Of a stretch of 64,000 nucleotides of DNA, positions 1-64,000 are shown in pieces. Under the pieces are notes generated by a model that saw only the letters and a list, made by a program, of their open reading frames with translations, made no database searches and was not told the DNA's origin. Within the stretch, counting starts at the first letter, position 1. Every line of letters starts with the position of its first letter. The DNA lies in contig NC_018227.2 in the NCBI RefSeq assembly GCF_000304355.2, positions 372,001-436,000 of the forward strand, in the 5' to 3' direction. This DNA comes from Methanoculleus bourgensis MS2 (GTDB lineage Archaea; Halobacteriota; Methanomicrobia; Methanomicrobiales; Methanoculleaceae). The position numbers and the translations under genes were made by a program.

Positions 1-1037
1 TCTGCCGGAAATACCTGCACGCACCGACCGTGATCCATGGCGGGTTCACGGAGTCGCTCAAGGGAGGCGGGGAGAAACCCGACTACCGGACCTTTCCCGG
101 CGCCCTCCTCTCTTCGCTCTTCTCGCTCCTCTCCGGGGCAAGCGTCGGCCCCGAAGGAACCATCACCGTCCTCATCGGCTACATATCGTCCTACACCCGG
201 GATAAGCTGAAGATCAGATCAACGACCGCCGCACTCGGGTTTGACGTCGCGGCGCTTGCCTCGGCGTTCAACGGCATCATCGGCAACATCCTCTTCACAG
301 GGATCTTCGCCACCGAGTTCCAGGTCGGCGGGAGCAGGAACGCCCTGAAATTCCTCACCTGGAACCTGCTCGCCGGCACCATCGGCTACCTCGCGTACCT
401 GCTCCTCGGACTCCCCTCGTTCGCCCGGAGCATCCCGTTTGAACCGATCAGCGGACTGAACCTCGCCTACATTCTCTACGCGGTCGTCCTCGGCATCCTC
501 GGGGCGCTGCTCGCGGTCTTTATGGGGCTTTCCATGCAGGCCGCGGGGACTGTCATGGAGAGGGCATTTGGCGACGCAGTCATCACCCAGACCCTCGCCG
601 CGGGGGCGATCATCGCATGCATCGGCTACTTCATCCCTGAACTGCTCTTCTCCGGGGAGGGGCAGATCCACGGGATCCTCGCCGATCCGGCCCGGTTCGG
701 GGTTGGGATGCTTCTTTTCATGGCACTCCTGAAGGTCCTCCTGCTTGCGCTCTCGTTTAAGAGCGGGTATCTCGGCGGCCCGATCTTTCCCGTCATCTTC
801 TCGTCCACGCTTGTGGGGCTCGCCCTGCACCTGCTCTTTCCGGGCATACCGGTCTCAATCTTCGTGCTCTGCATCGAGGTCGCCGCCATCGCCCTGGCCC
901 TCGGGGCACCCCTGACCGCCATCCTTCTCGTCGTGGTCGTGGGCACAGCCGACCAGAACATGATCGTGCTCCTCGTGATCTCCGCCGTCACCGCCATGCT
1001 GCTCGGTGCAGCCGCAAAAGAGAGGAGAGGCACCTGA
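1..1037 (+). CDS. ClC-family chloride channel/antiporter, 5' end outside the window
   Basis: Membrane protein that moves chloride across the cytoplasmic membrane, either as a channel or in exchange for protons. The reading frame is open to the left edge (in frame from base 3), so the start lies upstream; a GTG at 30 is internal. The visible part has many hydrophobic helices, the SVGPEGT segment matching the G-x-E-G-P selectivity-filter motif with the gating glutamate near base 153, and GGPIFP matching the GxFxP motif. The usual GREGP reads GPEGT here, so the Lys/Arg and the last Pro are changed. Family assignment is firm; channel versus antiporter and ion choice cannot be told. Confidence 0.85.
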   Translation, partial: CRKYLHAPTVIHGGFTESLKGGGEKPDYRTFPGALLSSLFSLLSGASVGPEGTITVLIGYISSYTRDKLKIRSTTAALGFDVAALASAFNGIIGNILFTGIFATEFQVGGSRNALKFLTWNLLAGTIGYLAYLLLGLPSFARSIPFEPISGLNLAYILYAVVLGILGALLAVFMGLSMQAAGTVMERAFGDAVITQTLAAGAIIACIGYFIPELLFSGEGQIHGILADPARFGVGMLLFMALLKVLLLALSFKSGYLGGPIFPVIFSSTLVGLALHLLFPGIPVSIFVLCIEVAAIALALGAPLTAILLVVVVGTADQNMIVLLVISAVTAMLLGAAAKERRGT

Positions 1038-1045
1038 TTTATATA
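1038..1045 (+). promoter_or_regulatory. TATA box for the DUF3303 gene
   Basis: TTTATATA lies just after the stop codon of the channel gene and about 70 bases before the next ATG. A start of transcription about 25 bases downstream would leave a leader of about 45 bases that holds the GAGAGGA ribosome site. Inferred from sequence only. Confidence 0.5.
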
Positions 1046-1112
1046 CCCGGGAGTCGATGACGCCGACAGCCCGCCCCGGTATGGCCGGTGTGCGGCGTGA
1101 GAGGATGGAGCC

Positions 1113-1373
1113 ATGCAGTTCATAAGCATATTCACCTGGGAGCCGGGGAAGACGGGCGAGGTCATGGAAGCACGTGCCGCCGAGAAGATCCCGGACGGCG
1201 TGCGCCTGATCAACGAGTGGGTCGACCTCGGGAGCAACACGGTCTTCCGCTTGATCGAGACGGACGACCCCGCGGCCCTCCTGATGATCAGCAGCCCCTG
1301 GGGCGACCTCGGCTACAAAGAGGTGCACCCGGTGATGGAGTCAAAAGAGGCGCTGAGACTGCACAAGGGATAG
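1113..1373 (+). CDS. DUF3303-type small protein
   Basis: An 86-residue soluble protein starting MQFISIFTWEPGK, with alternating strands and helices that fit the small ferredoxin-like (Dabb-like) fold of DUF3303 proteins. The family has no settled function. The ATG at 1113 follows a GAGAGGATGGAG ribosome site. It stands alone between the channel gene and the convergent ABC-importer operon. No catalytic residues can be assigned. Family call is from overall resemblance and is moderately sure. Confidence 0.65.
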   Translation: MQFISIFTWEPGKTGEVMEARAAEKIPDGVRLINEWVDLGSNTVFRLIETDDPAALLMISSPWGDLGYKEVHPVMESKEALRLHKG

Positions 1374-1380
1374 GGGGTCG

Positions 1381-2169
1381 TTACACCCCCTCCTTCAGCC
1401 GTCCCGGCCTGACCGGGACCACGTAGGGTGCCGGGAGGTCCTGTTTCACCACCGCCTCGATCCCGTAGACGCTTCCGAGCATCTCCGGGGTGAGAACCTC
1501 CTCCGGCGCCCCGTAGCCGTAGATCGATCCTTCCGCAAGAACCAGGAGGCGGTGGCAGTAGGTTGCCGCGAGGTTGAGGTCATGGAGCGCGATGACGACC
1601 GCAAGACCCTTCTCTTCGGCAAGACCGTGGAGGACCTCCATCACCGCCATCTGGTGACGGATATCCAAGTTGCTCGTCGGCTCATCCAGGAGGATCACCC
1701 CGGTCTCCTGGACGAGCGCCCGGGCGATCATCACCCGCTGACGCTCCCCGCCCGAGAGTTCGGCAACCTTCCGGAACGCGAGCCCCCCAAGGTCCAGGAG
1801 GTCGAGCGCCGCGGCCACCCGCTCCTCGTCCCCCGGGCTCACCGTCCAGTTCAGGTAGGGCCGCCGCCCCATCAGGACCGTCTCAAAGACCGTCGATGCG
1901 GTCTGGTTCCCGGCAGACTGCGGCACGTAGGCCATCGCTCGGGCAACCTCACGGCGGTGCATCCCCCCAAGATCCCGGCCCCCGAGCACCACCTTTCCTT
2001 CCTGCGGGCTGAGCATCCCGTCGACGCACTTGATCAGCGTCGTCTTCCCACACCCGTTCGGCCCGACGAGCCCCAGGACCTCCCCGGCGTCCACCGAGAA
2101 CGAGATGCGAGAGAGGACCGTGCGGTCCCGGTAGGCAAACGAGAGGTCATCGACCGAGAGCAGCGCCAT
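1381..2169 (-). CDS. ABC importer ATP-binding protein, iron/cobalamin type (FecE/BtuD-like)
   Basis: Cytoplasmic ATPase that drives a FecCD-type importer. Walker A GPNGCGKTT is at residues 36-44, the signature LSGGERQR near 138, Walker B with the catalytic Glu (ILLDEPTSNLD) near 160, and the switch His in ALHDLNLA after it. At 262 residues it has normal length. It is the last gene of a four-gene unit, and its ATG shares one base with the stop of the permease gene (2169). Substrate is probably an iron chelate or a corrinoid, inferred from family only. Confidence 0.9.
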   Translation of the reverse strand: MALLSVDDLSFAYRDRTVLSRISFSVDAGEVLGLVGPNGCGKTTLIKCVDGMLSPQEGKVVLGGRDLGGMHRREVARAMAYVPQSAGNQTASTVFETVLMGRRPYLNWTVSPGDEERVAAALDLLDLGGLAFRKVAELSGGERQRVMIARALVQETGVILLDEPTSNLDIRHQMAVMEVLHGLAEEKGLAVVIALHDLNLAATYCHRLLVLAEGSIYGYGAPEEVLTPEMLGSVYGIEAVVKQDLPAPYVVPVRPGRLKEGV

Positions 2170-3227
2170 CAGGCATCCCTCCGGTGCATGAAGAGGTAGA
2201 TGAAGAACGGCACCCCGAGGAACGCGGTCACGATCCCGACCGGCAGGACCTGCGGCGCAAGGATACTCCGGCCGACGCTGTCGGCGGCAAGGAGGAGGAC
2301 GGCCCCCACGAGCCCTGACGCCGGGATGAGGGTGCGATAGTCGCCGCCGATGGCCATCCGGGTGATGTGCGGGGCCACGAGCCCGATAAACCCGATGGTG
2401 CCGGTGAAACAGATGATCACCGCGGTGATGAGGGAGGCGACCATCATGAAGACCATCATCGACCGCTCCACCGGCACCCCGAGGCCGGCCGCCACCTCGT
2501 CACCTTCGGCGAGGGCGTTGAGGTCCCAGGCCCGGTAGATGAGGTAGGGGACGGTGCAGGCGATGACGAGGGTCACAAGCCCGAGTTTTGGCCAGGTGGA
2601 TTTGCCCACCGACCCGAACATCCAGAAGACCACCGCCTGGAGCTCTTCGGCGGTCCCGACGTACTGGAGGAGTGATGTCACCGCAGAGAAGAGGTACATG
2701 AGGGCGATGCCGGCGAGGATCATCGTCTCACTGCTCACGCCCCGGTAGCGGGCCATTCCGTAGATGGCGACCGATGCAAGCAGGGCGAAGAGGAAGGCGT
2801 TTGCGATGATGAGGTACTCCCCGCCGACGAACCCGGCACCGAGGACGATGGCGACCGACGCCCCGGTGGCGGCTGCCGAGGATATCCCGAGGGTGAAGGG
2901 GCTTGCGAGCGGGTTTCTGAGGATACCCTGCATGACTGAACCTGCCACCGCAAGCCCGAACCCTGCCACGACCGCAAAGAGCACCCGGTGGAGCCGGTAG
3001 TCCCAGACGATGACATCGGCCATCTCGGGGGCGGTGAAGGTCTCCGGGAAGAGGCCGGCGAGGATGGCGAGGTAGGACTCGCCCACGGTGAACCCCGCCG
3101 ACCCGAGGGTGACCGCGACCCCGACGAGGATGACGAGCAGGGCGAGGAGCCCGCCGATAAAGACCGTCCGGGTCTTCTTGAGCCGGGCGTACCCCTCACG
3201 CAGAATGACGCTCTCTTCCATGGGCAT
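2169..3227 (-). CDS. ABC importer permease, FecCD family
   Basis: Integral membrane subunit of 352 residues with about ten hydrophobic helices, the usual build of FecCD/BtuC permeases. The segments GSVMQGILRNPLASPFTLGIS and TGTIGFIGLVAPHITR are the family's conserved core and the loop that contacts the ATPase. The gene ends one base into the ATPase gene and starts 8 bases after the stop of the binding-protein gene, so the three are almost certainly co-transcribed. The substrate is set by the binding protein and is not visible here. Confidence 0.92.
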   Translation of the reverse strand: MPMEESVILREGYARLKKTRTVFIGGLLALLVILVGVAVTLGSAGFTVGESYLAILAGLFPETFTAPEMADVIVWDYRLHRVLFAVVAGFGLAVAGSVMQGILRNPLASPFTLGISSAAATGASVAIVLGAGFVGGEYLIIANAFLFALLASVAIYGMARYRGVSSETMILAGIALMYLFSAVTSLLQYVGTAEELQAVVFWMFGSVGKSTWPKLGLVTLVIACTVPYLIYRAWDLNALAEGDEVAAGLGVPVERSMMVFMMVASLITAVIICFTGTIGFIGLVAPHITRMAIGGDYRTLIPASGLVGAVLLLAADSVGRSILAPQVLPVGIVTAFLGVPFFIYLFMHRRDA

Positions 3228-3235
3228 CTTCCCGG

Positions 3236-4429
3236 TCAGGGATAGACGAACGCGCCCTCTGACGCGAGGTTGAAGTCAAGCCCCTGGAACTCGGTGAGGT
3301 AGCGCTGGTGAACAGCGTTCGGGTCGAGGTCGGCGAACCGCTCCGGGTAGAACCACTTCGCGAGGTAGGCGGTCCCGATGAAGTGCTGGGCGCCGCCGAG
3401 GATGTCAGAGTGGATGACGTAGACCCGGTCGTCCGCCACCGCAGCGAGCCGCGTCCACCCGGGGCGCTCAAGAATGGCCGACTGTGTCGCCTCGAGCGCC
3501 GCGACGTCGTGCCCCACATACCCGCCGGCCGCCAGCTTCTGGCCGGTGAGTTTGACGACGACCTCTGGGTTGCTGACGATGACCGCCTCAGGGTCGATCT
3601 CCGGGTACTCGGCGGATTCACCGGCGAAGGGGTTGTACCCCCCGGCGATCTCCAGTTTCTCGTTATACCCGGAACCTGACGCGAAGGTCTTGTAGTCGGC
3701 CCAGTACTCGAAGTAGACCCGGGTCTTCTCATCGTCCGGGACGTCGGCCGTGCCGGCCCTGATTCCGTCCATGACCGAGGTGTAGAAGCGGGCGAACTCA
3801 TCGCCCCGGTCTTCGCACCCGGTCGCGGCCGCGATGGTTCGGATCTCGCCCGGGTAGGTGGCCGGCTTGAAGCAGTCAAACCGCAGGACCCTGATGCCCG
3901 GGCTGCTCGCATCCAGTTTCTGCTGGATCTCGTCGCAGGCGGCGGTGCTGATCGTCGCGTAGAGGAAGACGGCATCCGGCCTGAGGGTGAGGACCCTCTC
4001 CATGTCAGGGGACCAGATCGACCCGACGTTCGCCTTCCCTCCGCATTCGGGGAAGAAGGTGCTCTTCTCGTGACTGTACTTGTCGACGGCCACGACCTTC
4101 TCCATAGCAAACCCAAGCGACCGGAGCGTCTCCAGGGACTCGCCGGTGAAGGTCACCACCCGGCGGAGAGGGCGGGAGAGGGTCAGGGTCTGCCCTGAGG
4201 AGTCGGTGATCTCGAGGGGGCGTCCGTCCCAGCGGGCGAGGACCCAGGCGGCGTCCTGGATATCAGTCCGGGTGAGGTCTCCTTCGCCGACGAGGTAGGC
4301 GAGGACCGCGGCCGTGTACTCGGGCTGGTCAAGGACTCCGTTGCCGTCAGCGTCCCCGGGGATGCCGGCGGCAGAGGCCGTGCCCGCGATGAGGAGGAGC
4401 GCAACGGCGAGGAGGAGGTGGCGGTTCAT
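3236..4429 (-). CDS. ABC importer substrate-binding protein with EF-hand-like N-terminal module
   Basis: Secreted or anchored periplasmic-binding-protein-like subunit (FecB/BtuF, TroA superfamily) of 397 residues. Residues 1-21 form a signal peptide. Residues 25-37 (GDADGNGVLDQPE) form a calcium-binding EF-hand loop, followed by a second weaker segment, as in dockerin modules. The ligand-binding domain runs from about residue 75 (PLRRVVTFTGES) to the end. It overlaps the upstream secreted-protein gene by four bases and precedes the permease by eight. The EF-hand insertion is unusual for a simple binding protein and may attach it to a partner or stabilise it; that is inference. Confidence 0.85.
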   Translation of the reverse strand: MNRHLLLAVALLLIAGTASAAGIPGDADGNGVLDQPEYTAAVLAYLVGEGDLTRTDIQDAAWVLARWDGRPLEITDSSGQTLTLSRPLRRVVTFTGESLETLRSLGFAMEKVVAVDKYSHEKSTFFPECGGKANVGSIWSPDMERVLTLRPDAVFLYATISTAACDEIQQKLDASSPGIRVLRFDCFKPATYPGEIRTIAAATGCEDRGDEFARFYTSVMDGIRAGTADVPDDEKTRVYFEYWADYKTFASGSGYNEKLEIAGGYNPFAGESAEYPEIDPEAVIVSNPEVVVKLTGQKLAAGGYVGHDVAALEATQSAILERPGWTRLAAVADDRVYVIHSDILGGAQHFIGTAYLAKWFYPERFADLDPNAVHQRYLTEFQGLDFNLASEGAFVYP

Positions 4430-4941
4430 CGCCGACCACCCCGGTATGCCACGAGGAGGAGGCCGGCAACTGCTATGAGGGCGGTGCAGGGCGACCCGGC
4501 CCGGGCATCTGCGGGTGAAGGGTCGCCCGCTCCTGGAACATCGATACCGTCCACAGCAACGCGTGATGGAGGAATCTCGCCGTGGGATTCAGCGATGAAG
4601 TCCTCCCATGTTCCTATGATATCCCCGCTCCCGGAGGCGGGGGCCTGGACCGAGTAGGTGATCGATGTCTCGTTCGTCACTGCAAACGCGACCCTCTGCC
4701 CCCGGACAAGGACGCGATCGTCCGGGTGGTCGGTCCCCGCGAAGGTGTAGCCGTCCGGCAGGGTCTCGACCACCCCGCCGAGGGTCATGCCCTCGACTGC
4801 GAGGGAGACGGTGAAGACTTCGCCGGCGCCTGGTTCGGCGGTGGAGAGGCTCCGGATTACCGGGGTGCCGCATGCCGCGACCGGGACGACCATGAGCAGG
4901 AGGGCGAGGCAGAAGAGACGGTTTGCCGCGGATCTCATCAT
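4426..4941 (-). CDS. Predicted secreted or anchored protein heading the ABC-importer operon
   Basis: Unrecognised protein of 171 residues. Residues 1-23 look like a signal peptide ending VAAC, a lipobox-like site. The body (about 30-140) is beta-rich and hydrophilic with a TAEPGAGEVFTVSLAVEGM segment as in cohesin- or adhesin-like beta domains. The tail is a hydrophobic helix followed by YRGGRR, so it could be anchored at either end. It is the first gene of the importer unit and overlaps the binding-protein gene by ATGA. A beta-domain partner next to a binding protein with an EF-hand module suggests a surface pairing, unproven. Confidence 0.6.
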   Translation of the reverse strand: MMRSAANRLFCLALLLMVVPVAACGTPVIRSLSTAEPGAGEVFTVSLAVEGMTLGGVVETLPDGYTFAGTDHPDDRVLVRGQRVAFAVTNETSITYSVQAPASGSGDIIGTWEDFIAESHGEIPPSRVAVDGIDVPGAGDPSPADARAGSPCTALIAVAGLLLVAYRGGRR

Positions 4942-5074
4942 GCGTTTTCTGTTGTCAATTTGGTGATATGAATGTTTCTTCTTGTGCTAAGAAGTCTGAA
5001 CATCCTGCATGCTGTAGTGTGTGGGTCGTCTCCTCCGCCCCGGGGGATCGTCGCTGCAGCCCGGGGTGGTGCTC

Positions 5075-5207
5075 GTGGACCATTTCACTGCATTTCGTGG
5101 GGGGGATCGCCAGCCACACGCGAAGGGTGACGGCGGGGGAGACGACACAGACGTCAAGGCAACAGTGCGGGTGAAATTTTAATTGCAGTGAACCGGTAGA
5201 CCATAGC
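5075..5207. repeat. MITE-like inverted-repeat element, copy A
   Basis: Non-coding element in the 338-base gap before the HTH/ImmA gene. The left end reads TGGACCATTTCACTGCA (from 5076); the right end, read on the minus strand from 5204, ends TTCACTGCA as well, so TTCACTGCA and TGCAGTGAA face each other about 90 bases apart. The middle carries CACACGCGAAGG, a word shared with other copies. Related ends occur near 35.0, 58.4 and 61.2 kb. No transposase is inside. Confidence 0.5.
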
Positions 5208-5232
5208 AATACTTTTATTCGGTCGATGAGTG

Positions 5233-5240
5233 ATTTTTAT
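5233..5240 (+). promoter_or_regulatory. TATA box that favours the downstream start of the HTH/ImmA gene
   Basis: TTTTATAT sits 40-47 bases before the ATG at 5280 but inside the reading frame if the ATG at 5226 were used. Archaeal transcription begins about 25 bases after the TATA box, so the first available start would be 5280. Confidence 0.45.
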
Positions 5241-5279
5241 ATCACCGGACAGGAGAAAGCGTCCCGGGGAACAGGGCAT

Positions 5280-6416
5280 ATGAGAAGAACGTCTCCGAAG
5301 GTCAACGTCAGCCCCCCTGTCATGCGATGGCTGCGTGAGAGTTCAGGCTGGTCGCTCGAAGACGTCAGTGGCCACCTGCATGTTTCGGTTAACCGGGTTT
5401 CGCAGTGGGAACAGGGCGGTCAGGCACCCACGCTAAACGAGGTGAAGCGACTCGCGAAGGCATACCGGCGCCCCCTGGCAGCGTTCTTCCTCGCGGAGCC
5501 AGAGGAGGAGCAACCCCTGCCCCGGGACTTCAGGAGGCTCCCCGGAGGGGCACGCCCGCTCACGAAAAGGACACTCCTTGCCATACGAAAAGCGCGGAAC
5601 CTGCAGATGATCAGTGCGGACCTGATGAAGAACCTCGACCTGACCACAGGGACGGACGTGGTCGGTGCCCAACTGACAGACGACCCTGAAGAGGTGGCCG
5701 TGGAGGAGCGTACAAGGCTTGGGATACCTGTTGCTGAACAGCGGTCCTGGAAAGACGCCTATGAAGGGTTCAGGGCATGGCGAGACGCCATTGAGGAGAG
5801 GAACATCCGCGTATTTCAGTTCCCGATGGAACTTGAGGAACTGCGTGGCTGCGCCCTGATGGACCATACCCCAAACGCTATTGTCCTCAACTCATCAGAC
5901 ATCATTCAGGCACGGACGTTCACGCTCCTCCACGAGTATGGCCATATCCTACTGCATGAGCCGGCCCTCTGTACCCCGGATCGTCCCGTCATCGGGGAGA
6001 CGCATGAAGCCAGAGTAGAGCAGTGGTGCAACCGCTTTGCGGGCGCCATCCTCATGCCGCCCAAGGATATCACCGAGGATTTTACCCGGCATGGCATCGA
6101 TGGTGTGGGAAGAATCGCAAACAGGTACCGCGTCAGCCTCGCAACGGTCCTGACCCGCCTGGTCACACTCAACCTCATTGCCCAGGAGCGGTATCAGGCG
6201 GAGATGCGTAAACTCCAGAGGAAAGGGGCTGTATCCACGGAGCAGGGCGGCGGTGGCGAATCATCAGCAAGAAAAGCACAGAGGGAGCGGGGAGAGGTAT
6301 TTGTCTCCCTTGTGCTGGAGAACACCCGGAGAGGGTACATTACACACAACGAAGCGCTTGACTACCTGGGAGTCAAGGTGAAACATCTGCGAGAGTTAAC
6401 AAAACCGACGCCGTGA
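5280..6416 (+). CDS. HTH (XRE) plus ImmA/IrrE-type metallopeptidase
   Basis: Two-part protein of 378 residues. Residues about 10-70 are a helix-turn-helix of the XRE type (WSLEDVSGHLHVSVNRVSQWEQG). Residues about 180-290 are an ImmA/IrrE zinc peptidase with HEYGH at 218-222 and a downstream EQWCNRFAGAILMPP segment that normally supplies the third ligand. Such proteins bind DNA and either cleave a repressor or act as the antitoxin side of a pair. The start was put at 5280 because a TATA box lies inside the longer frame from 5226. Four bases separate it from the DUF4411 gene, so the two form one unit. Confidence 0.85.
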   Translation: MRRTSPKVNVSPPVMRWLRESSGWSLEDVSGHLHVSVNRVSQWEQGGQAPTLNEVKRLAKAYRRPLAAFFLAEPEEEQPLPRDFRRLPGGARPLTKRTLLAIRKARNLQMISADLMKNLDLTTGTDVVGAQLTDDPEEVAVEERTRLGIPVAEQRSWKDAYEGFRAWRDAIEERNIRVFQFPMELEELRGCALMDHTPNAIVLNSSDIIQARTFTLLHEYGHILLHEPALCTPDRPVIGETHEARVEQWCNRFAGAILMPPKDITEDFTRHGIDGVGRIANRYRVSLATVLTRLVTLNLIAQERYQAEMRKLQRKGAVSTEQGGGGESSARKAQRERGEVFVSLVLENTRRGYITHNEALDYLGVKVKHLRELTKPTP

Positions 6417-6420
6417 GATA

Positions 6421-6942
6421 ATGCCGGGTGACGCCACGCTGTACGTAGTAGATACCTCATCCCTGATCGAGATGAAGTGGTATTATCCGATCTCTATTTT
6501 TGAATCGCTCTGGATGAAATGCGAGACCTTGATGCATAACTCGCGAATGTGTGCCCCTGTTGCTGTCTTTGATGAATTGAACCATAAAGACGATGAACTT
6601 ACTGCGTGGGCAAGGGGGAACTACAAATATCTCTTCCAGGAGTGCACGGATTTCCAGGTGGAAATGGTGCACGAGATCCTTTCAAAGTTCCCGAAATTGA
6701 TCGATCCCAACCGGGAAACTGAACAGGCGGATCCATTTGTTGTGGCCCTGGGACTTGAGCGAAGGGATGGGCCGCAAAAATCTCTCGTGCCTCTGGAAGT
6801 TGTTGTGGTCACCCAGGAGCGATCGACACCGGAACGCAGGACCGCGAAGAAGAAAGTGATCATTCCAGAGGTTTGCCGGCACTACAATCTCCCCTGCATC
6901 ACCCTCATCAATATGATCGCAAGAGAGGGCTGGAAGTTCTAG
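6421..6942 (+). CDS. DUF4411 PIN-like protein, probable toxin partner
   Basis: A 173-residue protein beginning LYVVDTSSLIE, the opening strand and first acidic residue of PIN-like nucleases. Further acids are in FDELNHKDDE and EQADPFVVALGL, matching the DUF4411 layout. It follows the HTH/ImmA gene by four bases, the arrangement in which DUF4411 proteins are usually found. Established: PIN domains cut RNA. Inferred: this one is the toxin of the pair. GC content looks lower than in the flanking genes, consistent with recent arrival. Confidence 0.8.
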   Translation: MPGDATLYVVDTSSLIEMKWYYPISIFESLWMKCETLMHNSRMCAPVAVFDELNHKDDELTAWARGNYKYLFQECTDFQVEMVHEILSKFPKLIDPNRETEQADPFVVALGLERRDGPQKSLVPLEVVVVTQERSTPERRTAKKKVIIPEVCRHYNLPCITLINMIAREGWKF

Positions 6943-7218
6943 GCAGCGCCTGCTTGCACATACTGCCGACGATTATCACCGGTATGACTGACTTGCATAT
7001 TTTCACAGCGATGCTCTGGGAACTCCCCTGTGTCCTATTCACCGCACCATCCCGGCAGACAACCGACCGCCCCCCTGCCCGCGGAGGCTTCTTCACCCGG
7101 CAGACGGCCTGTTTGGCTGCCGGCGCATCCGGAAGCGCTCTCTCCGACTCACCTGCTGGAACAGGTATCCATGACCGTTCCGGCATTCTTTTATCCTCAC
7201 TGATGAGAGTCAGTGATC

Positions 7219-7704
7219 ATGAGTGAACTCCAGGAAGGCATGCCGGCACCCGACTTCTGCCTCCCCGACGCAGACGAACGGACGGTCTGCCTCGCAGAAC
7301 TGCGGGGTGCCTATGTGGTCGTCTACTTCTATCCGAAGGATAACTCATCGGGGTGCACCCTCCAGGCCCGGTCCTTCTCCGATGAGATGGAGGCGTTTTC
7401 CCGTCAAAACACCCGGGTCTTTGGCATCAGCCCGGATTCGGTCAGGAGCCACAAGCGATTCACCGAGAAGCATGGCCTCACCGTCCGTCTCCTCTCGGAC
7501 CCTGATCACGCAGTTATCGAGGCGTATGGCGCCTGGGTCCCGAAGAAGATGTACGGCAGGGAGTACATGGGCGTCGAGCGGAGCACCTTCATCATCGACC
7601 CCGAGGGAAGGGTTGCCGCCGTGTGGCGGAAGGTGAAGGTGAAAGAACATGTGGCCGTGGTGATGGCGAGGCTCGAAGAACTCAGAGCGGGTGGGGCCGC
7701 CTGA
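7219..7704 (+). CDS. Peroxiredoxin, BCP/PrxQ type
   Basis: Thiol peroxidase of 161 residues that reduces hydrogen and organic peroxides. The active-site stretch YFYPKDNSSGC gives the P-x3-S/T-x2-C motif with peroxidatic Cys46; the conserved Arg is in the KVKVKEHV/WR region near the C-terminus. The resolving Cys usually found five residues later (CTKEAC) is missing (CTLQAR), so it behaves as a 1-Cys enzyme or uses another partner. ATG 7219 was chosen over GTG 7213. It converges on the iron-sulfur gene that ends at 7713. Confidence 0.92.
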   Translation: MSELQEGMPAPDFCLPDADERTVCLAELRGAYVVVYFYPKDNSSGCTLQARSFSDEMEAFSRQNTRVFGISPDSVRSHKRFTEKHGLTVRLLSDPDHAVIEAYGAWVPKKMYGREYMGVERSTFIIDPEGRVAAVWRKVKVKEHVAVVMARLEELRAGGAA

Positions 7705-7712
7705 GGCACGGG

Positions 7713-8369
7713 TCATTCTTCGGGGCAGGCAAGTTCGCAGGCCCGGCAGTGGTCGATCCGCGCCCTGCCTGAGGCTTTATCGGCGTCCATCCGCGCCATG
7801 CACCGGTCCCGGCTGTACCTGCCGGTGGCAAAGGCATCCATCGGGCAGGCTCTGATGCAGTACCCCGCACAGCCGGCGCAGGGGGAGTCCTGCCGAGAAG
7901 GAATCTTGCTGGGGAAGGTCAGGTCCACCCACACCGCCCGGAACCGGACCCTCGGTCCGTAGCCAGGGACGAGGACGAGGTTGTTCTTCCCCATGCTCCC
8001 GATGCCTGCCATGCATGCCGCATCCTTGAGATAGATGCCGCCGTCCCGGAGCTGGTAGGGGATGATCCGGGACCTGATGCCGTACCGCTCCTGCAGCCAG
8101 ACGCCAAGGCGTCTGCCGATCCCCGCGAGGATCCGGTCCCCGGGTGTTCCCCGCCCCTCTTCCCAGAGGTCGAGTTCGGGATGCTCGGGGTCATGGTAGA
8201 GGCCGAGGACAATGTAGGTCCCCCGGTCGGTCATTGATCCCTGGTGCCCGTCCGCGACCGCCGAGGGGCAGTTCATGAGCCGGGCTGCAGGGACAGCGCC
8301 CCCCACGTCGGCCCCGAGTTCCCGTGCTCGCTCGAGGGCTATCCTGATGATCTCAGAGTCGCTCGGCAT
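7713..8369 (-). CDS. QueG-like protein with two 4Fe-4S clusters
   Basis: Soluble protein of 218 residues if started at the ATG at 8369; the open frame continues upstream to 8717 but that part is arginine/proline-rich noise. The C-terminal third has CAGCAGYCIRACP and CRACELACP, giving eight cysteines for two 4Fe-4S clusters. The segment GIGSMGKNNLVLVPGYGPRVRFRAV matches the iron-sulfur reductase relatives of epoxyqueuosine reductase. At this length it lacks the full corrinoid-binding part of true QueG, so the exact reaction is unknown. A longer relative lies at 46485-47267. Confidence 0.75.
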   Translation of the reverse strand: MPSDSEIIRIALERARELGADVGGAVPAARLMNCPSAVADGHQGSMTDRGTYIVLGLYHDPEHPELDLWEEGRGTPGDRILAGIGRRLGVWLQERYGIRSRIIPYQLRDGGIYLKDAACMAGIGSMGKNNLVLVPGYGPRVRFRAVWVDLTFPSKIPSRQDSPCAGCAGYCIRACPMDAFATGRYSRDRCMARMDADKASGRARIDHCRACELACPEE

Positions 8370-8512
8370 TGCAGGTACGGTGATGGGGCGGGAGGTGAAG
8401 AAGGATCCGGTTGTCCGGCGTTCCGGAAAATGGGGTGTGACGGGCGACCTGTTTGAACCCCTCTCGCGTCCTCCTCCCCCGCCAGATTCGGCCCGGGTGC
8501 GTCGCGTTCCTC

Positions 8513-8782
8513 TCACTCCAGATACGGGACGACCGGCTCTGGGTCCCGGTACCCGACCAACCGCCCTGCTGCCCGGCGCTGGGACCGGTCGCCCCCATAG
8601 ACCACGAACGATCGATCCGGAGTGTTGCCTGAGAGACTGTTCCAGTAGGTGAGCTCTTTGAAGTGGTCGGAACTTGCCGTTCGGCCAGACTTGATCTCGA
8701 CCGGGACAGGATCCCACCGCCTGTTACTCGATGATGCAGTCGTTCTTAAGGTGCGAAGGGTGGCGACATGGAGTTCATAGAT
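8513..8782 (-). pseudogene. C-terminal fragment of an AAA ATPase with DUF4143 domain
   Basis: Reading the minus strand gives RRWDPVPVEIKSGRT, HFKELTYWNSLSGN and RSFVVYGGD before a stop at 8513. This is the typical end of archaeal ATPases with a DUF4143 domain, including the E-x-K nuclease-like strand VEIKSG. A stop at 8783-8785 closes the frame upstream and no ATPase P-loop precedes it, so only about 85 residues remain. It marks an old gene loss in a zone of decayed genes. Confidence 0.65.
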
Positions 8783-8927
8783 TTAGTAGGGGTTACGCAG
8801 GTCGCTCGCAAAAAATTAGAGCGCATATTTTGGCCGGCGGACGTACTCCATGATGGCCGATCTGACAATTTCCCATTTCGCCTGGTAGATGGTGATGCTC
8901 TGCTGTTGTTGCACCGCCTCCAATCGG

Positions 8928-9171
8928 ATGAATGTGCGCAGCGAGCAGGATCGGACAGAAGCGATCATCAAGAGCATCAGGGGGATCAACCAGAGGCAGG
9001 CGGAGATCCTCCGGTGCATGATGGGGCACGGCGACCTACGGCGTCGTCTACCAGACAGCAAGGACCGATCTCCTCCGCCTCGCGGAACTGGGTTGTGTCA
9101 GGAAGGAGAAGAGCGGCCGGGAGTCTGTGTTTGTCCATAATCGGGAGTGCGATCTTTGGGAGAGGGGTTAG
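8928..9171 (+). pseudogene. Fic-family protein C-terminal remnant, frameshifted (copy 1)
   Basis: Two frames together give the winged-helix tail of a Fic/DOC protein: INQRQAEILRCMMGHGD in one frame, then from 9034 TYGVVYQTARTDLLRLAELG and RKEKSGRESVFVHNRE in another, ending at the TAG at 9169-9171. The frame changes around 9028-9034, and the catalytic HPFxxGNGR part is absent. A second, shorter copy of the same tail is at 12156-12240. Not expected to be functional. Confidence 0.65.
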
Positions 9172-9295
9172 GGGATGACTCCCGTATCGAGGGATCTAAA
9201 TCTCGCCCTGGCCTGGAGGGGCAACATCGTAATCCCGCGCGTTGTCGAATCCGGGGCCATTCTGCAATGTATCCCGAGATATTCCGCGACACGGA

Positions 9296-9595
9296 TCAGT
9301 ATTTCCGATGGACCCTGCTCCAACTTCCGACCTCGATCACGAAGATGACCACCACGTCATCCTCGATCGTGAGAATAACTCGGTACTGCCCTATCCGATG
9401 AGAGTAAACCGGGACGCTCTGGTGCTCCTTCAGCTGTTTGACGTGTGAGCAAGGATACGGTTCTTCTGCGAGAGCGGTGATCTCATCGAGGATCCGTTGT
9501 TCATCGCCCTTTGGAAGACGCTTTAAATCACGTTCCGCTCCAGGAGGAAGACCCGCCAGCTCATTCCAGGCCTGGTCCCTGAGCACTATCTTCAA
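9296..9595 (-). CDS. RelE/ParE-family toxin
   Basis: A 99-residue protein with the RelE/ParE plan: helical N-terminus (PKGDEQRILDEITALAEEP), a basic central loop (VKQLKEHQSVPVYSHRIGQYRVILT) and a closing strand (DDVVVIFVIEVGSRS-like). Such toxins cut mRNA on the ribosome or poison gyrase; this branch is more RelE-like from GQYRVIL. Its ATG at 9595 lies inside the upstream antitoxin gene (35-base overlap), as in translationally coupled toxin-antitoxin pairs. Activity is inferred from family. Confidence 0.8.
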   Translation of the reverse strand: MKIVLRDQAWNELAGLPPGAERDLKRLPKGDEQRILDEITALAEEPYPCSHVKQLKEHQSVPVYSHRIGQYRVILTIEDDVVVIFVIEVGSWSRVHRKY

Positions 9596-9791
9596 GCGAG
9601 CGGTAGCACCCGGCCTGGATGTCTGCGATTCCGTCCTCGATCTCCTTGAGCGTCTCCTCAGAGAGCGGTTCGGGGTCGTATGCCATATCCGGGAAGCGGT
9701 TTAATGCCTCGTCGTAACTCTCCCGCGGGTGCACCGTTACGCCATCCAAGCGGGCCCTGGTCTCCGGCCGGAGCGGGATCGTGGTAACCAT
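9561..9791 (-). CDS. Small antitoxin partner of the RelE/ParE protein
   Basis: A 76-residue acidic protein: MVTTIPLRPETRARLDG is the short ribbon-helix-helix-like opening found in archaeal VapB/RelB-type antitoxins, and SEETLKEIEDGIADIQAG is the toxin-binding helix. It precedes and overlaps the toxin gene. The last residues (YRSLEDSAQGPGLE) do not look conserved and could result from a small frameshift near 9600. The role follows from position and pattern. Confidence 0.7.
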   Translation of the reverse strand: MVTTIPLRPETRARLDGVTVHPRESYDEALNRFPDMAYDPEPLSEETLKEIEDGIADIQAGCYRSLEDSAQGPGLE

Positions 9792-9942
9792 AGAGAACGA
9801 TGGGCTGCAATGGAGGTATGAAGGGTGCTCCGCGGAAAGGGGAGGTGTTCCGGATGGCGACCCCGACGTTGACAGCAGAATGACAGCACCTGCTGTAATG
9901 AGAAAATGTCAGGGTATTTCGAAAATGCAGCCCGTCCAGGGA

Positions 9943-9950
9943 AATTTATA
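9943..9950 (+). promoter_or_regulatory. TATA box for the 45-residue lysine-rich protein gene
   Basis: AATTTATA about 50 bases before the ATG at 10001; expected transcription start near 9973, leaving a leader of about 28 bases. Confidence 0.5.
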
Positions 9951-10000
9951 CAAAGGAAGACGATGAATAGAACCAGTCAAAGAAGTAGCAAGGTAACAGT

Positions 10001-10138
10001 ATGCCAACGACGAAGAAACAAATGAAGAAACTGAACAGGGCAAAGAAGGCCAAGGCAGAAGAACTCGCGCAGCAGGCGGCTGCGGGCAGCCAAGCCGCCA
10101 AGAAGAAGCTCAAGAAGCTCGAGAAAAAGATCAAGTGA
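10001..10138 (+). CDS. Small lysine-rich protein, 45 residues
   Basis: Starts MPTTKKQMKKLNRAKKAKAE and ends KKKLKKLEKKIK. Sixteen of 45 residues are lysine, with an alanine/glutamine-rich centre (ELAQQAAAGSQAAK), so it is predicted as one or two amphipathic helices that could bind nucleic acid. It has a TATA box at 9943, a plausible AAGGTAACAGT ribosome site and a clean stop, which makes it more than chance. No family is recognised. It stands alone between the toxin-antitoxin pair and a long non-coding stretch. Confidence 0.6.
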   Translation: MPTTKKQMKKLNRAKKAKAEELAQQAAAGSQAAKKKLKKLEKKIK

Positions 10139-10741
10139 GCCGCCTGGAACTTCCGACTGTTTTCATTTTTTCGATTAAGGGCTGATACAGCGAATATATC
10201 TATGTAAGCCGCACCTCCGGTGCTCCAGCCCATCGGCCAGTCGCATATCGCCACGCGGGGAGCGACTGCCGGTATGGCAGGAGTTCGAGAAGATCGGAGG
10301 TCTTTCTGGGGGGACCGTGGAGATGTGTCCGGTAGAACAGCGGGTGCATGAGCACCGCCAGGTGCAGGTGAGGAGCGACCTGAGGGAGCGGGCGAGGGTG
10401 GGGCTCGGCGAAGGAAAACCTCGTTCCTCCATCCTGCACTCCCCATTACAGGAGAGAGAGCAACATCCTTCGGTGTTGCCGGATATTCGAGCGTAAATGC
10501 CAAAAAACGGGATTATATGAGGGATCATTGCGGCGATGAGGCAATTATATATAGGGGTGTGGAAACAGGTGCGCTCACCTGGTGCGAGTGGCGTGGGGAT
10601 GCAGGCGGATGAGTTACAGAGAACAGTGATTGTGCAACACCGGTTCCGAATAGTGTGATCTCCAACGACGCGACCGTGCTGTAGCCACTGAGTCCCTTGC
10701 CCTGGGATATGCCGGAGTCTGTGCCGGAGAGATTCCGGATG
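10139..10741. other. Non-coding stretch, possible decayed sequence
   Basis: About 600 bases with no convincing gene on either strand. The minus strand from about 10400 to 10210 reads LHLAVLMHPLFYRTHLHGPP and then TSDLLELLPYRQSL, which has a protein-like flavour and might be the tail of a lost gene, but no family is recognised. The 3' half holds an AT-rich TTATATATAGG near 10545 that could be the promoter of the downstream surface-protein gene. Confidence 0.35.
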
Positions 10742-10751
10742 GGTGATGCGT

Positions 10752-11846
10752 ATGAAAAAAATTGGTTTTCATACAGCGCATGGGGAGAAACGAGCGACGT
10801 TCGGTCGTCTCCTTATGTGCGGCCTGTTCTTCGGTATGCTGCTCTCGGCAATACCTGTCGGGGCGGCGGCGAGTGAGGTTGTTTCGTTCAAAGATTCCAA
10901 CCTCGAGGCGGCAGTGCGCGTTGCGCTGAACAAACCTGGGGGAGGTATTACCACTGACGATATGGCCACGCTTACTATGCTAGTTGCAAGGGATAGAGGA
11001 ATCAGTGATCTATCGGGGCTGGAGCATGCAGCCAACCTGGATCTTCTTGCCCTTGATAACAACCAGATCCGCAATATCGGCCCCCTTACCTACCTGACAA
11101 ACCTGAAGTATCTTGGCCTTAATAACAACAAGATCAGCGATATCAGCCCGCTGGTTGCCAACAGCGGGCTCGGCTCAGACGACTGGGTGTGGTTGGAGTA
11201 CAACTACCTCAACCTCACCACGGGGTCCGTTGATATGGCTAATATCCAGAAACTGCAAAACAGAGGAGTGTTTGTCGACTATGGTCGACAAAAACAGACC
11301 TACACCCTCGATCTCACAGTAAACCCTGAGGGCGGCGGCACCGTCACCGGAGCCGATAGCTATGCAGCGGGAGAGATGGTTCTTGTCACAGCCACACCGA
11401 ACGAAGGCTGGAAGTTTGTCAGCTGGACCGACGGAGCAGGAAACACCGTGAGCACTGCAGCGAACTATGACTACACCATGCCGGAGGGAGCCGCGACGCT
11501 CACCGCCAACTTCGAGAGGATGTTTGAGGTTCAGTGGCTGCCTCCGGTGACGAACAACGGGTTCGTGCTTCAGGGCGGAAGCACCCTGCCGCTGAAGTTC
11601 CAGCTCGTCGACGGGAACGGAGCAGTTTTCAGGGAGGTGCAGGATGGTATCTATCTCAAGATTGCAGATATCGCGACCTGGGAACTGGGAAGTGGCAAAA
11701 ACGCTCTCCGCTTTAACGACGGCCAGTACATTGCCAACTACCATACCCGCGACTACAGCGACCTTGGAAACGAGTTGACGGCAACGGTCTGTAATGCTGG
11801 TGGGAGTGAACTGGGCAGTATCACGTTCAAGATCAGCACAGGGTAA
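10752..11846 (+). CDS. Secreted leucine-rich-repeat protein with InlB B-type and PxKF domains
   Basis: Surface protein of 364 residues. Order: signal peptide (about 1-38), leucine-rich repeats (about 45-145, e.g. LTNLKYLGLNNNKISDISPL), a divergent InlB B-repeat (about 185-255, LTVNPEGGGTVTGADSYAAG), then a PxKF domain (GGSTLPLKFQLVDGNG). Such proteins take part in contacts at the cell surface. The start was set to ATG 10752 because GGTGAT at 10742-10747 is a perfect ribosome site four bases before it; GTG 10743 and ATG 10746 lie within that site. No anchoring helix is seen at the C-terminus, so it may be released or bound non-covalently. Confidence 0.8.
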   Translation: MKKIGFHTAHGEKRATFGRLLMCGLFFGMLLSAIPVGAAASEVVSFKDSNLEAAVRVALNKPGGGITTDDMATLTMLVARDRGISDLSGLEHAANLDLLALDNNQIRNIGPLTYLTNLKYLGLNNNKISDISPLVANSGLGSDDWVWLEYNYLNLTTGSVDMANIQKLQNRGVFVDYGRQKQTYTLDLTVNPEGGGTVTGADSYAAGEMVLVTATPNEGWKFVSWTDGAGNTVSTAANYDYTMPEGAATLTANFERMFEVQWLPPVTNNGFVLQGGSTLPLKFQLVDGNGAVFREVQDGIYLKIADIATWELGSGKNALRFNDGQYIANYHTRDYSDLGNELTATVCNAGGSELGSITFKISTG

Positions 11847-12155
11847 GGTGCCCATACAGGCAAAGGGGAAAAGAACTGGCTCGTCTGACAACCACAGGGG
11901 AGTTTGCCTGATGGCAGGCTGCCTCCCCCCCTGTTTTTCTCCGACCACCGCTACCCCCCGGTCTGAGGGAGAAAGTGCAGTCGTTTTCGGATATCCTCTC
12001 CTGCCTTCGGTGTCGTGCCGACCATCTCCGGGCGCAGGTCCGGGGCGAGTTGCTCCATCGGGGCCGTGCGGCCGGGTTGGTATGGTCGCAGCCGGGGATA
12101 GCATCCTGAACACCGGGTGTGTTGAACAGCTGCTGACTCCCCGGCGGATACGGTC

Positions 12156-12240
12156 TATGGGCTGCATCAGGAAGGAGAAGCGCGGCCGGGAGTTTGTGTT
12201 TGTTGTTGGCCGGGAGTGCAATCTTTGGAGGGAGGGGTAG
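12156..12240 (+). pseudogene. Fic-family protein C-terminal remnant (copy 2)
   Basis: In frame: MGCIRKEKRGREFVFVVGRE followed by CNLWREG and a TAG. It matches the tail of copy 1 (9088-9171) at roughly four bases in five. Only the last 28 codons of the parent gene remain, fused to unrelated upstream sequence. The 300 bases before it (11847-12155) hold no recognisable gene. Confidence 0.6.
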
Positions 12241-12273
12241 TGGGCGATCTTCTCCGGTAAAAGCAGGCTCTTT

Positions 12274-12345
12274 CGCACTCCAAACCCGCGACCTCGTCCT
12301 TACCAAAGACGCGCTCTACTGGCTAAGATTGATAGGAGGGATTCT
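12274..12345 (-). pseudogene. Degenerate tRNA-Thr (GGT) relic
   Basis: The minus strand reads a damaged D arm (TTAGCCAGTAGAGC), an intact anticodon arm (CGTCTTTGGTAAGGACG, loop TTGGTAA, anticodon GGT) and a T arm whose TTCGAAT loop has become TTTGGAG (GCGGGTTTGGAGTGC). The acceptor ends do not pair well. This is a former tRNA-Thr 16 bases past the 3' end of tRNA-Leu. Decayed tRNA copies are common scars of integrated elements. Confidence 0.6.
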
Positions 12346-12360
12346 AACCGAACGTTTAGA

Positions 12361-12443
12361 TGCGAGGAGAGGGATTCGAACCCGCGAACTCCTTCGAGAG
12401 TCGATCTTGAGTCGACCGCCGTTGACCGCTTGGCTATCCTCGC
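12361..12443 (-). tRNA. tRNA-Leu (CAA)
   Basis: Class II tRNA on the minus strand, reading UUG codons. Acceptor GCGAGGA pairs with TCCTCGC, anticodon stem GTCGA/TCGAC encloses loop CTCAAGA (anticodon CAA), a long variable arm follows, and the T loop is TTCGAAT. CCA is not encoded. Discriminator is A, as expected for archaeal leucine tRNA. Confidence 0.93.
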
Positions 12444-12486
12444 GCCTGTACCTATTGCACGTGAGAACTAATGAGCTTGATGGCGC

Positions 12487-13329
12487 CTACTCCTCCGCCA
12501 CCCACCGCCGGACAAACGCCCCGACCCGCTCCACCGCCGCCGCACCCTCCGGGAGGACCGCGGCAAACGCCTGCCAGCAGTGAAACATCCCCTCCGCACA
12601 GTCAAACGTGACCGAAACCCCCTGCAGTGCCGCCGCGCTTACGAACGCCGCGATTCCGTCGATCAGGATCTCCCCGCCCCCCGCCTGCACGAGCATCGGC
12701 GGCAGCCCCTGGAGGTCCGCGTAGAGCGGTGAAGCCAGGGGATCGGTGGGATCGTGGCCGGCGATGTAGTCCTTCAGGATCCCGACCAGGTGGTTGGGCG
12801 TGAGCCAGTCGGTCTCCTGGTTGAAGAGCACCGATTCGCCAAGGAAGAGCATATCCACCGCCGGGGAGAGGGAGACCGCCGCTGCCGGCATCGCGACCCC
12901 CGCATCGCGGGCGGCAAGGAGCATCGAGATCACAAGCGTCCCCCCCGCCGATATCCCGACCGGCACGATCCCTGCCGGGGAATGCCCCTCGGCGAGCAGG
13001 TAGCGGTAGGCGGCGAGGCAGTCCGCCACCGCCGCCGGGAAAGGATGCTCCGGCGCAAGCCGGTAATCGACCGAGAAGACCCCCGCTCCCGCCGCGTCCG
13101 CAAGCCTTGCGCAGAGGTCGAGGTGGCCGGCGGTCGAACCGCCGGTAAACCCACCGCCGTGGAAGAAGAGGAGGGTCAGGTCAGGCCGGGACGCGGGTGT
13201 CGTCACCAAAAACGCAGGGACGGCCTCCCCGACCCGCGCCGGCTCGACCGCCGGCCGCCGGGGGGTGAGCGGAAGAGAACCACCCCCTTTCAGGACCCTG
13301 AGGATCCCGGCAGCCGGCGACACCGCCAT
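12487..13329 (-). CDS. Alpha/beta-hydrolase esterase, HSL-like
   Basis: Carboxylesterase-type enzyme of 280 residues. FFHGGGFTGGS is the oxyanion-hole HGGG motif, GISAGG carries the nucleophilic Ser, and GMFHCWQAF the catalytic His. The acid normally in DPLxDE is probably the Glu/Asp of GGGEILIDG. The start is put at ATG 13329, just after the polC stop at 13334, with GAGGGG immediately before it; a TTG at 13350 would add seven residues. It may be co-transcribed with polC, but a functional link is unlikely. Substrate unknown. Confidence 0.85.
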   Translation of the reverse strand: MAVSPAAGILRVLKGGGSLPLTPRRPAVEPARVGEAVPAFLVTTPASRPDLTLLFFHGGGFTGGSTAGHLDLCARLADAAGAGVFSVDYRLAPEHPFPAAVADCLAAYRYLLAEGHSPAGIVPVGISAGGTLVISMLLAARDAGVAMPAAAVSLSPAVDMLFLGESVLFNQETDWLTPNHLVGILKDYIAGHDPTDPLASPLYADLQGLPPMLVQAGGGEILIDGIAAFVSAAALQGVSVTFDCAEGMFHCWQAFAAVLPEGAAAVERVGAFVRRWVAEE

Positions 13330-13333
13330 CCCC

Positions 13334-16300
13334 TCACATAAAGTCCGCAAGCCCCAGTTGCCGCTCCGGGGGCTCGCCGAAGGTGGACTCGATCTGCATG
13401 CAGAGCACCTCCACCCGCTGTTTCGTATACTCAGATACCGCGTAGGTCTTGCAGATATCGCGCGACATCTCCAGGTACTTCTTCACCGACCCCTCGTGGA
13501 CTGTGGGAATGACGTTCCCCCCGCACCGGGTGCACTTCCCGGCGATCGGCATCCGCCGGTACTTTGCGTTGCATTTTGTGCACCGGACCTTCTGCTTTGA
13601 GAAGGCGTTGAGGTTCCCCTGGAGGTCCCTGATGAAATGGGTGTTTAAGACCCGCTCCGCAACATCGTCGGTATCCACCGCCCGGATCTTCTCGGCAAGG
13701 TCGAGTTCCGCCTCCAATTTCTCAAGCATCGTCCCGAGTTTCGTGTAGGTCGACTCAAGCGGCCCCGCCGAGATATCAGAGGTCGGGTGGGTGAAGAAGA
13801 ACCCCTCGACCTGGGCCGGGGTCCCGAGCCTTCGTTCCACCCGGTCGACGTACTTGTCAAGGTCTTTTGGGTGAGCGTAGGCGAGACAGCCCTCGTAGAC
13901 CTCCAGGGGGTAGTGGTCGCAGACATCGACGTTGAGACACTCCTTGTCGACCTCGGCCGGGTCTATCCGGGTTGTCAGGACAAGCGGCGCATCCATCGTC
14001 CCGCCCCTGGTCTCCGGGAGGTAGGCACGGGAGAAGTTGATCAGCCCGTCGAGGAGGAGCATCACGCAGTCCTCGTCGCCGTCGCACTGCCCGCAGAAGA
14101 TGCCGTTTGCGACCAGGGTATGGTTCTCCGCAACCGTCAGGCAGTAGACCCGGTCGTCGAGCGCCTGGACGGTCTCCCGGGCGACGACCTCGTCGCTGAT
14201 GACAAGCCCGCCCTCCTCCGCCGGGACACGGTCGCCGATCTTCACCTCAAGCGCCCTGATCTTCCGCAGGTAGCCGGTATCCCAGACCAGCATCGCGTGG
14301 TCCGGGGTGACCGTGAGGACCTTCCCCCGCCGTGTCGCAAACTGAATCAGGTGCGCCGGGGCCCGGTGGACCGAGACCGAGGTGACCTTCTTGAGGCTGG
14401 TCACCCCCTGGGTGTCGATACTCCTGACATAGAACGGCTGCATGGGGTCAGAGTAGAACGTCCCCATATGGTCAAGCCCGGGTTTTGAGACATCGAAGTT
14501 CTCCACGACGAACCGCCTGATCGGCATCGAGATCCACTGGCGGCCGTCTGAGACGGTGATCTCGGTATCGCCCGCAAAACAGTTCCGCCGTTTCGCCGCG
14601 TGGAAGAACGGATGGCCGTAACCGACCGGTGCCTTCGAAAACCCGATAAGCCGGGCGAGGACCCCGGCGCTGGTGTGCGGGGCAAGCCCCATCAGGAGAT
14701 GGCCCACGAGGTCGAGCGGCTTTTCCGCCCGGTAGAAGGGTTCAAGCCCGTAGACCTTCACGAGGAGGTCGTCGACGAACTTCGCCACCCGGACCAGCCA
14801 CTCGCCGCAGTCCTCCGAGACCAGGATGTCCTGGTGCCTGAGTTCCAGCACCTGGGAGGATTCGGTGAGTTCCCGGCCGTAGATGTCGTGAGTGTAGCCG
14901 AGTTCACGGAGCCGCTCGATCGGGACGCTGATCTCGTCGGGCCGGAAATGGGTCAGGGGAAGGTCGATCATATCGTAGCGGACGGTGCCGTCCTTGAAGA
15001 CATAAAGGTTTTGCAGCGCCCGGAGGATCCCTTTCTCGATCGGCTCCACCGGCCGCTCCCGGGATATCAAGCCTTTTACACCTTTTAGGAGCGTGACTGC
15101 CGAGTCCCGGACCCCGACGTTCTCCAGCGCCGCCGCGTACTCGTTCTTGACGTTGATGGTGATCTTCTGGAGGCAGACCGTCGGCACGTTGCACCGGGGG
15201 CACTGGTCCTTGCCGATCTCCTGCCCGCACTTCGGGCACCGGAGGACCGGGACCGTGTGGGTGCCGCACTCGCAGAGGTTCTTGTAGGTGAAGGTGCCGC
15301 AGGCCGGGCAGCGCCGCTCACCGACCTCCACCTCGATAATGCCGCCGTCCGTGTTGGACCTGGGTTTTGAGGCGCAGGCCGCCTGGAACGACCGGCGGGA
15401 ACCCCCCTCGTCACCGATCGGGAAGAGCGAATGCGGCGGCGGCCGCATCTCCCGCGGTTTTGATTTTCCCGGCCGCCCCATCCTGCCGCCGACCCGGGTG
15501 CCTGCCCGTGAGCGGACCATAAAGCCGGAGAGGTGCATCACGAGGTCAAGGGAGTTTTCCAGGGGGGCGTCCTGCCACGCCGGCCGTTTCTCGAGCTGCA
15601 GCGTCAGCCCGAGGCAGGCGAGGAGCACCAGGTACTCCGGAACCACGATCTGGTCCCCGGAGAGGTGGTGGGGAACCAGGAGTTCCTCGAGGATCGCCTT
15701 CACCTCAGGGGTGTTTGGCACCGCGAGCCCCCCGTCACCGACCCTGCCCTCAGCGCTGACCCGGTCGGCAAGGAGAGCGATATCGGCGGGAGCGACGTCG
15801 TCCCAGAGGTAGGTGTACTCGGGGTGGAGGGGAACCCCCTCAAGCGCGAACTCGATCGCCTCGAGTTCGTTCTCCGGGCGCCGCGTCCCGCCCTCGAGCC
15901 GCCACCACTCCTCGCAGTAGCACGGGGGCATCAGGGGGTGGTTGTTCTCCATGAACTCGCCGAAACTGATCAGGACCTCGCCGGTATCCAGGATCTCGGC
16001 GACCTGGCCGGCGATCCGCCGGGCCTCGGCAGCGTCGTCGACCCGCAGCACCTCCCCGCTCCTGAGTTTCACCGTCGGCCCCTGGATCGAGTCCACCGGC
16101 ACGATCCCGGCCGCCTTCCCCGGCCGCTCGATCTTCATCTGGGTCCCGACCGCGAGGAAGTCGCCGAGGATGTGCATCGTCGCCGGATTCAGACCGGCGG
16201 CCGCAAACCCGGTGTTCCGGGACCGGCCGAGCCGCAGGCGAAACCCTCCTTTGCGCATCGGGTAGGAGAAGACCGGACGGCCGCCGATCAGGTCCCTGAT

Positions 16301-17197
16301 GTACTTGTCTTTGGGTTTGATGGCGGCGCCGGGATCGTCATCATCGCTCTTTGCCGAAGCGCCGCCGCTGATCAGCTCCTCGATCCAGTCCCAGCCCTCC
16401 ATCTTCATCTTCCTGACATTTTTGAGGACTTTCGGGGCTTTCAGGGCCAGCCCTTCGGCGACGACGAGCGCCATCCCGCCCCGGACGGTGTTCGTCTCCA
16501 CCCGCTCCAGGTTCCGGTAACCGCTCACCTCCTCCCGCTCGGTCGGTTCGCCATCGATGCAGACCGGGCAGTTCTCGATGATCATCCGGAGCTCCTTCTC
16601 GCTCGGGAGGTACTGCAGGCTCATGATGCTGTTGTACTGCCGGATCTCCTCGATGTAGCGCTCAACCTCTTCAGGGCGGGGGATGTAGCGCCCGATCCCG
16701 AGCGCCTGGCGGACGTAGTCGCCCACCAGCACCGAGAGCGCCTGTGCCGTCCCGCCGGCGCTCCTGATGGGGCCCGCGTAGTAGATCTTCAAATAATCGG
16801 TCCCGTCGTCGTTCTTCCCGAGACTCACCTTCGCGATCCCTTCTGTCGGGGCGGCCACGACCCCCTCGGTCAGGAGCGCCATCGCCGCCCTGATGGCGTG
16901 GTCGAGGATCTCCTCAGGTGTGGTCTCGCCGAACTTCCGTGCCACAAAATCGTCGCCGATGCGGAGCGCCGCCTCTTCCCGGGACATCTCCTGCTCGAGT
17001 TCCCGGATCCGGGCCGCGATCCCCGTATAGCCAAGGAGCGCCTCCACGCGGTCGGCAAGGTCGCTTGCTATCGGGATCTCGACCCCGGTCGTCGGGTCGA
17101 GCCCCCGGGCCCGTGCTGCAGCGGCCAGTTCCATAGCAGACGCGAGCCCTGTCAGCAGTTCCTCGAAGTAGCGGGCGGTAGCAGGTGAGACCTCCAT
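13334..17197 (-). CDS. polC: DNA polymerase D large subunit DP2, interrupted by an intein
   Basis: Catalytic subunit of the replicative family-D polymerase found in euryarchaea. The precursor is 1287 residues; removing the 165-residue intein leaves 1122, normal for DP2. Visible parts: N-terminal domain ([20 protein letters not shown]), a zinc site at about 620-660 ([21 protein letters not shown]), the active-site motif split by the intein (AAKRRN before, CDGDEDC after) and a C-terminal zinc site (CTKC...CTRCGG). The last residues RQLGLADFM resemble a PCNA-binding box. The small subunit is not in this window. The start ATG at 17197 gives the usual N-terminus. Confidence 0.95.
14087..14581 (-). 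mobile_element. Mini-intein in DP2, 165 residues, ending Gly-Gln
   Basis: Begins at precursor residue 873 with CFAGDTEI (block A) and ends at 1037 with IFCGQ, followed by the +1 Cys of the host motif CDGDED. Block B is [11 protein letters not shown] (T-x-x-H) and block [17 protein letters not shown]. There is no LAGLIDADG region, so no homing endonuclease. The final residue is Gln and the one before it Gly, where His-Asn is usual; a C-terminal Gln is also established for the Pyrococcus abyssi Pol-II intein at this enzyme. Splicing is inferred from the intact polymerase frame on both sides. Confidence 0.9.
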
Positions 17198-17337
17198 GTA
17201 TGATGTATAGGCCCTTCACGCATTTAGAAGCCTCGTCTCACGATACCGTGCCCCGAGATGAGCCTGCCAGCGGGGCACTTTTTGGGGATGATTCACAAAT
17301 TGGGCGATTAAGAAGAGTGGTTTTGTGGGGTCCGGGC

Positions 17338-17859
17338 TCACTGTTTCCCGGCCCACCCGGTTTCCAGCGCCGCGGTGAGCGCCTCGGCGCCGGGCTCACC
17401 CATCTTCCAGAGGAGGAGGACGGCACGTTCCTGCATCGCCGGGTCAGGGTGGCGCATCAGGCGGAGGAGCGGGTCGACCGCGGGTTCTCCGATCTTGCAG
17501 AGCGCCATGGCGGCGAACGGCTGGAGGTCAGGGTCGCCCTCCTCGATGACGCCGATGAGCGGCTCGACCGCCGGCGCCCCGATCCCAGCAAGGGCAGCCA
17601 TGGCGTAGCGCCGGAAATCCCGGTCCTCCCCGGCATGCATCGCCCGCAGGAGGGGTTCGACCGCGGGCTCGCCGATCTGCACCAGCGCCCGGGCGGCGTA
17701 CCACCTGACGTCGTTGTCACACTCGAGCATCACGGCGATCAGCGGCTCGACTGCCGCTTCCCCGCTCGCCCCGAGTTCATCGGTTGCCGCCCGGCGCACC
17801 TCCATGCTCCCCTCCCGGAGGTCGGCGACCAGTTCACCAATCCGGTTCTCATCAGTCAT
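17338..17859 (-). CDS. HEAT-repeat protein, soluble
   Basis: A 173-residue protein made almost wholly of HEAT/PBS-lyase-type repeats of about 31 residues (VEPLIAVMLECDNDVRWYAA, VEPLLRAMHAGEDRDFRRYA and so on), each a pair of helices that builds a scaffold for protein contacts. The ATG at 17859 overlaps the end of the upstream membrane HEAT gene by eight bases, so the two are translated together. No enzymatic motif is seen. The partner is unknown. Confidence 0.8.
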   Translation of the reverse strand: MTDENRIGELVADLREGSMEVRRAATDELGASGEAAVEPLIAVMLECDNDVRWYAARALVQIGEPAVEPLLRAMHAGEDRDFRRYAMAALAGIGAPAVEPLIGVIEEGDPDLQPFAAMALCKIGEPAVDPLLRLMRHPDPAMQERAVLLLWKMGEPGAEALTAALETGWAGKQ

Positions 17860-19054
17860 GTTGTTCTGGTGCTCCCTCACCCAAGTTATGTCTTCTGATG
17901 CCCCCAAGCGCCTCCCTGGCAGCCAGCCGCACATCCTCCTCGCCGTCGCCCAGGGCCTCGATCAGGGCATCGACCGCCGCCGGGTCGCCGATCCTCGCGA
18001 GCGCCAGAGCCGCTCCGGCTCGGACGTGCGGGTCGTCTCCGGTGCGGAGCGCCATAGCGAGCGCGGAAACGGCGGGTTTGCCGATCTGGCCGAGGGCGGC
18101 GGTCACCCCCTGCCTGATATCCCGGTCGTCGGCCTTGAGCGCCGCAACAAGCGCCGGGACGGCCGCCTCCCCGGCATCCCCAAGCGCCGTCGCGGCCCGC
18201 CGCCGCACGTCTTCGTCCGGGTCATGGAGCGCACCGATGAGGGCTTCGACGGCCTCCGCCCCCCCGATCCTCCCGAGCGCCAGCGCCGAACCCCACCTGA
18301 CCCGCTCGTTCCCGGTCGAGAGGCCGGCGATGAGCGCCGCCTCCGCGGGCTTTCCGATGGCAGCGAGCGCGAGGGCCACCCTGCTCCTGACATAGGTGTC
18401 CTCGTCGTTGAGCGCCGCAACAAGCGCCGGGATGGCTGCCGGGTCTGCGATATCGCCGAGGGCGACCGCGGCCATCCACCTGACGTCCACGTTCTCGTTC
18501 TTCAGGCTCTCCGTGAGCGGCTCAACGGCCGCAGGACCCAGTTTCCCGAGCGCCTCCGCCGCCTTCCAGCGCACACCGCTCTCCGGGTCGTCGAGGAGGG
18601 CTGCGAGCGGCCCGACCGCGGCCGTCTCCCGGGCATCGCCGAGGCACCCGGCCGCCTGGTAGCGGGTCTCCGGGTTCCGGCTCGATAACCGGGCGATCAG
18701 CCTTCTCGTATCAGGGTCGCAGACAACCGGCCCGGGCTCGCCGATACGGAGGTGCCGGGCTTCCGGCCGCCCTCCGGCGGCATCGAAGAGGTAGCCGAGG
18801 AGGTAGGCGACGGCGATGAAGAACGCCGCACGCACGAGGGTCCCGGGTCCGGGGGGGTACTCGAGGGCGACCGCGAGCGCCGCGACCAGAACCCCTGCGT
18901 ACACCGCACGCCCGCGGTACCAGAACGCTGCCAGTATGAGCGCCAGGTAGAAGAGGTCAGTATACGCGGCTCCGGTAGCGAAGAAGAGAACCGAGAGCCC
19001 TATGATCAGGGCGATAACTGCAAGCCTGCCCCATGCCGGTCTCGTGAACCTCAT
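17852..19054 (-). CDS. Membrane-anchored HEAT-repeat protein
   Basis: A 400-residue protein. Residues about 8-95 contain three hydrophobic segments (LAVIALIIGLSVLFFATGAA, LFYLALILAAFWY and AAFFIAVAYLLGYLF), followed by eight or more HEAT repeats from about 115 to 385. The frame is open up to 19240, but the ATG at 19054 directly precedes the first membrane helix. It overlaps the soluble HEAT gene by eight bases. Probably a membrane-bound scaffold presenting the repeats to the cytoplasm; role unknown. Confidence 0.8.
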   Translation of the reverse strand: MRFTRPAWGRLAVIALIIGLSVLFFATGAAYTDLFYLALILAAFWYRGRAVYAGVLVAALAVALEYPPGPGTLVRAAFFIAVAYLLGYLFDAAGGRPEARHLRIGEPGPVVCDPDTRRLIARLSSRNPETRYQAAGCLGDARETAAVGPLAALLDDPESGVRWKAAEALGKLGPAAVEPLTESLKNENVDVRWMAAVALGDIADPAAIPALVAALNDEDTYVRSRVALALAAIGKPAEAALIAGLSTGNERVRWGSALALGRIGGAEAVEALIGALHDPDEDVRRRAATALGDAGEAAVPALVAALKADDRDIRQGVTAALGQIGKPAVSALAMALRTGDDPHVRAGAALALARIGDPAAVDALIEALGDGEEDVRLAAREALGGIRRHNLGEGAPEQHD

Positions 19055-19106
19055 TCCTGAAGAGTGGGTGCGGGCCGAATCAATAAAAGGGTTTGTGCGG
19101 GGCCGC

Positions 19107-19640
19107 TCACCGCGGCACTGCAACCGCGGCCTCTTTGAGTTTCTCAAGCGACGCCGCGATGAACGCCGGGATGTCCTCCGGCTTCCTGCTCGATACCAGG
19201 TTGCCGTCGACCACCACCTCCCGGTCGACGTACTCCGCACCGGCGTTCCTGATATCCTGGATGATCGACTTCCAGCCAGTGACCTTCCTGCCCTCGAGGA
19301 CCTGCGCCGTGATCAGGAGCTGGGGCGCATGGCATATGGTGAGGACTGGTTTGCCGCTCTCGACAAACCGCCGCACGAACTCCACGGGGGCGTCATGGGC
19401 CCGGAGTTTGTCGGGCGAGTAGCCGCCCGGTATGAGGAGCGCGTCAAACTCGTCCACCGATACATCGGCGGCGGCCCGGTCGATGGTGACCGGCGTTCTC
19501 TTCTCCTTCCCGTGCACGGTCTCGCCCGCGGAAAGACCGACATGGACGAGGTCGTGGCCGGCCGCCCGGAAGGCTTCCGCAGGCTTCGTGTACTCGATAT
19601 CCTCAAACATATCTGTGATCAGGACTGCAATTCTGCTCAT
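19107..19640 (-). CDS. DJ-1/PfpI-family protein
   Basis: A 177-residue member of the DJ-1/PfpI superfamily (class-I glutamine-amidotransferase-like fold). LLIPGGYSPDKLR is the strand before the nucleophile elbow, and ICHAPQLLI carries the reactive Cys followed by His. Family members act as intracellular peptidases, deglycases or chaperones; which applies here is not visible. The start was set to ATG 19640, with GGTGGAG six bases before it. The divergent P-type ATPase gene begins 96 bases away, and ATTATATTG near 19673 may be the TATA box. Confidence 0.88.
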   Translation of the reverse strand: MSRIAVLITDMFEDIEYTKPAEAFRAAGHDLVHVGLSAGETVHGKEKRTPVTIDRAAADVSVDEFDALLIPGGYSPDKLRAHDAPVEFVRRFVESGKPVLTICHAPQLLITAQVLEGRKVTGWKSIIQDIRNAGAEYVDREVVVDGNLVSSRKPEDIPAFIAASLEKLKEAAVAVPR

Positions 19641-19735
19641 CTCCATCTCCACCGGACCCTGATCAGGATCGCCCAATATAATGTTACCGGGGGAAATCCT
19701 CTGGGTTTTTATGCACCCATGCCAGACTCTGAAGT

Positions 19736-22423
19736 ATGCCCCCGCCGCCCGACTGGTGGAGCCTCACGTCGGAGGAGGTCCTGCAGGAACTCAGGGCCCG
19801 TCCCGCCGGCCTGACCGCGAAGGAAGCAGAGGAGCGGCTGGAGCGCTACGGGGAGAACGTCCTCCGGGAGGAAGCCCGGGAAACACGGTTCCAGGTCTTC
19901 CTCCGGCAGTTTAAGAGTATCCTCATCGCGATCCTGGTCATCGCCGCGGTGGTCTCGTTCCTTGTCGGAGAGCCCCAGGACGCCGCCGCGATCCTCATCA
20001 TCGTCGTCTTAAACGCCCTCCTCGGGTACACCCAGGAGTGGCAGGCCGGGGAGGCGATCGAGGCGCTCAAGAAGATGCTCGTCCAGCGGGCCGTGGTCAT
20101 CCGCGACGGCGAGCAGCAGGAGATCGACGCAGCCGGGGTCGTGCCGGGAGACATCGTCCTCCTCGAGATGGGGGAGCGGGTGCCTGCCGATCTTGCGATC
20201 GTCGAGGCGACGTCGCTCCAGGTCGACGAGGCGCCGCTGACGGGGGAGTCGGCGCCCGTTGATAAGGCGCCGGGCCGGCTCCCGCCCGGGACCGGGCTTG
20301 CCGAGCGGAGCAACATGACGTTTGCCGGCACGACGGTCGTCAACGGCCGGGGGCAGGGGGTGGTCGTCGCCACAGGGATGGAGACCGAGTTTGGGAAGAT
20401 CGCGGGTCTCTCCCAGCTGGTTACGGCGGAAGCGACCCCGCTCTCCCGGCAGATGGACGTCCTCGGCCGCGACATCGGCTTTATCGCCCTTGGCATCGCG
20501 GCGCTCGCGGTCGTCGTCGGGCTCCTGCAGCAGCGGGGACTCCTGGAGATGTTCCTCGTCGGGGTCTCGCTTGCGGTGGCGGTGATCCCGGAGGGTCTCC
20601 CGGCGGTCGTGACCCTGACGCTCGCTATCGGGATCAAGACCATGATGCAGAAGAACTGCCTCATCAGGCGGCTCCCTGCGTCGGAGACCCTCGGCGCGGT
20701 CTCGGTGATCTGCACCGACAAGACCGGGACCCTCACCAGGAACGAGATGGCGGTCGTCCGGGTGAAGACCCCGGGTGCGGAGGTTGCGGTCACCGGGACC
20801 GGTTACGCTCCCGAGGGGGTGTTCCTCCTCGACGGCCGGGCAATCGACCCCGGGGACTACCCCGGGCTTCGGCAGTTCCTCCGGGCCGTCCTCCTCTGCA
20901 ACCACGCGACCATCGCCCACGACGGGGTGGGGGGATGGCGGATCTTCGGGACCCCGACCGAGGGGGCGCTCGTTGTCGCGGCGGCGAAGGCCGGGCTCTC
21001 CCGGGACGATGCCCCCGCGGCGGTCGATGAGTTCTCGTTTGACTCCACCCGGAAGCGGATGACGATCATCTACCGGGAGGATGACGGCGACGTCGCCTAC
21101 GTGAAAGGGGCGCCTGAGGTGCTCCTCGCCCGGTCGTCGGGGGTGCTCGTGGACGGATCGGTCGTGGCGCTCACCGACGACCTCCGCGAGACGATCAGGG
21201 AGGAGATCGCCGGGTACGCGTCCGGGGGGCTCCGGGTGCTCGGGGCCGCATACCGCCCGCTCCCGGCGGGTCTTCCCCGGACGGCGGATGCGGTGGAGGA
21301 GGACCTGATCTTCCTCGGGTTTGCCGGGATCCTCGACCCCCCGCGTCCTGAAGCGGCTGAGGCGATCCGGCTCTGCAGGAGCGCCGGGATCGACGTCATC
21401 ATGATCACCGGGGACAATCCCCTGACCGCCTACGCCATCGCAGAGGACCTCGGGCTCCCGAGTGAGGGGGCGCTTACCGGGACCGACCTCGAAGCCCTGA
21501 CCGACGACGAACTCGAAGAGCGGCTCCGGGTGACGAAGGTCCTCTCCCGGGTCACAGCCGCACACAAACTCCGGGTGATCGATATCCTCTCCCGGAAGCG
21601 GGCGGTCATCGCGATGACCGGCGACGGGGTGAACGACGCCCCGGCGCTGAAGAAGGCGAGTATCGGGATTGCGATGGGGATCAAGGGGACCGATGTCGCG
21701 AAGGAGTCAAGCGATATGGTGCTCGTGGACGACAACTTCGCAAGCATCGTCGCCGGCGTCGAGGAAGGACGCCGGGAGTACGACAACATCGCCCGGTTCA
21801 CCCGCTACCTCCTCTCCTCGAACGTCGGGGAGATCGTCGCGATCGTCGGCGGGCTCCTCCTGGGGCTGCCGCTGATCCTCATCCCGGTCCAGATCCTCTG
21901 GATCAACCTCATCACCGACGGCCTGACCGCGCTTGCGCTCGGGCTTGAGCCTGCCGAGAAGGACGTCATGCAGCAGCGGCCGCGGGACCCCGGGGAGCCG
22001 ATCCTCACGCGGGCTGCGTTCACGATCATCCTCGCCCTCGGGGCCTTGCTCGGGCTGCTGACCCTCTACGTCTTCTCGGGGCTCTACCATATCGACCTCG
22101 ACCGGGCGCGGACGATGGCGTTTACCGGGCTGATCGTCTTTGAACTCTACAACGTCCTGAACTTCAGGTCATTCCGGTTCCCGCTCCACCGGATCGGGTT
22201 CTTCTCAAACCCGGCCCTGCTCTACGCCATCCTCGGGAGCCTCGCTCTCCAGGTGCTGGTGGTCTACGTCCCGGTCTTCCAGGACTTCCTCGGGACCGCA
22301 CCCCTGACCCTCGCCGACTGGGGGCTGCTCGCCCTCCTTGGGCTGCCGGTGCTCCTCGCGGGAGAGGTCTATAAGATCCTCAGGAGCCGGGGCGGGAATC
22401 CCCGGGTCCTCCCCACCCGATGA
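19736..22423 (+). CDS. Calcium-type P-type ATPase
   Basis: Cation pump of 895 residues in the cytoplasmic membrane. Order: N-terminal cation-ATPase segment, actuator domain with LTGES near 182, M4 motif VIPEGLPAVV near 284, phosphorylation site ICTDKTGTLT near 328, and hinge MTGDGVNDAPALKKASIGIAMG near 627, with ten membrane helices in all. PEGLP and NLITDG are characteristic of the calcium (SERCA/PMR1) branch, so calcium or manganese export is the best guess. TTTTTATG near 19710 is a TATA candidate only about 25 bases from the ATG, suggesting a leaderless or very short-leader mRNA. Confidence 0.9.
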   Translation: MPPPPDWWSLTSEEVLQELRARPAGLTAKEAEERLERYGENVLREEARETRFQVFLRQFKSILIAILVIAAVVSFLVGEPQDAAAILIIVVLNALLGYTQEWQAGEAIEALKKMLVQRAVVIRDGEQQEIDAAGVVPGDIVLLEMGERVPADLAIVEATSLQVDEAPLTGESAPVDKAPGRLPPGTGLAERSNMTFAGTTVVNGRGQGVVVATGMETEFGKIAGLSQLVTAEATPLSRQMDVLGRDIGFIALGIAALAVVVGLLQQRGLLEMFLVGVSLAVAVIPEGLPAVVTLTLAIGIKTMMQKNCLIRRLPASETLGAVSVICTDKTGTLTRNEMAVVRVKTPGAEVAVTGTGYAPEGVFLLDGRAIDPGDYPGLRQFLRAVLLCNHATIAHDGVGGWRIFGTPTEGALVVAAAKAGLSRDDAPAAVDEFSFDSTRKRMTIIYREDDGDVAYVKGAPEVLLARSSGVLVDGSVVALTDDLRETIREEIAGYASGGLRVLGAAYRPLPAGLPRTADAVEEDLIFLGFAGILDPPRPEAAEAIRLCRSAGIDVIMITGDNPLTAYAIAEDLGLPSEGALTGTDLEALTDDELEERLRVTKVLSRVTAAHKLRVIDILSRKRAVIAMTGDGVNDAPALKKASIGIAMGIKGTDVAKESSDMVLVDDNFASIVAGVEEGRREYDNIARFTRYLLSSNVGEIVAIVGGLLLGLPLILIPVQILWINLITDGLTALALGLEPAEKDVMQQRPRDPGEPILTRAAFTIILALGALLGLLTLYVFSGLYHIDLDRARTMAFTGLIVFELYNVLNFRSFRFPLHRIGFFSNPALLYAILGSLALQVLVVYVPVFQDFLGTAPLTLADWGLLALLGLPVLLAGEVYKILRSRGGNPRVLPTR

Positions 22424-22438
22424 GTCGGGTTGACCGGT

Positions 22439-22555
22439 ATGATTATAGGAATATCCCGCAAATCTGGATCCGGAGAAATCATTCTTTTTGAGGAGTTCTA
22501 TGACCATATGTCAACCTCTTGCGACGTCACTCGCCGCCTGCCGCCGGGGCGGTAA
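22439..22555 (+). CDS. Possible 38-residue upstream ORF
   Basis: MIIGISRKSGSGEIILFEEF opens a 38-codon frame that stops three bases before the permease ATG. It contains many non-silent-looking charged residues and could be a leader peptide or be translated together with the permease, but there is no clear ribosome site and no family. Equally it may be chance. Listed because it fills the gap between pump and permease. Confidence 0.25.
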   Translation: MIIGISRKSGSGEIILFEEFYDHMSTSCDVTRRLPPGR

Positions 22556-22558
22556 GCG

Positions 22559-23839
22559 ATGATCGGCCCGGAACTGATCGCCATCGCGGTCTTCCTCTTC
22601 ACCTACGCGCTCATCATCGACGAGCGGATCCACCGTGCGGTGGCGGCGATGCTCGGCGCCTCGGTCATCGTCTTCCTCCACATCGTCCCGTGGGAGATGA
22701 TCCCGGTCTACGTCGACCTCGGCACGATCTTCCTGTTGATGGGGATGATGATCATCGTCAACACCGCCCGGGGGAGCGGTCTCTTTGAGTACATCGCCAT
22801 CAAGACAGCGAAACTCGCAAAAGGGAGCCCAATACGAGTATTGCTGCTCTTCTCGGTCGTGACCGCGGTCGTCAGCGCGTTCCTCGACAACGTCACCACG
22901 GTCCTCCTGCTCACCCCGATGCTGCTCTACATCGCAAACGTGATGCGGATCACCCCGGTGCCCTTCCTCATCGCCGAGATCTTCGCCTCGAACATCGGCG
23001 GGGCGGCAACCCTCATCGGCGACCCCCCGAACATCATGATCGGGTCTGCCGCGGGGCTCTCGTTCAACGAGTTCCTGATCAACCTCGGCCCCATCATGGC
23101 CATCGACCTCGTCGTCGTCATGGGGATGCTCTTCCTGATCTACAGAAAAGACCTCCATGTCTCGCCCGACGAGCAGGAGGGGATCGAGAAGACGTTTGCA
23201 GACCTAAACGAGCGGGATGCGATCCGCGACTGGCCGCTCTTCAAGAAGTCGGTCATCGTCATCATGCTGGTTATCGCGATGTTCTTCACCCACGACCTCC
23301 TCGGCCTGGAACCGGCCCTCGTCGCCCTGATCGGGGCATCGATCCTCCTCTTCTGGAGCAGGCAGCCTCCTGAGGAGATCTTTGAGAAGATCGAGTGGCC
23401 CGCCCTCTTCTTCTTCGGTGGGCTCTTCATCGTCGTCGGCGCACTCGTCGAGACCGGGATGATCGCGGCCCTTGCGGAATTCGTGGTGAGTAACGTCCAC
23501 TCGCAGGGGGAGGCGATGCTGATCATTGCCTGGTTCGCGGCGCTCGCATCAGCGATCGTGGACAACATCCCCCTCACCGCCACCCTGATCCCGCTGATCC
23601 ACGATATGGGTGCCTCGATGGATACCTACCCACTCTGGTGGGCGCTTTCGCTCGGCGCGTGCCTGGGTGGGAATGGGACCGCCATTGGGGCGTCGGCAAA
23701 CGTCGTCGTGGTCGGGATCGCCGCCCGGAACGAGATCCCGATAACCTTCGTGGATTTCCTGAAGGTCGGGATGCTCGTGCTCTTCGTGACGGTCGGGATC
23801 GGCTCCGCGCTCCTCTGGCTCAGGTTCTTCGTCCTGTGA
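22559..23839 (+). CDS. ArsB/NhaD-family ion permease
   Basis: Integral membrane transporter of 426 residues with about eleven helices from the ion-transporter superfamily (arsenite ArsB, sodium/proton NhaD, tyrosine-pigment P protein). Two inverted halves are visible through the paired motifs SAFLDNVTTVLLLTP and SAIVDNIPLTATLIP, with GGAATLIGDPPNIMIG and GGNGTAIGASANVVVVG after them. The DPPN and paired D-N motifs are the substrate site. No ars regulator is near, so arsenite is not implied; an anion or sodium role is equally possible. The stop overlaps the convergent HEAT gene by 20 bases. Confidence 0.85.
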   Translation: MIGPELIAIAVFLFTYALIIDERIHRAVAAMLGASVIVFLHIVPWEMIPVYVDLGTIFLLMGMMIIVNTARGSGLFEYIAIKTAKLAKGSPIRVLLLFSVVTAVVSAFLDNVTTVLLLTPMLLYIANVMRITPVPFLIAEIFASNIGGAATLIGDPPNIMIGSAAGLSFNEFLINLGPIMAIDLVVVMGMLFLIYRKDLHVSPDEQEGIEKTFADLNERDAIRDWPLFKKSVIVIMLVIAMFFTHDLLGLEPALVALIGASILLFWSRQPPEEIFEKIEWPALFFFGGLFIVVGALVETGMIAALAEFVVSNVHSQGEAMLIIAWFAALASAIVDNIPLTATLIPLIHDMGASMDTYPLWWALSLGACLGGNGTAIGASANVVVVGIAARNEIPITFVDFLKVGMLVLFVTVGIGSALLWLRFFVL

Positions 23840-24095
23840 TGCCGTGGCCGGCCTCGACCTCCTCGAGGCGGCCGACCACCCACCGGTACGCGGTCGCGGC
23901 CGCCTCCCGGGCCGAGGGGCTCGGGTCTTCGCTGCGCATGCGGTCGAGCGGTTCCCTCGCCCTCTGGTCGGCGAGCGCCCCGAGGGAGAGGGCCGCCTGC
24001 GACCTGACGAACTCGTCCTCGTCCTTGAGCGCCCGGATCAGCCCGTCGACGTCCCGGGCATCACGCATGGTATCGATATCGTCCAGTGTTGTCAT
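23820..24095 (-). CDS. Small HEAT-repeat protein 1
   Basis: A 91-residue protein: MTTLDDIDTMRDARDVDGLI then two HEAT repeats (ALKDEDEFVRSQAALSLGAL and the next). It is a paralogue of the 89-residue protein at 24262-24531, with the same opening (IDxMRxAxxxDGLIRAL). Its 3' end overlaps the convergent permease gene by 20 bases. Such short repeats bind partners but have no own activity; the partner is unknown. Confidence 0.75.
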   Translation of the reverse strand: MTTLDDIDTMRDARDVDGLIRALKDEDEFVRSQAALSLGALADQRAREPLDRMRSEDPSPSAREAAATAYRWVVGRLEEVEAGHGITGRRT

Positions 24096-24182
24096 GGGGA
24101 TCTCCGCCTGTGCTCAGCCCGGGCGGTATATATGCTTTTTCCGGGGCGGCTCCGCTGCACCGTTTCGTCTCTATCCGGTGCG

Positions 24183-24226
24183 TCATAGCCTCACGCGAAG
24201 ACGCGAAGCCCGCGAAGGAGCGATGC
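24183..24226. repeat. Dispersed GC-rich repeat of the CCTCACGCGAAG type
   Basis: Intergenic word AGCCTCACGCGAAGACGCG followed by AAGCCCGCGAAGG. Similar words occur at 32486, 42008 and inside the MITE-like element at 61093, so this is probably a worn internal fragment of that family. Confidence 0.4.
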
Positions 24227-24261
24227 GTGGCGGTATTGGTCCCCCCGGCCCCATGACCCGG

Positions 24262-24531
24262 CTACGCACTGAGATGCATCCCCTCCACATCCTTCTTCTC
24301 CGCAAGCCTTCCCGCCACCTGGGCGTGCGCAAGCGACGCGGCCCGCCGGACCTCCGCATCAGAGTCCGAGAACTTCAGCCGCTCCAGCGGTTCCATCGCT
24401 CGTTCGTCGCCGACGGAGCCGAGCGCTTCGGCCGCGACCTGACGTATGATCTCGTCCGGGTCCGCAAGCGCCCGGATCAGCCCGTCGATATTATGCGCCC
24501 GTCGCATGATGTCAATATCCTTCTCGTGCAT
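24262..24531 (-). CDS. Small HEAT-repeat protein 2
   Basis: An 89-residue protein with opening MHEKDIDIMRRAHNIDGLIR and two HEAT repeats (ALADPDEIIRQVAAEALGSV, then MEPLERLKFSDSDAEVRRAA). It is a paralogue of the neighbouring 91-residue protein, probably a local duplication. A 166-base gap with a GC-rich repeat lies between the two. Function unknown. Confidence 0.75.
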   Translation of the reverse strand: MHEKDIDIMRRAHNIDGLIRALADPDEIIRQVAAEALGSVGDERAMEPLERLKFSDSDAEVRRAASLAHAQVAGRLAEKKDVEGMHLSA

Positions 24532-24663
24532 CGAAACCCTCCCTGACCGGCCGGTGGGGCGTACCTATAGCCTGTTCTGATATGAACGTTGTGGAGAGGG
24601 CGGCAGGATATGGCGGGGTTGATATGGACGCATCCCCTAACGCTGATCAGGCCAGAGGAGACC

Positions 24664-25653
24664 ATGCGGTCCGTAACAATCAACGGGAACACATTCTATA
24701 ACGGCGACTGCGTGCCCGGGGCAGAGGAGCATATCCCGGAGAACACCGTCGACCTGATCATCACCGATCCCCCCTACGGCATCAACGGCGACCGGCTCCA
24801 CCGGCACTACAACCGGGACGAGGGGTTCGTCGTCGAGGGCTACGTCGAGGTCCCGGTCGACGAGTACGGGGAATTCAGCCGTGCGTGGATTCGGCAGGCG
24901 GAACGGATCCTCAGGCCCGGGGGCTCGCTCTACATAGTCTCGGGGTACACAAACCTCTACCATATCCTCGCCGCCCTGCGGGAGACCGGGCTGGCCGAGG
25001 TCAACCACATCATCTGGCACTACAACTTCGGGGTCTACACCCGCAGGAAGTACGTCTCCTCCCACTACCACATCCTCTACTATGAAAAACCAGGAGGCCG
25101 GCGGACGTTCAACCTGGAGGCCCGTTACGGCACCGACGAGCGGGATCCGGGGAACGGGTCGCTCAACTACTGCGACCGGGAGGATGTCTGGACTATCAAC
25201 CGGGAGTACAAACCGGGCCGGCTCAAGAACAAGAACGAACTGCCGACCGAGCTGCTGGTGAAGATGATGCAGTACAGCAGCAACGAGGGCGACCTGGTCT
25301 GCGATATGTTTCTCGGCGGGTTCTCGACGGCCCGGGTCGCCATCGGCCTCAACCGCCGGGTGACCGGGTTTGAGATCTCAGAACCGGTCTTTGCGGCGAA
25401 GACGGCGGAGATCAGGGCCACGAAGCCGGGCTACCTCCTCCCGGGGCTCCGGACCCCTGAGAAGACCGGGGACCCGCCGAACCGGGGGAAGCCCTGGACC
25501 GATGCGGAGATGGGCCGCCTTGCGGTGCGGTTTGCGGAACTCCGGGATGCAGGGATGACGAAGAAGGACGCGGTCGCGGTCCTCGGGCAGGAACTCGGGC
25601 GGGGCCGGTGGGCCATCGAGCGGATGCTCAAAGGGCTGGATACTGGGGGGTGA
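24664..25653 (+). CDS. Orphan DNA methyltransferase, beta-type N4-cytosine/N6-adenine
   Basis: A 329-residue amino-methyltransferase acting on DNA bases with S-adenosylmethionine. Catalytic motif IV TDPPYGI is at about 34-40 and the SAM-binding motif I (VCDMFLGGFSTARVAIGL) near 218, the order of the beta class. A C-terminal helical part (about 275-325, PWTDAEMGRLAVRFAELRDA) looks like a Myb/SANT-type DNA-binding module. The ATG at 24664 follows GAGGAGA. No restriction enzyme is nearby, so it is probably a solitary methylase used in regulation or protection; target sequence unknown. Confidence 0.88.
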   Translation: MRSVTINGNTFYNGDCVPGAEEHIPENTVDLIITDPPYGINGDRLHRHYNRDEGFVVEGYVEVPVDEYGEFSRAWIRQAERILRPGGSLYIVSGYTNLYHILAALRETGLAEVNHIIWHYNFGVYTRRKYVSSHYHILYYEKPGGRRTFNLEARYGTDERDPGNGSLNYCDREDVWTINREYKPGRLKNKNELPTELLVKMMQYSSNEGDLVCDMFLGGFSTARVAIGLNRRVTGFEISEPVFAAKTAEIRATKPGYLLPGLRTPEKTGDPPNRGKPWTDAEMGRLAVRFAELRDAGMTKKDAVAVLGQELGRGRWAIERMLKGLDTGG

Positions 25654-25952
25654 AGGGTGTATCCGGGCGGTCGTCCCCCTCATCACCCCACCGGGCTTCC
25701 CGGCCCCGAACCGCATACCGCTCCAGATCCCCGATCGCCTCCAGGATATCGGGGAGCCGCTCGTCCCCTCCCTCAGAGCGGCACCACCTCGTCAAGGACC
25801 CTCTTTCTGTATCGCTCCTTGAGCCCATTTTCGGTCACCCGTGTCCACCCTGCCCGGGGTCCCCCTCCAGACCCTGGTCCTACCTCAGAGAAACGGGTCA
25901 GACAGCGATACTGCGCCGCGTGGGCAGCAGGGGGCTGGCCCGGATCCGCTCT

Positions 25953-26762
25953 TCACCCGCCCCTCTCTCCACCGCCATCCTCCGGCACCACCTCAAACCG
26001 GCAGTGGTCAAACCCCATCGAGTAGCACCGGGTCTCGATCGCCGCTGTCGGCCGCCCGTAGTGGCCGGAGAAGAGCGCCCGGAGGATACCGGAGTCGAAC
26101 GCGCACGCGGGCCTGCCGGTGACGGGCAGGTCTTCGCACTCAAAGCAGTCGTAGACGAGGAGGGTCAGCGGCTCCGTCCCGGCGACCTCAACCCTTCCGA
26201 GGTTGTGGTCCTCCCAGAACCGGGCGATGTTGGTGCAGAAGACCTCAGTCGTCGGGTCAGCCACCGCCGGGTAGAGTTCCTCCCCTATCCACTCGCCGGC
26301 CCGGGTGAGGAGCGGGTCGAGGAGGATCCCCTCCTGCATGAGCAGGACCCGGACCGTCCGGAAGGTCAGCTTGTAGAACGCGAAGGGGTCGGCCGCCCCC
26401 GCACCGTAAACCCCTGCGTAGGCGGAGAGCGCATCGGCTATCCGGTCCTCTGCCGAGACAGTTCCCACAAGGTCGCCGGTGAGGAAGAAGATCTTTTTCC
26501 TCGCATCATCAGGGTCAGGCCGAGACCCGACCACGCCCGCCGCCGCCATCTCCTGCAGGTGCACCGAGACCGTCGACTTCACCCTCCCGGAGAGGGCGAC
26601 GATCTCGTCAAACGAATGCTCGCGTTCACGGAGCGCCGCAAGGATCACCCGCCGCACCGGGTTCCCGACCGCCCGCGCCCCTTCCGGCGTCGAATAGAGG
26701 TCGATCTCCCGGATCCCGCTCGGCCGGCCCGGTCTCCCCCTGCTGTCCATCCCGTCCTCCAT
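25953..26762 (-). CDS. msvR: MsvR-type redox regulator (ArsR-like HTH plus V4R domain)
   Basis: Transcription regulator of 269 residues. Residues about 20-95 form an ArsR-like winged helix (NPVRRVILAALREREHSFDE, KSTVSVHLQEMAAAGV) and residues about 200-260 a V4R domain (VYDCFECEDLPVTGRPACAF) rich in cysteines that may sense redox state. MsvR is established in methanogens as a regulator of oxidative-stress genes and lies divergent to fpaA, exactly as here. A TATA box at 26781-26788 on the minus strand favours either the ATG at 26750 or a near-leaderless start at 26762. Confidence 0.88.
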   Translation of the reverse strand: MEDGMDSRGRPGRPSGIREIDLYSTPEGARAVGNPVRRVILAALREREHSFDEIVALSGRVKSTVSVHLQEMAAAGVVGSRPDPDDARKKIFFLTGDLVGTVSAEDRIADALSAYAGVYGAGAADPFAFYKLTFRTVRVLLMQEGILLDPLLTRAGEWIGEELYPAVADPTTEVFCTNIARFWEDHNLGRVEVAGTEPLTLLVYDCFECEDLPVTGRPACAFDSGILRALFSGHYGRPTAAIETRCYSMGFDHCRFEVVPEDGGGERGG

Positions 26763-26780
26763 AGATCAAGATCGAAAGGG

Positions 26781-26828
26781 AGATATATCAAATGTTCTGA
26801 TATAGTAGAATGTTCGTAACGAATCGAA
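26781..26828. promoter_or_regulatory. Divergent msvR/fpaA promoter with inverted-repeat operator
   Basis: For msvR a TATA box (TTGATATATCT, minus strand) lies at 26781-26791. For fpaA the box is GATATAGT at about 26799. The palindrome TTCGTAACGAA at 26813-26823 sits between that box and the expected transcription start near 26829; extended, it reads TTCG, seven bases, TCGAA. It resembles the TTCG...CGAA sites reported for MsvR, so binding there would block fpaA. ATCGAAAG at 26771 may be a half-site by the msvR start. Confidence 0.6.
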
Positions 26829-26845
26829 CTGATTGAGGAATAACT

Positions 26846-28060
26846 ATGATGGCTACAAACCTCGCCCCCGGCGTCTACTGGGTCGGGGCAATTGACTGGA
26901 ATTTGAGGGAGTACCACGGATACACGCTCCCGGGAACGACTTACAACGCCTACCTCGTCCGCGGTGAGAAGACAGCGCTCATCGACAGCGCCTACGCCGG
27001 CTTCGAGAACCAGATCCTCGGCCGGGTGGCGTCGGTCTGCGAACCTGGCGAGATCGACTACATCGTCTTAAACCACATCGAGATGGACCACTCCGGCTGC
27101 CTGCCCACGCTCGTGCGGAAGATGCCGGGCATCCCGATCTACTGCACCGAGCGGGCAAAGACCGGACTTGCCCGCCACTACGACACCAGCGGCTGGAACA
27201 TCAAGGTTGTCAAGACCGGCGACACCCTCGACCTCGGCGGGAAGACGCTTACCTTCCTTGAAGCGCCGATGCTCCACTGGCCAGACTCGATGTTCACCTA
27301 CCTCGCGGAAGACGCCATCCTCTTCCCGAACGACGCCTTCGGGCAGCACATCGCAAGCGCCGCCCGGTTCGACGACCAGCTCGGGAAGGAAGAGGCGCTC
27401 GCGCACGCCCAGAAGTTCTTCGCGAACCTGATCATACCGCTCGCGCCCAAAGTCCTGAAGAAACTCGACGAGGTCGGGAAACTCGGGATCTACATAGACA
27501 TGATCGCGCCGAGCCACGGCATCATCTGGCGGTCGTACGCCGCGGATATCCTCAAGGCCTACACCGACTGGAGCCAGGGCGTCGCGAAGGACAAGGTCAC
27601 GATCGTCTACGACACCATGCACGGCTCGACCACGATGATGGCCCAGGCCATCGCCGAGGGCGTCATGGCCGAAGGCGCCGACGTCCGGGTCTGCCTCCTC
27701 CGCGACGGCCGCTACGAAGGAACGCACCGGAGCGATATCGTCACTGATATCCTCGACTCAAAGGCAGTCCTCATCGGATCGCCGACGCTCCAGGACGAGG
27801 TCCTCCCCACGGTGGCCGGGTTCCTCAGTTACCTTCGCGGGTTACGTCCGGGCCGTCTCGGGGCAAAGAAGATCGGGTGCGCGTTCGGGTCGCACGGCGG
27901 CATGGGCGGCGCGGTTGCCCAGGCAGAGGAGGCCCTGAAGGCGGCTGGTATCGAGGTCATCGACGGCGGATTCCACGTGAACTACCGCCCTGATGCCGAC
28001 GAACTCACGCGGGCCTACGAACTCGGGCGGAAGGTGGCGCGGGAGATCCGCGCCCGGTAG
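26846..28060 (+). CDS. fpaA: F420H2 oxidase, A-type flavodiiron protein
   Basis: Cytoplasmic enzyme of 404 residues that reduces oxygen to water with electrons from reduced F420, protecting the methanogen from oxygen. The N-terminal metallo-beta-lactamase domain binds the diiron centre with HIEMDH at 77-82 and later ligands (H of MLHWPDS, D of FPNDAFG, H of PSHG). A flavodoxin domain begins near 250 (KVTIVYDTMHGSTTMMAQAI) and binds FMN. It is divergent from msvR, its probable regulator. GAGG lies about eight bases before the ATG. Confidence 0.93.
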   Translation: MMATNLAPGVYWVGAIDWNLREYHGYTLPGTTYNAYLVRGEKTALIDSAYAGFENQILGRVASVCEPGEIDYIVLNHIEMDHSGCLPTLVRKMPGIPIYCTERAKTGLARHYDTSGWNIKVVKTGDTLDLGGKTLTFLEAPMLHWPDSMFTYLAEDAILFPNDAFGQHIASAARFDDQLGKEEALAHAQKFFANLIIPLAPKVLKKLDEVGKLGIYIDMIAPSHGIIWRSYAADILKAYTDWSQGVAKDKVTIVYDTMHGSTTMMAQAIAEGVMAEGADVRVCLLRDGRYEGTHRSDIVTDILDSKAVLIGSPTLQDEVLPTVAGFLSYLRGLRPGRLGAKKIGCAFGSHGGMGGAVAQAEEALKAAGIEVIDGGFHVNYRPDADELTRAYELGRKVAREIRAR

Positions 28061-28330
28061 TGCCCGGCCCCTCCATTGCGTCCTCCGAAACCATCAGAAG
28101 CATCCGGCGGTCTTGCGGGAACACCCCACCGCCCGCGAGATCTGCCGGATACCGAGCAATATGCCAGACAGATCGTCCCAATACCTCCCGGGAAGATATC
28201 CGGGATCCATACCTCTTTTAAGCCCACGGATGTGCCAAATCTGCGACGGCGCCCCGGTGCCTGTCGTCCCGGACTCCTTCCGGGGGAACCATAATTACCG
28301 CCCGCGCCATCCCACCTCACGTTGTGGTGC

Positions 28331-28338
28331 TCTATAAG
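28331..28338 (+). promoter_or_regulatory. TATA box for the flippase-like membrane protein
   Basis: TCTATAAG lies 30-37 bases before the ATG at 28368, giving a leader of about 10 bases. The rest of the 307-base gap after fpaA (28061-28330) shows no gene or repeat. Confidence 0.45.
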
Positions 28339-28367
28339 ATGAGCGGTTGCCGGGGAGGGGGACTGGT

Positions 28368-29450
28368 ATGAAGAACCTGCGCTGGATCGCGCTCTCGCTC
28401 CTCCTCAGTGGCGCGGCTCTGGCAGGACTCCTCGCAGTGACCTTCACCCCCGAGACCCGGGCCTACCTCGGGCGGGTCAGCATCGCCGCCATCCTCCTCG
28501 CGCTCGGGTTCCAGGCCGCATCGTGCCTCTGCCGGGTGGTGCGGCTCCGGGTCCTCTGCCGGGGCCTCGGCTACACCGTGCCGTTCCCGGCTCTCACGCT
28601 CACCCTATTCCTCTCGCTCTTCGCAGGCTCCATCACCCCCGGCCAGGTAGGCGGGGAACCGGTCAGGATCCACCGTCTCTCGCTCTCCGGGCTCACCGTC
28701 GGGGACGCCACCACCGTCGTTGTCGTGGAGCGGGTCCTGGACCTCGTGGTCTTCTTCTCCCTCACCCTCGCAGCACTCCTCTCCCTCCGGCACCTCTGGG
28801 GGTACCTCGCCGCCACCGTCCTCTACCCGGTCGCGGCCTTCCTGGTTCTGGTCCTGACCCTTATCCTCCTGCTCATCATCCTGATCCGCCATCCGTCTTT
28901 TATGAAACGGATGGTGGGCGGCATCACCACCCGCATCCTGGACAAGTGCAGCCGGAGCCGGCGCTGGCTCCGGTTCTGTCCGGGCGCGGGGGACGCAGGT
29001 TCCCTGGAAGCGAGGATCGACCACGAGATCGAGGCCTTTGCCGCGGGCTTTTCCCGGTTTGTGAGAGGCGGGCGGCGGGCTCTCATCGGCGCGCTCCTGG
29101 TCACCATCTTCGAGTGGATCTCCATCTTCTCCGTGGCGTCGGCCCTTCTCGTCGCTCTCGGGCTGCCGCCGTCCCTGCCGGAGTCCTTCCTCTTCCAGGG
29201 GATCCTCCAGATGATCGCAGATATCCCGCTCATCCCCGGCGCGGCCGGGATATCGGAGATCGGCGCCGCCACGCTTTATCGCCGGATCGTGCCCGCCTAC
29301 CTCCTCGGCCTCTTCGTCGTCCTCTGGCGGCTGATCCTCTATTACTCAAACATCCCTCTCGGCCTCATCGCGGGCGTCCTTGCGGCGAGGGAGCGGTCCG
29401 GAGAGACCGGCGAGGGCGATCCAGAACCCCGGCACACCAAAAACCTATAA
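28368..29450 (+). CDS. UPF0104/flippase-like membrane protein (LPG synthase TM family)
   Basis: Integral membrane protein of 360 residues with about eight helices, of the family related to the membrane part of lysylphosphatidylglycerol synthase (TIGR00374). The conserved SLFAGSITPGQVGGEPVRIH near 92 and IPLIPGAAGISEIGAATLYR near 295 are family hallmarks. Members are thought to handle lipid-linked or polar lipids. The ATG at 28368 follows GGGGAGGGGGAC. It precedes the DUF5612 gene by about 100 bases. No specific substrate can be named. Confidence 0.82.
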   Translation: MKNLRWIALSLLLSGAALAGLLAVTFTPETRAYLGRVSIAAILLALGFQAASCLCRVVRLRVLCRGLGYTVPFPALTLTLFLSLFAGSITPGQVGGEPVRIHRLSLSGLTVGDATTVVVVERVLDLVVFFSLTLAALLSLRHLWGYLAATVLYPVAAFLVLVLTLILLLIILIRHPSFMKRMVGGITTRILDKCSRSRRWLRFCPGAGDAGSLEARIDHEIEAFAAGFSRFVRGGRRALIGALLVTIFEWISIFSVASALLVALGLPPSLPESFLFQGILQMIADIPLIPGAAGISEIGAATLYRRIVPAYLLGLFVVLWRLILYYSNIPLGLIAGVLAARERSGETGEGDPEPRHTKNL

Positions 29451-29551
29451 CCCTTGCAAGACCCAAATTTATCCATTAACACGGATATGACTCAAAATAT
29501 CCCGTTAACGAAACGATCGGAGAGCGCCCGGATCTCCGGCGAGGAAAGAGC

Positions 29552-30229
29552 ATGACCACCGATACCGAAATGTATGCCCTGAGTATCATCACCGAGAACA
29601 GGGCCGGCGTCCTGCGCGACGTGGCCACGGTGATGGCAGACTACCAGGCAAACATCCAGATGATCCAGCAGTCGATCCTCACCACCGGCCCGAACACCGG
29701 GAAGGCCTACCTCTACTTTGAGTTTGAGGAGTGCGGCGACCACGGGAGGCTCATCGCCGACCTTGCGCGAGTTCCGTCCGTCGTCGACGTCACCACCTAC
29801 CCGCCGTTCTCCCGGATATTCGGGTCGAGGGTGATCATCATCGGCGGCGGCGCACAGGTGGCGCAGGTGGCGATGGGCGCCGTGAACGAGGCGGACCGCC
29901 ACAACATCCGCGGCGAGCGGATATCGGTGGACACGATCCCCCTCGTCGGCGAGCAGAACCTTGCGCTCGCCGTGGACGCGGTGGCCCGGCTCCCCCGGGC
30001 GTCCATCCTGGTGCTCGCCGGGTCGCTGATGGGCGGTGAGGTCTCGCGGGCCGTGGACCGGGTCAGGCAGACAGGCATCCCCGTGATCGCCCTCAAGATG
30101 GCGGGGAGCGTCCCGCAGCACGCCGATCTGGTCGTGACCGACCCCATCCAGGCCGGCGTCTTTGCCGTGATGCACGTGAGCGGCAGGGCGGTCTTTGATA
30201 TAAATCGCGTGCGTGGTCGTGAATTCTGA
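29552..30229 (+). CDS. ACT-domain protein, DUF5612 family
   Basis: A 225-residue protein. Residues about 8-85 form an ACT domain (YALSIITENRAGVLRDVATV), a small-molecule sensor fold. The rest (about 90-220) is the DUF5612 part with IIIGGGAQVAQVAMGAVNEA and IPVIALKMAGSVPQHADLVV. Methanogens carry this family, with no firm function. Its stop shares one base with the ATG of the Sua5 gene, so the two are translationally coupled. AATTTATCC near 29464 is a possible TATA box. Confidence 0.78.
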   Translation: MTTDTEMYALSIITENRAGVLRDVATVMADYQANIQMIQQSILTTGPNTGKAYLYFEFEECGDHGRLIADLARVPSVVDVTTYPPFSRIFGSRVIIIGGGAQVAQVAMGAVNEADRHNIRGERISVDTIPLVGEQNLALAVDAVARLPRASILVLAGSLMGGEVSRAVDRVRQTGIPVIALKMAGSVPQHADLVVTDPIQAGVFAVMHVSGRAVFDINRVRGREF

Positions 30230-30804
30230 TGGATCCCATCGATATGGCAGTCAGGGTACTGCGGAGGGACGGGCTCATCGTCTACCCAACCGAGACGGTC
30301 TACGGTCTCGGGGCGGACGCCCTCTCTGAGGACGCGGTACTGAAGGTCTATGAGGCCAAGAACCGCCCGCTCTCGAGACCGATATCGATCGCGGTCTCTG
30401 ATATGGATATGCTCGGCGCCGTCGCGGTGCTGGACGAGGCCGCCCGGGCCTTCATCGAGCGGTTCCTGCCCGGCCCGGTGACGGTGGTCCTCCCGGCGAA
30501 GTCATGCCTGCCGGCAATCCTTACCGGCGGCACTGGTCTTGTCGGCATCAGGTGGCCGGACCACGAGGTCGCGCTTGCGATCATCGCGCGGCTCGACTCC
30601 CCGATCACCGCCACCAGCGCGAACGTATCGGGTGAAATCCCGCCGACCCGGCCTGAGGACGTCTATGTCCCGAACGACTACGTGGTCGACGGCGGAGAAC
30701 TTCCGGGGACGCCGAGCACGGTGGTGGACCTGACCACCCGGCGTATCCTGCGGAAGGGTGCAGAATGGGAAGCGGTGGAAGCATTCCTCAAGACACTACG
30801 ATGA
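30229..30804 (+). CDS. L-threonylcarbamoyladenylate synthase, Sua5/YrdC type
   Basis: Enzyme of 191 residues that makes threonylcarbamoyl-AMP from threonine, bicarbonate and ATP, the first step of the t6A37 modification of tRNAs reading ANN codons. The opening GLIVYPTETVYGLGADA, the KNRPLSRPISI loop and SPITATSANVSGE are the YrdC signatures. It is single-domain, without the long Sua5 tail. It overlaps the upstream gene by one base and the downstream nucleotidyltransferase by ATGA, forming a tight three-gene unit. Confidence 0.93.
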   Translation: MDPIDMAVRVLRRDGLIVYPTETVYGLGADALSEDAVLKVYEAKNRPLSRPISIAVSDMDMLGAVAVLDEAARAFIERFLPGPVTVVLPAKSCLPAILTGGTGLVGIRWPDHEVALAIIARLDSPITATSANVSGEIPPTRPEDVYVPNDYVVDGGELPGTPSTVVDLTTRRILRKGAEWEAVEAFLKTLR

Positions 30805-31730
30805 AGCCGGTACGACTCCGTGACTTCATCGAGGACCGGGACGGCTGCATCTACGCGGTCTCGAACTACGACAACAGCGACCGCATCGGGTGCATCCTCC
30901 GTTACGTCCCTGAGCCGGCCGGTGAGCGAACAGACCTCTCGGGCCGGCGGTACCGGAAATACGATTTTGCCGAATCCTTCGCCTGGATTCGGGAGCATAA
31001 ACCCGAATACCTGGATACGGTCCACCGGGTGCCCTACAGCGATGTGGTCCGGGTCTACAAGCCGGAAGAGGAGATCGGGCATGTGGCGGCGAGAAGCGTC
31101 CGGGTGCGGAGGCTCCTCTCCCACTTCCCCCTCCCGGCAGGCTCGTTCGGGTGCACGGGCTCGCTCCTCTGCGGCCTTGAGAACGCCGCCTCCGATATCG
31201 ATATGGTGATCTACGGCGACGCCTGGTTTACCGCCCAGCGCCAGCTCCGGCACCTGGTGGCGGCGGGGGTGATCCCCGCGATGAGCGAGGGGATGTGGCG
31301 GAAGGTCTACGAAAAGCGGGTGCCGGAGATATCGTTTGACGCGTTCGTCCTGCATGAGCAGCGGAAGTGGAACCGGGGGGAGTTTGAGGAGACCTACTTC
31401 GACCTCCTCTACACCCGGGACTACGGGAACCTGGACGCGGTCCCGCCTGGTAAGGGGGAGGTGCTCGGGCGGGCGACGATCGAGACGACGGTCACCGATG
31501 CCTCCCTCTCCTTTGACAGCCCCTCGGTCTACGCCGTGGACCACCCTGAGATCTCCCGGGTGCTCTCCTTCACCCACACCTATTCGGGGCAGGCGCTCGC
31601 AGGGGAGATCATCGAGGCCCGGGGCGTCGTGGAGCGGCACGGCGATGAGCGGTGGCTGATCGTCGGGACGACCCGGGAAGCGAAGGGGGAGTATATCATA
31701 TCAAAGACCCTGCTTGAGAGTTCAGGGTAG
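30801..31730 (+). CDS. Predicted nucleotidyltransferase (polymerase-beta fold)
   Basis: A 309-residue protein of an archaeal family annotated as predicted nucleotidyltransferases (COG1665-like). The motif GCTGSLLCGLENAASDIDMV near 115-135 gives the G-S and D-x-D elements of the polymerase-beta fold that bind metal and NTP. Substrate and reaction are unknown. ATG 30801 overlaps the Sua5 stop by four bases, hinting at a link to tRNA processing, which is inference. It converges on the Cas4-like gene at 31732, one base away. Confidence 0.75.
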   Translation: MKPVRLRDFIEDRDGCIYAVSNYDNSDRIGCILRYVPEPAGERTDLSGRRYRKYDFAESFAWIREHKPEYLDTVHRVPYSDVVRVYKPEEEIGHVAARSVRVRRLLSHFPLPAGSFGCTGSLLCGLENAASDIDMVIYGDAWFTAQRQLRHLVAAGVIPAMSEGMWRKVYEKRVPEISFDAFVLHEQRKWNRGEFEETYFDLLYTRDYGNLDAVPPGKGEVLGRATIETTVTDASLSFDSPSVYAVDHPEISRVLSFTHTYSGQALAGEIIEARGVVERHGDERWLIVGTTREAKGEYIISKTLLESSG

Positions 31731-31731
31731 G

Positions 31732-32394
31732 TCAGAAGAGGTCGGAGAGCCGTCTCGGCCCGGCCGTGCACCGCTCGAGGTGGGGGCAGCCCTCGCAGGG
31801 GGCCCGGAGCGGGCGCTTTGGGATCTCTCCCGCAACTACCCTCTTTGCCGCACGTATCGCCCTGACCATCGCCCGCCGGTCCCGGGGCTGGGGTTCGACG
31901 AACCGGCAGATGCCGCTTGCGACGTACTCGACGTAGCCACCGGCGACGTCTCCCCCGAGGGTCTCGTTGAGACAGGCGACGTAGCAGGCGATCCTGAGCC
32001 GGTCGGTGCCGTAGACGCCGGCCCCAGGAGCGGTGCTCGACCGGGTGATGGCGAACGTGCCGTCCTCAAAGACCTTGTCCACCCGCCCCCTGATGCCATG
32101 GATGTCTGATTCGACCGAGAGGTCTGACTGGACCGGTCTCTGCCAGGCGGTCTCCCGGCAGGCGCTGATGCACTCGTCGAAGAGTTCCCGGGTCTCAGGG
32201 GGAGCGTCGGGGAGGATGCAGAGGACCTCCTGCCAGATCCGCTCCGGGTCGAGCAGTTCCCCGAGGTGCGTGGAGACCTGTTTGCAGACGGTGTAGCGGG
32301 GCGACTCCGGGTGCTCGAGAGACCGCTCAAAGTAGTAGCGCCGGGGACAGATATGGCAGGCGACGACGCCTGATACCGGGATGTACTGCTCCAT
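31732..32394 (-). CDS. Cas4/Dna2-like iron-sulfur protein with altered nuclease motif
   Basis: A 220-residue protein of the RecB-like Cas4 family. Iron-sulfur cysteines are in place: CHICPRRYYFER near 13-24 and CEGCPHLERC near the end. The central GRVDKVFEDG keeps the first Asp of the nuclease fold. Where active members have D/E-x-K (VIVDYKTG), this one reads FAITRSST, and the Q of the QxxxY helix is Arg (RLRIACY). So the catalytic acid and lysine seem lost. No CRISPR array or other cas gene is in the window. It is probably a solitary, perhaps DNA-binding, Cas4 relative. Confidence 0.75.
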   Translation of the reverse strand: MEQYIPVSGVVACHICPRRYYFERSLEHPESPRYTVCKQVSTHLGELLDPERIWQEVLCILPDAPPETRELFDECISACRETAWQRPVQSDLSVESDIHGIRGRVDKVFEDGTFAITRSSTAPGAGVYGTDRLRIACYVACLNETLGGDVAGGYVEYVASGICRFVEPQPRDRRAMVRAIRAAKRVVAGEIPKRPLRAPCEGCPHLERCTAGPRRLSDLF

Positions 32395-32433
32395 GTGTGA
32401 CCGAACCCGCTGTACAACACTTACGCCCTTCCC

Positions 32434-32441
32434 CTATAAAG
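32434..32441 (-). promoter_or_regulatory. TATA box for the Cas4-like gene
   Basis: CTTTATAG on the minus strand, 40 bases before the ATG at 32394; expected transcription start near 32412. Confidence 0.5.
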
Positions 32442-32485
32442 CGGGGTATACTCTGAAACAGGGGCGTGGGTCCTGGCGGAGCGAT

Positions 32486-32590
32486 TGCACCGTAGCCTCA
32501 CGCGGGAGGCCGCGAAGGCCCGTGTGATTGCTGTCCCCTGCACTATCTCTTCGCGATCCCCCGCGTGCTTCCGCGTGCGTGGCGATCCGC
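32486..32590. repeat. Dispersed GC-rich repeat with facing CGCG words
   Basis: AGCCTCACGCGGGAGGCCGC at the left and CCCCGCGTGCTTCCGCGTGC at the right face each other about 50 bases apart and could form a hairpin. The same pair of words is at 42008-42095 and a related form at 61125-61206. It lies in the gap before the DUF3467 gene. No coding content. Confidence 0.5.
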
Positions 32591-32682
32591 CTCACGCCCG
32601 CAGGTGAAGATGGCTCGATGCACCCGTCGCCGCGGCCGGAGAAGACCAACCATTATGCCGGAGCGGATCGAAGAGTGAGGAT

Positions 32683-32979
32683 ATGGCAACCCGAGAGATA
32701 TCAGTCAATATCCCCGGCGACCTCGACCCGGTCTACTCGAACCGTATCCAGATCGCCTACAAGGAGGATGAGTTCACGTTCCTCTTCCTGCACGAGATCC
32801 CCGGCACGAACCAGGCGCGGGCGAAGGCGATCGTATCGATCAGCCCCCGGCACGCGAAGAACCTGGTCGAGGTGCTCGCGAAGAGCGTGGCCGACTACGA
32901 GCAGAAGTTCGGCCAGATCACCGCCCCGGCGGCCGCCCAGCCCCAGGAGAGCAACGTCACTATCCGGGGTTACTCCTGA
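32683..32979 (+). CDS. DUF3467 protein
   Basis: A 98-residue protein with the DUF3467 pattern: YSNRIQIAYKEDEFTFLFLH, two strands, then SISPRHAKNLVEVLAKSVADYEQKFG, a helix. The family is widespread in bacteria and archaea, and function is unknown. The C-terminal tail (about 83-98) is alanine/glutamine-rich. It is a lone gene followed by tRNA-Thr. Confidence 0.82.
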   Translation: MATREISVNIPGDLDPVYSNRIQIAYKEDEFTFLFLHEIPGTNQARAKAIVSISPRHAKNLVEVLAKSVADYEQKFGQITAPAAAQPQESNVTIRGYS

Positions 32980-33041
32980 GGGGGCCGGGGGCGGCAGGTG
33001 ATACCTTTTTAATTCCGGACGTGCAATGGTATAAGGCAGTT

Positions 33042-33113
33042 GCCGCTGTGGCTTAGTGGTATAGCGGCTGATTCGTAATCAGCAGGTCGGGGGTTCGAAT
33101 CCCTCCAGCGGCT
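33042..33113 (+). tRNA. tRNA-Thr (CGT)
   Basis: Acceptor GCCGCTG pairs with CAGCGGC. Anticodon stem GCTGA/TCAGC encloses loop TTCGTAA (anticodon CGT, reads ACG), and the T loop is TTCGAAT. Discriminator is T, and CCA is not encoded. A T-rich box near 33005 may be its promoter. A lower-GC gene cluster begins about 140 bases downstream. Confidence 0.95.
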
Positions 33114-33255
33114 TATTTACGGGCGGTTCAAAGCCCTGTTCGATTGTTCCAGGCCCTTTCTCTGGTCTCAGTCTTTCGCCGATCAAAGATCAGGGGAGCG
33201 CCTTTGGTTTTTCCATGACAACCCGCCGGCTTTTCGGGCGGAGAATCTGGTTTTA

Positions 33256-33447
33256 TCAAGGGCTTTGCGGTTCATCAGTGTACGGAACGCAAATCTTCAG
33301 CTCCACAATATCCCCTTCCGCATCGATGCGGTCCATATCCTCGATAAACAGGCGCTCCCTCTCCTGCTCTGCCATGTCGGAGCGAAGTTCGTCAAATGTC
33401 TGGCTCATGTTACCATTTTCCCGGCGGGGCGTAGTCAGGCGGTTCAT
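33256..33447 (-). CDS. Small acidic protein, third gene of the HicA-like unit
   Basis: Frame of 63 residues; an internal ATG at 33408 (MSQTFDELRSDMAEQERERL) gives a cleaner 50-residue acidic helical protein. It ends in a strand (DIVELKICVPYTDEP). It follows the HicA-like gene by 25 bases on the same strand and could be the antitoxin, but it is not HicB-like. No family recognised. Lower GC than the neighbourhood. Confidence 0.5.
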   Translation of the reverse strand: MNRLTTPRRENGNMSQTFDELRSDMAEQERERLFIEDMDRIDAEGDIVELKICVPYTDEPQSP

Positions 33448-33472
33448 GCTGAGGTTGCCCTGGATGAGCGTC

Positions 33473-33754
33473 TTAAAACTGGATCCAACGGTCGAGGTAG
33501 ATATCGATCAAGCCCTGCTCAGATAAAGCGCAGTCAACGAGATCTTCAAACTCGCTCTTCTCTATCTTCAACTGCTTTGCCATGATACCTATCAACTTAT
33601 CGCTGATCTCTTTTGTCCCGTGGCTGACCCAGGTTACAATCCGGGTTTTCTTCCCGTTATGGTACAGGGTAAGTTTGATGTCCTTTGAGTTATGCTGCTG
33701 AAATCCCTTCTTCAGCAGAGCTCTCTGGATCGCCCGGTTTTTTCGTGTCCCCAA
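33473..33754 (-). CDS. HicA-like small protein
   Basis: A 93-residue basic protein. RALLKKGFQQHNSKDIKLTLYHNGKKTRIVTWVSHGTKEI has the strand order of HicA/YcfA mRNA-binding toxins, with a His in the place of the catalytic one (VSHG). The tail LIGIMAKQLKIEKSEFEDLVDC is longer than in classical HicA. It lies between a 348-residue unknown and a small acidic protein on the same strand, directly abutting the former's stop. The toxin role is inferred from fold resemblance; a plain RNA-binding role is possible. Confidence 0.55.
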   Translation of the reverse strand: MGTRKNRAIQRALLKKGFQQHNSKDIKLTLYHNGKKTRIVTWVSHGTKEISDKLIGIMAKQLKIEKSEFEDLVDCALSEQGLIDIYLDRWIQF

Positions 33755-34801
33755 CTATATCCCCTCATCCAGAAGCGAACGCAGTTTGTTGCGGAATACA
33801 ATCCCCCCTTCTGTCAGATTCCCGGTCTCCTCCTCAACATAGTCCAGCCAGAGTAACTTGAGTTCGTCGTTAATCCGTTCTACCCCGTCCTTCAGGTTAC
33901 CGGATGTGACCAGGAGGTTGAACTCGTTGTTATACAGAATGTATTCGTCGTTCTCAAATTCAACTTCCAGGTCAATGGGATATCGCAGCTCGCGGATATC
34001 CTCATTAAACCTGATATGAGTAAGTGGGAGGGAATTAAGGGGTTTAAATGCCATTTCGCCCTCTATATTGATACTGCGTGCCGTCTTCCCGATCGATCCG
34101 CTGACGCTGACGAGCTGTTTAATCCTCTTGATGACAAATTCTTCCAACTCCGGAGGGTATCTGCACGTGTACTTCCCTTCGGGAGTATCGATGACGAACT
34201 GGCGTTTCCTGTCCACCCTCAACTCTACCATACGGCCCGATATTGTCTTCTCAGTTGGTTTTGGTGGTCTTATCAGGGCGTTCTTAATTATCGGCTTTCT
34301 TGTGCGATCCAGTTTGATCGGCCCCAAAGAGCCAAACCCAAGAGTTACATCGTATATTGAATCCTCATCAGGCCAGAGGTTCTCCAATTCCTGAACTGAC
34401 CGAATCGCCCGGTGCTCGTCGCCGTGGAGTAATTCAACAACTTCTGGGAAGATATCCTCCTGGTTTGACGCGATATCTATAACAGTGCCCACGAGGGAGA
34501 TCGCGCGTTCTCCATAGGTGCCGCCTGCACCAGGCAGCCCGTACTGGTCGTGTGAAACCCTCATGGTGATGGCGGCGCTGCCCTGCTCCAGCCGTGATAT
34601 AACCAACTCGCAGTTCTGCTTCACGCTCTTAGGGAAATCACCTGCAGTTCTTGGTTGATGCCCCTCCAGGTGGTCCCCCATAATATACATCAAATTTTGA
34701 ATTGCCTGGAAGTTGCTGATAAGAGCGTTAACGGATATCTCCGGGTGGTTTTTATCGTTTGACTTAATGTAGAGAGCGATCTCTCTGCTCGATCGGACCA
34801 T
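33755..34801 (-). CDS. Unrecognised 348-residue protein, first gene of the HicA-like unit
   Basis: Begins MVRSSREIALYIKSNDKNHP and has a helical N-terminal half (to about 170) and a strand-rich second half with a short segment resembling a small beta-barrel (RKRQFVIDTPEGKYTCRYPP, about 205-225), possibly an OB-like or nucleic-acid-binding fold. No membrane helix, signal peptide or enzyme motif is evident. Lower GC than flanking genes. Its stop abuts the HicA-like gene start, so the three genes form one unit. Function unknown. Confidence 0.6.
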   Translation of the reverse strand: MVRSSREIALYIKSNDKNHPEISVNALISNFQAIQNLMYIMGDHLEGHQPRTAGDFPKSVKQNCELVISRLEQGSAAITMRVSHDQYGLPGAGGTYGERAISLVGTVIDIASNQEDIFPEVVELLHGDEHRAIRSVQELENLWPDEDSIYDVTLGFGSLGPIKLDRTRKPIIKNALIRPPKPTEKTISGRMVELRVDRKRQFVIDTPEGKYTCRYPPELEEFVIKRIKQLVSVSGSIGKTARSINIEGEMAFKPLNSLPLTHIRFNEDIRELRYPIDLEVEFENDEYILYNNEFNLLVTSGNLKDGVERINDELKLLWLDYVEEETGNLTEGGIVFRNKLRSLLDEGI

Positions 34802-34962
34802 TCACCAGTTCCCTCCCGCACGCTCCTCCGAGCTATCGATTATAATGGCGGTCTGCGTATGAACATTTATGTGTATGGGTAAGCCCGGGTTACCTGAGGT
34901 TCTGCCCGGCCTCCTGCTGACGTCTGCACCCCGGGGACAGAGAGCCTCCGGCAGACCTGAGG

Positions 34963-35066
34963 CACTACTGGAGCATTTCGCCTTATGTTGCGGGTCCTGA
35001 TGCGTGGGAGTGATCGCCGCCGCACGCGACCATCGCATGGAAAATATTAGGTGAAACGGTCCACTA
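34963..35066. repeat. MITE-like inverted-repeat element, copy B (reverse)
   Basis: Read on the minus strand it starts GTGGACCGTTTCACCTAATA and ends ACATAAGGCGAAATGCTCCA then GTAGT. These match the ends of the copies near 58.4 and 61.2 kb. It fills most of the 324-base gap between the HicA-like unit and the DUF1269-type gene; the rest of the gap has no gene. Confidence 0.5.
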
Positions 35067-35125
35067 TACCCCGAAGTGCACCGCGGACCGTAGATCCCAA
35101 GCCCCCGGGACCGATCGTCACGCAC

Positions 35126-35692
35126 CTACTGTGCCGGTGCCACCATCGGCCTCTTCTCTTCCTCCTCCGCAGCCTCGACCGCCTCCTCGAGCGCCGCTCC
35201 GGCCATCACGAGCGCTTCCGGTGTGACGATGCCCTCGGCGATGAGGTATGCGTTGGCATCCCGGAGCGCCTCCTTGAGCTCCTTCGCCCAGAGGTGCTCG
35301 ATGAGGAAGACCGCGGCAGCGCTGTTGTTCGGGATGGCGTCGGAGATCCGCCGGACGTTCTCCTCGGTCATACCGAAGGTCCGATGGGCGGCCGCCGTGG
35401 CGCCCGCCTCAGCGCCTCTCCGTGCTCCTTCCACCCCGCCGGCGCCGAGGCCCATGAGCGCTCCGACGGCGGCGCCGAAGCGTTGCCGCTCCTCATCGCT
35501 CAGTTGCGAGGCCTCCATGGAACTGACGTTCCCGTCCGCATCCTTGTACACGAACCGGAGATCGATCAGCCTGACGGTGCCCGCCTCCATCGCCGACCCG
35601 AGCGCCCGCCGGATCTGGCCGTGGAAGTCCGGATTCTTGAATCCGACGACCAGGAGGTGCATCGGTCCATACAATACTTTAGCCATTCCCAT
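35126..35692 (-). CDS. DUF1269/DUF6325-type protein
   Basis: A 188-residue protein beginning MGMAKVLYGPMHLLVVGFKN. An N-terminal alpha/beta part (LIDLRFVYKDADGNVS) is followed by a glycine/alanine-rich turn region (GAAVGALMGLGAGGVEGARR) and C-terminal helices ending in an acidic stretch (EAAEEEEKRP). This matches the DUF1269 family of bacterial and archaeal proteins with unknown role. ATG at 35692 or 35686. The mRNA has no clear partner gene. Confidence 0.7.
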   Translation of the reverse strand: MGMAKVLYGPMHLLVVGFKNPDFHGQIRRALGSAMEAGTVRLIDLRFVYKDADGNVSSMEASQLSDEERQRFGAAVGALMGLGAGGVEGARRGAEAGATAAAHRTFGMTEENVRRISDAIPNNSAAAVFLIEHLWAKELKEALRDANAYLIAEGIVTPEALVMAGAALEEAVEAAEEEEKRPMVAPAQ

Positions 35693-36032
35693 ATCCCCCC
35701 TTACAGAACCTGGTATCATCCGACCCGCTCCAGCCATACACACGGTTCATGCTGCCGACCGAAATCGCGGCACCGGGAATCCCGGAGGCGTGGATCGGTC
35801 TTCTTTCGCTGGCGTCCTTGGGCGTGTTCATGGTGGAGGCAGGTTCAATCTGAAGGAGGGTACATGCTATAAAATGATTTTTATATTTCAAGCATTATAG
35901 AAAAATTGAGGGAACGCCCCGCTGCCCGTGCCTTTCATGCACCAGACAGTTCTGGCGTATCCTCCCCCTCTTCAACGTCTTTTCCGGGAGTGTTCATGCG
36001 GCCATCCGGCGGAGATCGTTACAGGTCTCAGT
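35693..36032. other. Non-coding stretch with AT-rich core
   Basis: A 340-base gap. At 35865-35905 lies an AT-rich block with CTATAA and TTATAG facing each other 21 bases apart around TTTTTATATTT, which looks like a promoter or terminator region. A 34-codon frame at 35749 (MLPTEIAAPGIPEAWIGLLS) could be a relic of a membrane tail. No other gene is seen. Confidence 0.3.
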
Positions 36033-36386
36033 TCAGCGTTCCTTCAGGGCTCCTCCCAGCACTCCTCCCAGATAGCCGATGAAGCCGAGGACCGGGAAGA
36101 GTATCAGAGTGATATAGAACGTCGATCCGAGGAAGCGAAGAAGAGCGAGATCGCCTGGAGCAGCTTCGATGCCCAGCACCGCAAGGATCACTGCCAGGAC
36201 AAGTGCGTTTAAGAGGCCGGTATAGACACCTGCTTTTCCTCCGGTTTTCTTTTCTCCAGCGATCCAACCCGCAAAGATGCCGCCGACAAACGCACCGCCG
36301 ATCGTTATCAGGTAATTAATGATGAGTGCAACAACGAGTCCGATAACTACCCCGGTCCAGAAGGTCCGTTGATCTACTTTTCGCAT
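36033..36386 (-). CDS. DUF5518-type small membrane protein
   Basis: A 117-residue membrane protein with three to four helices (FWTGVVIGLVVALIINYLI; GGAFVGGIFAGWIAG; VLAVILAVLGI; ITLILFPVLGFIGYLGGVLG). Glycine-rich GGAFVGGIFAG followed by a basic loop EKKTGGKAGVYTG is the DUF5518 pattern known from haloarchaea and methanogens. No transport motif. Function unknown. Confidence 0.72.
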   Translation of the reverse strand: MRKVDQRTFWTGVVIGLVVALIINYLITIGGAFVGGIFAGWIAGEKKTGGKAGVYTGLLNALVLAVILAVLGIEAAPGDLALLRFLGSTFYITLILFPVLGFIGYLGGVLGGALKER

Positions 36387-36716
36387 CTGTCATTCCTCCC
36401 TGTCCTGCATATCGCTGCGGGCTACGATGCGCAGATGTTCGCGCTGGCACATAAAGATGTGGCCAGATATTTCATGGTCGGCGGGTGCGGGATCAACGCC
36501 CACCGCCCCGACGGCGACCGGTAATTGGAGCAGGGCTACCTGAGGGGAGCCGGGCCGATCACCTCTCTGCTGTGGGGTATCGCAACAGATTCCCGGTGAT
36601 GGAGAGAGGAGCTTCCTCACGCTCCCGGTTGCCTTCCAATCCCCGCGGAAACCGGTCACCGGCTCCCTCGAACTTTATCCAATCTTCGTTCGGGGCTCCT
36701 TGCCCACATCTCACTG
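36387..36716. other. Non-coding stretch
   Basis: A 330-base gap between the DUF5518-type gene and a lipoprotein gene, both on the minus strand. No gene, repeat or clear promoter was seen in it. Confidence 0.3.
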
Positions 36717-37127
36717 TTACGGACAGTTCAGCTCTGCTGTGAGGTTCTGGCGTGCATCCACGACGCGCTGTATCTCCGGACGGATGGTCTGTAAGGCCTC
36801 AGGGACAGACGCATCGTCAGGAACACCCTTCACAGCCCGGTCGAGATCATCATACGCAGCGTTGAGGTCATCGATCCGTACGTTCGTGACCTGGTCTGCA
36901 GAGCTCCTGACATCCTCCATGGCAGACTGCACCTGATCCCGTGCATCCCTGATATCTCCCACAGAAGAGGTTGCATTGAGACCCTGCATATTCTCAAGCG
37001 CCACGCCGAGTTTCCCGAGATCCTGGCAGAGCTGTGCCTGCGCCTCTTCCTGACTCGGCTGGACGCAACCGGCGGCAGCGCAGACCAGGATGAGGACCGC
37101 AGAGACAAAAAGTACCCATGTTTTCAT
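36717..37127 (-). CDS. Lipoprotein with coiled-coil-like helices
   Basis: A 136-residue lipoprotein: signal MKTWVLFVSAVLILVCAAAG followed by Cys, a clear lipobox. The mature part is helical with heptad-like spacing (LCQDLGKLGVALENMQGL; IRDARDQVQSAMEDVRSSAD; LNAAYDDLDRAVKGVPDD). GGGAGGTAGGT precedes ATG 37127, and a TATA box lies at 37177-37187. The protein is exported and membrane-bound; function unknown. Confidence 0.75.
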   Translation of the reverse strand: MKTWVLFVSAVLILVCAAAGCVQPSQEEAQAQLCQDLGKLGVALENMQGLNATSSVGDIRDARDQVQSAMEDVRSSADQVTNVRIDDLNAAYDDLDRAVKGVPDDASVPEALQTIRPEIQRVVDARQNLTAELNCP

Positions 37128-37176
37128 ACCTACCTCCCGAGCAGAATGATTGCTCAGGCCTGGGTAATGAGGGAGG

Positions 37177-37187
37177 TTATATAAAAT
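37177..37187 (-). promoter_or_regulatory. TATA box for the coiled-coil lipoprotein gene
   Basis: ATTTTATATAA on the minus strand, about 50 bases before the ATG at 37127; expected start of transcription near 37155. Confidence 0.55.
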
Positions 37188-37416
37188 TATCGTAAAGCTT
37201 AACGTTGATCCAAGGGGTCGGCGCTCCTGGCCGCCTGGCAAAGGCACACCGATGCTCTTCGATCTGCCACCCCGCCGGCAATGGAGCGCCGTAAGCCCTG
37301 GCGCTCGTCGTGCGGGTCATCCTCAGGGTCGGGCTCTCAAGGCCCGCCGTCCCGGAGAAGTTTCACGAACTCTCTTCATGGCATTCTAATAGAGGAAGGG
37401 TCATAGCTCCCCTTCG

Positions 37417-37683
37417 ATGTCCCTGAAAGTACGTTTTACTATTGCGCAGGTACTTGATATCACCGACGAGGAGGACCACCTCCACGAGCTCGTCACCGCG
37501 ACGGCCCGGGCCCGCGGCGGGGTCTACGACCGCGAGGTCGAACCCCTCATCTTCGGGATCCTCGAGGACCTCGAGGACTACCTCGTGGAGCAATCCCGGG
37601 CCGGGAAGTTCAGGGGGCCGGATATGAAGAAGATCGTGTCGGCCTGGATCGACGAGCGCCTGGCAGAAGTGGGAGGAGGATGA
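37417..37683 (+). CDS. Small acidic protein, 88 residues
   Basis: Begins MSLKVRFTIAQVLDITDEED and continues in helices (HLHELVTATARARGGVYDRE, PLIFGILEDLEDYLVEQSRA). Soluble, acidic, well-balanced composition and a coding-like third-position GC bias support it as real. No family recognised. It converges on the zinc-ribbon gene that ends at 37686, two bases away. Confidence 0.6.
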   Translation: MSLKVRFTIAQVLDITDEEDHLHELVTATARARGGVYDREVEPLIFGILEDLEDYLVEQSRAGKFRGPDMKKIVSAWIDERLAEVGGG

Positions 37684-37685
37684 CC

Positions 37686-38579
37686 TCATTCCTCGCTATT
37701 GATGAGACCCTGCACCATGCACATGAGGATCATGCCGGAGAGCGGCACGACGTGGGACCGGTCGTCGACGCGGATAGTCAGGTGAATGGTATCGAGGCCG
37801 GTGTAGTACTCGGTCCTCTGTTTGCCGTCGCGGTTGACGGCAATACCGTCCCTATAGGGCTCCATGCCGACGATCTTGCCAAGCGGGAAGTTGATCGTGC
37901 GTTTCCCGCCGTTAAAGACCATCCGCCGGTTCGTCAGCGTGAGTGTGCCTGAATCGATCACCTTGATCTCTTCGTGCGACTCGCTCCTGGCCACAAATCC
38001 TCCTGTCCTGAAGTAGACGCCCTTTGCGATCCGAAAACTCGGGCCCGCACCGCCCCCGTATGTCGTCCGCACAGAACGCGGTTCTTTGAGCGTGACCCCG
38101 GGTATGACCGCAACCGCCCGTTCACCCCGCTTCAGGAGGACAGCGTTTGTCTCTACCCGGAGTTCCGGGACGAACCCCCTCTGGATCTCTTCAAGCGCGT
38201 ACTCAAAGTCGAGCTCCCGCTGCCTGGCATCAGAGACGCCGCCGTATGCGATCCGCCGCCACTCATCGCCCCTCAGGGTCTGGTTGCTGTAGTTCTTCCA
38301 GACCGGGTTTGACCGGTCGGCCACCCTCGAGAACCTGAACGTGCCGTTGCCAGCGGGGGTGAACGTCGCTCCACAGCCGGGGCACGAGTAGACCTCCTGT
38401 GACGTCAGCCCGAGAAACCCCCTGCTCATGGTCTCTGCCAGGGGGTTTGCCCGGCATACCGGGCATCTATCTGACCACGACCCCTTTGCTGGGGCGGTCT
38501 TTGTCTCCCTGGCGAGCAGCCCCCCGCAGTTACTGCAGTACCTGCCCTCATCCTCAAAACCGCAGGCTGGACATCGCAT
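37686..38579 (-). CDS. Zinc-ribbon protein with PH/GRAM-like C-terminal domain
   Basis: A 297-residue protein. Two zinc ribbons at the N-terminus: CPACGFEDEGRYCSNCG (3-19) and CPVC...CPGCG (about 39-70). The C-terminal third (about 190-290) has strands such as GTLTLTNRRMVFNGGKRTIN and VGMEPYRDGIAVNRDGKQRT, typical of the PH-like domain that binds peptides or lipids. Probably a cytoplasmic sensor or scaffold; function unknown. Confidence 0.7.
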   Translation of the reverse strand: MRCPACGFEDEGRYCSNCGGLLARETKTAPAKGSWSDRCPVCRANPLAETMSRGFLGLTSQEVYSCPGCGATFTPAGNGTFRFSRVADRSNPVWKNYSNQTLRGDEWRRIAYGGVSDARQRELDFEYALEEIQRGFVPELRVETNAVLLKRGERAVAVIPGVTLKEPRSVRTTYGGGAGPSFRIAKGVYFRTGGFVARSESHEEIKVIDSGTLTLTNRRMVFNGGKRTINFPLGKIVGMEPYRDGIAVNRDGKQRTEYYTGLDTIHLTIRVDDRSHVVPLSGMILMCMVQGLINSEE

Positions 38580-38783
38580 ACCTTATCACCTCGCGCCCCA
38601 TCTCCGCCCGGAGATGCCCGAGCATACAATCGATTGAGGATCCGCCTCCTTAAGGCTTCCGGAATCCCCCGGGCGGAGAGGTGCCTGGGAAAAAGGGGAA
38701 AACCCTTTTCCCCTTTCCCGCCCGAAACCTCATTACCGGGAGGTGCTCCGACGAACCAGGAGCTCAGCCCGGGAGGACACCAG

Positions 38784-39983
38784 ATGGAGATCCCGCAGAG
38801 CACCCTCGACCGGATGGCCGAAAGCATGGCCGACCGCGAACTCCTCCTCTCGCCCCGCGCGACCAGGAACGCCGAGTACCTCCGGCGGTCCGGCCACAGG
38901 CCCGAGGAGCCGGTCATCAGGCCGCCGTTCTCCCGGGACGCGGATCGGATCATCCACTCAAAGGCCTACTCGCGCTACATCGACAAGACCCAGGTCTTCT
39001 ACCTCGTCGAGAACGACCACATCACCCACCGCGTCCTCCACGTGCAGCTCGCGTCAAAGATTGCGAGGACGATCGGGCGGCCCCTCGGCCTGAACGAAGA
39101 CCTAATCGAGGCGATAGCCCTCGGCCACGACATCGGCCACGCCCCCTATGGGCATCTTGGGGAGGAGATCCTCGACGGCCTCTGCCGTGAGCAGGGGATC
39201 GGCGGGTTTATGCACAACGTCCAGAGCGTCCGGTTCCTCGACAGCGTCGAGGACTGCGACCTCACCCTGCAGGTGCTGGACGGGATCCTCTGTCATAACG
39301 GCGAAGTCCATAACCAGTCTCTCAGGGTCGAGGGCGAGGCCGACTGGGACTCGTTTGCCGAAAAGCAGAGGAAGATCGAGGACGGAGGCGACGCCCTCCC
39401 CCTCACGAGCGAAGGCTGCGTGGTCAGGTGCGCAGACAGCATATCCTACCTCGGCCGCGACCTCGCGGACGCCCTCGAGGTCGAGATCATCGATGAGCGG
39501 GACCTCGAGGAGTTCCCGGAAAACTGCATCGACCTCTTCGGTATCACCGGGAAGGAGGCATTCTGCGACATCAACCGGACGGTGCTTGACGTCCTCATCA
39601 AGGACATCATCACGACCAGCTACGATTCCGACTGCATCGCCTTCTCAGACGAGGCCTCGGCCTCTGTTGCGGCCTTCAAGGACTTCAATATGGAACACAT
39701 CTACCAGAGTCCGAAGCTCCGGAAGAACGAGGAGAAGATCCGGGTCATGTTCCGGTACCTCTTCGACCAGGTCCTTGACGATATCAAGGAGGAGCGCGAG
39801 GACTCGCCGGTCTATGTAGAACTGCTTCATGCACCGTGGGCGTCCCGGCGGTATATCGATGCCGCCAGACTTGCGGAACTCACGCGGGACTTCATCGCCG
39901 GGATGACGGATCGCTACTTCGAGCAGGTCTTCCGGCAGTGCATCCTCCCGGAGCGGGTGCAGTCAAGATACCGGGGGTGGTGA
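38784..39983 (+). CDS. dGTPase-like HD-domain phosphohydrolase
   Basis: A 399-residue member of the dGTP triphosphohydrolase group, which splits dNTPs into nucleoside and triphosphate. The HD signature is complete: HRVLHVQLASKIARTIG, then EAIALGHDIGHAPYGHLGEE with the His-Asp metal ligands, and CADSISYLGRDLADAL with the last Asp. GGGAGGACACCAG precedes ATG 38784; the open frame upstream to 38634 is not coding. Role: control of the dNTP pool, possibly antiviral. Substrate is inferred from family. Confidence 0.87.
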   Translation: MEIPQSTLDRMAESMADRELLLSPRATRNAEYLRRSGHRPEEPVIRPPFSRDADRIIHSKAYSRYIDKTQVFYLVENDHITHRVLHVQLASKIARTIGRPLGLNEDLIEAIALGHDIGHAPYGHLGEEILDGLCREQGIGGFMHNVQSVRFLDSVEDCDLTLQVLDGILCHNGEVHNQSLRVEGEADWDSFAEKQRKIEDGGDALPLTSEGCVVRCADSISYLGRDLADALEVEIIDERDLEEFPENCIDLFGITGKEAFCDINRTVLDVLIKDIITTSYDSDCIAFSDEASASVAAFKDFNMEHIYQSPKLRKNEEKIRVMFRYLFDQVLDDIKEEREDSPVYVELLHAPWASRRYIDAARLAELTRDFIAGMTDRYFEQVFRQCILPERVQSRYRGW

Positions 39984-40116
39984 GCCTCCGTGGCCGGCGG
40001 TTGAAGGGGACCTATCTCCCAGTTATCTTCTGGATACGTCCGGAATTCTGCTTTTAACCCCTGAATGTAACCTGATTATTCCTATACATTCATATATCGT
40101 CATAGGGCAACGTGTA

Positions 40117-40461
40117 ATGATGAACAGACACATTCTCATTCTCGGCCTGGCTGCGGTTCTTGTCCTGACTGCTGGGTGTATGGGGCTTGGTGGCCCGAAC
40201 CCGAAGGTTGTGGAGGACTCTGCAACCAAAGATGTCAGCATCTCCAAAGGGCTTGTGTATAACGTGAACGCGGTGATACAGAACGACGGCGGTGACGGTG
40301 ACGTCACCGTGACGGCGAAGCTGATCGATGAGGAGAAGGAGTTTGTCCGTGACCAGGCATCGACGACGGTCTTCATCCCCTCAGGGGAGACAAAGAAGGT
40401 CAGCCTCACGCTGGACGGGGATGTTGCCCGGACGTATAAGTACAGCATCGAAGTGAGCTGA
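40117..40461 (+). CDS. Small lipoprotein with beta-sandwich domain
   Basis: A 114-residue lipoprotein: signal MMNRHILILGLAAVLVLTAG then Cys (LTAGC lipobox). The mature part is a small beta-sandwich (YNVNAVIQNDGGDGDVTVTA, STTVFIPSGETKKVSLTLDG) like FxLYD/CARDB domains of exported archaeal proteins. ATTCATATATC at 40086-40096 is the TATA box, 20 bases before the ATG. Function unknown. Confidence 0.75.
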   Translation: MMNRHILILGLAAVLVLTAGCMGLGGPNPKVVEDSATKDVSISKGLVYNVNAVIQNDGGDGDVTVTAKLIDEEKEFVRDQASTTVFIPSGETKKVSLTLDGDVARTYKYSIEVS

Positions 40462-40755
40462 TCTAACTTCTATGCCGGGAGGGGAGGTCCCCCTCCTGAT
40501 GGGAGTTTTTTGGACGGCCTCGTGAGCAAATACCTCTTCTTGAACCCCGGTGCCTCTCCCCGCTCCCGGGGCTGAACCATTACTATTTGTGCACATACAC
40601 AACCATGGGCCCGAGGACGGTCAGCATATCGGAAGAGGCGTATACCCGGGCTGGCCGTCGAGAACTATTGAGGGTTGTCTCCACCTCAAGGACCACTGTG
40701 ATAGCCCCACCGAAACCTACATCTCCGCGGTGCACCAGACATAAAACAGACCACT
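40462..40755. other. Non-coding stretch before the lipase gene
   Basis: About 300 bases without a supported gene on either strand. The reading frame of the downstream lipase is open back to a stop at 40702-40704, but there is no ATG, GTG or TTG in that part. Confidence 0.3.
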
Positions 40756-40770
40756 GGGAGGCGTGATACA

Positions 40771-41607
40771 ATTCCGACAAACCCGGAGCGATGCCCGGCA
40801 GTCCTGGTCCACGGGTGGAGGAGTCATCCCGGCATCTGGAACCGTCTCACCCCCGGGCTCTCGGGCGCGGCGGTGCCCTGCTGGAACTTCGACCACACAG
40901 CGATGCAGAACGACGGAACAGAGGCAATTGCCCTCGCCCTCCAGGACTACATCCATGCAAAGCGCCGAGAGACCGGGTACGGAGGCCCGGTCGACCTTGT
41001 CTGCCACTCAATGGGGACCTGCATCGCCCGCTACCTGCTCGAGGTCCTCGACGGCGGCGCACAGGAAGAGCAGGTCAGGCTGCTCGTCGGGATCGGCCCG
41101 CCGAACAACGGTTCAGCAATGGCCGAACTCTTCAACGACCCCGACCTGGGCCCTGAGGTGATCCGGAGTCTTGCAGGCGTCTTCGTGCCGCGGGACTACG
41201 ATCCTAACGATGACACCATCGTCCAGGAGTTTCGGCCCCGGAGCAGGACCGTTGCGGCACTCCAGGCCGCAGGCACCCGCGACGATATCGCCTACCGGAT
41301 CATCCTGGCCGCGAACCTCACCGAGACACCGGCGTTCTTCCCGGCCTTCGGCGGCAGGACATGGGAACTCGCCCCGGACGGAGAGTGGCGGACGACGTAC
41401 GCCGGCGACGGGATCGTCCCTCATACCGACTCATACCTCCCGGGAGCGGTCCTCGATATCCTCCCGCGAGACCCGGGGGACCTCGCCCGGAACCCGGAGC
41501 ACTACTGCCACACCGGGCTGCCGAGGAACCCTGAGGTCGTCGCGCGGATCATGGAGTACCTCGCTAACCCTGACGCCGTGCCCGGCAGGGTCTCTCCTGC
41601 ACCGTGA
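40771..41607 (+). CDS. Alpha/beta-hydrolase lipase-like protein, apparent AUU start
   Basis: A 278-residue hydrolase if begun at ATT 40771. LVHGWRSHPGIWNRL (oxyanion loop), VCHSMGTCIARYLLE (nucleophile Ser in G/C-H-S-M-G), GDGIVPHTDSY (Asp) and HYCHTGLP (His) give a full triad. The first GTG is at 40873, after the oxyanion loop, so it cannot be the start. GGGAGGCGTGAT at 40756-40767 is a near-perfect ribosome site four bases before the ATT. So either AUU is used, or an ATG was mutated. Substrate unknown. Confidence 0.75.
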   Translation: MPTNPERCPAVLVHGWRSHPGIWNRLTPGLSGAAVPCWNFDHTAMQNDGTEAIALALQDYIHAKRRETGYGGPVDLVCHSMGTCIARYLLEVLDGGAQEEQVRLLVGIGPPNNGSAMAELFNDPDLGPEVIRSLAGVFVPRDYDPNDDTIVQEFRPRSRTVAALQAAGTRDDIAYRIILAANLTETPAFFPAFGGRTWELAPDGEWRTTYAGDGIVPHTDSYLPGAVLDILPRDPGDLARNPEHYCHTGLPRNPEVVARIMEYLANPDAVPGRVSPAP

Positions 41608-41646
41608 ACTCCCCCGGCAACGCGGGTATGGGCGCCCGGGGACCGC

Positions 41647-41865
41647 TCACCGTTTCTGCAAAGCCTTTCGTGCAGACTCCGCCCAGGCGTTGATCGCCCG
41701 CTCCAGGTCCTCCCCGGCCTTTCGTGCCGCCTCTTCGATCTGCTCGTGCGCATCAGGTGTCCCGGGCTGGTGGCGGCCCGTGCTCCCGGTGGTCGGAGCT
41801 GCCGGTGCGGGCTCGGGTTCCTCGACCCATCGCCCCCGCTCAAAGTGGCCTTTCGTCTCGCTCAT
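41647..41865 (-). CDS. Small hydrophilic protein of the GHFE-GRWVE pair (copy 1)
   Basis: A 72-residue protein: MSETKGHFERGRWVEEPEPA followed by a proline-rich linker and an amphipathic helix (EQIEEAARKAGEDLERAINA, then WAESARKALQ). Its paralogue at 46117-46389 opens MSEEHGHFEQGRWVEDPEPA and ends with the same helix. Both lie next to a copy of the small-export protein gene. No signal peptide; probably a cytoplasmic protein that associates with membrane or partner via the helix. No family recognised. Confidence 0.6.
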   Translation of the reverse strand: MSETKGHFERGRWVEEPEPAPAAPTTGSTGRHQPGTPDAHEQIEEAARKAGEDLERAINAWAESARKALQKR

Positions 41866-42007
41866 GAAAATGGTGATAGATCCGCCCCAGATAAAAACCT
41901 GGCTTTTTGCACCGCACCGGCAGCGGGGGATACGTGCGGTCGAGGGGGACAACATGCCCCTGATCGGCGTATAGTGCTCCGGGAGGCCTGAAGAGTTCCA
42001 TGCACTT

Positions 42008-42095
42008 CGGGTTGCCTCACACGGAAGACCGCGAACTCGGTATGAATGTTGGCAGTCCCCTTCGCGCCCTCCCGCGTGCTTCCGCGTGCGGCCGG
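42008..42095. repeat. Dispersed GC-rich repeat with facing CGCG words
   Basis: GTTGCCTCACACGGAAGACC at the left and CCCGCGTGCTTCCGCGTGCG at the right, with GTCCCCTTCGCG between. It is the same arrangement as 32486-32590. It lies between the convergent-looking small-protein gene and the export-protein gene. Confidence 0.5.
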
Positions 42096-42209
42096 GGATC
42101 AACCCTCACAACCACGAAATAAGATGACCCAATGCATGGGCAGTATCGGTATACCCGGACCCACCCCCATGCACAGGTTCATCTTCTTCGGCGATATAAG
42201 AGAGAATCG

Positions 42210-42779
42210 ATGATCCGGATTGCCGCTATCGAGGAATGCGAGCGCAGGATCTCTCCGGAAGCCTGCCGGATGCGGATCGCACGGTCCATTGGGTTTGTGA
42301 TCCTCTTCCTCCTGGTGATCCCGCACCTCCTCGGCCTCGCCTTCGGCGTACCCCCGCCGGCGGTCTTCACCCTCATCGCATCGACCATCCTCCTCCAGGC
42401 AGCCGCGGCCCTCGTCGGCCTCTCGCTCGGGCAGCACCCTGCGGTCGTCCTCATCTTCCTGACATCGGTTGCGGTCGCCGTCATGATCGGGATCCTTGAG
42501 ATCTGCGACCTCTTCGCCGAGCGCTCCTATCTGATCCAGCGGCTACTTAGAAAAATCGACGCAAAAATGGGCAGGATTGACTACCTGAAGCACTATGGGG
42601 CCCTGATGCTTATCCCGATCATATGGATCCCCGGGATCGCCCTCTACGGAGCCCCCGTCGTTGCCTGGCTCTTCCAGTACCCGCGCAGGATCTCCATCCT
42701 CTGCATGACCGCCGGGTGGGTGATCGCGGTCATCGTGGTCATGGCAGCGGCGCTGGGGCTCGTCCGCCTGGCCTTCTAG
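42210..42779 (+). CDS. Small multidrug-export-like membrane protein (intact copy)
   Basis: A 189-residue membrane protein with four to five helices. The C-terminal part (DYLKHYGALMLIPIIWIPGI and the next residues) follows the pattern of the small multidrug export family PF06695. ATG 42210 is preceded by GAGAGAATCG. The last 390 bases (42388-42777) recur at 45708-46097 with roughly 21 mismatches. Export of small molecules is only a family label; substrate unknown. Confidence 0.72.
   Translation: MIRIAAIEECERRISPEACRMRIARSIGFVILFLLVIPHLLGLAFGVPPPAVFTLIASTILLQAAAALVGLSLGQHPAVVLIFLTSVAVAVMIGILEICDLFAERSYLIQRLLRKIDAKMGRIDYLKHYGALMLIPIIWIPGIALYGAPVVAWLFQYPRRISILCMTAGWVIAVIVVMAAALGLVRLAF
42388..42777 (+). 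repeat. 390-bp direct repeat, copy 1
   Basis: Covers codons for the C-terminal two thirds of the small-export protein. It begins TCCTCCTCCAGGCAGCCGCG and ends ...CTGGCCTTCT, with copy 2 exactly 3320 bases downstream in the same direction. By eye about 21 of 390 bases differ, most in third codon positions. Confidence 0.85.
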
Positions 42780-43017
42780 TCAGGTTCAATCATCCGGAGC
42801 GCCGGTGTTCCCGTCTGATCTCCGGTCTTCTCGGGGGGTACATCCGGATCTGATTGATGAGGTCATCTGGGCCACATCGGGGGAGGCGTTTGCAGGGACA
42901 TGATCATCATTCTCCCGAACGGCCTTCGATATAGAGCCCGGCGCCCTCTCTGCTACTCTGGAACCTTCAAAAATGACCGCCGTCTTTGGGCATGCCGTCA
43001 TCGGATCGGGCCCGACT

Positions 43018-43746
43018 TCAGGCCTGGTCGCAGAGCCATCTTCTGACTTCGGGCGCCCTCTCGCCAGGGATGCGGTACCGAACGCATCTCCCGTCGCGCT
43101 CGGCGGAGACGAGGTGATCGCGCTCGAGGCGCTTCATGTGCCACGTGATCGTCGGCCCTGCCACTCCCAGGTCCTCGGCAAGTTCCGTCCGGGTTGCTGA
43201 CGGACGTCGGAGCAGTAGCGCCAGAATGTCGTGCGGAACCCCCCGGCGCAGGTGGGCCAGCAACCGCTGCTCGGGCTCGGAGTAGGTGCCGTCGTTTCTG
43301 AAAAACCGGGCATACCCGTCCGATTTCACGAGCACGATCACATGATGCCTCTGGAGAATACCCAGATGGTATCGGAGCGTTCCCGGCCGTATCCCAGTCT
43401 CCTGGGCGATGCCGTGAAAGTGTATCCCCGGATGGTCCACGATACAAGAGAAGACCTGCGCACGGACGGTGTTATCGAGCAGGTTCTCACGGCTGATCCT
43501 GCGGTATCCGAGATATCCCCAGAATTTGAGAGGGGCGAGTAGCTCGACGGGGATGCAGGCAAGTTGCATGACGAGGAGCCAGACCGGGAGTTCCCAGAAT
43601 TCCACCTCTATCGGGGAGGTCAGCGTGGCTCCGCCCGCTGGCGCATTCTCGTAGCCCGAGATCACCTCGTACGTCCGCGCTCCGGCAGGAGCCGCAATGA
43701 AGAGGAGCACGACCATCACCGCAATGAGATACCTGATCCCTTGCAT
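43018..43746 (-). CDS. Membrane-anchored regulator with two winged-helix domains
   Basis: A 242-residue protein. Residues 5-23 are a signal or anchor (LIAVMVVLLFIAAPAGA) and about 52-75 a second hydrophobic helix. Then two winged helices: about 95-150 (HPGIHFHGIAQETGIRPGTL) and about 170-235 (RPSATRTELAEDLGVAGPTI). This layout, with the N-terminus outside and DNA-binding parts in the cytoplasm, is a known archaeal regulator type. It is 11 bases after the secreted-protein gene, probably in one unit with it, and divergent from the ABC genes. Confidence 0.78.
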   Translation of the reverse strand: MQGIRYLIAVMVVLLFIAAPAGARTYEVISGYENAPAGGATLTSPIEVEFWELPVWLLVMQLACIPVELLAPLKFWGYLGYRRISRENLLDNTVRAQVFSCIVDHPGIHFHGIAQETGIRPGTLRYHLGILQRHHVIVLVKSDGYARFFRNDGTYSEPEQRLLAHLRRGVPHDILALLLRRPSATRTELAEDLGVAGPTITWHMKRLERDHLVSAERDGRCVRYRIPGERAPEVRRWLCDQA

Positions 43747-43757
43747 ATCCCGTTACC

Positions 43758-44417
43758 TTACGTGTATGTCTTAAACGAGAACGCCACCGGTCCTTCACCG
43801 CCCGCGTGTTCGATCTTGTAATACCAATCGCCCGGCGCGAGTCCCTCGGCTGAGGAGATATCGAGGAAGATCCGACCGTCGATCACCCCATCGTCGGTGT
43901 CGGTGTACGGGCCGAGGCAGCCGTCAGGTGGACAAATGAGCAGCGCGAGATCCCCGGCAGACGCACCCCAGTCGACATCCACCCAGTGATGCGATGCCCC
44001 CTCCCGGACGGGTACCGCGAAGAACCGCCTCTCGCCGGGATCAAGGGTGTATCGGATGGCGTCCCATTTGGTAACGTTCTCCCGAACGGTCACTCGAGCC
44101 TCGATCTCCCTGACAAGATAGACGTTCGTGTTCCCCTCCAGGATAACCACGCGCGGCAGGGCCGGGGAGGTGGTCGCGGAGTCCCGGACGACCGTTGCAC
44201 ATTCCAACTTCTCCACATTATATTCCAATTTCTCCACGGTGGGCTGTATGGCATGAACCGATACGGCGTCCGCCGTCTTTTCGGCAACGGCCACGCAGAC
44301 TTCCTGGTACTCGACGTGATCGCCCCTGTTGGTCGCTTCAGTCGAGACGACCTGCGCGGGCAGGGGTACGACAAGGAAGGCGAGCACGCAGAGCCCCACA
44401 AGTACGCGCAGTTCCAT
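43758..44417 (-). CDS. Secreted protein with beta-sandwich C-terminal domain
   Basis: A 219-residue exported protein: signal peptide 1-22 (LVGLCVLAFLVVPLPAQ). An internal duplication VEKLEYNVEKLEC near 62-74 stands out. The C-terminal half (about 110-215) is beta-rich with DGCLGPYTDTDDGVIDGRIF and APGDWYYKIEHAGGEGPVAF, like the pre-peptidase C-terminal-type domain. No anchor at the C-terminus. It heads the unit with the membrane-bound regulator, which might sense it. Function unknown. Confidence 0.65.
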   Translation of the reverse strand: MELRVLVGLCVLAFLVVPLPAQVVSTEATNRGDHVEYQEVCVAVAEKTADAVSVHAIQPTVEKLEYNVEKLECATVVRDSATTSPALPRVVILEGNTNVYLVREIEARVTVRENVTKWDAIRYTLDPGERRFFAVPVREGASHHWVDVDWGASAGDLALLICPPDGCLGPYTDTDDGVIDGRIFLDISSAEGLAPGDWYYKIEHAGGEGPVAFSFKTYT

Positions 44418-44566
44418 AGTAAGAGATTGGGTGCCGCGATAATAAGATCTCTGGCACGTTCCTCTACCTATGGGTCAGGTCTGCTGTCCGGAAGGTCATC
44501 CGTGGTAGAGGATCGGAGATATGACTTCTATCGCACGATCGTCGACGGATTCCCGAAAGGGTAGAT

Positions 44567-44581
44567 GATTGTGCGACAATC
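44567..44581. promoter_or_regulatory. Palindrome GATTGT-GCG-ACAATC upstream of the ABC genes
   Basis: A perfect 6+6 inverted repeat with a three-base spacer, immediately before TTATTTTA, a TATA-like box, in the 296-base gap between the divergent regulator/secreted-protein unit and the ABC unit. A good operator candidate for the two-winged-helix regulator; inferred. The rest of the gap has no gene. Confidence 0.45.
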
Positions 44582-44713
44582 GTTATTTTAGTCCCCGTGG
44601 AATACTCTGATGTGGGACGATCGTGCCGGAAGCAGGAACCTCATAGGAACGCTCCCGGAACCGAGTCTCGTGAGGCCCGATCGCCTGGCGTGAAACCTAC
44701 CTGGAGAACCGAG

Positions 44714-45619
44714 ATGATCCGGTTTGAACATCTGACGAAAGAGTACGGCGGCAACCGTGTCGTCGACGACCTGACCTTCAGTATCTCGCAGGGCGAGATC
44801 TTCGGCCTGCTCGGTCCGAACGGCGCAGGAAAGAGTACCACGATCCTCATGCTGGTCGGACTGATCGAGCCGACCGGTGGGCGGTGCTTCATCGACGGCG
44901 TAGACGTCGTGAGCGAGCCTATTCGAGTGAAGCACCGGATCGGCTACATGCCCGAGGATGTTGGGTTCTACGCGGACCTTACGGCTGCCGCGAACCTCGA
45001 CTTCTTCGGACAACTCTACGGGATGGAGCCCGCACAACGGAAACGGCGGATCGACGAACTGCTCGCGCTTGTCGGCCTCGACGAAGCGACAAAACCGGTC
45101 GGGGAGTTCTCGAAGGGGATGCGGCAACGGCTCGGACTCGCCAAGGCGCTGCTCAACGATCCGGCCGTCCTCATCCTCGACGAGCCTACGGCGAACCTCG
45201 ACCCGCCCGGCGCCGCCGACTTCAGGCGCATCATCGGGAGCGCGGCGGAAGAAGGAAAGACCGTGCTCATATCTTCCCACATCCTCCCTGAAGTTGACAG
45301 GATCTGCACCACCGTCGGTATCCTCGCGCGGGGGCGGCTCGTCGCAGGCGGCGCTCCCGGGAACCTCCTACAGAACCGCGAGTCCGGGACGGTCGCTATC
45401 TCCGTGGAGACCCGCGACCCGATGCCGGACCTGACCCTTGGGGAGATCACGAACGTGGTCTACGACGACTCGCGGAAGAAGGCCGTCGTTACGGCCGGTG
45501 CGGATATCGCCGACGATATCGTCGATTTCCTTGTCGCCCGGGGGGTCGGGGTCCTGCGGATCACGGACAACCGTCCGTCGCTTGAAAGCATCGTTCTCTC
45601 CTACTACCGGGAGGCGTGA
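44714..45619 (+). CDS. ABC exporter ATP-binding protein
   Basis: A 301-residue ATPase of the ABC-2 exporter type (multidrug/antibiotic group). Walker A GPNGAGKST near 38-46, signature FSKGMRQRLGLAKALL near 137, Walker B ILDEPTANLDP near 160 and the H-loop SSHILPEVDR. A C-terminal regulatory part of about 85 residues follows. The frame is open upstream to 44597, but ATG 44714 starts the conserved domain. The partner permease should follow directly; only its first 25 codons are left, fused to another gene (45623). Confidence 0.9.
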   Translation: MIRFEHLTKEYGGNRVVDDLTFSISQGEIFGLLGPNGAGKSTTILMLVGLIEPTGGRCFIDGVDVVSEPIRVKHRIGYMPEDVGFYADLTAAANLDFFGQLYGMEPAQRKRRIDELLALVGLDEATKPVGEFSKGMRQRLGLAKALLNDPAVLILDEPTANLDPPGAADFRRIIGSAAEEGKTVLISSHILPEVDRICTTVGILARGRLVAGGAPGNLLQNRESGTVAISVETRDPMPDLTLGEITNVVYDDSRKKAVVTAGADIADDIVDFLVARGVGVLRITDNRPSLESIVLSYYREA

Positions 45620-45622
45620 CGG

Positions 45623-46099
45623 GTGGAATCCTGCGGACTAATCCCGATGGCGCGAAAGGAGTTCTCGGACCACCTGCGAAGCAGGAACTTCCTCCTGATC
45701 ACCGCGGTCCTCCTCCAGGCAGCCGCGGCCCTCGTCGGCCTCTCGCTCGGGCAGCATCCGGCAGTCGTTCTCATCTTCCTGACATCGGTTGCGGTCGCCG
45801 TCATGATCGGGATCCTCGAGGTCTGCGACCTCTTCGCCGAGCGCTCCCTTTTTATCCAGCGGTTACTTAGAAAAATTGACGCAAAAATGGGCAGGATTGA
45901 CTACCTGAAGGACTATGGGGCCCTGATGCTCATCCCGATCATATGGATTCCCGGGATCGCCCTCTACGGAGCCCCCGTCGTCGCCTGGCTCTTCCAGTAC
46001 CCGCGCAGGATATCCATCCTCTGCATGACCGCCGGGTGGGTGATCGCGGTCATCGTGGTCATGGCGGCGGCGGTGGGGCTCGTCAGCCTGGCCTTCTGA
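45623..46099 (+). CDS. Chimera: ABC-2 permease N-terminus fused to small-export-protein C-terminus
   Basis: A 158-residue frame. Residues 1-28 (MESCGLIPMARKEFSDHLRS, RNFLLITAV) match the beginning of ABC-2 permeases, which start ARKEFSDHLRSRxF. From base 45708 the sequence is the 390-bp repeat of the small-export gene, in frame, to the stop. GGGAGGCGTGA before the GTG at 45623 is the permease's ribosome site. The join is at TCCTCCTCCAGGC. So the permease is lost and a hybrid membrane protein is made, unless homologous permeases elsewhere serve the ATPase. Confidence 0.8.
   Translation: MESCGLIPMARKEFSDHLRSRNFLLITAVLLQAAAALVGLSLGQHPAVVLIFLTSVAVAVMIGILEVCDLFAERSLFIQRLLRKIDAKMGRIDYLKDYGALMLIPIIWIPGIALYGAPVVAWLFQYPRRISILCMTAGWVIAVIVVMAAAVGLVSLAF
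45708..46097 (+). repeat. 390-bp direct repeat, copy 2
   Basis: Same sequence as 42388-42777 with roughly 21 mismatches, among them a cluster at the codons after CTCTTCGCCGAGCGCTC. The left join lies inside the ABC-permease reading frame. Confidence 0.85.
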
Positions 46100-46116
46100 T
46101 GGAGGGGGCGGCCCGT

Positions 46117-46389
46117 TCAGTGGCGCTTCAGTGCCCGCCGGGCCGATTCCGCAACATCGTTGATCGCACGCGAGAGATCGGCACCGGCCGCCCGCGCTTT
46201 CCGCTCGATATGCTCCCGGCCTTCCTGTGTCCCGAAGAGGTGATGGCCGAGCCCGACGACATCATCGATCGCCTTCTGGACCGAGCGGGAGGCCTCCTGG
46301 ATCTGTTCCTCGATAACCGGGGCATCAGCCGCGGGTTCGGGGTCCTCAACCCAGCGACCCTGCTCAAAGTGACCGTGTTCTTCGCTCAT
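46117..46389 (-). CDS. Small hydrophilic protein of the GHFE-GRWVE pair (copy 2)
   Basis: A 90-residue protein opening MSEEHGHFEQGRWVEDPEPA, with a middle helix (EEQIQEASRSVQKAIDDVVG), a histidine-containing turn and a final helix (AAGADLSRAINDVAESARRA). It shares start and end with the 72-residue protein at 41647-41865 but has an extra central helix. It converges on the chimeric permease gene (17-base gap). Role unknown. Confidence 0.65.
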   Translation of the reverse strand: MSEEHGHFEQGRWVEDPEPAADAPVIEEQIQEASRSVQKAIDDVVGLGHHLFGTQEGREHIERKARAAGADLSRAINDVAESARRALKRH

Positions 46390-46484
46390 GCACTAAAAAT
46401 ACGCCGGCATCGGATAAAAACCTGGTTTTCCGGCCGGGAATCGGGGAAGATTTTTCCCATCCCGGCGCAAGAGATCTCATATCT

Positions 46485-47267
46485 ATGAACCACGACCTGA
46501 AGGCAGCAGTCCTCCGCCGGTGCCGGAGGATGGAGATCCCGCTCGTCGGGGTCGCGGGCACGGGCCGGTGGGAGAACCCGCCGTTTGAACCCTGGATGCC
46601 GGAGGAGTTCTACCCGCAATCGATATTTCCTCTCGCCCGGTCTGTGATCGTCATCGGCCTCCCGGTCCACCTCCCGGTGCTTGCGACCGCTCCTTCGATC
46701 TACTACCACGAACTGTATAAGACCGTCAACACCCTGCTCGACCAGTACACTTATCGGCTCGCGTCGTTCCTCAACGACCGCGGTTACCCCTCGGTCTTCG
46801 TCCCCCGGGACGGCTACGGGAGCATCGAGGTCCTCCGGAAGAACCCCGTCGCATTCTTCTCGCACCGGCACGCCGCATTCCTCGCCGGACTCGGGACCTT
46901 CGGCGTGAACAATGCCCTCATCACGCCCGAATACGGTCCCCGGGTCAGGTTCGGTTCGGTCCTCACCGCCGCAGACCTCCCGCCCGACCCCCTGCGTGAA
47001 GATGACCTCTGCACCCGGTGCATGAAGTGTGTCGAGGCCTGTCCTGCGGGTGCGCTCGACGGGCGGGACTACCCCGAAGGGCTCACAGATAAGGCAGCCT
47101 GCGCCGCGAACAGCGCCGATCTCGCCCGGCGCCACATCTCCCCCTGCGGCATCTGCATCACGGTCTGCCCGGTGGGGGAGGACCGGCAGCATTACGCCCC
47201 TGCCGGTGGCGAGGAACCCCGGTACCGCCGGGCCCGGGAACACGTACAGAGGTATGGTGGGCTGTAA
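46485..47267 (+). CDS. QueG-like 4Fe-4S protein
   Basis: A 260-residue soluble protein. It has the N-terminal part of epoxyqueuosine-reductase relatives (SIFPLARSVIVIGLPVHLPV; FFSHRHAAFLAGLGTFGVNN) and two cluster motifs: CTRCMKCVEACPAGAL (near 177-192) and CGICITVCPVG (near 221-231). It lacks the HEAT-like C-terminus of QueG and is closer to anaerobic iron-sulfur reductase-like proteins. Starts at ATG 46485, with no clear ribosome site. A shorter relative is at 7713-8369. Substrate unknown. Confidence 0.8.
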   Translation: MNHDLKAAVLRRCRRMEIPLVGVAGTGRWENPPFEPWMPEEFYPQSIFPLARSVIVIGLPVHLPVLATAPSIYYHELYKTVNTLLDQYTYRLASFLNDRGYPSVFVPRDGYGSIEVLRKNPVAFFSHRHAAFLAGLGTFGVNNALITPEYGPRVRFGSVLTAADLPPDPLREDDLCTRCMKCVEACPAGALDGRDYPEGLTDKAACAANSADLARRHISPCGICITVCPVGEDRQHYAPAGGEEPRYRRAREHVQRYGGL

Positions 47268-47291
47268 GAAGCCCGACCACGAAAAATTGGG

Positions 47292-47990
47292 TTATTCCTG
47301 TTTTACCCTGCCCGTCAACCGGTCCATCATCTCAGGCGCCCGGTCCTTGAGACCGAGCCCGACGATGATGGCGATCGCCGCACCAAGCCCGAGCGCAACT
47401 CCCCAGGCGAGCGGGACGACGAAGACGTAGATGATCGAGAGGTCGAGCAGGAGCTGCTGGAGCGCGAGGATGACGACGATAAAGTAGAGGAACGCCCTTA
47501 GTGCCATCGCGATCACACCGAAACCCTCGATCCTCTGCGCTTCTCCCATACCCTCGAGGAGGTCCATGAGCCAGTCGATCAGGATGATCCCGACGACCAG
47601 GATCAGGATGAACGCGATGATGTTCGGGATGTAGGCCACGATGGCCGCGACCGCCGCCGTCAGGGATGCAATCTGGAGGACGCTGACAGCCGCGAGGATC
47701 GCGATGAGGTAGATGAGCCAGCGGACGATGAGATCGAATAACCGGACGATACTCACCCCCGACTTCTCGATGTGTGCCCCGACCGACGTCTTCCTGAGGG
47801 CGTCGTCGACACCGATCCGGTTGAGGATCTCGGCAACAACTCTTCCAAGGATCCGTCCCAGGATCCAGCCGATGATGAGAATGATGATTGCTGCAATGAT
47901 GTTTGGTAGAAACAGAATGACATTGCGGGCCAGTTCTTGAGCTGGCTCAAACGGCGCCAGTATCTGCGCCGTGACGTCTTCTTTTGCCAC
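47292..47990 (-). CDS. MscS-like membrane protein (conserved TM-helix repeats)
   Basis: A 232-residue membrane protein with five hydrophobic stretches, starting at GTG 47990 (MAKEDVTAQILAPFEPAQEL). It has repeated units of the conserved TM-helix type: LPNIIAAIIILIIGWILGRI and IPNIIAFILILVVGIILIDW, with a GRxxGRxV/E motif near 45-60. The family accompanies mechanosensitive channels but lacks the soluble MscS vestibule. Possibly a small ion channel; inference. The open frame to 48101 is not coding. Confidence 0.78.
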   Translation of the reverse strand: MAKEDVTAQILAPFEPAQELARNVILFLPNIIAAIIILIIGWILGRILGRVVAEILNRIGVDDALRKTSVGAHIEKSGVSIVRLFDLIVRWLIYLIAILAAVSVLQIASLTAAVAAIVAYIPNIIAFILILVVGIILIDWLMDLLEGMGEAQRIEGFGVIAMALRAFLYFIVVILALQQLLLDLSIIYVFVVPLAWGVALGLGAAIAIIVGLGLKDRAPEMMDRLTGRVKQE

Positions 47991-48116
47991 GGTATACCAC
48001 CGTGCCAAGAATATGGCAGGTACTATATTAATCTGATGTTCCACCGCACCCGGCAGGGGTTCTGGTGGAGGACGGAGGGCAGAGAAACCGTCCCTGGTCA
48101 CCGCGGAGGGTGCCGG

Positions 48117-50360
48117 TCAGGGACCGGCCACTACCGGTTTCCGCCTGTCCCGTGCGGGGCGGTACATGAGCGCGAGCACCGCCGGCATGACGACGATCGC
48201 GCCCACGAGCGAGAACCCGACCGATATGACCGTCACGATCCCGAAGTTACTGATGATATTGAACGTCGAGAGGGTGAGCGCCGCAAACCCAAAGACCGTC
48301 GTCATCCCCGAGACCGTCACTGCGGTCCCGATCTTCTGCACGGCAGTCTGGATGGCGTCAAGGAACTCCATGCCCCGTGCCAGTTCCTCCTCGCACCGCT
48401 CCATGATCAAGATAGTGTACTCCGAGGCCACCCCGATCGTCATCGACCCGAGGACGGCGGTCAGCGGGGTGTAGTCGAGACCGAGGAAGTACATAATGGC
48501 CCCGTTCCAGCCCACGATGAAAGCGATCGGGATCACCGGCGAGACGGCGCTGGTCTTCCGGTAGACGAGGACCAGGAACCCGAAGATGAAGGCAAACCCG
48601 AGCACGGTCATCAGCGTCCTCGAATCACTGATATCATCCATGACGGCGGCGAACATCTCAAGGCCGCCCGTCACCGTCACCGTCACGCCAACCGGAGGTT
48701 CGTTCCACGTCGCGTCGCGCCGCATCTTCTCGATGAGGGACTTGGCGACGTCCATCTCCATCGAGACCGTGGAGAACTCAAGCACCGTCTCCATGTTCCC
48801 GTTGAGGTAGCGTTTCTGGGTTTCCACCGGGATCCGGGCGAGAACCTCGGCGACCTCCGCGCTGGTTTCGGGCAGGACCCCACCATTCTGATCTGCAAGC
48901 AGGGTTGCGATGCTGGTAACCCCGGTTATCTTGTCGTTGCGTTCGACCTCATACGCCCCAAACTCTGCTATCCATCTAAGCGTCTCATGACTGAGGACGT
49001 TCTCGCCGGTCACGATGATCGGGATGGTGCTCGTTGCCCCCATCGTCCGGGTGACCTTCTCCATATCCAGGAGAGGGGGCATATCTGAGGGGACGAAGGT
49101 TTTTTCGTCCGCACTGATGGGAACGCTCTGGTCGAGGTGGTAGCCTCCTGCCGCAACCATAGCAAAAAGCAGGATGACCGGGATCGGGTGTTTTGCGATG
49201 GTATACGCCAGTCGCCCAAGGAGGCGGTTATACCGTTCGATGAGAGAGTTGTCAGGTTCCGCAGAAGACCCCGTCTCCTTCTTCGGCTGGTAGCGGGTGA
49301 TGATCGCAAAGACCGGGACGATGATGAGCGCCGCGACGTAACAGGAGATGACCCCGATGGTGCAGACACTCCCGAAGTCGGCGACCATCGGCACCGGGGC
49401 GAAGAACATCGCGATGAACCCAAGCGACGTCGCCGTCATCGCGATGAGGACTGAAGGCCCCATCTGCGTGACGGTGGCCCGTATGGCCTCCGGGATCGTG
49501 CTGCGCCGGATCTCCTCGTCGAACCGGGCATGGAGCTGGATGGCGTAGTCGATCCCGATCCCGATGAGCACCGGGAACGCCCCGACCACCGTCATGCTGA
49601 CCGGGATCCCGAAGAGGCCCATGAACCCGAAGGTCATGATGAGCCCGACAGCCACGACCGCGACCGGGAGGAGGCGGTAGCGGACGTGAGAGAAGAGGAA
49701 CGAGACTGCAAGGACCATGAGGAGCATGGCCGCAAGGATCAGCACGCCCATCTCGGTCCCTATCGCTTCGCCCATCGCTTTTGCGAACGCCGGGTTCCCG
49801 GAGACCGTGACCGAAAGACCGGGCGGGGGCTCTGATATACTGATGGCAGACTCGATGTTCTCGAGGACCCGCCCCTGGGCGTCCAGGGAGACGCCGGGTT
49901 CAAGGGTGATGACGCTGAGGGTCATGAGGTCAGAGGGCATCATTCTCTCGACGATCTCCGGCGGGGCCTGCCCGATGATCGCGTCGATCTCTGCCTTTGA
50001 TGCCGGCAGGGTGCCGCCGTTGGCCTGTTTGAGGAGGTCGACGACCCCGGTGACCCCGGCGACGTAGCGCTCGTTCCTGAGGTCTTCGTGGAGGTTGTCG
50101 ATGTACCTGAGGACTTCGAGGCTTCTCACGCTGTCAGCCTCGTAGATGAGCATGACGGCGTCAGAGCCGTAAGTATCCTTGTAGTGAGCAAGGAGCGCAC
50201 CGCGCGTGGTGGTCTTGTCGATGTAGGTGTCGTCGCCGGTCTCCATCGTCACCATCGAGAGCCCGAAGAACGCGAGGATAAAGACGGCTACGGCAACCCC
50301 GGCGACTGTCCAGGTATGGTTGTTGATGGCGGCGGCGAGCCACGCGTAGGGATTTTTCAT
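48117..50360 (-). CDS. RND-superfamily exporter, HAE3/MMPL type
   Basis: A 747-residue membrane transporter of about twelve helices in two halves with large extracytoplasmic loops. Conserved RND helices are IGIGIDYAIQLHARFDEEIR (near 275) and TIGVASEYTILIMERCEEEL (near 635), where the Asp/Glu carry protons. HAE3 members move hydrophobic compounds, hopanoids or lipids in other organisms. Its ATG overlaps the stop of a small upstream gene (ATGA), so the two are one unit. The divergent bat-type regulator begins about 475 bases away. Substrate unknown. Confidence 0.88.
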   Translation of the reverse strand: MKNPYAWLAAAINNHTWTVAGVAVAVFILAFFGLSMVTMETGDDTYIDKTTTRGALLAHYKDTYGSDAVMLIYEADSVRSLEVLRYIDNLHEDLRNERYVAGVTGVVDLLKQANGGTLPASKAEIDAIIGQAPPEIVERMMPSDLMTLSVITLEPGVSLDAQGRVLENIESAISISEPPPGLSVTVSGNPAFAKAMGEAIGTEMGVLILAAMLLMVLAVSFLFSHVRYRLLPVAVVAVGLIMTFGFMGLFGIPVSMTVVGAFPVLIGIGIDYAIQLHARFDEEIRRSTIPEAIRATVTQMGPSVLIAMTATSLGFIAMFFAPVPMVADFGSVCTIGVISCYVAALIIVPVFAIITRYQPKKETGSSAEPDNSLIERYNRLLGRLAYTIAKHPIPVILLFAMVAAGGYHLDQSVPISADEKTFVPSDMPPLLDMEKVTRTMGATSTIPIIVTGENVLSHETLRWIAEFGAYEVERNDKITGVTSIATLLADQNGGVLPETSAEVAEVLARIPVETQKRYLNGNMETVLEFSTVSMEMDVAKSLIEKMRRDATWNEPPVGVTVTVTGGLEMFAAVMDDISDSRTLMTVLGFAFIFGFLVLVYRKTSAVSPVIPIAFIVGWNGAIMYFLGLDYTPLTAVLGSMTIGVASEYTILIMERCEEELARGMEFLDAIQTAVQKIGTAVTVSGMTTVFGFAALTLSTFNIISNFGIVTVISVGFSLVGAIVVMPAVLALMYRPARDRRKPVVAGP

Positions 50361-50818
50361 GCGTGCTCCTCCGGCATCTCCTCTTCATACTCGCCGATGA
50401 TCGCGAAGGTCACCCCGTGGGCAATCTCATCATCGTCTCTGTCGGCAGGATCGATGCCGTACTCCTTCGCGATGCGCCGCAGCCTCCCGGGATCCAGGAT
50501 CCGGTAACTCCCCCGTGTCTTGGGGTCGCACACGGGAGTCTCCCCCGCCGCTGTAAGTGCGTACGAGAGCAGGGACGCTGCCGGTTCCTCTTCCATGGCA
50601 AGATGGTGGAGCAGAGCCACCGCCTGCCGGTACCTCGCCGGGGGGAGAAACCCGGCCTCGGTCCATATTTGGCCGGTCTCCTCTGAGAATGGCTTCTTAT
50701 GGCGTGCCGGCCTCCGGCACGGCGGTTCGTCGGGGCGCCTCCGGGGCCCGGTGTTGCAGGTAGTTGCGCAGTTCACGGTTATCCTCGTTGTAGATGGCTT
50801 ATCTGCAGGGTGTATCAT
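50357..50818 (-). CDS. Unknown protein co-translated with the RND exporter
   Basis: A 153-residue frame. The start is uncertain: the first 40 residues are arginine/proline-rich, while the rest (about 50-153: WTEAGFLPPARYRQAVALLH, LSYALTAAGETPVCDPKTRG) looks like a folded helical protein with an acidic tail. No family recognised. It overlaps the exporter by ATGA. Position suggests a regulator or accessory subunit of the exporter; inferred. Confidence 0.5.
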   Translation of the reverse strand: MIHPADKPSTTRITVNCATTCNTGPRRRPDEPPCRRPARHKKPFSEETGQIWTEAGFLPPARYRQAVALLHHLAMEEEPAASLLSYALTAAGETPVCDPKTRGSYRILDPGRLRRIAKEYGIDPADRDDDEIAHGVTFAIIGEYEEEMPEEHA

Positions 50819-50834
50819 TTAAAAGGGAGCGAGC

Positions 50835-51689
50835 ATGAATCTGCAGCAGCCCGGACGAGAAACGGTTTTACAACGTCGCGTCCGGGTAGATTCTCTGCAG
50901 CCGGTTCTCGTGCCCCTTGTATTCAATAAGTACTGGAGAGCCGGGGGGTTCAAGGTTCCCCCGTACATGTACGGGTTTTATATCCGAGGGAACCCCACGC
51001 GAGATATGCGCAAGATGATCGTCGAGATCTGCCCGGAGGGTCCGCTGATGGATGCACCCGCCGAGGCCCGGGAAATGAACCGGGCTGCGAAACTGTTCTG
51101 GGACAGGCTTGAATCCGTAAAAATCATCGAGATTCTCAAAGCAGACTTTGAGCGGGGAGAAGAGACGCTGGTGTGCGAGATCGTGATGAAGGAGGGATAC
51201 GCCATCGACGATCTCGAACTCCCGGGGATCCTTGGGTCTCTTGAGGTGCTCAAGACCGACGGCAGGGCCTACACGTGTTTTCTGCGGTGCGTCGTCCGGG
51301 ACGAGTTTTTGCGGCAGAAGATGCGCGAGTTCGACCTTGATGTCATCTGGACCACCCCCATGCATCAGTCCCGCGACTCGATTGTCTATACCTGCATTGG
51401 CGACAGTCGGAACTTGAACAAGGTTCTCCTCCTTATGTCCACCTACGGGGAGGTCCGCAACGTGATCTTTGAGGAGGCTTCGTTCTCCGGGAGCGATGCC
51501 CTTTCACGGCTCACTCCCCGTCAGAGGGATTTGCTTATCGCGGCGAAGCGGTACGGCTACTATGAGTACCCTCGCAGGATCACCAGTCGACAATTGGCGG
51601 AGAAGTTAGGTATCAGCAAATCCACTGCAATTGAGCACCTGCGTAGGGGTGAGGCACGTGTCATCTCCACGTTCCTTGCCGGCTACTGA
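50835..51689 (+). CDS. Bat-type HTH_10 transcription regulator
   Basis: A 284-residue regulator. The N-terminal two thirds form a sensor-like alpha/beta part and the C-terminus a bacterio-opsin-activator HTH_10: LTPRQRDLLIAAKRYGYYEY then ITSRQLAEKLGISKSTAIEH (about 225-275). ATG 50835 is 17 bases from the divergent start of the RND-unit gene, so it probably controls that unit as well as itself; inference. AAGGGAGCGAGC is the ribosome site. Confidence 0.82.
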   Translation: MNLQQPGRETVLQRRVRVDSLQPVLVPLVFNKYWRAGGFKVPPYMYGFYIRGNPTRDMRKMIVEICPEGPLMDAPAEAREMNRAAKLFWDRLESVKIIEILKADFERGEETLVCEIVMKEGYAIDDLELPGILGSLEVLKTDGRAYTCFLRCVVRDEFLRQKMREFDLDVIWTTPMHQSRDSIVYTCIGDSRNLNKVLLLMSTYGEVRNVIFEEASFSGSDALSRLTPRQRDLLIAAKRYGYYEYPRRITSRQLAEKLGISKSTAIEHLRRGEARVISTFLAGY

Positions 51690-52136
51690 CGGCAGGTACC
51701 GTTTTTCCCGGTGTAGTATCTTCCCGTTGCGGGTGCATCTGGCTGATAACGGTGGCGGCGGCGAGACCACGGTTGAGTCTGCCGCTGCCGGCCGGATACG
51801 CTCAAGGAGGCATTTGATGAAGGAGGTTTTCGGTGTCCGGGGTGTTCTCACCGGGGTATCCGACACCGTATTCGTGATCTGTTGGTTCAGGTGCGATTCT
51901 CTTGCGTGCTGCTCTCTTCCGTCCTCGCCGCAATGACCTTTCTTCGGGGGTGGGGATGTCCGGCCGCCTTCCGGCCTTGAGCGTGGGAACCGGATCGTCG
52001 GTGAATACCTCATAGACTACGGGGCCCCGGCGGGTGCTGTTGCGGGGGACGCTCTGCGAGGAGATGAGTTCTCTCTCGCCGATGTTACCATCTCTCTTCG
52101 CAAGCCATAAATCTGTTGCAACTGAATGAAGGTGCA
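51690..52136. other. Non-coding stretch before the TrmB-type gene
   Basis: A 447-base gap. No supported gene on either strand. CCATAAATC near 52105 may be the TATA box of the downstream regulator, with the palindrome GTTGCAAC just after it at 52115-52122, a possible self-regulation site. Confidence 0.35.
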
Positions 52137-52895
52137 ATGACTCCTGAGATTATCCCGAGCCTCCGGGCTCTCGGGATGAACGAGTACGAGGCGAACGTCT
52201 ATTCCACGCTTGTCGGGCTGCAGAAAGCGACTGCCCGGGACATCCACGAGGTGAGCGGGGTTCCCCGGGGACGGATCTACGAGATCTTAAACGACCTGGC
52301 CCGGCGGGGGTTCATCGGCGTGGAAGAGGGGTCCCCGACCTCCTACTACATGCTGGATATCGATCAGGTCTTCGACCGGCTGAAGGCCGACTACGTCCGC
52401 TCCCTCGAGGAGACGCGGGAAGCGCTCAAGACCCTCTCGATAAAACCACGTCTTCCCCCGGTCTCGTTCTTCATCCTGCGGAGCGGGTGGGCGATCGAGA
52501 ACCATATCTCCTCGCTCTTCCGGCGGGTGAAGAAGAGCATGGTCATCCTCTGCTACAGCCCGGAGTTTCTCAAGAAATACTGTGACATCATCAAACCCCT
52601 TGAGCGCAAGATCAATCTCTACGTGGTCGTGCGGAAAAAAGAGGAGTATGTGGGCATCAATCTCCCGATCTACGAGGCCCGGGGGACCGTGATCGAACTC
52701 CTGGAGACCAGACCGATGATGGATGAGATCGGGCCGAGCGGCGTGATACGGGACGAGTGCTCGATCCTGGTGGACGGCCGGGACTTCTTCGCCATCGTCA
52801 CCGCGGGGTCGGGGCGGTACGCGGTGGTCGGGTCTGATATGCCGATCATCAACTACCTGCAAAAGACCATCGTCGAACGAGTGCGGGCGGAGTGA
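52137..52895 (+). CDS. TrmB-family transcription regulator
   Basis: A 252-residue regulator. Residues about 5-75 form the TrmB winged helix (MNEYEANVYSTLVGLQKATA; VSGVPRGRIYEILNDLARRG). The rest (about 100-250) is an effector part with phospholipase-D-like strands (SMVILCYSPEFLKKYCDIIK; YAVVGSDMPIINYLQ). TrmB-type proteins control sugar or transport genes in archaea. ATG 52137 follows GGTGCA. It converges on the serpin gene. The target is unknown. Confidence 0.85.
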   Translation: MTPEIIPSLRALGMNEYEANVYSTLVGLQKATARDIHEVSGVPRGRIYEILNDLARRGFIGVEEGSPTSYYMLDIDQVFDRLKADYVRSLEETREALKTLSIKPRLPPVSFFILRSGWAIENHISSLFRRVKKSMVILCYSPEFLKKYCDIIKPLERKINLYVVVRKKEEYVGINLPIYEARGTVIELLETRPMMDEIGPSGVIRDECSILVDGRDFFAIVTAGSGRYAVVGSDMPIINYLQKTIVERVRAE

Positions 52896-52917
52896 GGGGC
52901 GGGGGTTCCCCGCACCC

Positions 52918-54192
52918 TTACGATCCCACCGGGTTTACGACCCTTCCCACAAAGAGGATCGTGCCAGAGTCCTTCTCGGTGATCAGGAAGATGAACGGGT
53001 GGTCGGCCCGGAAGACAGGCGTGGTATCAGGACGTGCACTGGTAATACCCATGACGACCCCGGTCGCCGCCGCGGCCTCGGTGCCCTCTTCGTTGACGTC
53101 GACAAACGCCTTATGGACGACCCCGGATATGAAGAGGTCTTTCGTGCCATCCATCCCTGAGAGGTCGGCTGCGTCGGTAAACGCCGTCGGCATCCCCATC
53201 GCTGCGAGCGTCTCCGGGAGGCTGTAGCCGTTCTCGAGCGTGAACTTCGGGAAGGAGACTCGAACCTGCTGTTTGACCAGCGACTGCCGGAGGTCTGCGA
53301 TCTTCTCTGCAGCAAGGACCTCCTCCGCGGCCGCCAGGTTATCGCCTACCGGCAGGAGGACGAGCATCGCAAGTTCGCTGCCGCTTTCGTGGGCATACGG
53401 CATCTCAAGCACCTGGAGGGTATCGGTCTCGTTGTACCCGTAAATGGCATCTTCATCGGTCCGGTGCATCATCGGGACGCGCACGGTCTCGTTTGGTCCA
53501 ACCCGGAACTCTGCCTCTTTTGTCTTGTTCGGATCGAATTGGTTGACCCAGGTACCCTTGAAGTAGACCGCGTTTGTGATCACGAGCCTGGTGAGCGTGT
53601 CGACCGACCCGGGCGGGAGGAGGTCGCGGATCCGGTCTTCGGTCTCTCCCTCAACCCACTGGTTGATGGTCTGCCGCGACCCCTTGGGGTTATCGATAAA
53701 GTCAAGGTTTGTTGCGTTTGCCGAGTACCAGTGTTCAGCCACATCGATGTACTCAGGGAGGAACTGATGCGTCTTCTCGGCCCAGAGGGCGTTTGCGGTG
53801 CGGAGGGTGTAGTTGGCATCGCCGTGGTTCAGACCGGCATCGATCGCTGAGAACCCCTCTCTCCTGAGGGTGTCGTTTGCCGGGAGGTGGAGCACTGTCC
53901 TGATCTCGTCGGCGGTCGTGCCGCGGGCGCCCTCGTAGGTGATCGCAAGGGCTGAGGAGATGCTGTAGGGCGAGAAGAAGAGGTTCTGGTCCGTGTATTG
54001 CGGGTCGGCTGCGAGCTGCCGGTAGAGGTCAAACGCGAATTGGGTGTTCCCGGCCGTGACGTTGCCGGGGTCGTCGACCGGCGGGCCGGAACCTGCAGGC
54101 GTCGCCCCTGGTATATCAGTGCACCCCGCGGCGATGCAGCTGAGCGCAACGAGGCCTGCGAGAAACAGCAGGCCGGCAATCCTTCTGCTCAT
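52918..54192 (-). CDS. Serpin-family protease inhibitor, lipoprotein
   Basis: A 424-residue serpin. Signal peptide with lipobox IAAGC (Cys24) implies attachment to the outer face of the membrane. The serpin core is complete from about 45: FFSPYSISSALAITYEGARG, NAVYFKGTWVNQFDPNKT and ADHPFIFLI. The hinge EEGTEAAAATGVVMG has the small residues needed for strand insertion, so it should inhibit serine or cysteine proteases. The reactive bond is in GITSARPDTT, with Arg or Ala near P1. A TATA-like GATATAATAA lies near 54220. The frame upstream to 54543 is not coding. Confidence 0.88.
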   Translation of the reverse strand: MSRRIAGLLFLAGLVALSCIAAGCTDIPGATPAGSGPPVDDPGNVTAGNTQFAFDLYRQLAADPQYTDQNLFFSPYSISSALAITYEGARGTTADEIRTVLHLPANDTLRREGFSAIDAGLNHGDANYTLRTANALWAEKTHQFLPEYIDVAEHWYSANATNLDFIDNPKGSRQTINQWVEGETEDRIRDLLPPGSVDTLTRLVITNAVYFKGTWVNQFDPNKTKEAEFRVGPNETVRVPMMHRTDEDAIYGYNETDTLQVLEMPYAHESGSELAMLVLLPVGDNLAAAEEVLAAEKIADLRQSLVKQQVRVSFPKFTLENGYSLPETLAAMGMPTAFTDAADLSGMDGTKDLFISGVVHKAFVDVNEEGTEAAAATGVVMGITSARPDTTPVFRADHPFIFLITEKDSGTILFVGRVVNPVGS

Positions 54193-54750
54193 GGTCTGCG
54201 ATATAGTGTGCCAGGTTATTATATCCAGCGCTAACGACAAATTTTTTCGAAGTCTCGCCGGGTCAGGTTCGGGTGGGGCGAACAATCCCCCGTGTCCCCT
54301 GATGCTCCCGAAACGTGGCATCAGGTCGGTTACCACAAGCGTCGCCGCCGCCTGTGCGAGGATAGCCGGGTGGTAACGGTAGCCTGGCGCACATACCACC
54401 CCGGCCAAAAGAGCGGTCGCCTGGAGCGCCGCGCTGAGCCACGACCACGCAAACCCGCTCTCCCCCGGTGCTTGGAGTCCAGGGGTTGAAGTGGTCGGAG
54501 GAGAGTATGGCGCGAAACTCGGCCTTTTCAGCGCGTTTTGCAAGGTTTAGCAGGTATGCGGGGGAACGACGCCCCTCCGGGAGTGGGGTTCGAGAAACCC
54601 GATGGGGTTTGCTGGGGGTCTTCGAACGTGAGAAACTCGATGAGCTTCGAAGGAGTGTCCCCATCCGTAGCGGTACTTCTGGACAACCTCTCACGGTGCA
54701 ATGATATAGTAACCATGATCATAGGGAGGTCACGGAACAGGGAGAGGACG
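54193..54750. other. Non-coding stretch, serpin promoter and unknown remainder
   Basis: A 558-base gap. The promoter of the serpin gene is at its left end; ATGATATAGTAA at 54702 may be the promoter of the FMN-reductase remnant at its right end. Long open frames on both strands (e.g. minus 54543 to 54193) have no recognisable domain and overlap each other. Confidence 0.3.
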
Positions 54751-54894
54751 ATGAAGATTATCGGGATCAACGGGAGCCCCCGGGGTGAGGATAGCCCGAT
54801 GAAACGCCTCATCGATACCGTTCTGAGCGGCGCACAGGAGAACGGTGCAGAGATTGAGATAACCAATCTTATAGACCGTGATTGCAAGGTGTAA
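54751..54894 (+). pseudogene. NADPH-dependent FMN reductase, N-terminal fragment
   Basis: MKIIGINGSPRGEDSPMKRL opens a flavodoxin-like FMN-reductase (GSPR phosphate loop), continues ENGAEIEITNLIDRDCKV and stops after 47 codons, against about 180-200 in the family. GGGAGAGG lies before the ATG. No further pieces follow; the next gene is a different flavoprotein. A truncated relic. Confidence 0.65.
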
Positions 54895-54911
54895 TCTTGT
54901 TGTGACGATCC

Positions 54912-55333
54912 ATGGTGATAATGCCCGATAACCTTGTTGCGCTCCTGAGAGACTGGCATTCGGTCCCCGTTGCGACTACCGGAGCCGATGGGATGCCCAA
55001 TGTTGCAGCCAAGTCAATCATGGTCAGGGACCCCGAGACCATCATCTGGGGCGAGCTCTATTTCATGCAGACCTATGAGAACCTTACGCGGCATCCTGTT
55101 GCGTCGCTCTGCGTCTGGGAATGGACCCCCCGTTTACAGCGTACAAGGTGAAGGGGCGGGTGGTGATCCACAGACATGACAAAGTAACAGCGGCGCTTGA
55201 TAAGAGAGTCTGGGCTGGACATACTGAGGAGTTCGCGACTCGCATAGAAGGGATGGCAGCGGTCGTCCTCACGGTCGAAGGGATTTACGACCAGACTCCC
55301 CGGCTTGAGGCTGCAGGAAAGCGAATCGCGTAG
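54912..55333 (+). pseudogene. Pyridoxamine-phosphate-oxidase-like flavoprotein, one-base frameshift
   Basis: Frame 1 gives MPDNLVALLRDWHSVPVATT, then AAKSIMVRDPETIIWGELYF and CVWEWTP; frame 2 continues PPFTAYKVKGRVVIHRHDKV to TPRLEAAGKRIA and a stop at 55331-55333. The join is at the run of six C at 55126-55131; seven C would restore one frame of 141 residues. The product would be an FMN-binding split-barrel protein. Recent loss or a sequencing error. Confidence 0.75.
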
Positions 55334-55415
55334 GTCCTGGGTGATACTGTCCCTGCTCTCGGGCGAGGCTTCCCGCCTCACCTATCCGGGGAGAGAATCA
55401 GAGTTGAAATAGGAA

Positions 55416-55488
55416 GGCCAGGGCCGAGATTCGAACCCGGGTCGAGGGATCCACAGTCCCTTAGGATAACCGTCTACCCCACCCTGGC
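55416..55488 (-). tRNA. tRNA-His (GTG)
   Basis: Acceptor GCCAGGG/CCCTGGC, anticodon stem AGGGA/TCCCT around loop CTGTGGA (anticodon GTG), T loop TTCGAAT, discriminator C73. The base before G1 is T, so the extra G at position -1 needed for histidine charging does not appear to be encoded. CCA is not encoded. Confidence 0.92.
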
Positions 55489-55702
55489 AATGTACCCATG
55501 CTAGTTGGCGGTCAGATTTGATTAAGGTATCTCTTCGCCACTCCGGCACTCCGCACTTCGCGGAGGATCGTGGGAGCGCGATGACCTGTGTCTGCAGCGT
55601 ATCCCGCGCACCCTCCCCGGTTTGGCCGCCTCCGCCCGGGATGGATTGCATGTCCGGGAGAATCATTAATAGACCCCATGCTCTATAACGTACCAGTGTT
55701 CC

Positions 55703-55720
55703 GGGCGCCGGAGGGCGCCC
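55703..55720. other. GGGCGCC-GGAG-GGCGCCC hairpin in the gap before infB
   Basis: Perfect seven-base stem with a four-base loop in the 342-base gap 55489-55830, and TCTATAACG about 15 bases to the left. It could be part of a small RNA or a terminator. Nothing else is recognised in this gap apart from CCATCAGATGG, a short palindrome at 55738-55748. Confidence 0.35.
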
Positions 55721-55830
55721 TGGGGGTAGGGGAGTCACCCATCAGATGGTGTGATTCAGGAAAAGCGGTCAATTTTCCAGATTTTTTGGGAATTGTTCGT
55801 CCATAACGTATATACCGGAAGGTGATTATC

Positions 55831-57612
55831 ATGGCAAAGAAATCAAAGATCAGGACCCCCATCGTCTGCGTGATGGGTCACGTGGACCACGGCAAGACGT
55901 CGCTCCTGGACAAGATCCGGGGCTCATCCGTGGTATCGACAGAGGCGGGCGCGATCACGCAGCACATCGGCGCCACACTCGTTCCTCTCGATGCAATCAC
56001 CCATATGAGCGGAGCCCTGAGCAAGGTCAGCGTCAACGTCCCGGGCCTCCTCTTCATCGATACCCCGGGGCATCACGCCTTCACCACCCTCCGCGCGCGT
56101 GGTGGGGCACTCGCCGATATGGCGATCGTCGTTGTGGATATCAACGAGGGTTTCCGTCCCCAGACGATCGAGGCGCTCCAGATCCTGCGCAACTACAAGA
56201 CGCCGTTTGTTATCGCGGCCAACAAAATCGACCGCATCCACGGCTGGCGCGTCCAGAAGGATCAGCCGTTCAACAAGACGTTCGCACAGCAAAACGAGCG
56301 TGTTCAGGGCATTCTTGAGACGAAGGTCTACGAACTCGTCGGCAAACTCTCAGACCTCGGGTTCAACTCCGAGCGGTTCGACCGGGTCTCAGACTTTGCG
56401 CGGAACATCTGCATCGTGCCGACGAGCGCTCTTACCGGCGAGGGTATCCCCGACATCCTTATGGTGCTGGTCGGGCTTGCCCAGCGCTACATGACCGAGA
56501 GCCTCAAGGTCAGCGCCGACGGCCCCGGCGCCGGCACCGTGCTTGAGGTGAAGGAGGAGCGCGGGCTTGGGATGACGCTTGATCTGATCCTCTACGACGG
56601 GACCCTCGCGGTCGGGGACGAGATCGTCGTCGCGGGAAACGAGGAGATCATCGAGACTAAAGTGCGCTCCCTCCTAAAACCGCGGCCCATGAAGGAGATC
56701 CTGATCGAAGAGCGGTTCGAGCGGGTCAGGTCCGTCACTGCCGCCGCAGGTATCAAGGTGGCCGCCCCGAAACTCGACGGCGTCATCGCGGGCTCGCCCC
56801 TGCGGGTTGTCAGGGGCCCCAACCGCGACGAGGTGGTCGAGCAGGTCCGTCATGAGGTACAGGATATCCAGGTAACCCTCTCCGATCTTGGGATCATCAT
56901 CAGGGCCGATACCATCGGCGCTCTCGAAGCGCTCTCAAAGGAACTGGAAGGCCACCAGATCCAGGTGATGCGGGCCGCCGTCGGACCGGTCACCCGTCAC
57001 GACGTCATCGAGGCAGGGACGATCAAAGACCCCCTCTACAGCGCCATCCTGGCCTTTAACACCCCGGTTCTGCCCGACGCGATCGATACCCTGGCTGACG
57101 CCTCGATGTCGCATGTCAGCATATTTGAGGGCGGGGTCATCTACCAGCTCATCGACGACTACGTGGAGTGGCGGGACGCGAAGAAGCAGGAACTTGAGCG
57201 GCAGCGGTTTGAGAAACTGATCATGCCTGCAAAGATCCGGATCCTCCCCGACTGTGTATTCAGGCAGAGCAACCCCGCGGTGGTCGGCGTCCGGGTTCTC
57301 GGCGGAAAACTCCAGAGCGATGTCGACCTGATCCTCACAAACGGCAAGAAGATCGGTCATCTCAAGCAAATCCAGGCGAAGAACGAGACGGTCCACGAGG
57401 TGGATGCGGGCAGGGAGGTGGCGATCTCCATCGAGGGGCCGACCGTCGGCCGCCAGATCGACGTCGGCGACGACCTCTACGTGGATATCCCGGAGCGGCA
57501 CGTGAAGGTGATCGAGCGGGAGATGCTCGACCTCTTAAACCCGAGCATGCGGGAGATCCTTGAGGAGTTCACCTACCTCAAACGCCGGGAAGATCCCTTC
57601 TGGGGGAAGTGA
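55831..57612 (+). CDS. infB: Translation initiation factor aIF5B (IF2-like GTPase)
   Basis: A 593-residue GTPase that helps join ribosomal subunits and place initiator tRNA. G1 GHVDHGKTS near 12-20, G3 DTPGH near 76-80, G4 NKID near 130-133 and G5 SAL. Domain II begins near 230 and the C-terminal tRNA-binding domain near 450-590. No intein, unlike in some archaea. ATG 55831 follows GGTGAT at 55821-55826. Confidence 0.96.
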   Translation: MAKKSKIRTPIVCVMGHVDHGKTSLLDKIRGSSVVSTEAGAITQHIGATLVPLDAITHMSGALSKVSVNVPGLLFIDTPGHHAFTTLRARGGALADMAIVVVDINEGFRPQTIEALQILRNYKTPFVIAANKIDRIHGWRVQKDQPFNKTFAQQNERVQGILETKVYELVGKLSDLGFNSERFDRVSDFARNICIVPTSALTGEGIPDILMVLVGLAQRYMTESLKVSADGPGAGTVLEVKEERGLGMTLDLILYDGTLAVGDEIVVAGNEEIIETKVRSLLKPRPMKEILIEERFERVRSVTAAAGIKVAAPKLDGVIAGSPLRVVRGPNRDEVVEQVRHEVQDIQVTLSDLGIIIRADTIGALEALSKELEGHQIQVMRAAVGPVTRHDVIEAGTIKDPLYSAILAFNTPVLPDAIDTLADASMSHVSIFEGGVIYQLIDDYVEWRDAKKQELERQRFEKLIMPAKIRILPDCVFRQSNPAVVGVRVLGGKLQSDVDLILTNGKKIGHLKQIQAKNETVHEVDAGREVAISIEGPTVGRQIDVGDDLYVDIPERHVKVIEREMLDLLNPSMREILEEFTYLKRREDPFWGK

Positions 57613-57697
57613 ACTATCCCTTGAGCTCAATCGGCGGGGCACTCGACGCCCCTTGGTCTTTATGCCATCCCGCTCCGAGAGCCCTGCAGAGGTAGGC

Positions 57698-57706
57698 TTT
57701 TAATAC
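57698..57706 (+). promoter_or_regulatory. TATA box for rps6e
   Basis: GCTTTTAAT-type box about 45 bases before the ATG at 57750; expected transcription start near 57728. AAGGAG lies about nine bases before the ATG. Confidence 0.5.
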
Positions 57707-57749
57707 CATATTATCAAATTGTATTGGTACTTTCGAAGGAGTCGTCAAG

Positions 57750-58148
57750 ATGGTGGATTTCAAAATTATCCTATCAGACCCGGATACCGGGCGTTCATAC
57801 AAGATCGATGCGACCGGTCCCGCCGCAGGAGCGCTCATCGGCAAGCGCATCGGTGACGAGATCGACGGGGGTGTTTTCGGCCTTGCGGGCTACACGATCA
57901 AGATCACCGGCGGTACGGACAGGACCGGCATCCCAGCACGCCGCGACCTCCCCGGGCCGGCACGGAGGAGAATCCTGCTCTCCGAGGGCGTCGGGTTCCA
58001 CCCGGTTATGGAGGGGCAGCGCCGCAGGAAGTCGGTGCGCGGAAACGAGATCAGCGCCGACTTCGTCCAGATCAACGCCGCCGTGAAACAGCGCGGTGCA
58101 AAACCCTTAACTGAATACTTCGAAGAGCCGAAGGCGGCTGCCGAATAA
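57750..58148 (+). CDS. rps6e: 30S ribosomal protein S6e
   Basis: A 132-residue archaeal S6e, a component of the small ribosomal subunit. FKIILSDPDTGRSYKIDATG opens the protein, and IPARRDLPGPARRRILLSEG with GQRRRKSVRGNEISADFVQIN carry the basic signature. Length and sequence match the archaeal form without the eukaryotic C-terminal tail. It is separated from infB by 137 bases and has its own promoter. A run of T follows the gene. Confidence 0.96.
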   Translation: MVDFKIILSDPDTGRSYKIDATGPAAGALIGKRIGDEIDGGVFGLAGYTIKITGGTDRTGIPARRDLPGPARRRILLSEGVGFHPVMEGQRRRKSVRGNEISADFVQINAAVKQRGAKPLTEYFEEPKAAAE

Positions 58149-58155
58149 ATCAGCA

Positions 58156-58167
58156 CCCCTCTTTTTT
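58156..58167 (+). terminator. T-run after rps6e
   Basis: CCCTCTTTTTT just after the rps6e stop, the usual T-rich archaeal transcription stop. No clear stem precedes it. Confidence 0.4.
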
Positions 58168-58260
58168 GAGAAGTCCTGTCCCGGGAGGTGAGACTGTCTC
58201 TCCGGGCAGTTCTGTACCCGATCACGCCGTGGGGTTCACGAGACCGTGATTCTAGCGGGA

Positions 58261-58555
58261 GTGGACCGTTGCATCTAAATCTTCCAAAACTTCTTGGTTT
58301 TGGTACTTGATAGGCTCTCGGCCGTCAACTCCATCACGCCCGGGCAGGGTTTCCCCTGGATATCCCCCGTGGCGAAGAGCCACCACTGTCTCCGGGGAAG
58401 GCGCATATCATGCGTACAACCTCTCTCGCCCTGCTTCATGAACATTTCATATGCAACGTTCACCCGGAAGGCCGCGTTGCCGCGGTAGTTCGCGTGCAAC
58501 CGTTCATCTCCCTCACGCGCCAGGGTCCACAAAATAAGGTGAAATAGCCCGGTAG
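58261..58555. repeat. MITE-like inverted-repeat element, copy C
   Basis: Left end GTGGACCGTTGCATCTAAAT (58261), right end ACAAAATAAGGTGAAATAGC then CCGGTAGT (about 58529-58555). The ends are roughly inverted copies of each other. At 295 bases it is the longest copy, and on the minus strand it contains an 85-codon frame (58275-58532, MWTLAREGDERLHANYRGNA) with a protein-like composition. It may be captured sequence. No transposase. Confidence 0.5.
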
Positions 58556-58637
58556 TTCGTCTCGCTCCGGTGGCGCATTCCGGGGGCGAAGGAGTTTAGA
58601 GGGGCCAAAACGCTGCAAAAAGCAGCCGGGCTCACCC

Positions 58638-59099
58638 CTACCTCCTCTTCACGACCTCCCTCTTGAGGGAATCCAGTTTATCCTCGAACGCCACCCTGTA
58701 TTTCTTGGCGAGGACGACCACCCCCGCCTCCACGCGGAGGTTGCCGTCGAAGTGGTCGACGACCTGGTGGAGTTCCGCGACGATCTCCTGCGGCGGCTTC
58801 CCGGTCGCGGTGGCGATCCGCCCGATCAGTTCCTCGTAGGGGCTCTCCTTCACCAGGACGTCGGAGGTGGGCTTGAACCCGAGCGGTATCGAGACCTCCG
58901 CGACGTCAAAGAGCAGCCTGATGGTTCCGCCGTCCATCTCGACGAGCCCCTCCGACCTTGCCCGCTCCAGGAGCTGGTTCGCCTGCTCCTTGTTCATCCA
59001 CTTCCGGTCGATAGCGATGTAGAAGACGAACTCGCTCCTCTGCAACCGGTCTTTGCGCATGTGTTTGAACGGCGCGGCAACGGCAATCTTTACGCTCAC
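58638..59099 (-). CDS. DUF2240-type archaeal protein
   Basis: A 153-residue protein starting at GTG 59099, which overlaps the stop of the upstream gene (GTGA). It has a short helical first part (FVFYIAIDRKWMNKEQANQL, LERARSEGLVEMDGGTIRL), a winged-helix-like segment and a C-terminal coiled helix ending KREVVKRR. The pattern fits DUF2240, an archaeal family of unknown role. The coupled gene upstream suggests a two-protein unit. Confidence 0.7.
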   Translation of the reverse strand: MSVKIAVAAPFKHMRKDRLQRSEFVFYIAIDRKWMNKEQANQLLERARSEGLVEMDGGTIRLLFDVAEVSIPLGFKPTSDVLVKESPYEELIGRIATATGKPPQEIVAELHQVVDHFDGNLRVEAGVVVLAKKYRVAFEDKLDSLKREVVKRR

Positions 59100-59518
59100 T
59101 CGCAGGCACCTTTCAGGAATGTTCGCAGGTCCATCGCGTCCATGTCGCCGTGTGGACTCTCCTTTGCGGCATAGCACTCGGTCACCGGTCCTTTGTCGAC
59201 GATTCGGAGGTAGAAGACGTTCTCCGCGACCGGGAGCCTTTTTTCAGGGGTGAGCAGCGTCCTCTGGAAGTCCACCCGGAAATCAACCGCCTCACTGGTC
59301 TTCTCGGAGAGCGGTATCAGGTCATCGAGGTCCAGGAACTGTGTCCGCCCGTCCGCGACCTGGATGATCATCCGTTCCTTGACGAGGCCGCCGCTGCCCT
59401 TCGAGGTCGTATGGGTGTTATGCAGCCGCGCTATGCACGAAAGGACATCCCGGAACGGCCGGGCGAGTTCAAAATCGAGGTCAATTTGTTGGGGGAAACG
59501 GTGGTATATCCTGCGCAT
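59096..59518 (-). CDS. Unknown archaeal protein upstream of the DUF2240 gene
   Basis: A 140-residue protein starting MRRIYHRFPQQIDLDFELAR. It contains a strand-rich centre (ERMIIQVADGRTQFLDLDDL; TSEAVDFRVDFQRTLLTPEK) and a C-terminal segment CYAAKESPHGDMDAMDLRTF. No membrane helix or known motif. Its stop overlaps the DUF2240 start, so the two are made together. Conserved pairing suggests they interact; inferred. ATG 59518 chosen over the longer open frame to 59590. Confidence 0.6.
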   Translation of the reverse strand: MRRIYHRFPQQIDLDFELARPFRDVLSCIARLHNTHTTSKGSGGLVKERMIIQVADGRTQFLDLDDLIPLSEKTSEAVDFRVDFQRTLLTPEKRLPVAENVFYLRIVDKGPVTECYAAKESPHGDMDAMDLRTFLKGACE

Positions 59519-59628
59519 CACTAGAGGTGAGGTGCGCGGAACGTAAAAAAGGATATGATCCCGCCGACTGCCTGTTTCGTGGGGCCACACAAAGGCTTTT
59601 TAACATCCCCGGCCCCCTTCACCAGGCC

Positions 59629-61068
59629 ATGACGGATCAGGTTACGCTCCTGCAGATGAACGACTCGCACGGTTACCTGGAACTGCACCCCGAGCTCTTC
59701 TGGGCCGGAGATCGGGCCGAATACCTGATGGCCGGGGGCTATGCCCGGATAGCCGCACTCCTTGACGCGGTGCGGGATGCGCGGCCGGGGAGGGTGCTCG
59801 CGTTTGACTGCGGCGACACCATCCACGGGACCTACCCTGCTGTGCAGTCAGGGGGGGAGGCGCTCGTCCCGGTCCTCAACGCTCTGGGATTCGATGCCAT
59901 GACCGCCCACTGGGAGTTCGCCTACGGCCCGGAGCAGTTCCGGAAGGTCGCCCGCGGCCTCGACTACCCGGTCCTTGCCGTGAACTGCTACGACGATTCC
60001 AGCGGCGACCTCGTCTTTCCGCCCTACACCGTCTGCGAGACCGATGGGCTCCAGGTGGGCGTCATCGGGATCGCCGCTACAATCGTCGACAAGGTGATGC
60101 CGAAATCCTTCTCTGAGGGGATCCACTTCACCCTGGGGAACGAGGAACTCCCGGGGTATATCGCCCGGCTCCGCGACGAAGAGGGTGTGGACCTGATCGT
60201 GGTGATATCGCACCTCGGCTTTCCCCAGGAGGTGAAACTCGTCCGGGAGGTGGACGGGATCGACGTCCTTCTCTCGGGGCACACCCACAACCGCCTCTTT
60301 GAACCGGCGGTTGTGAACGAGACCATCATCATCCAGTCCGGCTGCCACGGCTCCTTCCTCGGGCGGCTTGACCTTACGGTCGAGAACCGGCGGGTGACGA
60401 AGTTCGACCACGACCTCATCGTCGTCGGTGAGGCTATCCAGCCCCGCCCCGAGATCGAAGAGATGATCGGGAAGGTCATGGACCCGCACCGCGAGCGCCT
60501 CTCCCGGGTCGTCGGCGAGACCCGGACGGGGCTCAACCGCAACACGGTCCTTGAGGCCACGATGGACAACCTCCTGCTCCAGGCGCTCCTCGATCTCACC
60601 GGCGCCGATATGGCGTTCTCCAACGGCTGGCGCTACGGGGCCCCGGTGCCGCCGGGCCCGGTCACGGTAAACGACCTCTGGAACATCATCCCGGTGAATC
60701 CCCAGGTCTCGACGGTCGAGATCACGGGCCGGGAACTGCGGGCGATGATGGAGGAAAACCTGGAGCGGACCTTCGCGCGCGACCCCTACGACCAGATGGG
60801 CGGCTACATGAAGCGGTGTATGGGGGTCAACCTCTACTGCAGGCTCGAGAACGCGCCCGGGCTTCGTATCCAGGAGTTCTTTGCGGGAGGAAAGAGGCTT
60901 GATCCAGACGCCGTCTACCAGGCCGCGTTCGTCACCAGCCAGGGCGTGCCTGCGAACTACGGGGAGAACCGGGAGGTCCTGGATACCAGCGCGATCGAGG
61001 CGCTCGAGCGCTACCTCGCGCTCGGGCCTGTCAGCGCCGACCTCCGCGGGAGCGTGGTGGCGATATGA
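59629..61068 (+). CDS. 5'-nucleotidase/metallophosphatase family enzyme
   Basis: A 479-residue protein with the two domains of UshA-type 5'-nucleotidases. N-terminal metallophosphatase: MNDSHG (near 9-14), FDCGDTIHGT (near 62-71), an HWEF motif in place of N-H-E, SHLG and SGHTHN with metal ligands. C-terminal substrate domain with FSNGWRYGAPVPPGPVT and DLWNIIPVNPQVSTVEITG. No signal peptide, unlike bacterial forms, so it is probably cytoplasmic. The Asn of NHE is replaced (AHWE), so metal binding may be altered. Acts on nucleotides or sulfated sugar phosphates, inferred. Confidence 0.87.
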   Translation: MTDQVTLLQMNDSHGYLELHPELFWAGDRAEYLMAGGYARIAALLDAVRDARPGRVLAFDCGDTIHGTYPAVQSGGEALVPVLNALGFDAMTAHWEFAYGPEQFRKVARGLDYPVLAVNCYDDSSGDLVFPPYTVCETDGLQVGVIGIAATIVDKVMPKSFSEGIHFTLGNEELPGYIARLRDEEGVDLIVVISHLGFPQEVKLVREVDGIDVLLSGHTHNRLFEPAVVNETIIIQSGCHGSFLGRLDLTVENRRVTKFDHDLIVVGEAIQPRPEIEEMIGKVMDPHRERLSRVVGETRTGLNRNTVLEATMDNLLLQALLDLTGADMAFSNGWRYGAPVPPGPVTVNDLWNIIPVNPQVSTVEITGRELRAMMEENLERTFARDPYDQMGGYMKRCMGVNLYCRLENAPGLRIQEFFAGGKRLDPDAVYQAAFVTSQGVPANYGENREVLDTSAIEALERYLALGPVSADLRGSVVAI

Positions 61069-61092
61069 CGCCCGGGCTTACCGTGGCCCCAT

Positions 61093-61250
61093 TGGACCAT
61101 TGCATCTGATATTTCTATGCGATTGTTACGTCACGCAGAAGTGCGCGAAGGGGGCTATACCGCCCGGCAACCGAACTTCGCGTCCTTCGCGCCTTCGCGT
61201 GCGATTGATGATCCGTCCAAACACCTACAAAATAAGGTGAAATGATTCAC
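61093..61250. repeat. MITE-like inverted-repeat element, copy D
   Basis: Left end TTGGACCATTGCATCTGATA, right end ACAAAATAAGGTGAAATGAT then TCACT. The middle holds GTCACGCAGAAGTGCGCGAA and CTTCGCGCCTTCGCGTGCGA, facing CGCG words shared with 24183, 32486 and 42008. At 158 bases it is a compact form of the family. It fills the gap after the 5'-nucleotidase gene. Confidence 0.55.
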
Positions 61251-61284
61251 TCATCTATGCAAGCGAGCGTGACAGGGCGCCCGT

Positions 61285-61545
61285 GACCCTGAACAACGCA
61301 AAAGATCCTCTTCGCCGGTTCCCGGGGCGGGGGCGTATGCCGGCGGCCCGAACACCGCCCGCATGGACCTGCTCGCAGGCTCCGGTGCCCGGTTCGTAGC
61401 CAGCGCAAACACGTAATTCCACACCCGGAACCTGACGGAGGAGGACTTCCCCGGCTACGTGGAGACGGTTCCCTCCGGCGTCGTGGAACCGGTCATCAGG
61501 CCGGCGAAGGGCCGGCGCTGCCTCCGGCCGTTAAAAAAAGGATAT
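61285..61545 (+). pseudogene. DsrE-family protein remnant
   Basis: Pieces VTLNNAKDPL (61276 on), AYAGGPNTARMDLLAGSGAR, FVASANT then a TAA at 61414 and FHTRNLTEEDFPGYVETVPS, GVVEPVIRPAKGRRCLRP follow the layout of DsrE-like sulfur-transfer proteins (TLNNAKN, GVRFVACANTL, VETVPSGVVE). A frameshift before AYAGG and one in-frame stop break the gene. Its 3' end runs into the rps8e convergent end. Confidence 0.55.
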
Positions 61546-61546
61546 C

Positions 61547-61924
61547 TTATGCAAGCAGGACTGCGTTCACAACGCCGTCCTGGCCTGGTCTGCTGACGAT
61601 CCGCGCGCGCCCCATATCTGTCCTGATGACGGCGCCCCTGGTCAGGAGGCCCCGCCTGACGTAGTTCGGGTTGGCGCTGTTTGCCTCGACCGCCTCTATC
61701 TTCGCTTTCCTGGTCTCGCCGGTTGCGGGGTCTGCGACTGTTGCGTAGTCCATCCGGAGTGCCCGGACCTTCTGGTTGCCCCCGTAGGTGCGGATAACCT
61801 TCCTGCGCTCTTCACCAATGTGTGTCTCTGCCGGAGCTCTTCCGATCTCCGACCGCTTCTTGCCCTGGGAGGTGTGGTAGCGTCCGCCCGTCGGCTTCCG
61901 TACTGATCTTCCTTGCCACTGCAT
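61547..61924 (-). CDS. rps8e: 30S ribosomal protein S8e
   Basis: A 125-residue small-subunit protein: MQWQGRSVRKPTGGRYHTSQ opening, KKRSEIGRAPAETHIGEERR basic centre and RRGLLTRGAVIRTDMGRARI end, all archaeal S8e. ATG at 61924. It is a lone gene about 105 bases from hypB (which is on the same strand, upstream). Confidence 0.96.
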   Translation of the reverse strand: MQWQGRSVRKPTGGRYHTSQGKKRSEIGRAPAETHIGEERRKVIRTYGGNQKVRALRMDYATVADPATGETRKAKIEAVEANSANPNYVRRGLLTRGAVIRTDMGRARIVSRPGQDGVVNAVLLA

Positions 61925-62029
61925 GTGACCACCGATATACTTTCTTGAGGACGCGATGCCCGTCGTCGGGTTGCAATCTCTCGTTAAAGTGCTATAACTA
62001 TTCGGGGGGAGGGTATTTAATCGTGCTGA

Positions 62030-62677
62030 TCACGCGAGGATCGCATCCAGCAGTTCCTCGATCCCTTCCCCGGTCTTCATGTTCGTCCGGAAGATCTGCA
62101 TCTCCGGGTTGTAGCGGCGCATATCCCGCTCCATCCGGTCGAGGTTGGCGCCGACGAACGGAGCGAGGTCAACCTTGTTGATGACGCCGATGGTGCTGCC
62201 GCGAAACATCATCGGGTGTTTGTTCACCACGTCGTCCCCTTCGGTGGAACTGATGATGACAATCCTCTTCTCGGCGCCCAGCCTGAAGTCTGTCGGGCAG
62301 ATCATGTTGCCGACGTTCTCGATGAAGAGGATGTCGATATCGTCAAGCGGGAGGTGCTCGATGGCGTGCTCCACGAGATGGGCGTCGAGGTGACACTCCT
62401 TCCCGGTGTTCGCGTTGTAGGCTGGAACCCCGAGGGCGACGATCCGCTGGAAATCGTCGTCGCCGTAGACGTCCCCTGCGATGGCGCCGACGCGGAGCCC
62501 CCGCTCCCGGATCAGGGGTACGAGCCGCTCGATCGTGGCGGTCTTCCCCGACCCGATAGCGCCGAGGAGGTCGAACGCCCGGATACCGTGCTTCTTGAGG
62601 AGTCCCGCGTTGGCGTCTGCGATGCGGTTGTTGACGTCGTAGATGTCCTTCTCCACATGGACGTCGATATGGTGCAT
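62030..62677 (-). CDS. hypB: Hydrogenase nickel-incorporation GTPase HypB
   Basis: A 215-residue GTPase that delivers nickel to NiFe-hydrogenase precursors together with HypA. P-loop GAIGSGKTATIERL near 39-52, metal-binding Cys-His in GKECHLDAHLVEHAIEHL near 93-110, IENVGNMICPTDF (switch II) and the NKVDL guanine-binding motif near 170. It lacks the histidine-rich N-terminus of many bacterial forms, so no nickel store. It is divergent from srp19, 55 bases away. Confidence 0.95.
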   Translation of the reverse strand: MHHIDVHVEKDIYDVNNRIADANAGLLKKHGIRAFDLLGAIGSGKTATIERLVPLIRERGLRVGAIAGDVYGDDDFQRIVALGVPAYNANTGKECHLDAHLVEHAIEHLPLDDIDILFIENVGNMICPTDFRLGAEKRIVIISSTEGDDVVNKHPMMFRGSTIGVINKVDLAPFVGANLDRMERDMRRYNPEMQIFRTNMKTGEGIEELLDAILA

Positions 62678-62732
62678 GGTTAGTACTATTGATCATGATA
62701 TGTTTATAGGTTAACACCCAAACACTACGGCA

Positions 62733-63005
62733 ATGAGCGCGGAGCGCATCCTGTACCCCTGTTATTTCGATGCCACCCTGCAGCGGCGGGAGGGACGCCG
62801 TGTCCCGAAGGAACTCGGCGTGAAGTCCCCCGACCTCCCTGCTATCGAGGCAGTACTTCGGAAGATGAAGGTCCCATACCGCCTGGAGGGGCACCACCAT
62901 CCCGCCCGGTGGGCGGAGCGTGAAGGCCGGATCGTGGCTGAATGGGAAGGGAGCAAGGAGGACCTGATCCGGCGGGTCGCAAAACGCCTCGGGGACCGGA
63001 AGTGA
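62733..63005 (+). CDS. srp19: Signal recognition particle 19 kDa protein SRP19
   Basis: A 90-residue RNA-binding protein of the archaeal SRP, which clamps the 7S RNA tips for SRP54 loading. LYPCYFDATLQRREGRRVPK opens the fold, and LEGHHHPARWAEREGRIVAE matches the RNA-contacting loop. It shares the stop/start overlap GTGA with the PHP gene (GTG 63002), so the two are coupled. Confidence 0.94.
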   Translation: MSAERILYPCYFDATLQRREGRRVPKELGVKSPDLPAIEAVLRKMKVPYRLEGHHHPARWAEREGRIVAEWEGSKEDLIRRVAKRLGDRK

Positions 63006-63655
63006 CCGGGATGTACGACCTGCACACCCATACCATCCTCTCAGACGGTGAACTGCTCCCGACGGAGCTTGTCCGACGCGCGGCCGTGCTCGGCTACGAC
63101 ACCATTGCCATCACCGATCATGCGGATGCATCAAACCTCGCGCACCTGGTGGAAGCGGTGGGCGAGGTCCGGGATTCGGCGCAGTGTTACGACGTGGACC
63201 TGCTTGTTGGGGTGGAACTCACCCATGTCCCGCCGTCCCTGATCCCGGGGCTTGCGCGCGACGCAAAACGGCGTGGTGCTGATATCGTCGTGGTCCACGG
63301 TGAGACGGTGATGGAACCGGTCGCTCCCGGGACCAACCGCGCCGCCTGCACATGCGATTATGTGGATGTGCTCGGCCACCCCGGGCTCCTCTCGATTGAG
63401 GATGCGCTTGAAGCAGCGAAGCGCGGGATAGCGCTTGAGATAACGTCCCGTGCGGGGCATAACCGGACGAACGGCCACGTTGTGCAGGTGGCGCGGGAGG
63501 CCGGCTGCCGGCTCGTTGTCGATTCGGATACACATGCGCCGTCTGATCTGATGTCAAAGGATGCACGGTGGGCGGTTGCGCTCGGCGCCGGGCTGACGGA
63601 GGCGGAATCGCGGGAGGTTCTCTCTCAGGATATAAAGCGGCTTCTCCATCTGTGA
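63002..63655 (+). CDS. PHP-domain phosphoesterase (histidinol-phosphatase family)
   Basis: A 217-residue metal-dependent phosphoesterase. The PHP motifs are complete: DLHTHTILSDGE, ITDHAD, GVELTH, VVHGE, LGHPGLL and DSDTHAPSD supply the metal ligands. Start at GTG 63002, or ATG 63011 without the first three residues. It is coupled to srp19, a pairing common by position only. Family members include histidinol phosphatase and DNA-repair phosphodiesterases; the substrate is not certain here. Confidence 0.85.
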   Translation: MTGMYDLHTHTILSDGELLPTELVRRAAVLGYDTIAITDHADASNLAHLVEAVGEVRDSAQCYDVDLLVGVELTHVPPSLIPGLARDAKRRGADIVVVHGETVMEPVAPGTNRAACTCDYVDVLGHPGLLSIEDALEAAKRGIALEITSRAGHNRTNGHVVQVAREAGCRLVVDSDTHAPSDLMSKDARWAVALGAGLTEAESREVLSQDIKRLLHL

Positions 63656-63758
63656 GATGGAGTATTTATAATTTAGCAAAACATTTTTATACTCATAGCG
63701 TCAATATATATACGTTACTAAATATATCTAGCTAAGAGTATACCTTCGAGGTTGCAGT

Positions 63759-63983
63759 TTGCGGTTAGTCGGTCGTTCTGTAAGTATCTGCAGTAATCGC
63801 TTGTTAATCTTGCGATGTGATGCTGCCCAGTTGCCCCGCCTCTATGGTGAGGTTGTAGATCGCCGGTTAAAACCCGTAGGGAAGGTAGTTGACATCTTTG
63901 GGAATATATCATCTCCCTATGCCGTAGTCCTCTGCTACAAAGGCTGCCCCGTGCAGGTTGGCGAAAAAATCTTTGCAAAATAG
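63759..63983 (+). CDS. gar1: H/ACA ribonucleoprotein subunit Gar1-like
   Basis: A 74-residue beta-barrel protein: LYGEVVDRRLKPVGKVVDIF and GNISSPYAVVLC match the Gar1/Naf1 core (strands and the V-G-K-V-x-D-I-F-G turn). Gar1 binds the pseudouridine synthase of H/ACA guide particles. The start is TTG 63759 with GAGGT six bases before; no ATG or GTG is available in frame after the stop at 63729. An AT-rich promoter with TATATATACG at 63706 precedes it. Confidence 0.85.
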   Translation: MRLVGRSVSICSNRLLILRCDAAQLPRLYGEVVDRRLKPVGKVVDIFGNISSPYAVVLCYKGCPVQVGEKIFAK

Positions 63984-63994
63984 GTGAATAATCG

Positions 63995-64000
63995 ATGGCT
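63995..64000 (+). CDS. Probable start of the next gene, perhaps transcription factor B
   Basis: ATGGCT at the right edge, with AGGTGAAT about eight bases before it. In many euryarchaea the gene after gar1 encodes transcription factor B, so that is the likely product, but only two codons are visible. Confidence 0.3.

Follow-up and report, generated by a model that had tools for sequence, protein, structure and literature searches.

Beside a tRNA-Thr gene, the 64-kb stretch of DNA analysed here (the window, G000:C1:372001-436000 of a 2.79-Mb archaeal genome) carries a two-gene hicBA pair of the published Class 8 type, located in a variable site. The HicA of this pair has most likely lost its toxicity, or much of it, and would then be kept as the partner of an unusually large HicB. 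The original prediction had proposed a unit of three low-GC genes on one strand, and the three minus-strand ORFs (348, 93 and 63 aa, Table 1) are indeed present, with the end of the tRNA-Thr gene 142 bases away from them, close to the predicted 140. Their lower GC content was also confirmed (50%; the window has 62%), and of 625 stretches of equal length in the 64 kb not one was as low in GC as the three ORFs. The interpretation of the third ORF and of the partner of HicA, however, had to be changed.

Table 1. Features of the hicBA locus (positions in the window)
Feature	Position	Strand	Basis or remark
tRNA-Thr (CGT)	33042..33113	+	left border of the variable site
relBE relic	33195..33404	-	RelB-like end and RelE-like start, frameshifted and truncated; overlaps the acidic ORF
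Acidic ORF, 63 aa	33256..33447	-	
Acidic ORF, 50 aa from an inner ATG	33256..33408	-	
hicA (gene B), 93 aa	33473..33754	-	TTG start abuts the hicB stop
hicA codon 25, GAC (Asp) replacing the family histidine	33680..33682	-	family alignment
hicB (gene A), 348-aa Class 8-type HicB antitoxin	33755..34801	-	ORF, homologues, model, dN/dS
HicB residues 1-180, N-terminal domain of unknown function	34262..34801	-	AF2 model, mixed domain
HicB residues 181-254 (about), OB-fold middle domain	34040..34261	-	beta-barrel-like strands in the model
HicB residues 255-348, HicB-like domain	33758..34039	-	common to short HicBs

The 93-aa protein was correctly described as HicA-like. It matches the HicA family PF07927 with an E-value of 0.0011, which is below the curated cut-off, and 14 of 20 members of its family also match PF07927, while a profile-profile comparison with the canonical HicA of the genus gave an E-value of 4.5e-9. 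Homologues begin at the same place as the start assigned to the window hicA. The model has the dsRBD-type order helix-strand-strand-strand-helix, followed by extra C-terminal helices (residues 66-73 and 79-88), and the credible fold matches in the PDB are HicA structures only, those of Thermus thermophilus TTHA1913 (1whz, probability 0.95) and Burkholderia pseudomallei (6g26, probability 0.80), both with E-values above 0.1. Hence, in profile and in fold the protein belongs with the canonical HicAs, from which it differs by an Asp25 at the equivalent of the catalytic His24, by a longer C-terminus and by a far larger partner.

That partner, which the original prediction had found to be lacking, is the 348-aa protein encoded directly upstream, since its C-terminal end is HicB-like. 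The AlphaFold (AF2) model of this protein (pLDDT 85.7) shows a C-terminal region that is strand-rich and then helical (258-341), with a strand-strand-strand-helix pattern, and the domain shares 40-52% identity with HicBs of about 140 aa. In a single hhalign comparison with the local canonical HicB, it gave an E-value of 0.0012, compared to 0.23-0.63 for the other domains of the protein used as controls, and five of 12 family members match the antitoxin family PF12910 (best E-value 0.0009). Taken together with the shape of the model and the gene context, this weak profile evidence suggests that the C-terminal domain is a HicB domain. Among 100 relatives, 29 carry a homologue of the large HicB, and a search of 393 genomes of the phylum with its profile found 64 that match; both figures also count genes that have only the HicB end in common with it.

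Upstream of the HicB-like end, the model has a strand-rich middle (about 184-254). We attribute an OB fold to this domain because Foldseek finds, in the PDB, mostly lysyl-tRNA synthetases, besides RPA and PolD (E-value about 0.01, the highest probability being 1.0). A function as a tRNA synthetase or as TiaS was rejected, because the lysyl-tRNA synthetase matches span just about 85-110 columns and those to TiaS have an rmsd near 20. The N-terminal domain has no match in Pfam, a search of PDB sequences with the three family profiles returned nothing meaningful, and a match to hutH (E-value 0.22) is noise; a known enzyme is thus unsupported by Pfam, NCBIfam or PDB sequence matches. The claim that the large protein has no recognisable family therefore holds for Pfam and NCBIfam, but not for its architecture, which fits a published class of HicB. 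As a separate observation, two uncharacterised phage proteins of 370-381 aa, Q6NE06 of Leptospira phage LE1 and A0A8S5QA00, one of them named DUF6575, resemble the large HicB fold over 270-302 columns. In one large-HicB homologue match (L043, G113:C1:229286-230305), there are two in-frame TAG codons.

The class in question is Class 8, described by Gerdes 2024 in mBio (PMC10865869). According to the published class description, Class 8 HicBs of 331-356 aa consist of an N-terminus without known function (1-171), a lysyl-tRNA-synthetase-like domain (175-253) and a HicB fold (255-342), and the HicA encoded after them has about 95 aa and two additional helices at its C-terminus (PMC10865869). The window pair has the corresponding size and order, with a HicB of 348 aa and a hicA start right after the hicB stop; the same three domains can be recognised in its HicB from the model, the OB matches and a modest C-terminal profile support; and its HicA, at 93 aa, combines the dsRBD fold with two C-terminal helices. 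As in the class description, neither protein has a recognisable DNA-binding domain, as judged from Pfam and NCBIfam. The assignment was made by the description of the class, and the window HicA departs from it in having an Asp at the conserved histidine. A new type of toxin-antitoxin or defence system had been proposed for this locus; a module of the toxin-antitoxin type is what we find, but of a class that has already been described.

The gene pairing and the domain types suggest that the pair is an antitoxin neutralising a toxin in the type II sense. By analogy with characterised hicAB systems, a free HicA would cleave RNA, and the HicB end would grip and block HicA, while the OB and N-terminal parts of HicB may replace the usual DNA-binding domain and serve in regulation or sensing. 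Of the two neutralisers that had been considered, the large protein is thus the likely one, and the acidic ORF, a relBE relic, is not. For none of the Class 8 pairs did we find data on toxicity, binding or RNase activity.

Whether the window HicA could act in this way depends on one residue. In B. pseudomallei HicA, His24 lies in the beta1-beta2 loop, and its change to Ala abolishes toxicity (PMC3969222). The equivalent residue 25, which the model also places in the beta1-beta2 loop, is a histidine in 94 of the 95 distinct HicA relatives covering the position, whereas the window protein, at the place of the histidine of an active HicA mRNA interferase, has an Asp. The sole other copy with Asp25 is that of the sister genome G023, at the same site and with the codon GAT; as far as we know, this replacement is a new point. 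Because the histidine needed in the B. pseudomallei HicA is an Asp here, the window HicA is most likely non-toxic or much weakened. In the window and in the sister genome, HicA may then be a binding partner of HicB, with a role in the complex, in operon control or in RNA binding, rather than a killing enzyme.

Both genes show strong constraint. Between the window and G023, hicA has changed at 31.5 of 57 synonymous and 13.5 of 225 nonsynonymous sites, which gives a dN/dS of 0.062 (Fisher p 6e-16), and the dN/dS of hicB is 0.108 (Fisher p 3e-45), values that come from one genome pair with a high synonymous divergence (dS about 1). This strong purifying selection on both genes therefore points to more than simple decay. 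A toxin that lacks its key residue and is yet kept by selection could help to tell the toxin chemistry apart from other roles of the pair. One may tentatively extend this to a "pseudo-toxin" lineage of hicBA, in which the Asp-containing HicA has been turned into a regulatory subunit that binds RNA or the antitoxin, or works with a different active-site chemistry, although we would not give this extension better than a modest chance.

The purifying selection would also fit a HicA that is still an active mRNA-cleaving toxin, using Asp25 and His45, perhaps close to each other, in a growth-arrest or abortive-infection pair. Many HicAs have a second histidine spatially near His24 (PMC3969222), which His45, kept in the window protein and invariant in the 20-member family alignment, seems to match, and this residue could carry residual activity. 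Nevertheless, we consider an active toxin unlikely, given that the histidine replaced by Asp25 is otherwise unvarying and that its loss to Ala was sufficient to abolish toxicity in B. pseudomallei (PMC3969222).

It is less probable still that the module is decaying, with an inactivated toxin on its way out. A one-base deletion in a purine-rich stretch interrupts hicA in G023 (L098, 1375-1652) and is found in the matching public contig (L031) as well, and the window pair adjoins a relBE relic, as might be expected of a degenerating locus. However, a hicA dN/dS of 0.06 at a dS of about 1.0, with the region past the frameshift included, is unlike that of a long-dead gene. The sequences before and after the deletion both show constraint, so the deletion must be recent or else a sequencing error; the latter is conceivable because G023 is a fragmented metagenome assembly.

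The association of the two genes extends well beyond this site. In a collection of 102 distinct HicA-like proteins, 97 are preceded immediately, on the same strand, by a HicB-like ORF, so that the first two of the three predicted genes are nearly always paired, while all three were found together nowhere else. The upstream partners are of the large type in 42 cases, short HicBs with an N-terminal DUF7557/VapB-type domain in 32, and others in 23, the latter having the HicB-like end alone or with a different N-terminus. The DUF7557/VapB-type HicBs lie directly before a HicA of about 92 aa (L013 1363-2057, L015, L018, L021, L026 and about 27 more loci). These DUF7557-HicB pairs of the Methanomicrobiales, in hicBA order, provide the nearest relatives of the HicB end and of HicA outside the small group of the window; they have a DUF7557/VapB-type N-terminus of about 40 aa, where the window HicB instead has an N-terminal and OB region of about 250 aa.

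Of two DUF7557 groups in the HicA tree, the main one adjoins the large-type group of the window (support 96/86), while the other is placed apart. The tree of the HicB ends, a quick tree with many unresolved forks, concurs for the window group (SH-aLRT 87). Since both trees put the large-HicB pairs beside DUF7557 pairs of one order, the head of HicB has probably been exchanged: HicA and the HicB end seem to stay together when the HicB front is replaced. A HicB with an N-terminal DUF7557 (VapB/RHH-like) in hicBA order has no counterpart among the 14 classes that PMC10865869 gives in its main text and is, to our knowledge, a new combination; no mention of DUF7557 was found in the literature searched. 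A comparison of the large-HicB and DUF7557 pairs bears on the nature of the head, which may serve in regulation, in sensing or in DNA binding.

A role of the hicBA pair in defence against viruses is possible, because a related pair is found on a virus, Methanocaldococcus fervens tailed virus 1, and because Gerdes argues for such a role (PMC10865869). The viral genes gp38 and gp37 likewise encode a large HicB-like and a HicA-like protein and overlap, but they differ from the window pair in being viral, in sharing only 23.5% and 38% identity with it and in keeping the HicA histidine. They correspond to 2441-3427 and 3420-3734 of NC_074641.1 (L164) and are annotated as hypothetical. A tblastn search of plasmids gave no match, and scans of viral contigs with single proteins gave nothing.

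A more specific form of defence, in which the pair would be a distant member of the PADLOC candidate PDC-M32, protecting against phages through the N-terminal domain with HicA as the effector, is very doubtful. PDC-M32 is a two-component candidate (PMC12429752), its PDC-M32A profile weakly matches residues 28-125 of the large HicB (E-value 0.001), and the large protein has the fold-level match to phage proteins of 370-381 aa mentioned above. Against this, five other large HicBs that were tested all failed to match, no match to the B component (PDC-M32B) was obtained with any HicA tested, and the family was undetected in 149 genomes of the class in a search that detected no control either. Membership of PDC-M32 is unsupported beyond a weak partial match.

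The third ORF overlaps a relic of a relBE pair, a 211-nt segment with 78% nucleotide identity to the intact relBE of another genome, G016 (L122, E-value 2e-45). The relic has a frameshift and lacks both ends, so that instead of an intact RelB-RelE pair only the end of the antitoxin and the start of the toxin remain. A RelB-like antitoxin matching the 50-aa part is found in 24 of 35 genomes of the genus, typically with a RelE-like toxin next to it in the copies that were read, and the genome of the window itself has another RelB-like copy at 1137126. In G023, the hicBA copy stands without the relic. Hence, because the acidic ORF belongs to a relBE relic with relatives at other sites of the genus and is missing in the sister copy, it was rejected as a component of the unit, and the predicted three-gene unit is reduced to two genes. 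The idea of a novel toxin-antitoxin or defence type made up of three genes, with the acidic protein neutralising the HicA-like one, can be practically dismissed: three adjacent low-GC ORFs on the same strand speak for it, but intact versions of the relic elsewhere pair with RelE-like toxins, the ORF is absent from the sister copy and the hicB-hicA pair is already a published class.

The relic and the hicBA pair lie in what looks like a gene-turnover hotspot. Across the genus, the left-flank gene and the tRNA-Thr gene are conserved, with at least a partial match to the probe in 34 of 35 genomes, whereas the DNA to the right of the tRNA-Thr gene (33113-35125 in the window; L100-L117) differs from genome to genome. 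Among 20 genomes compared at this site, two of which have little or no sequence past the tRNA-Thr gene, hicBA is present only in G023 besides the window. Between these two genomes, the hicBA pair has a dS of about 1.0, compared to 0.22 and 0.35 for the two flanking genes, and this greater divergence suggests that hicBA arrived separately, or was replaced, at the same site. At the same tRNA-Thr site of a further genome (G001; L103 4175-5203, minus strand), there is an ORF that resembles a DNA methyltransferase by its motifs.
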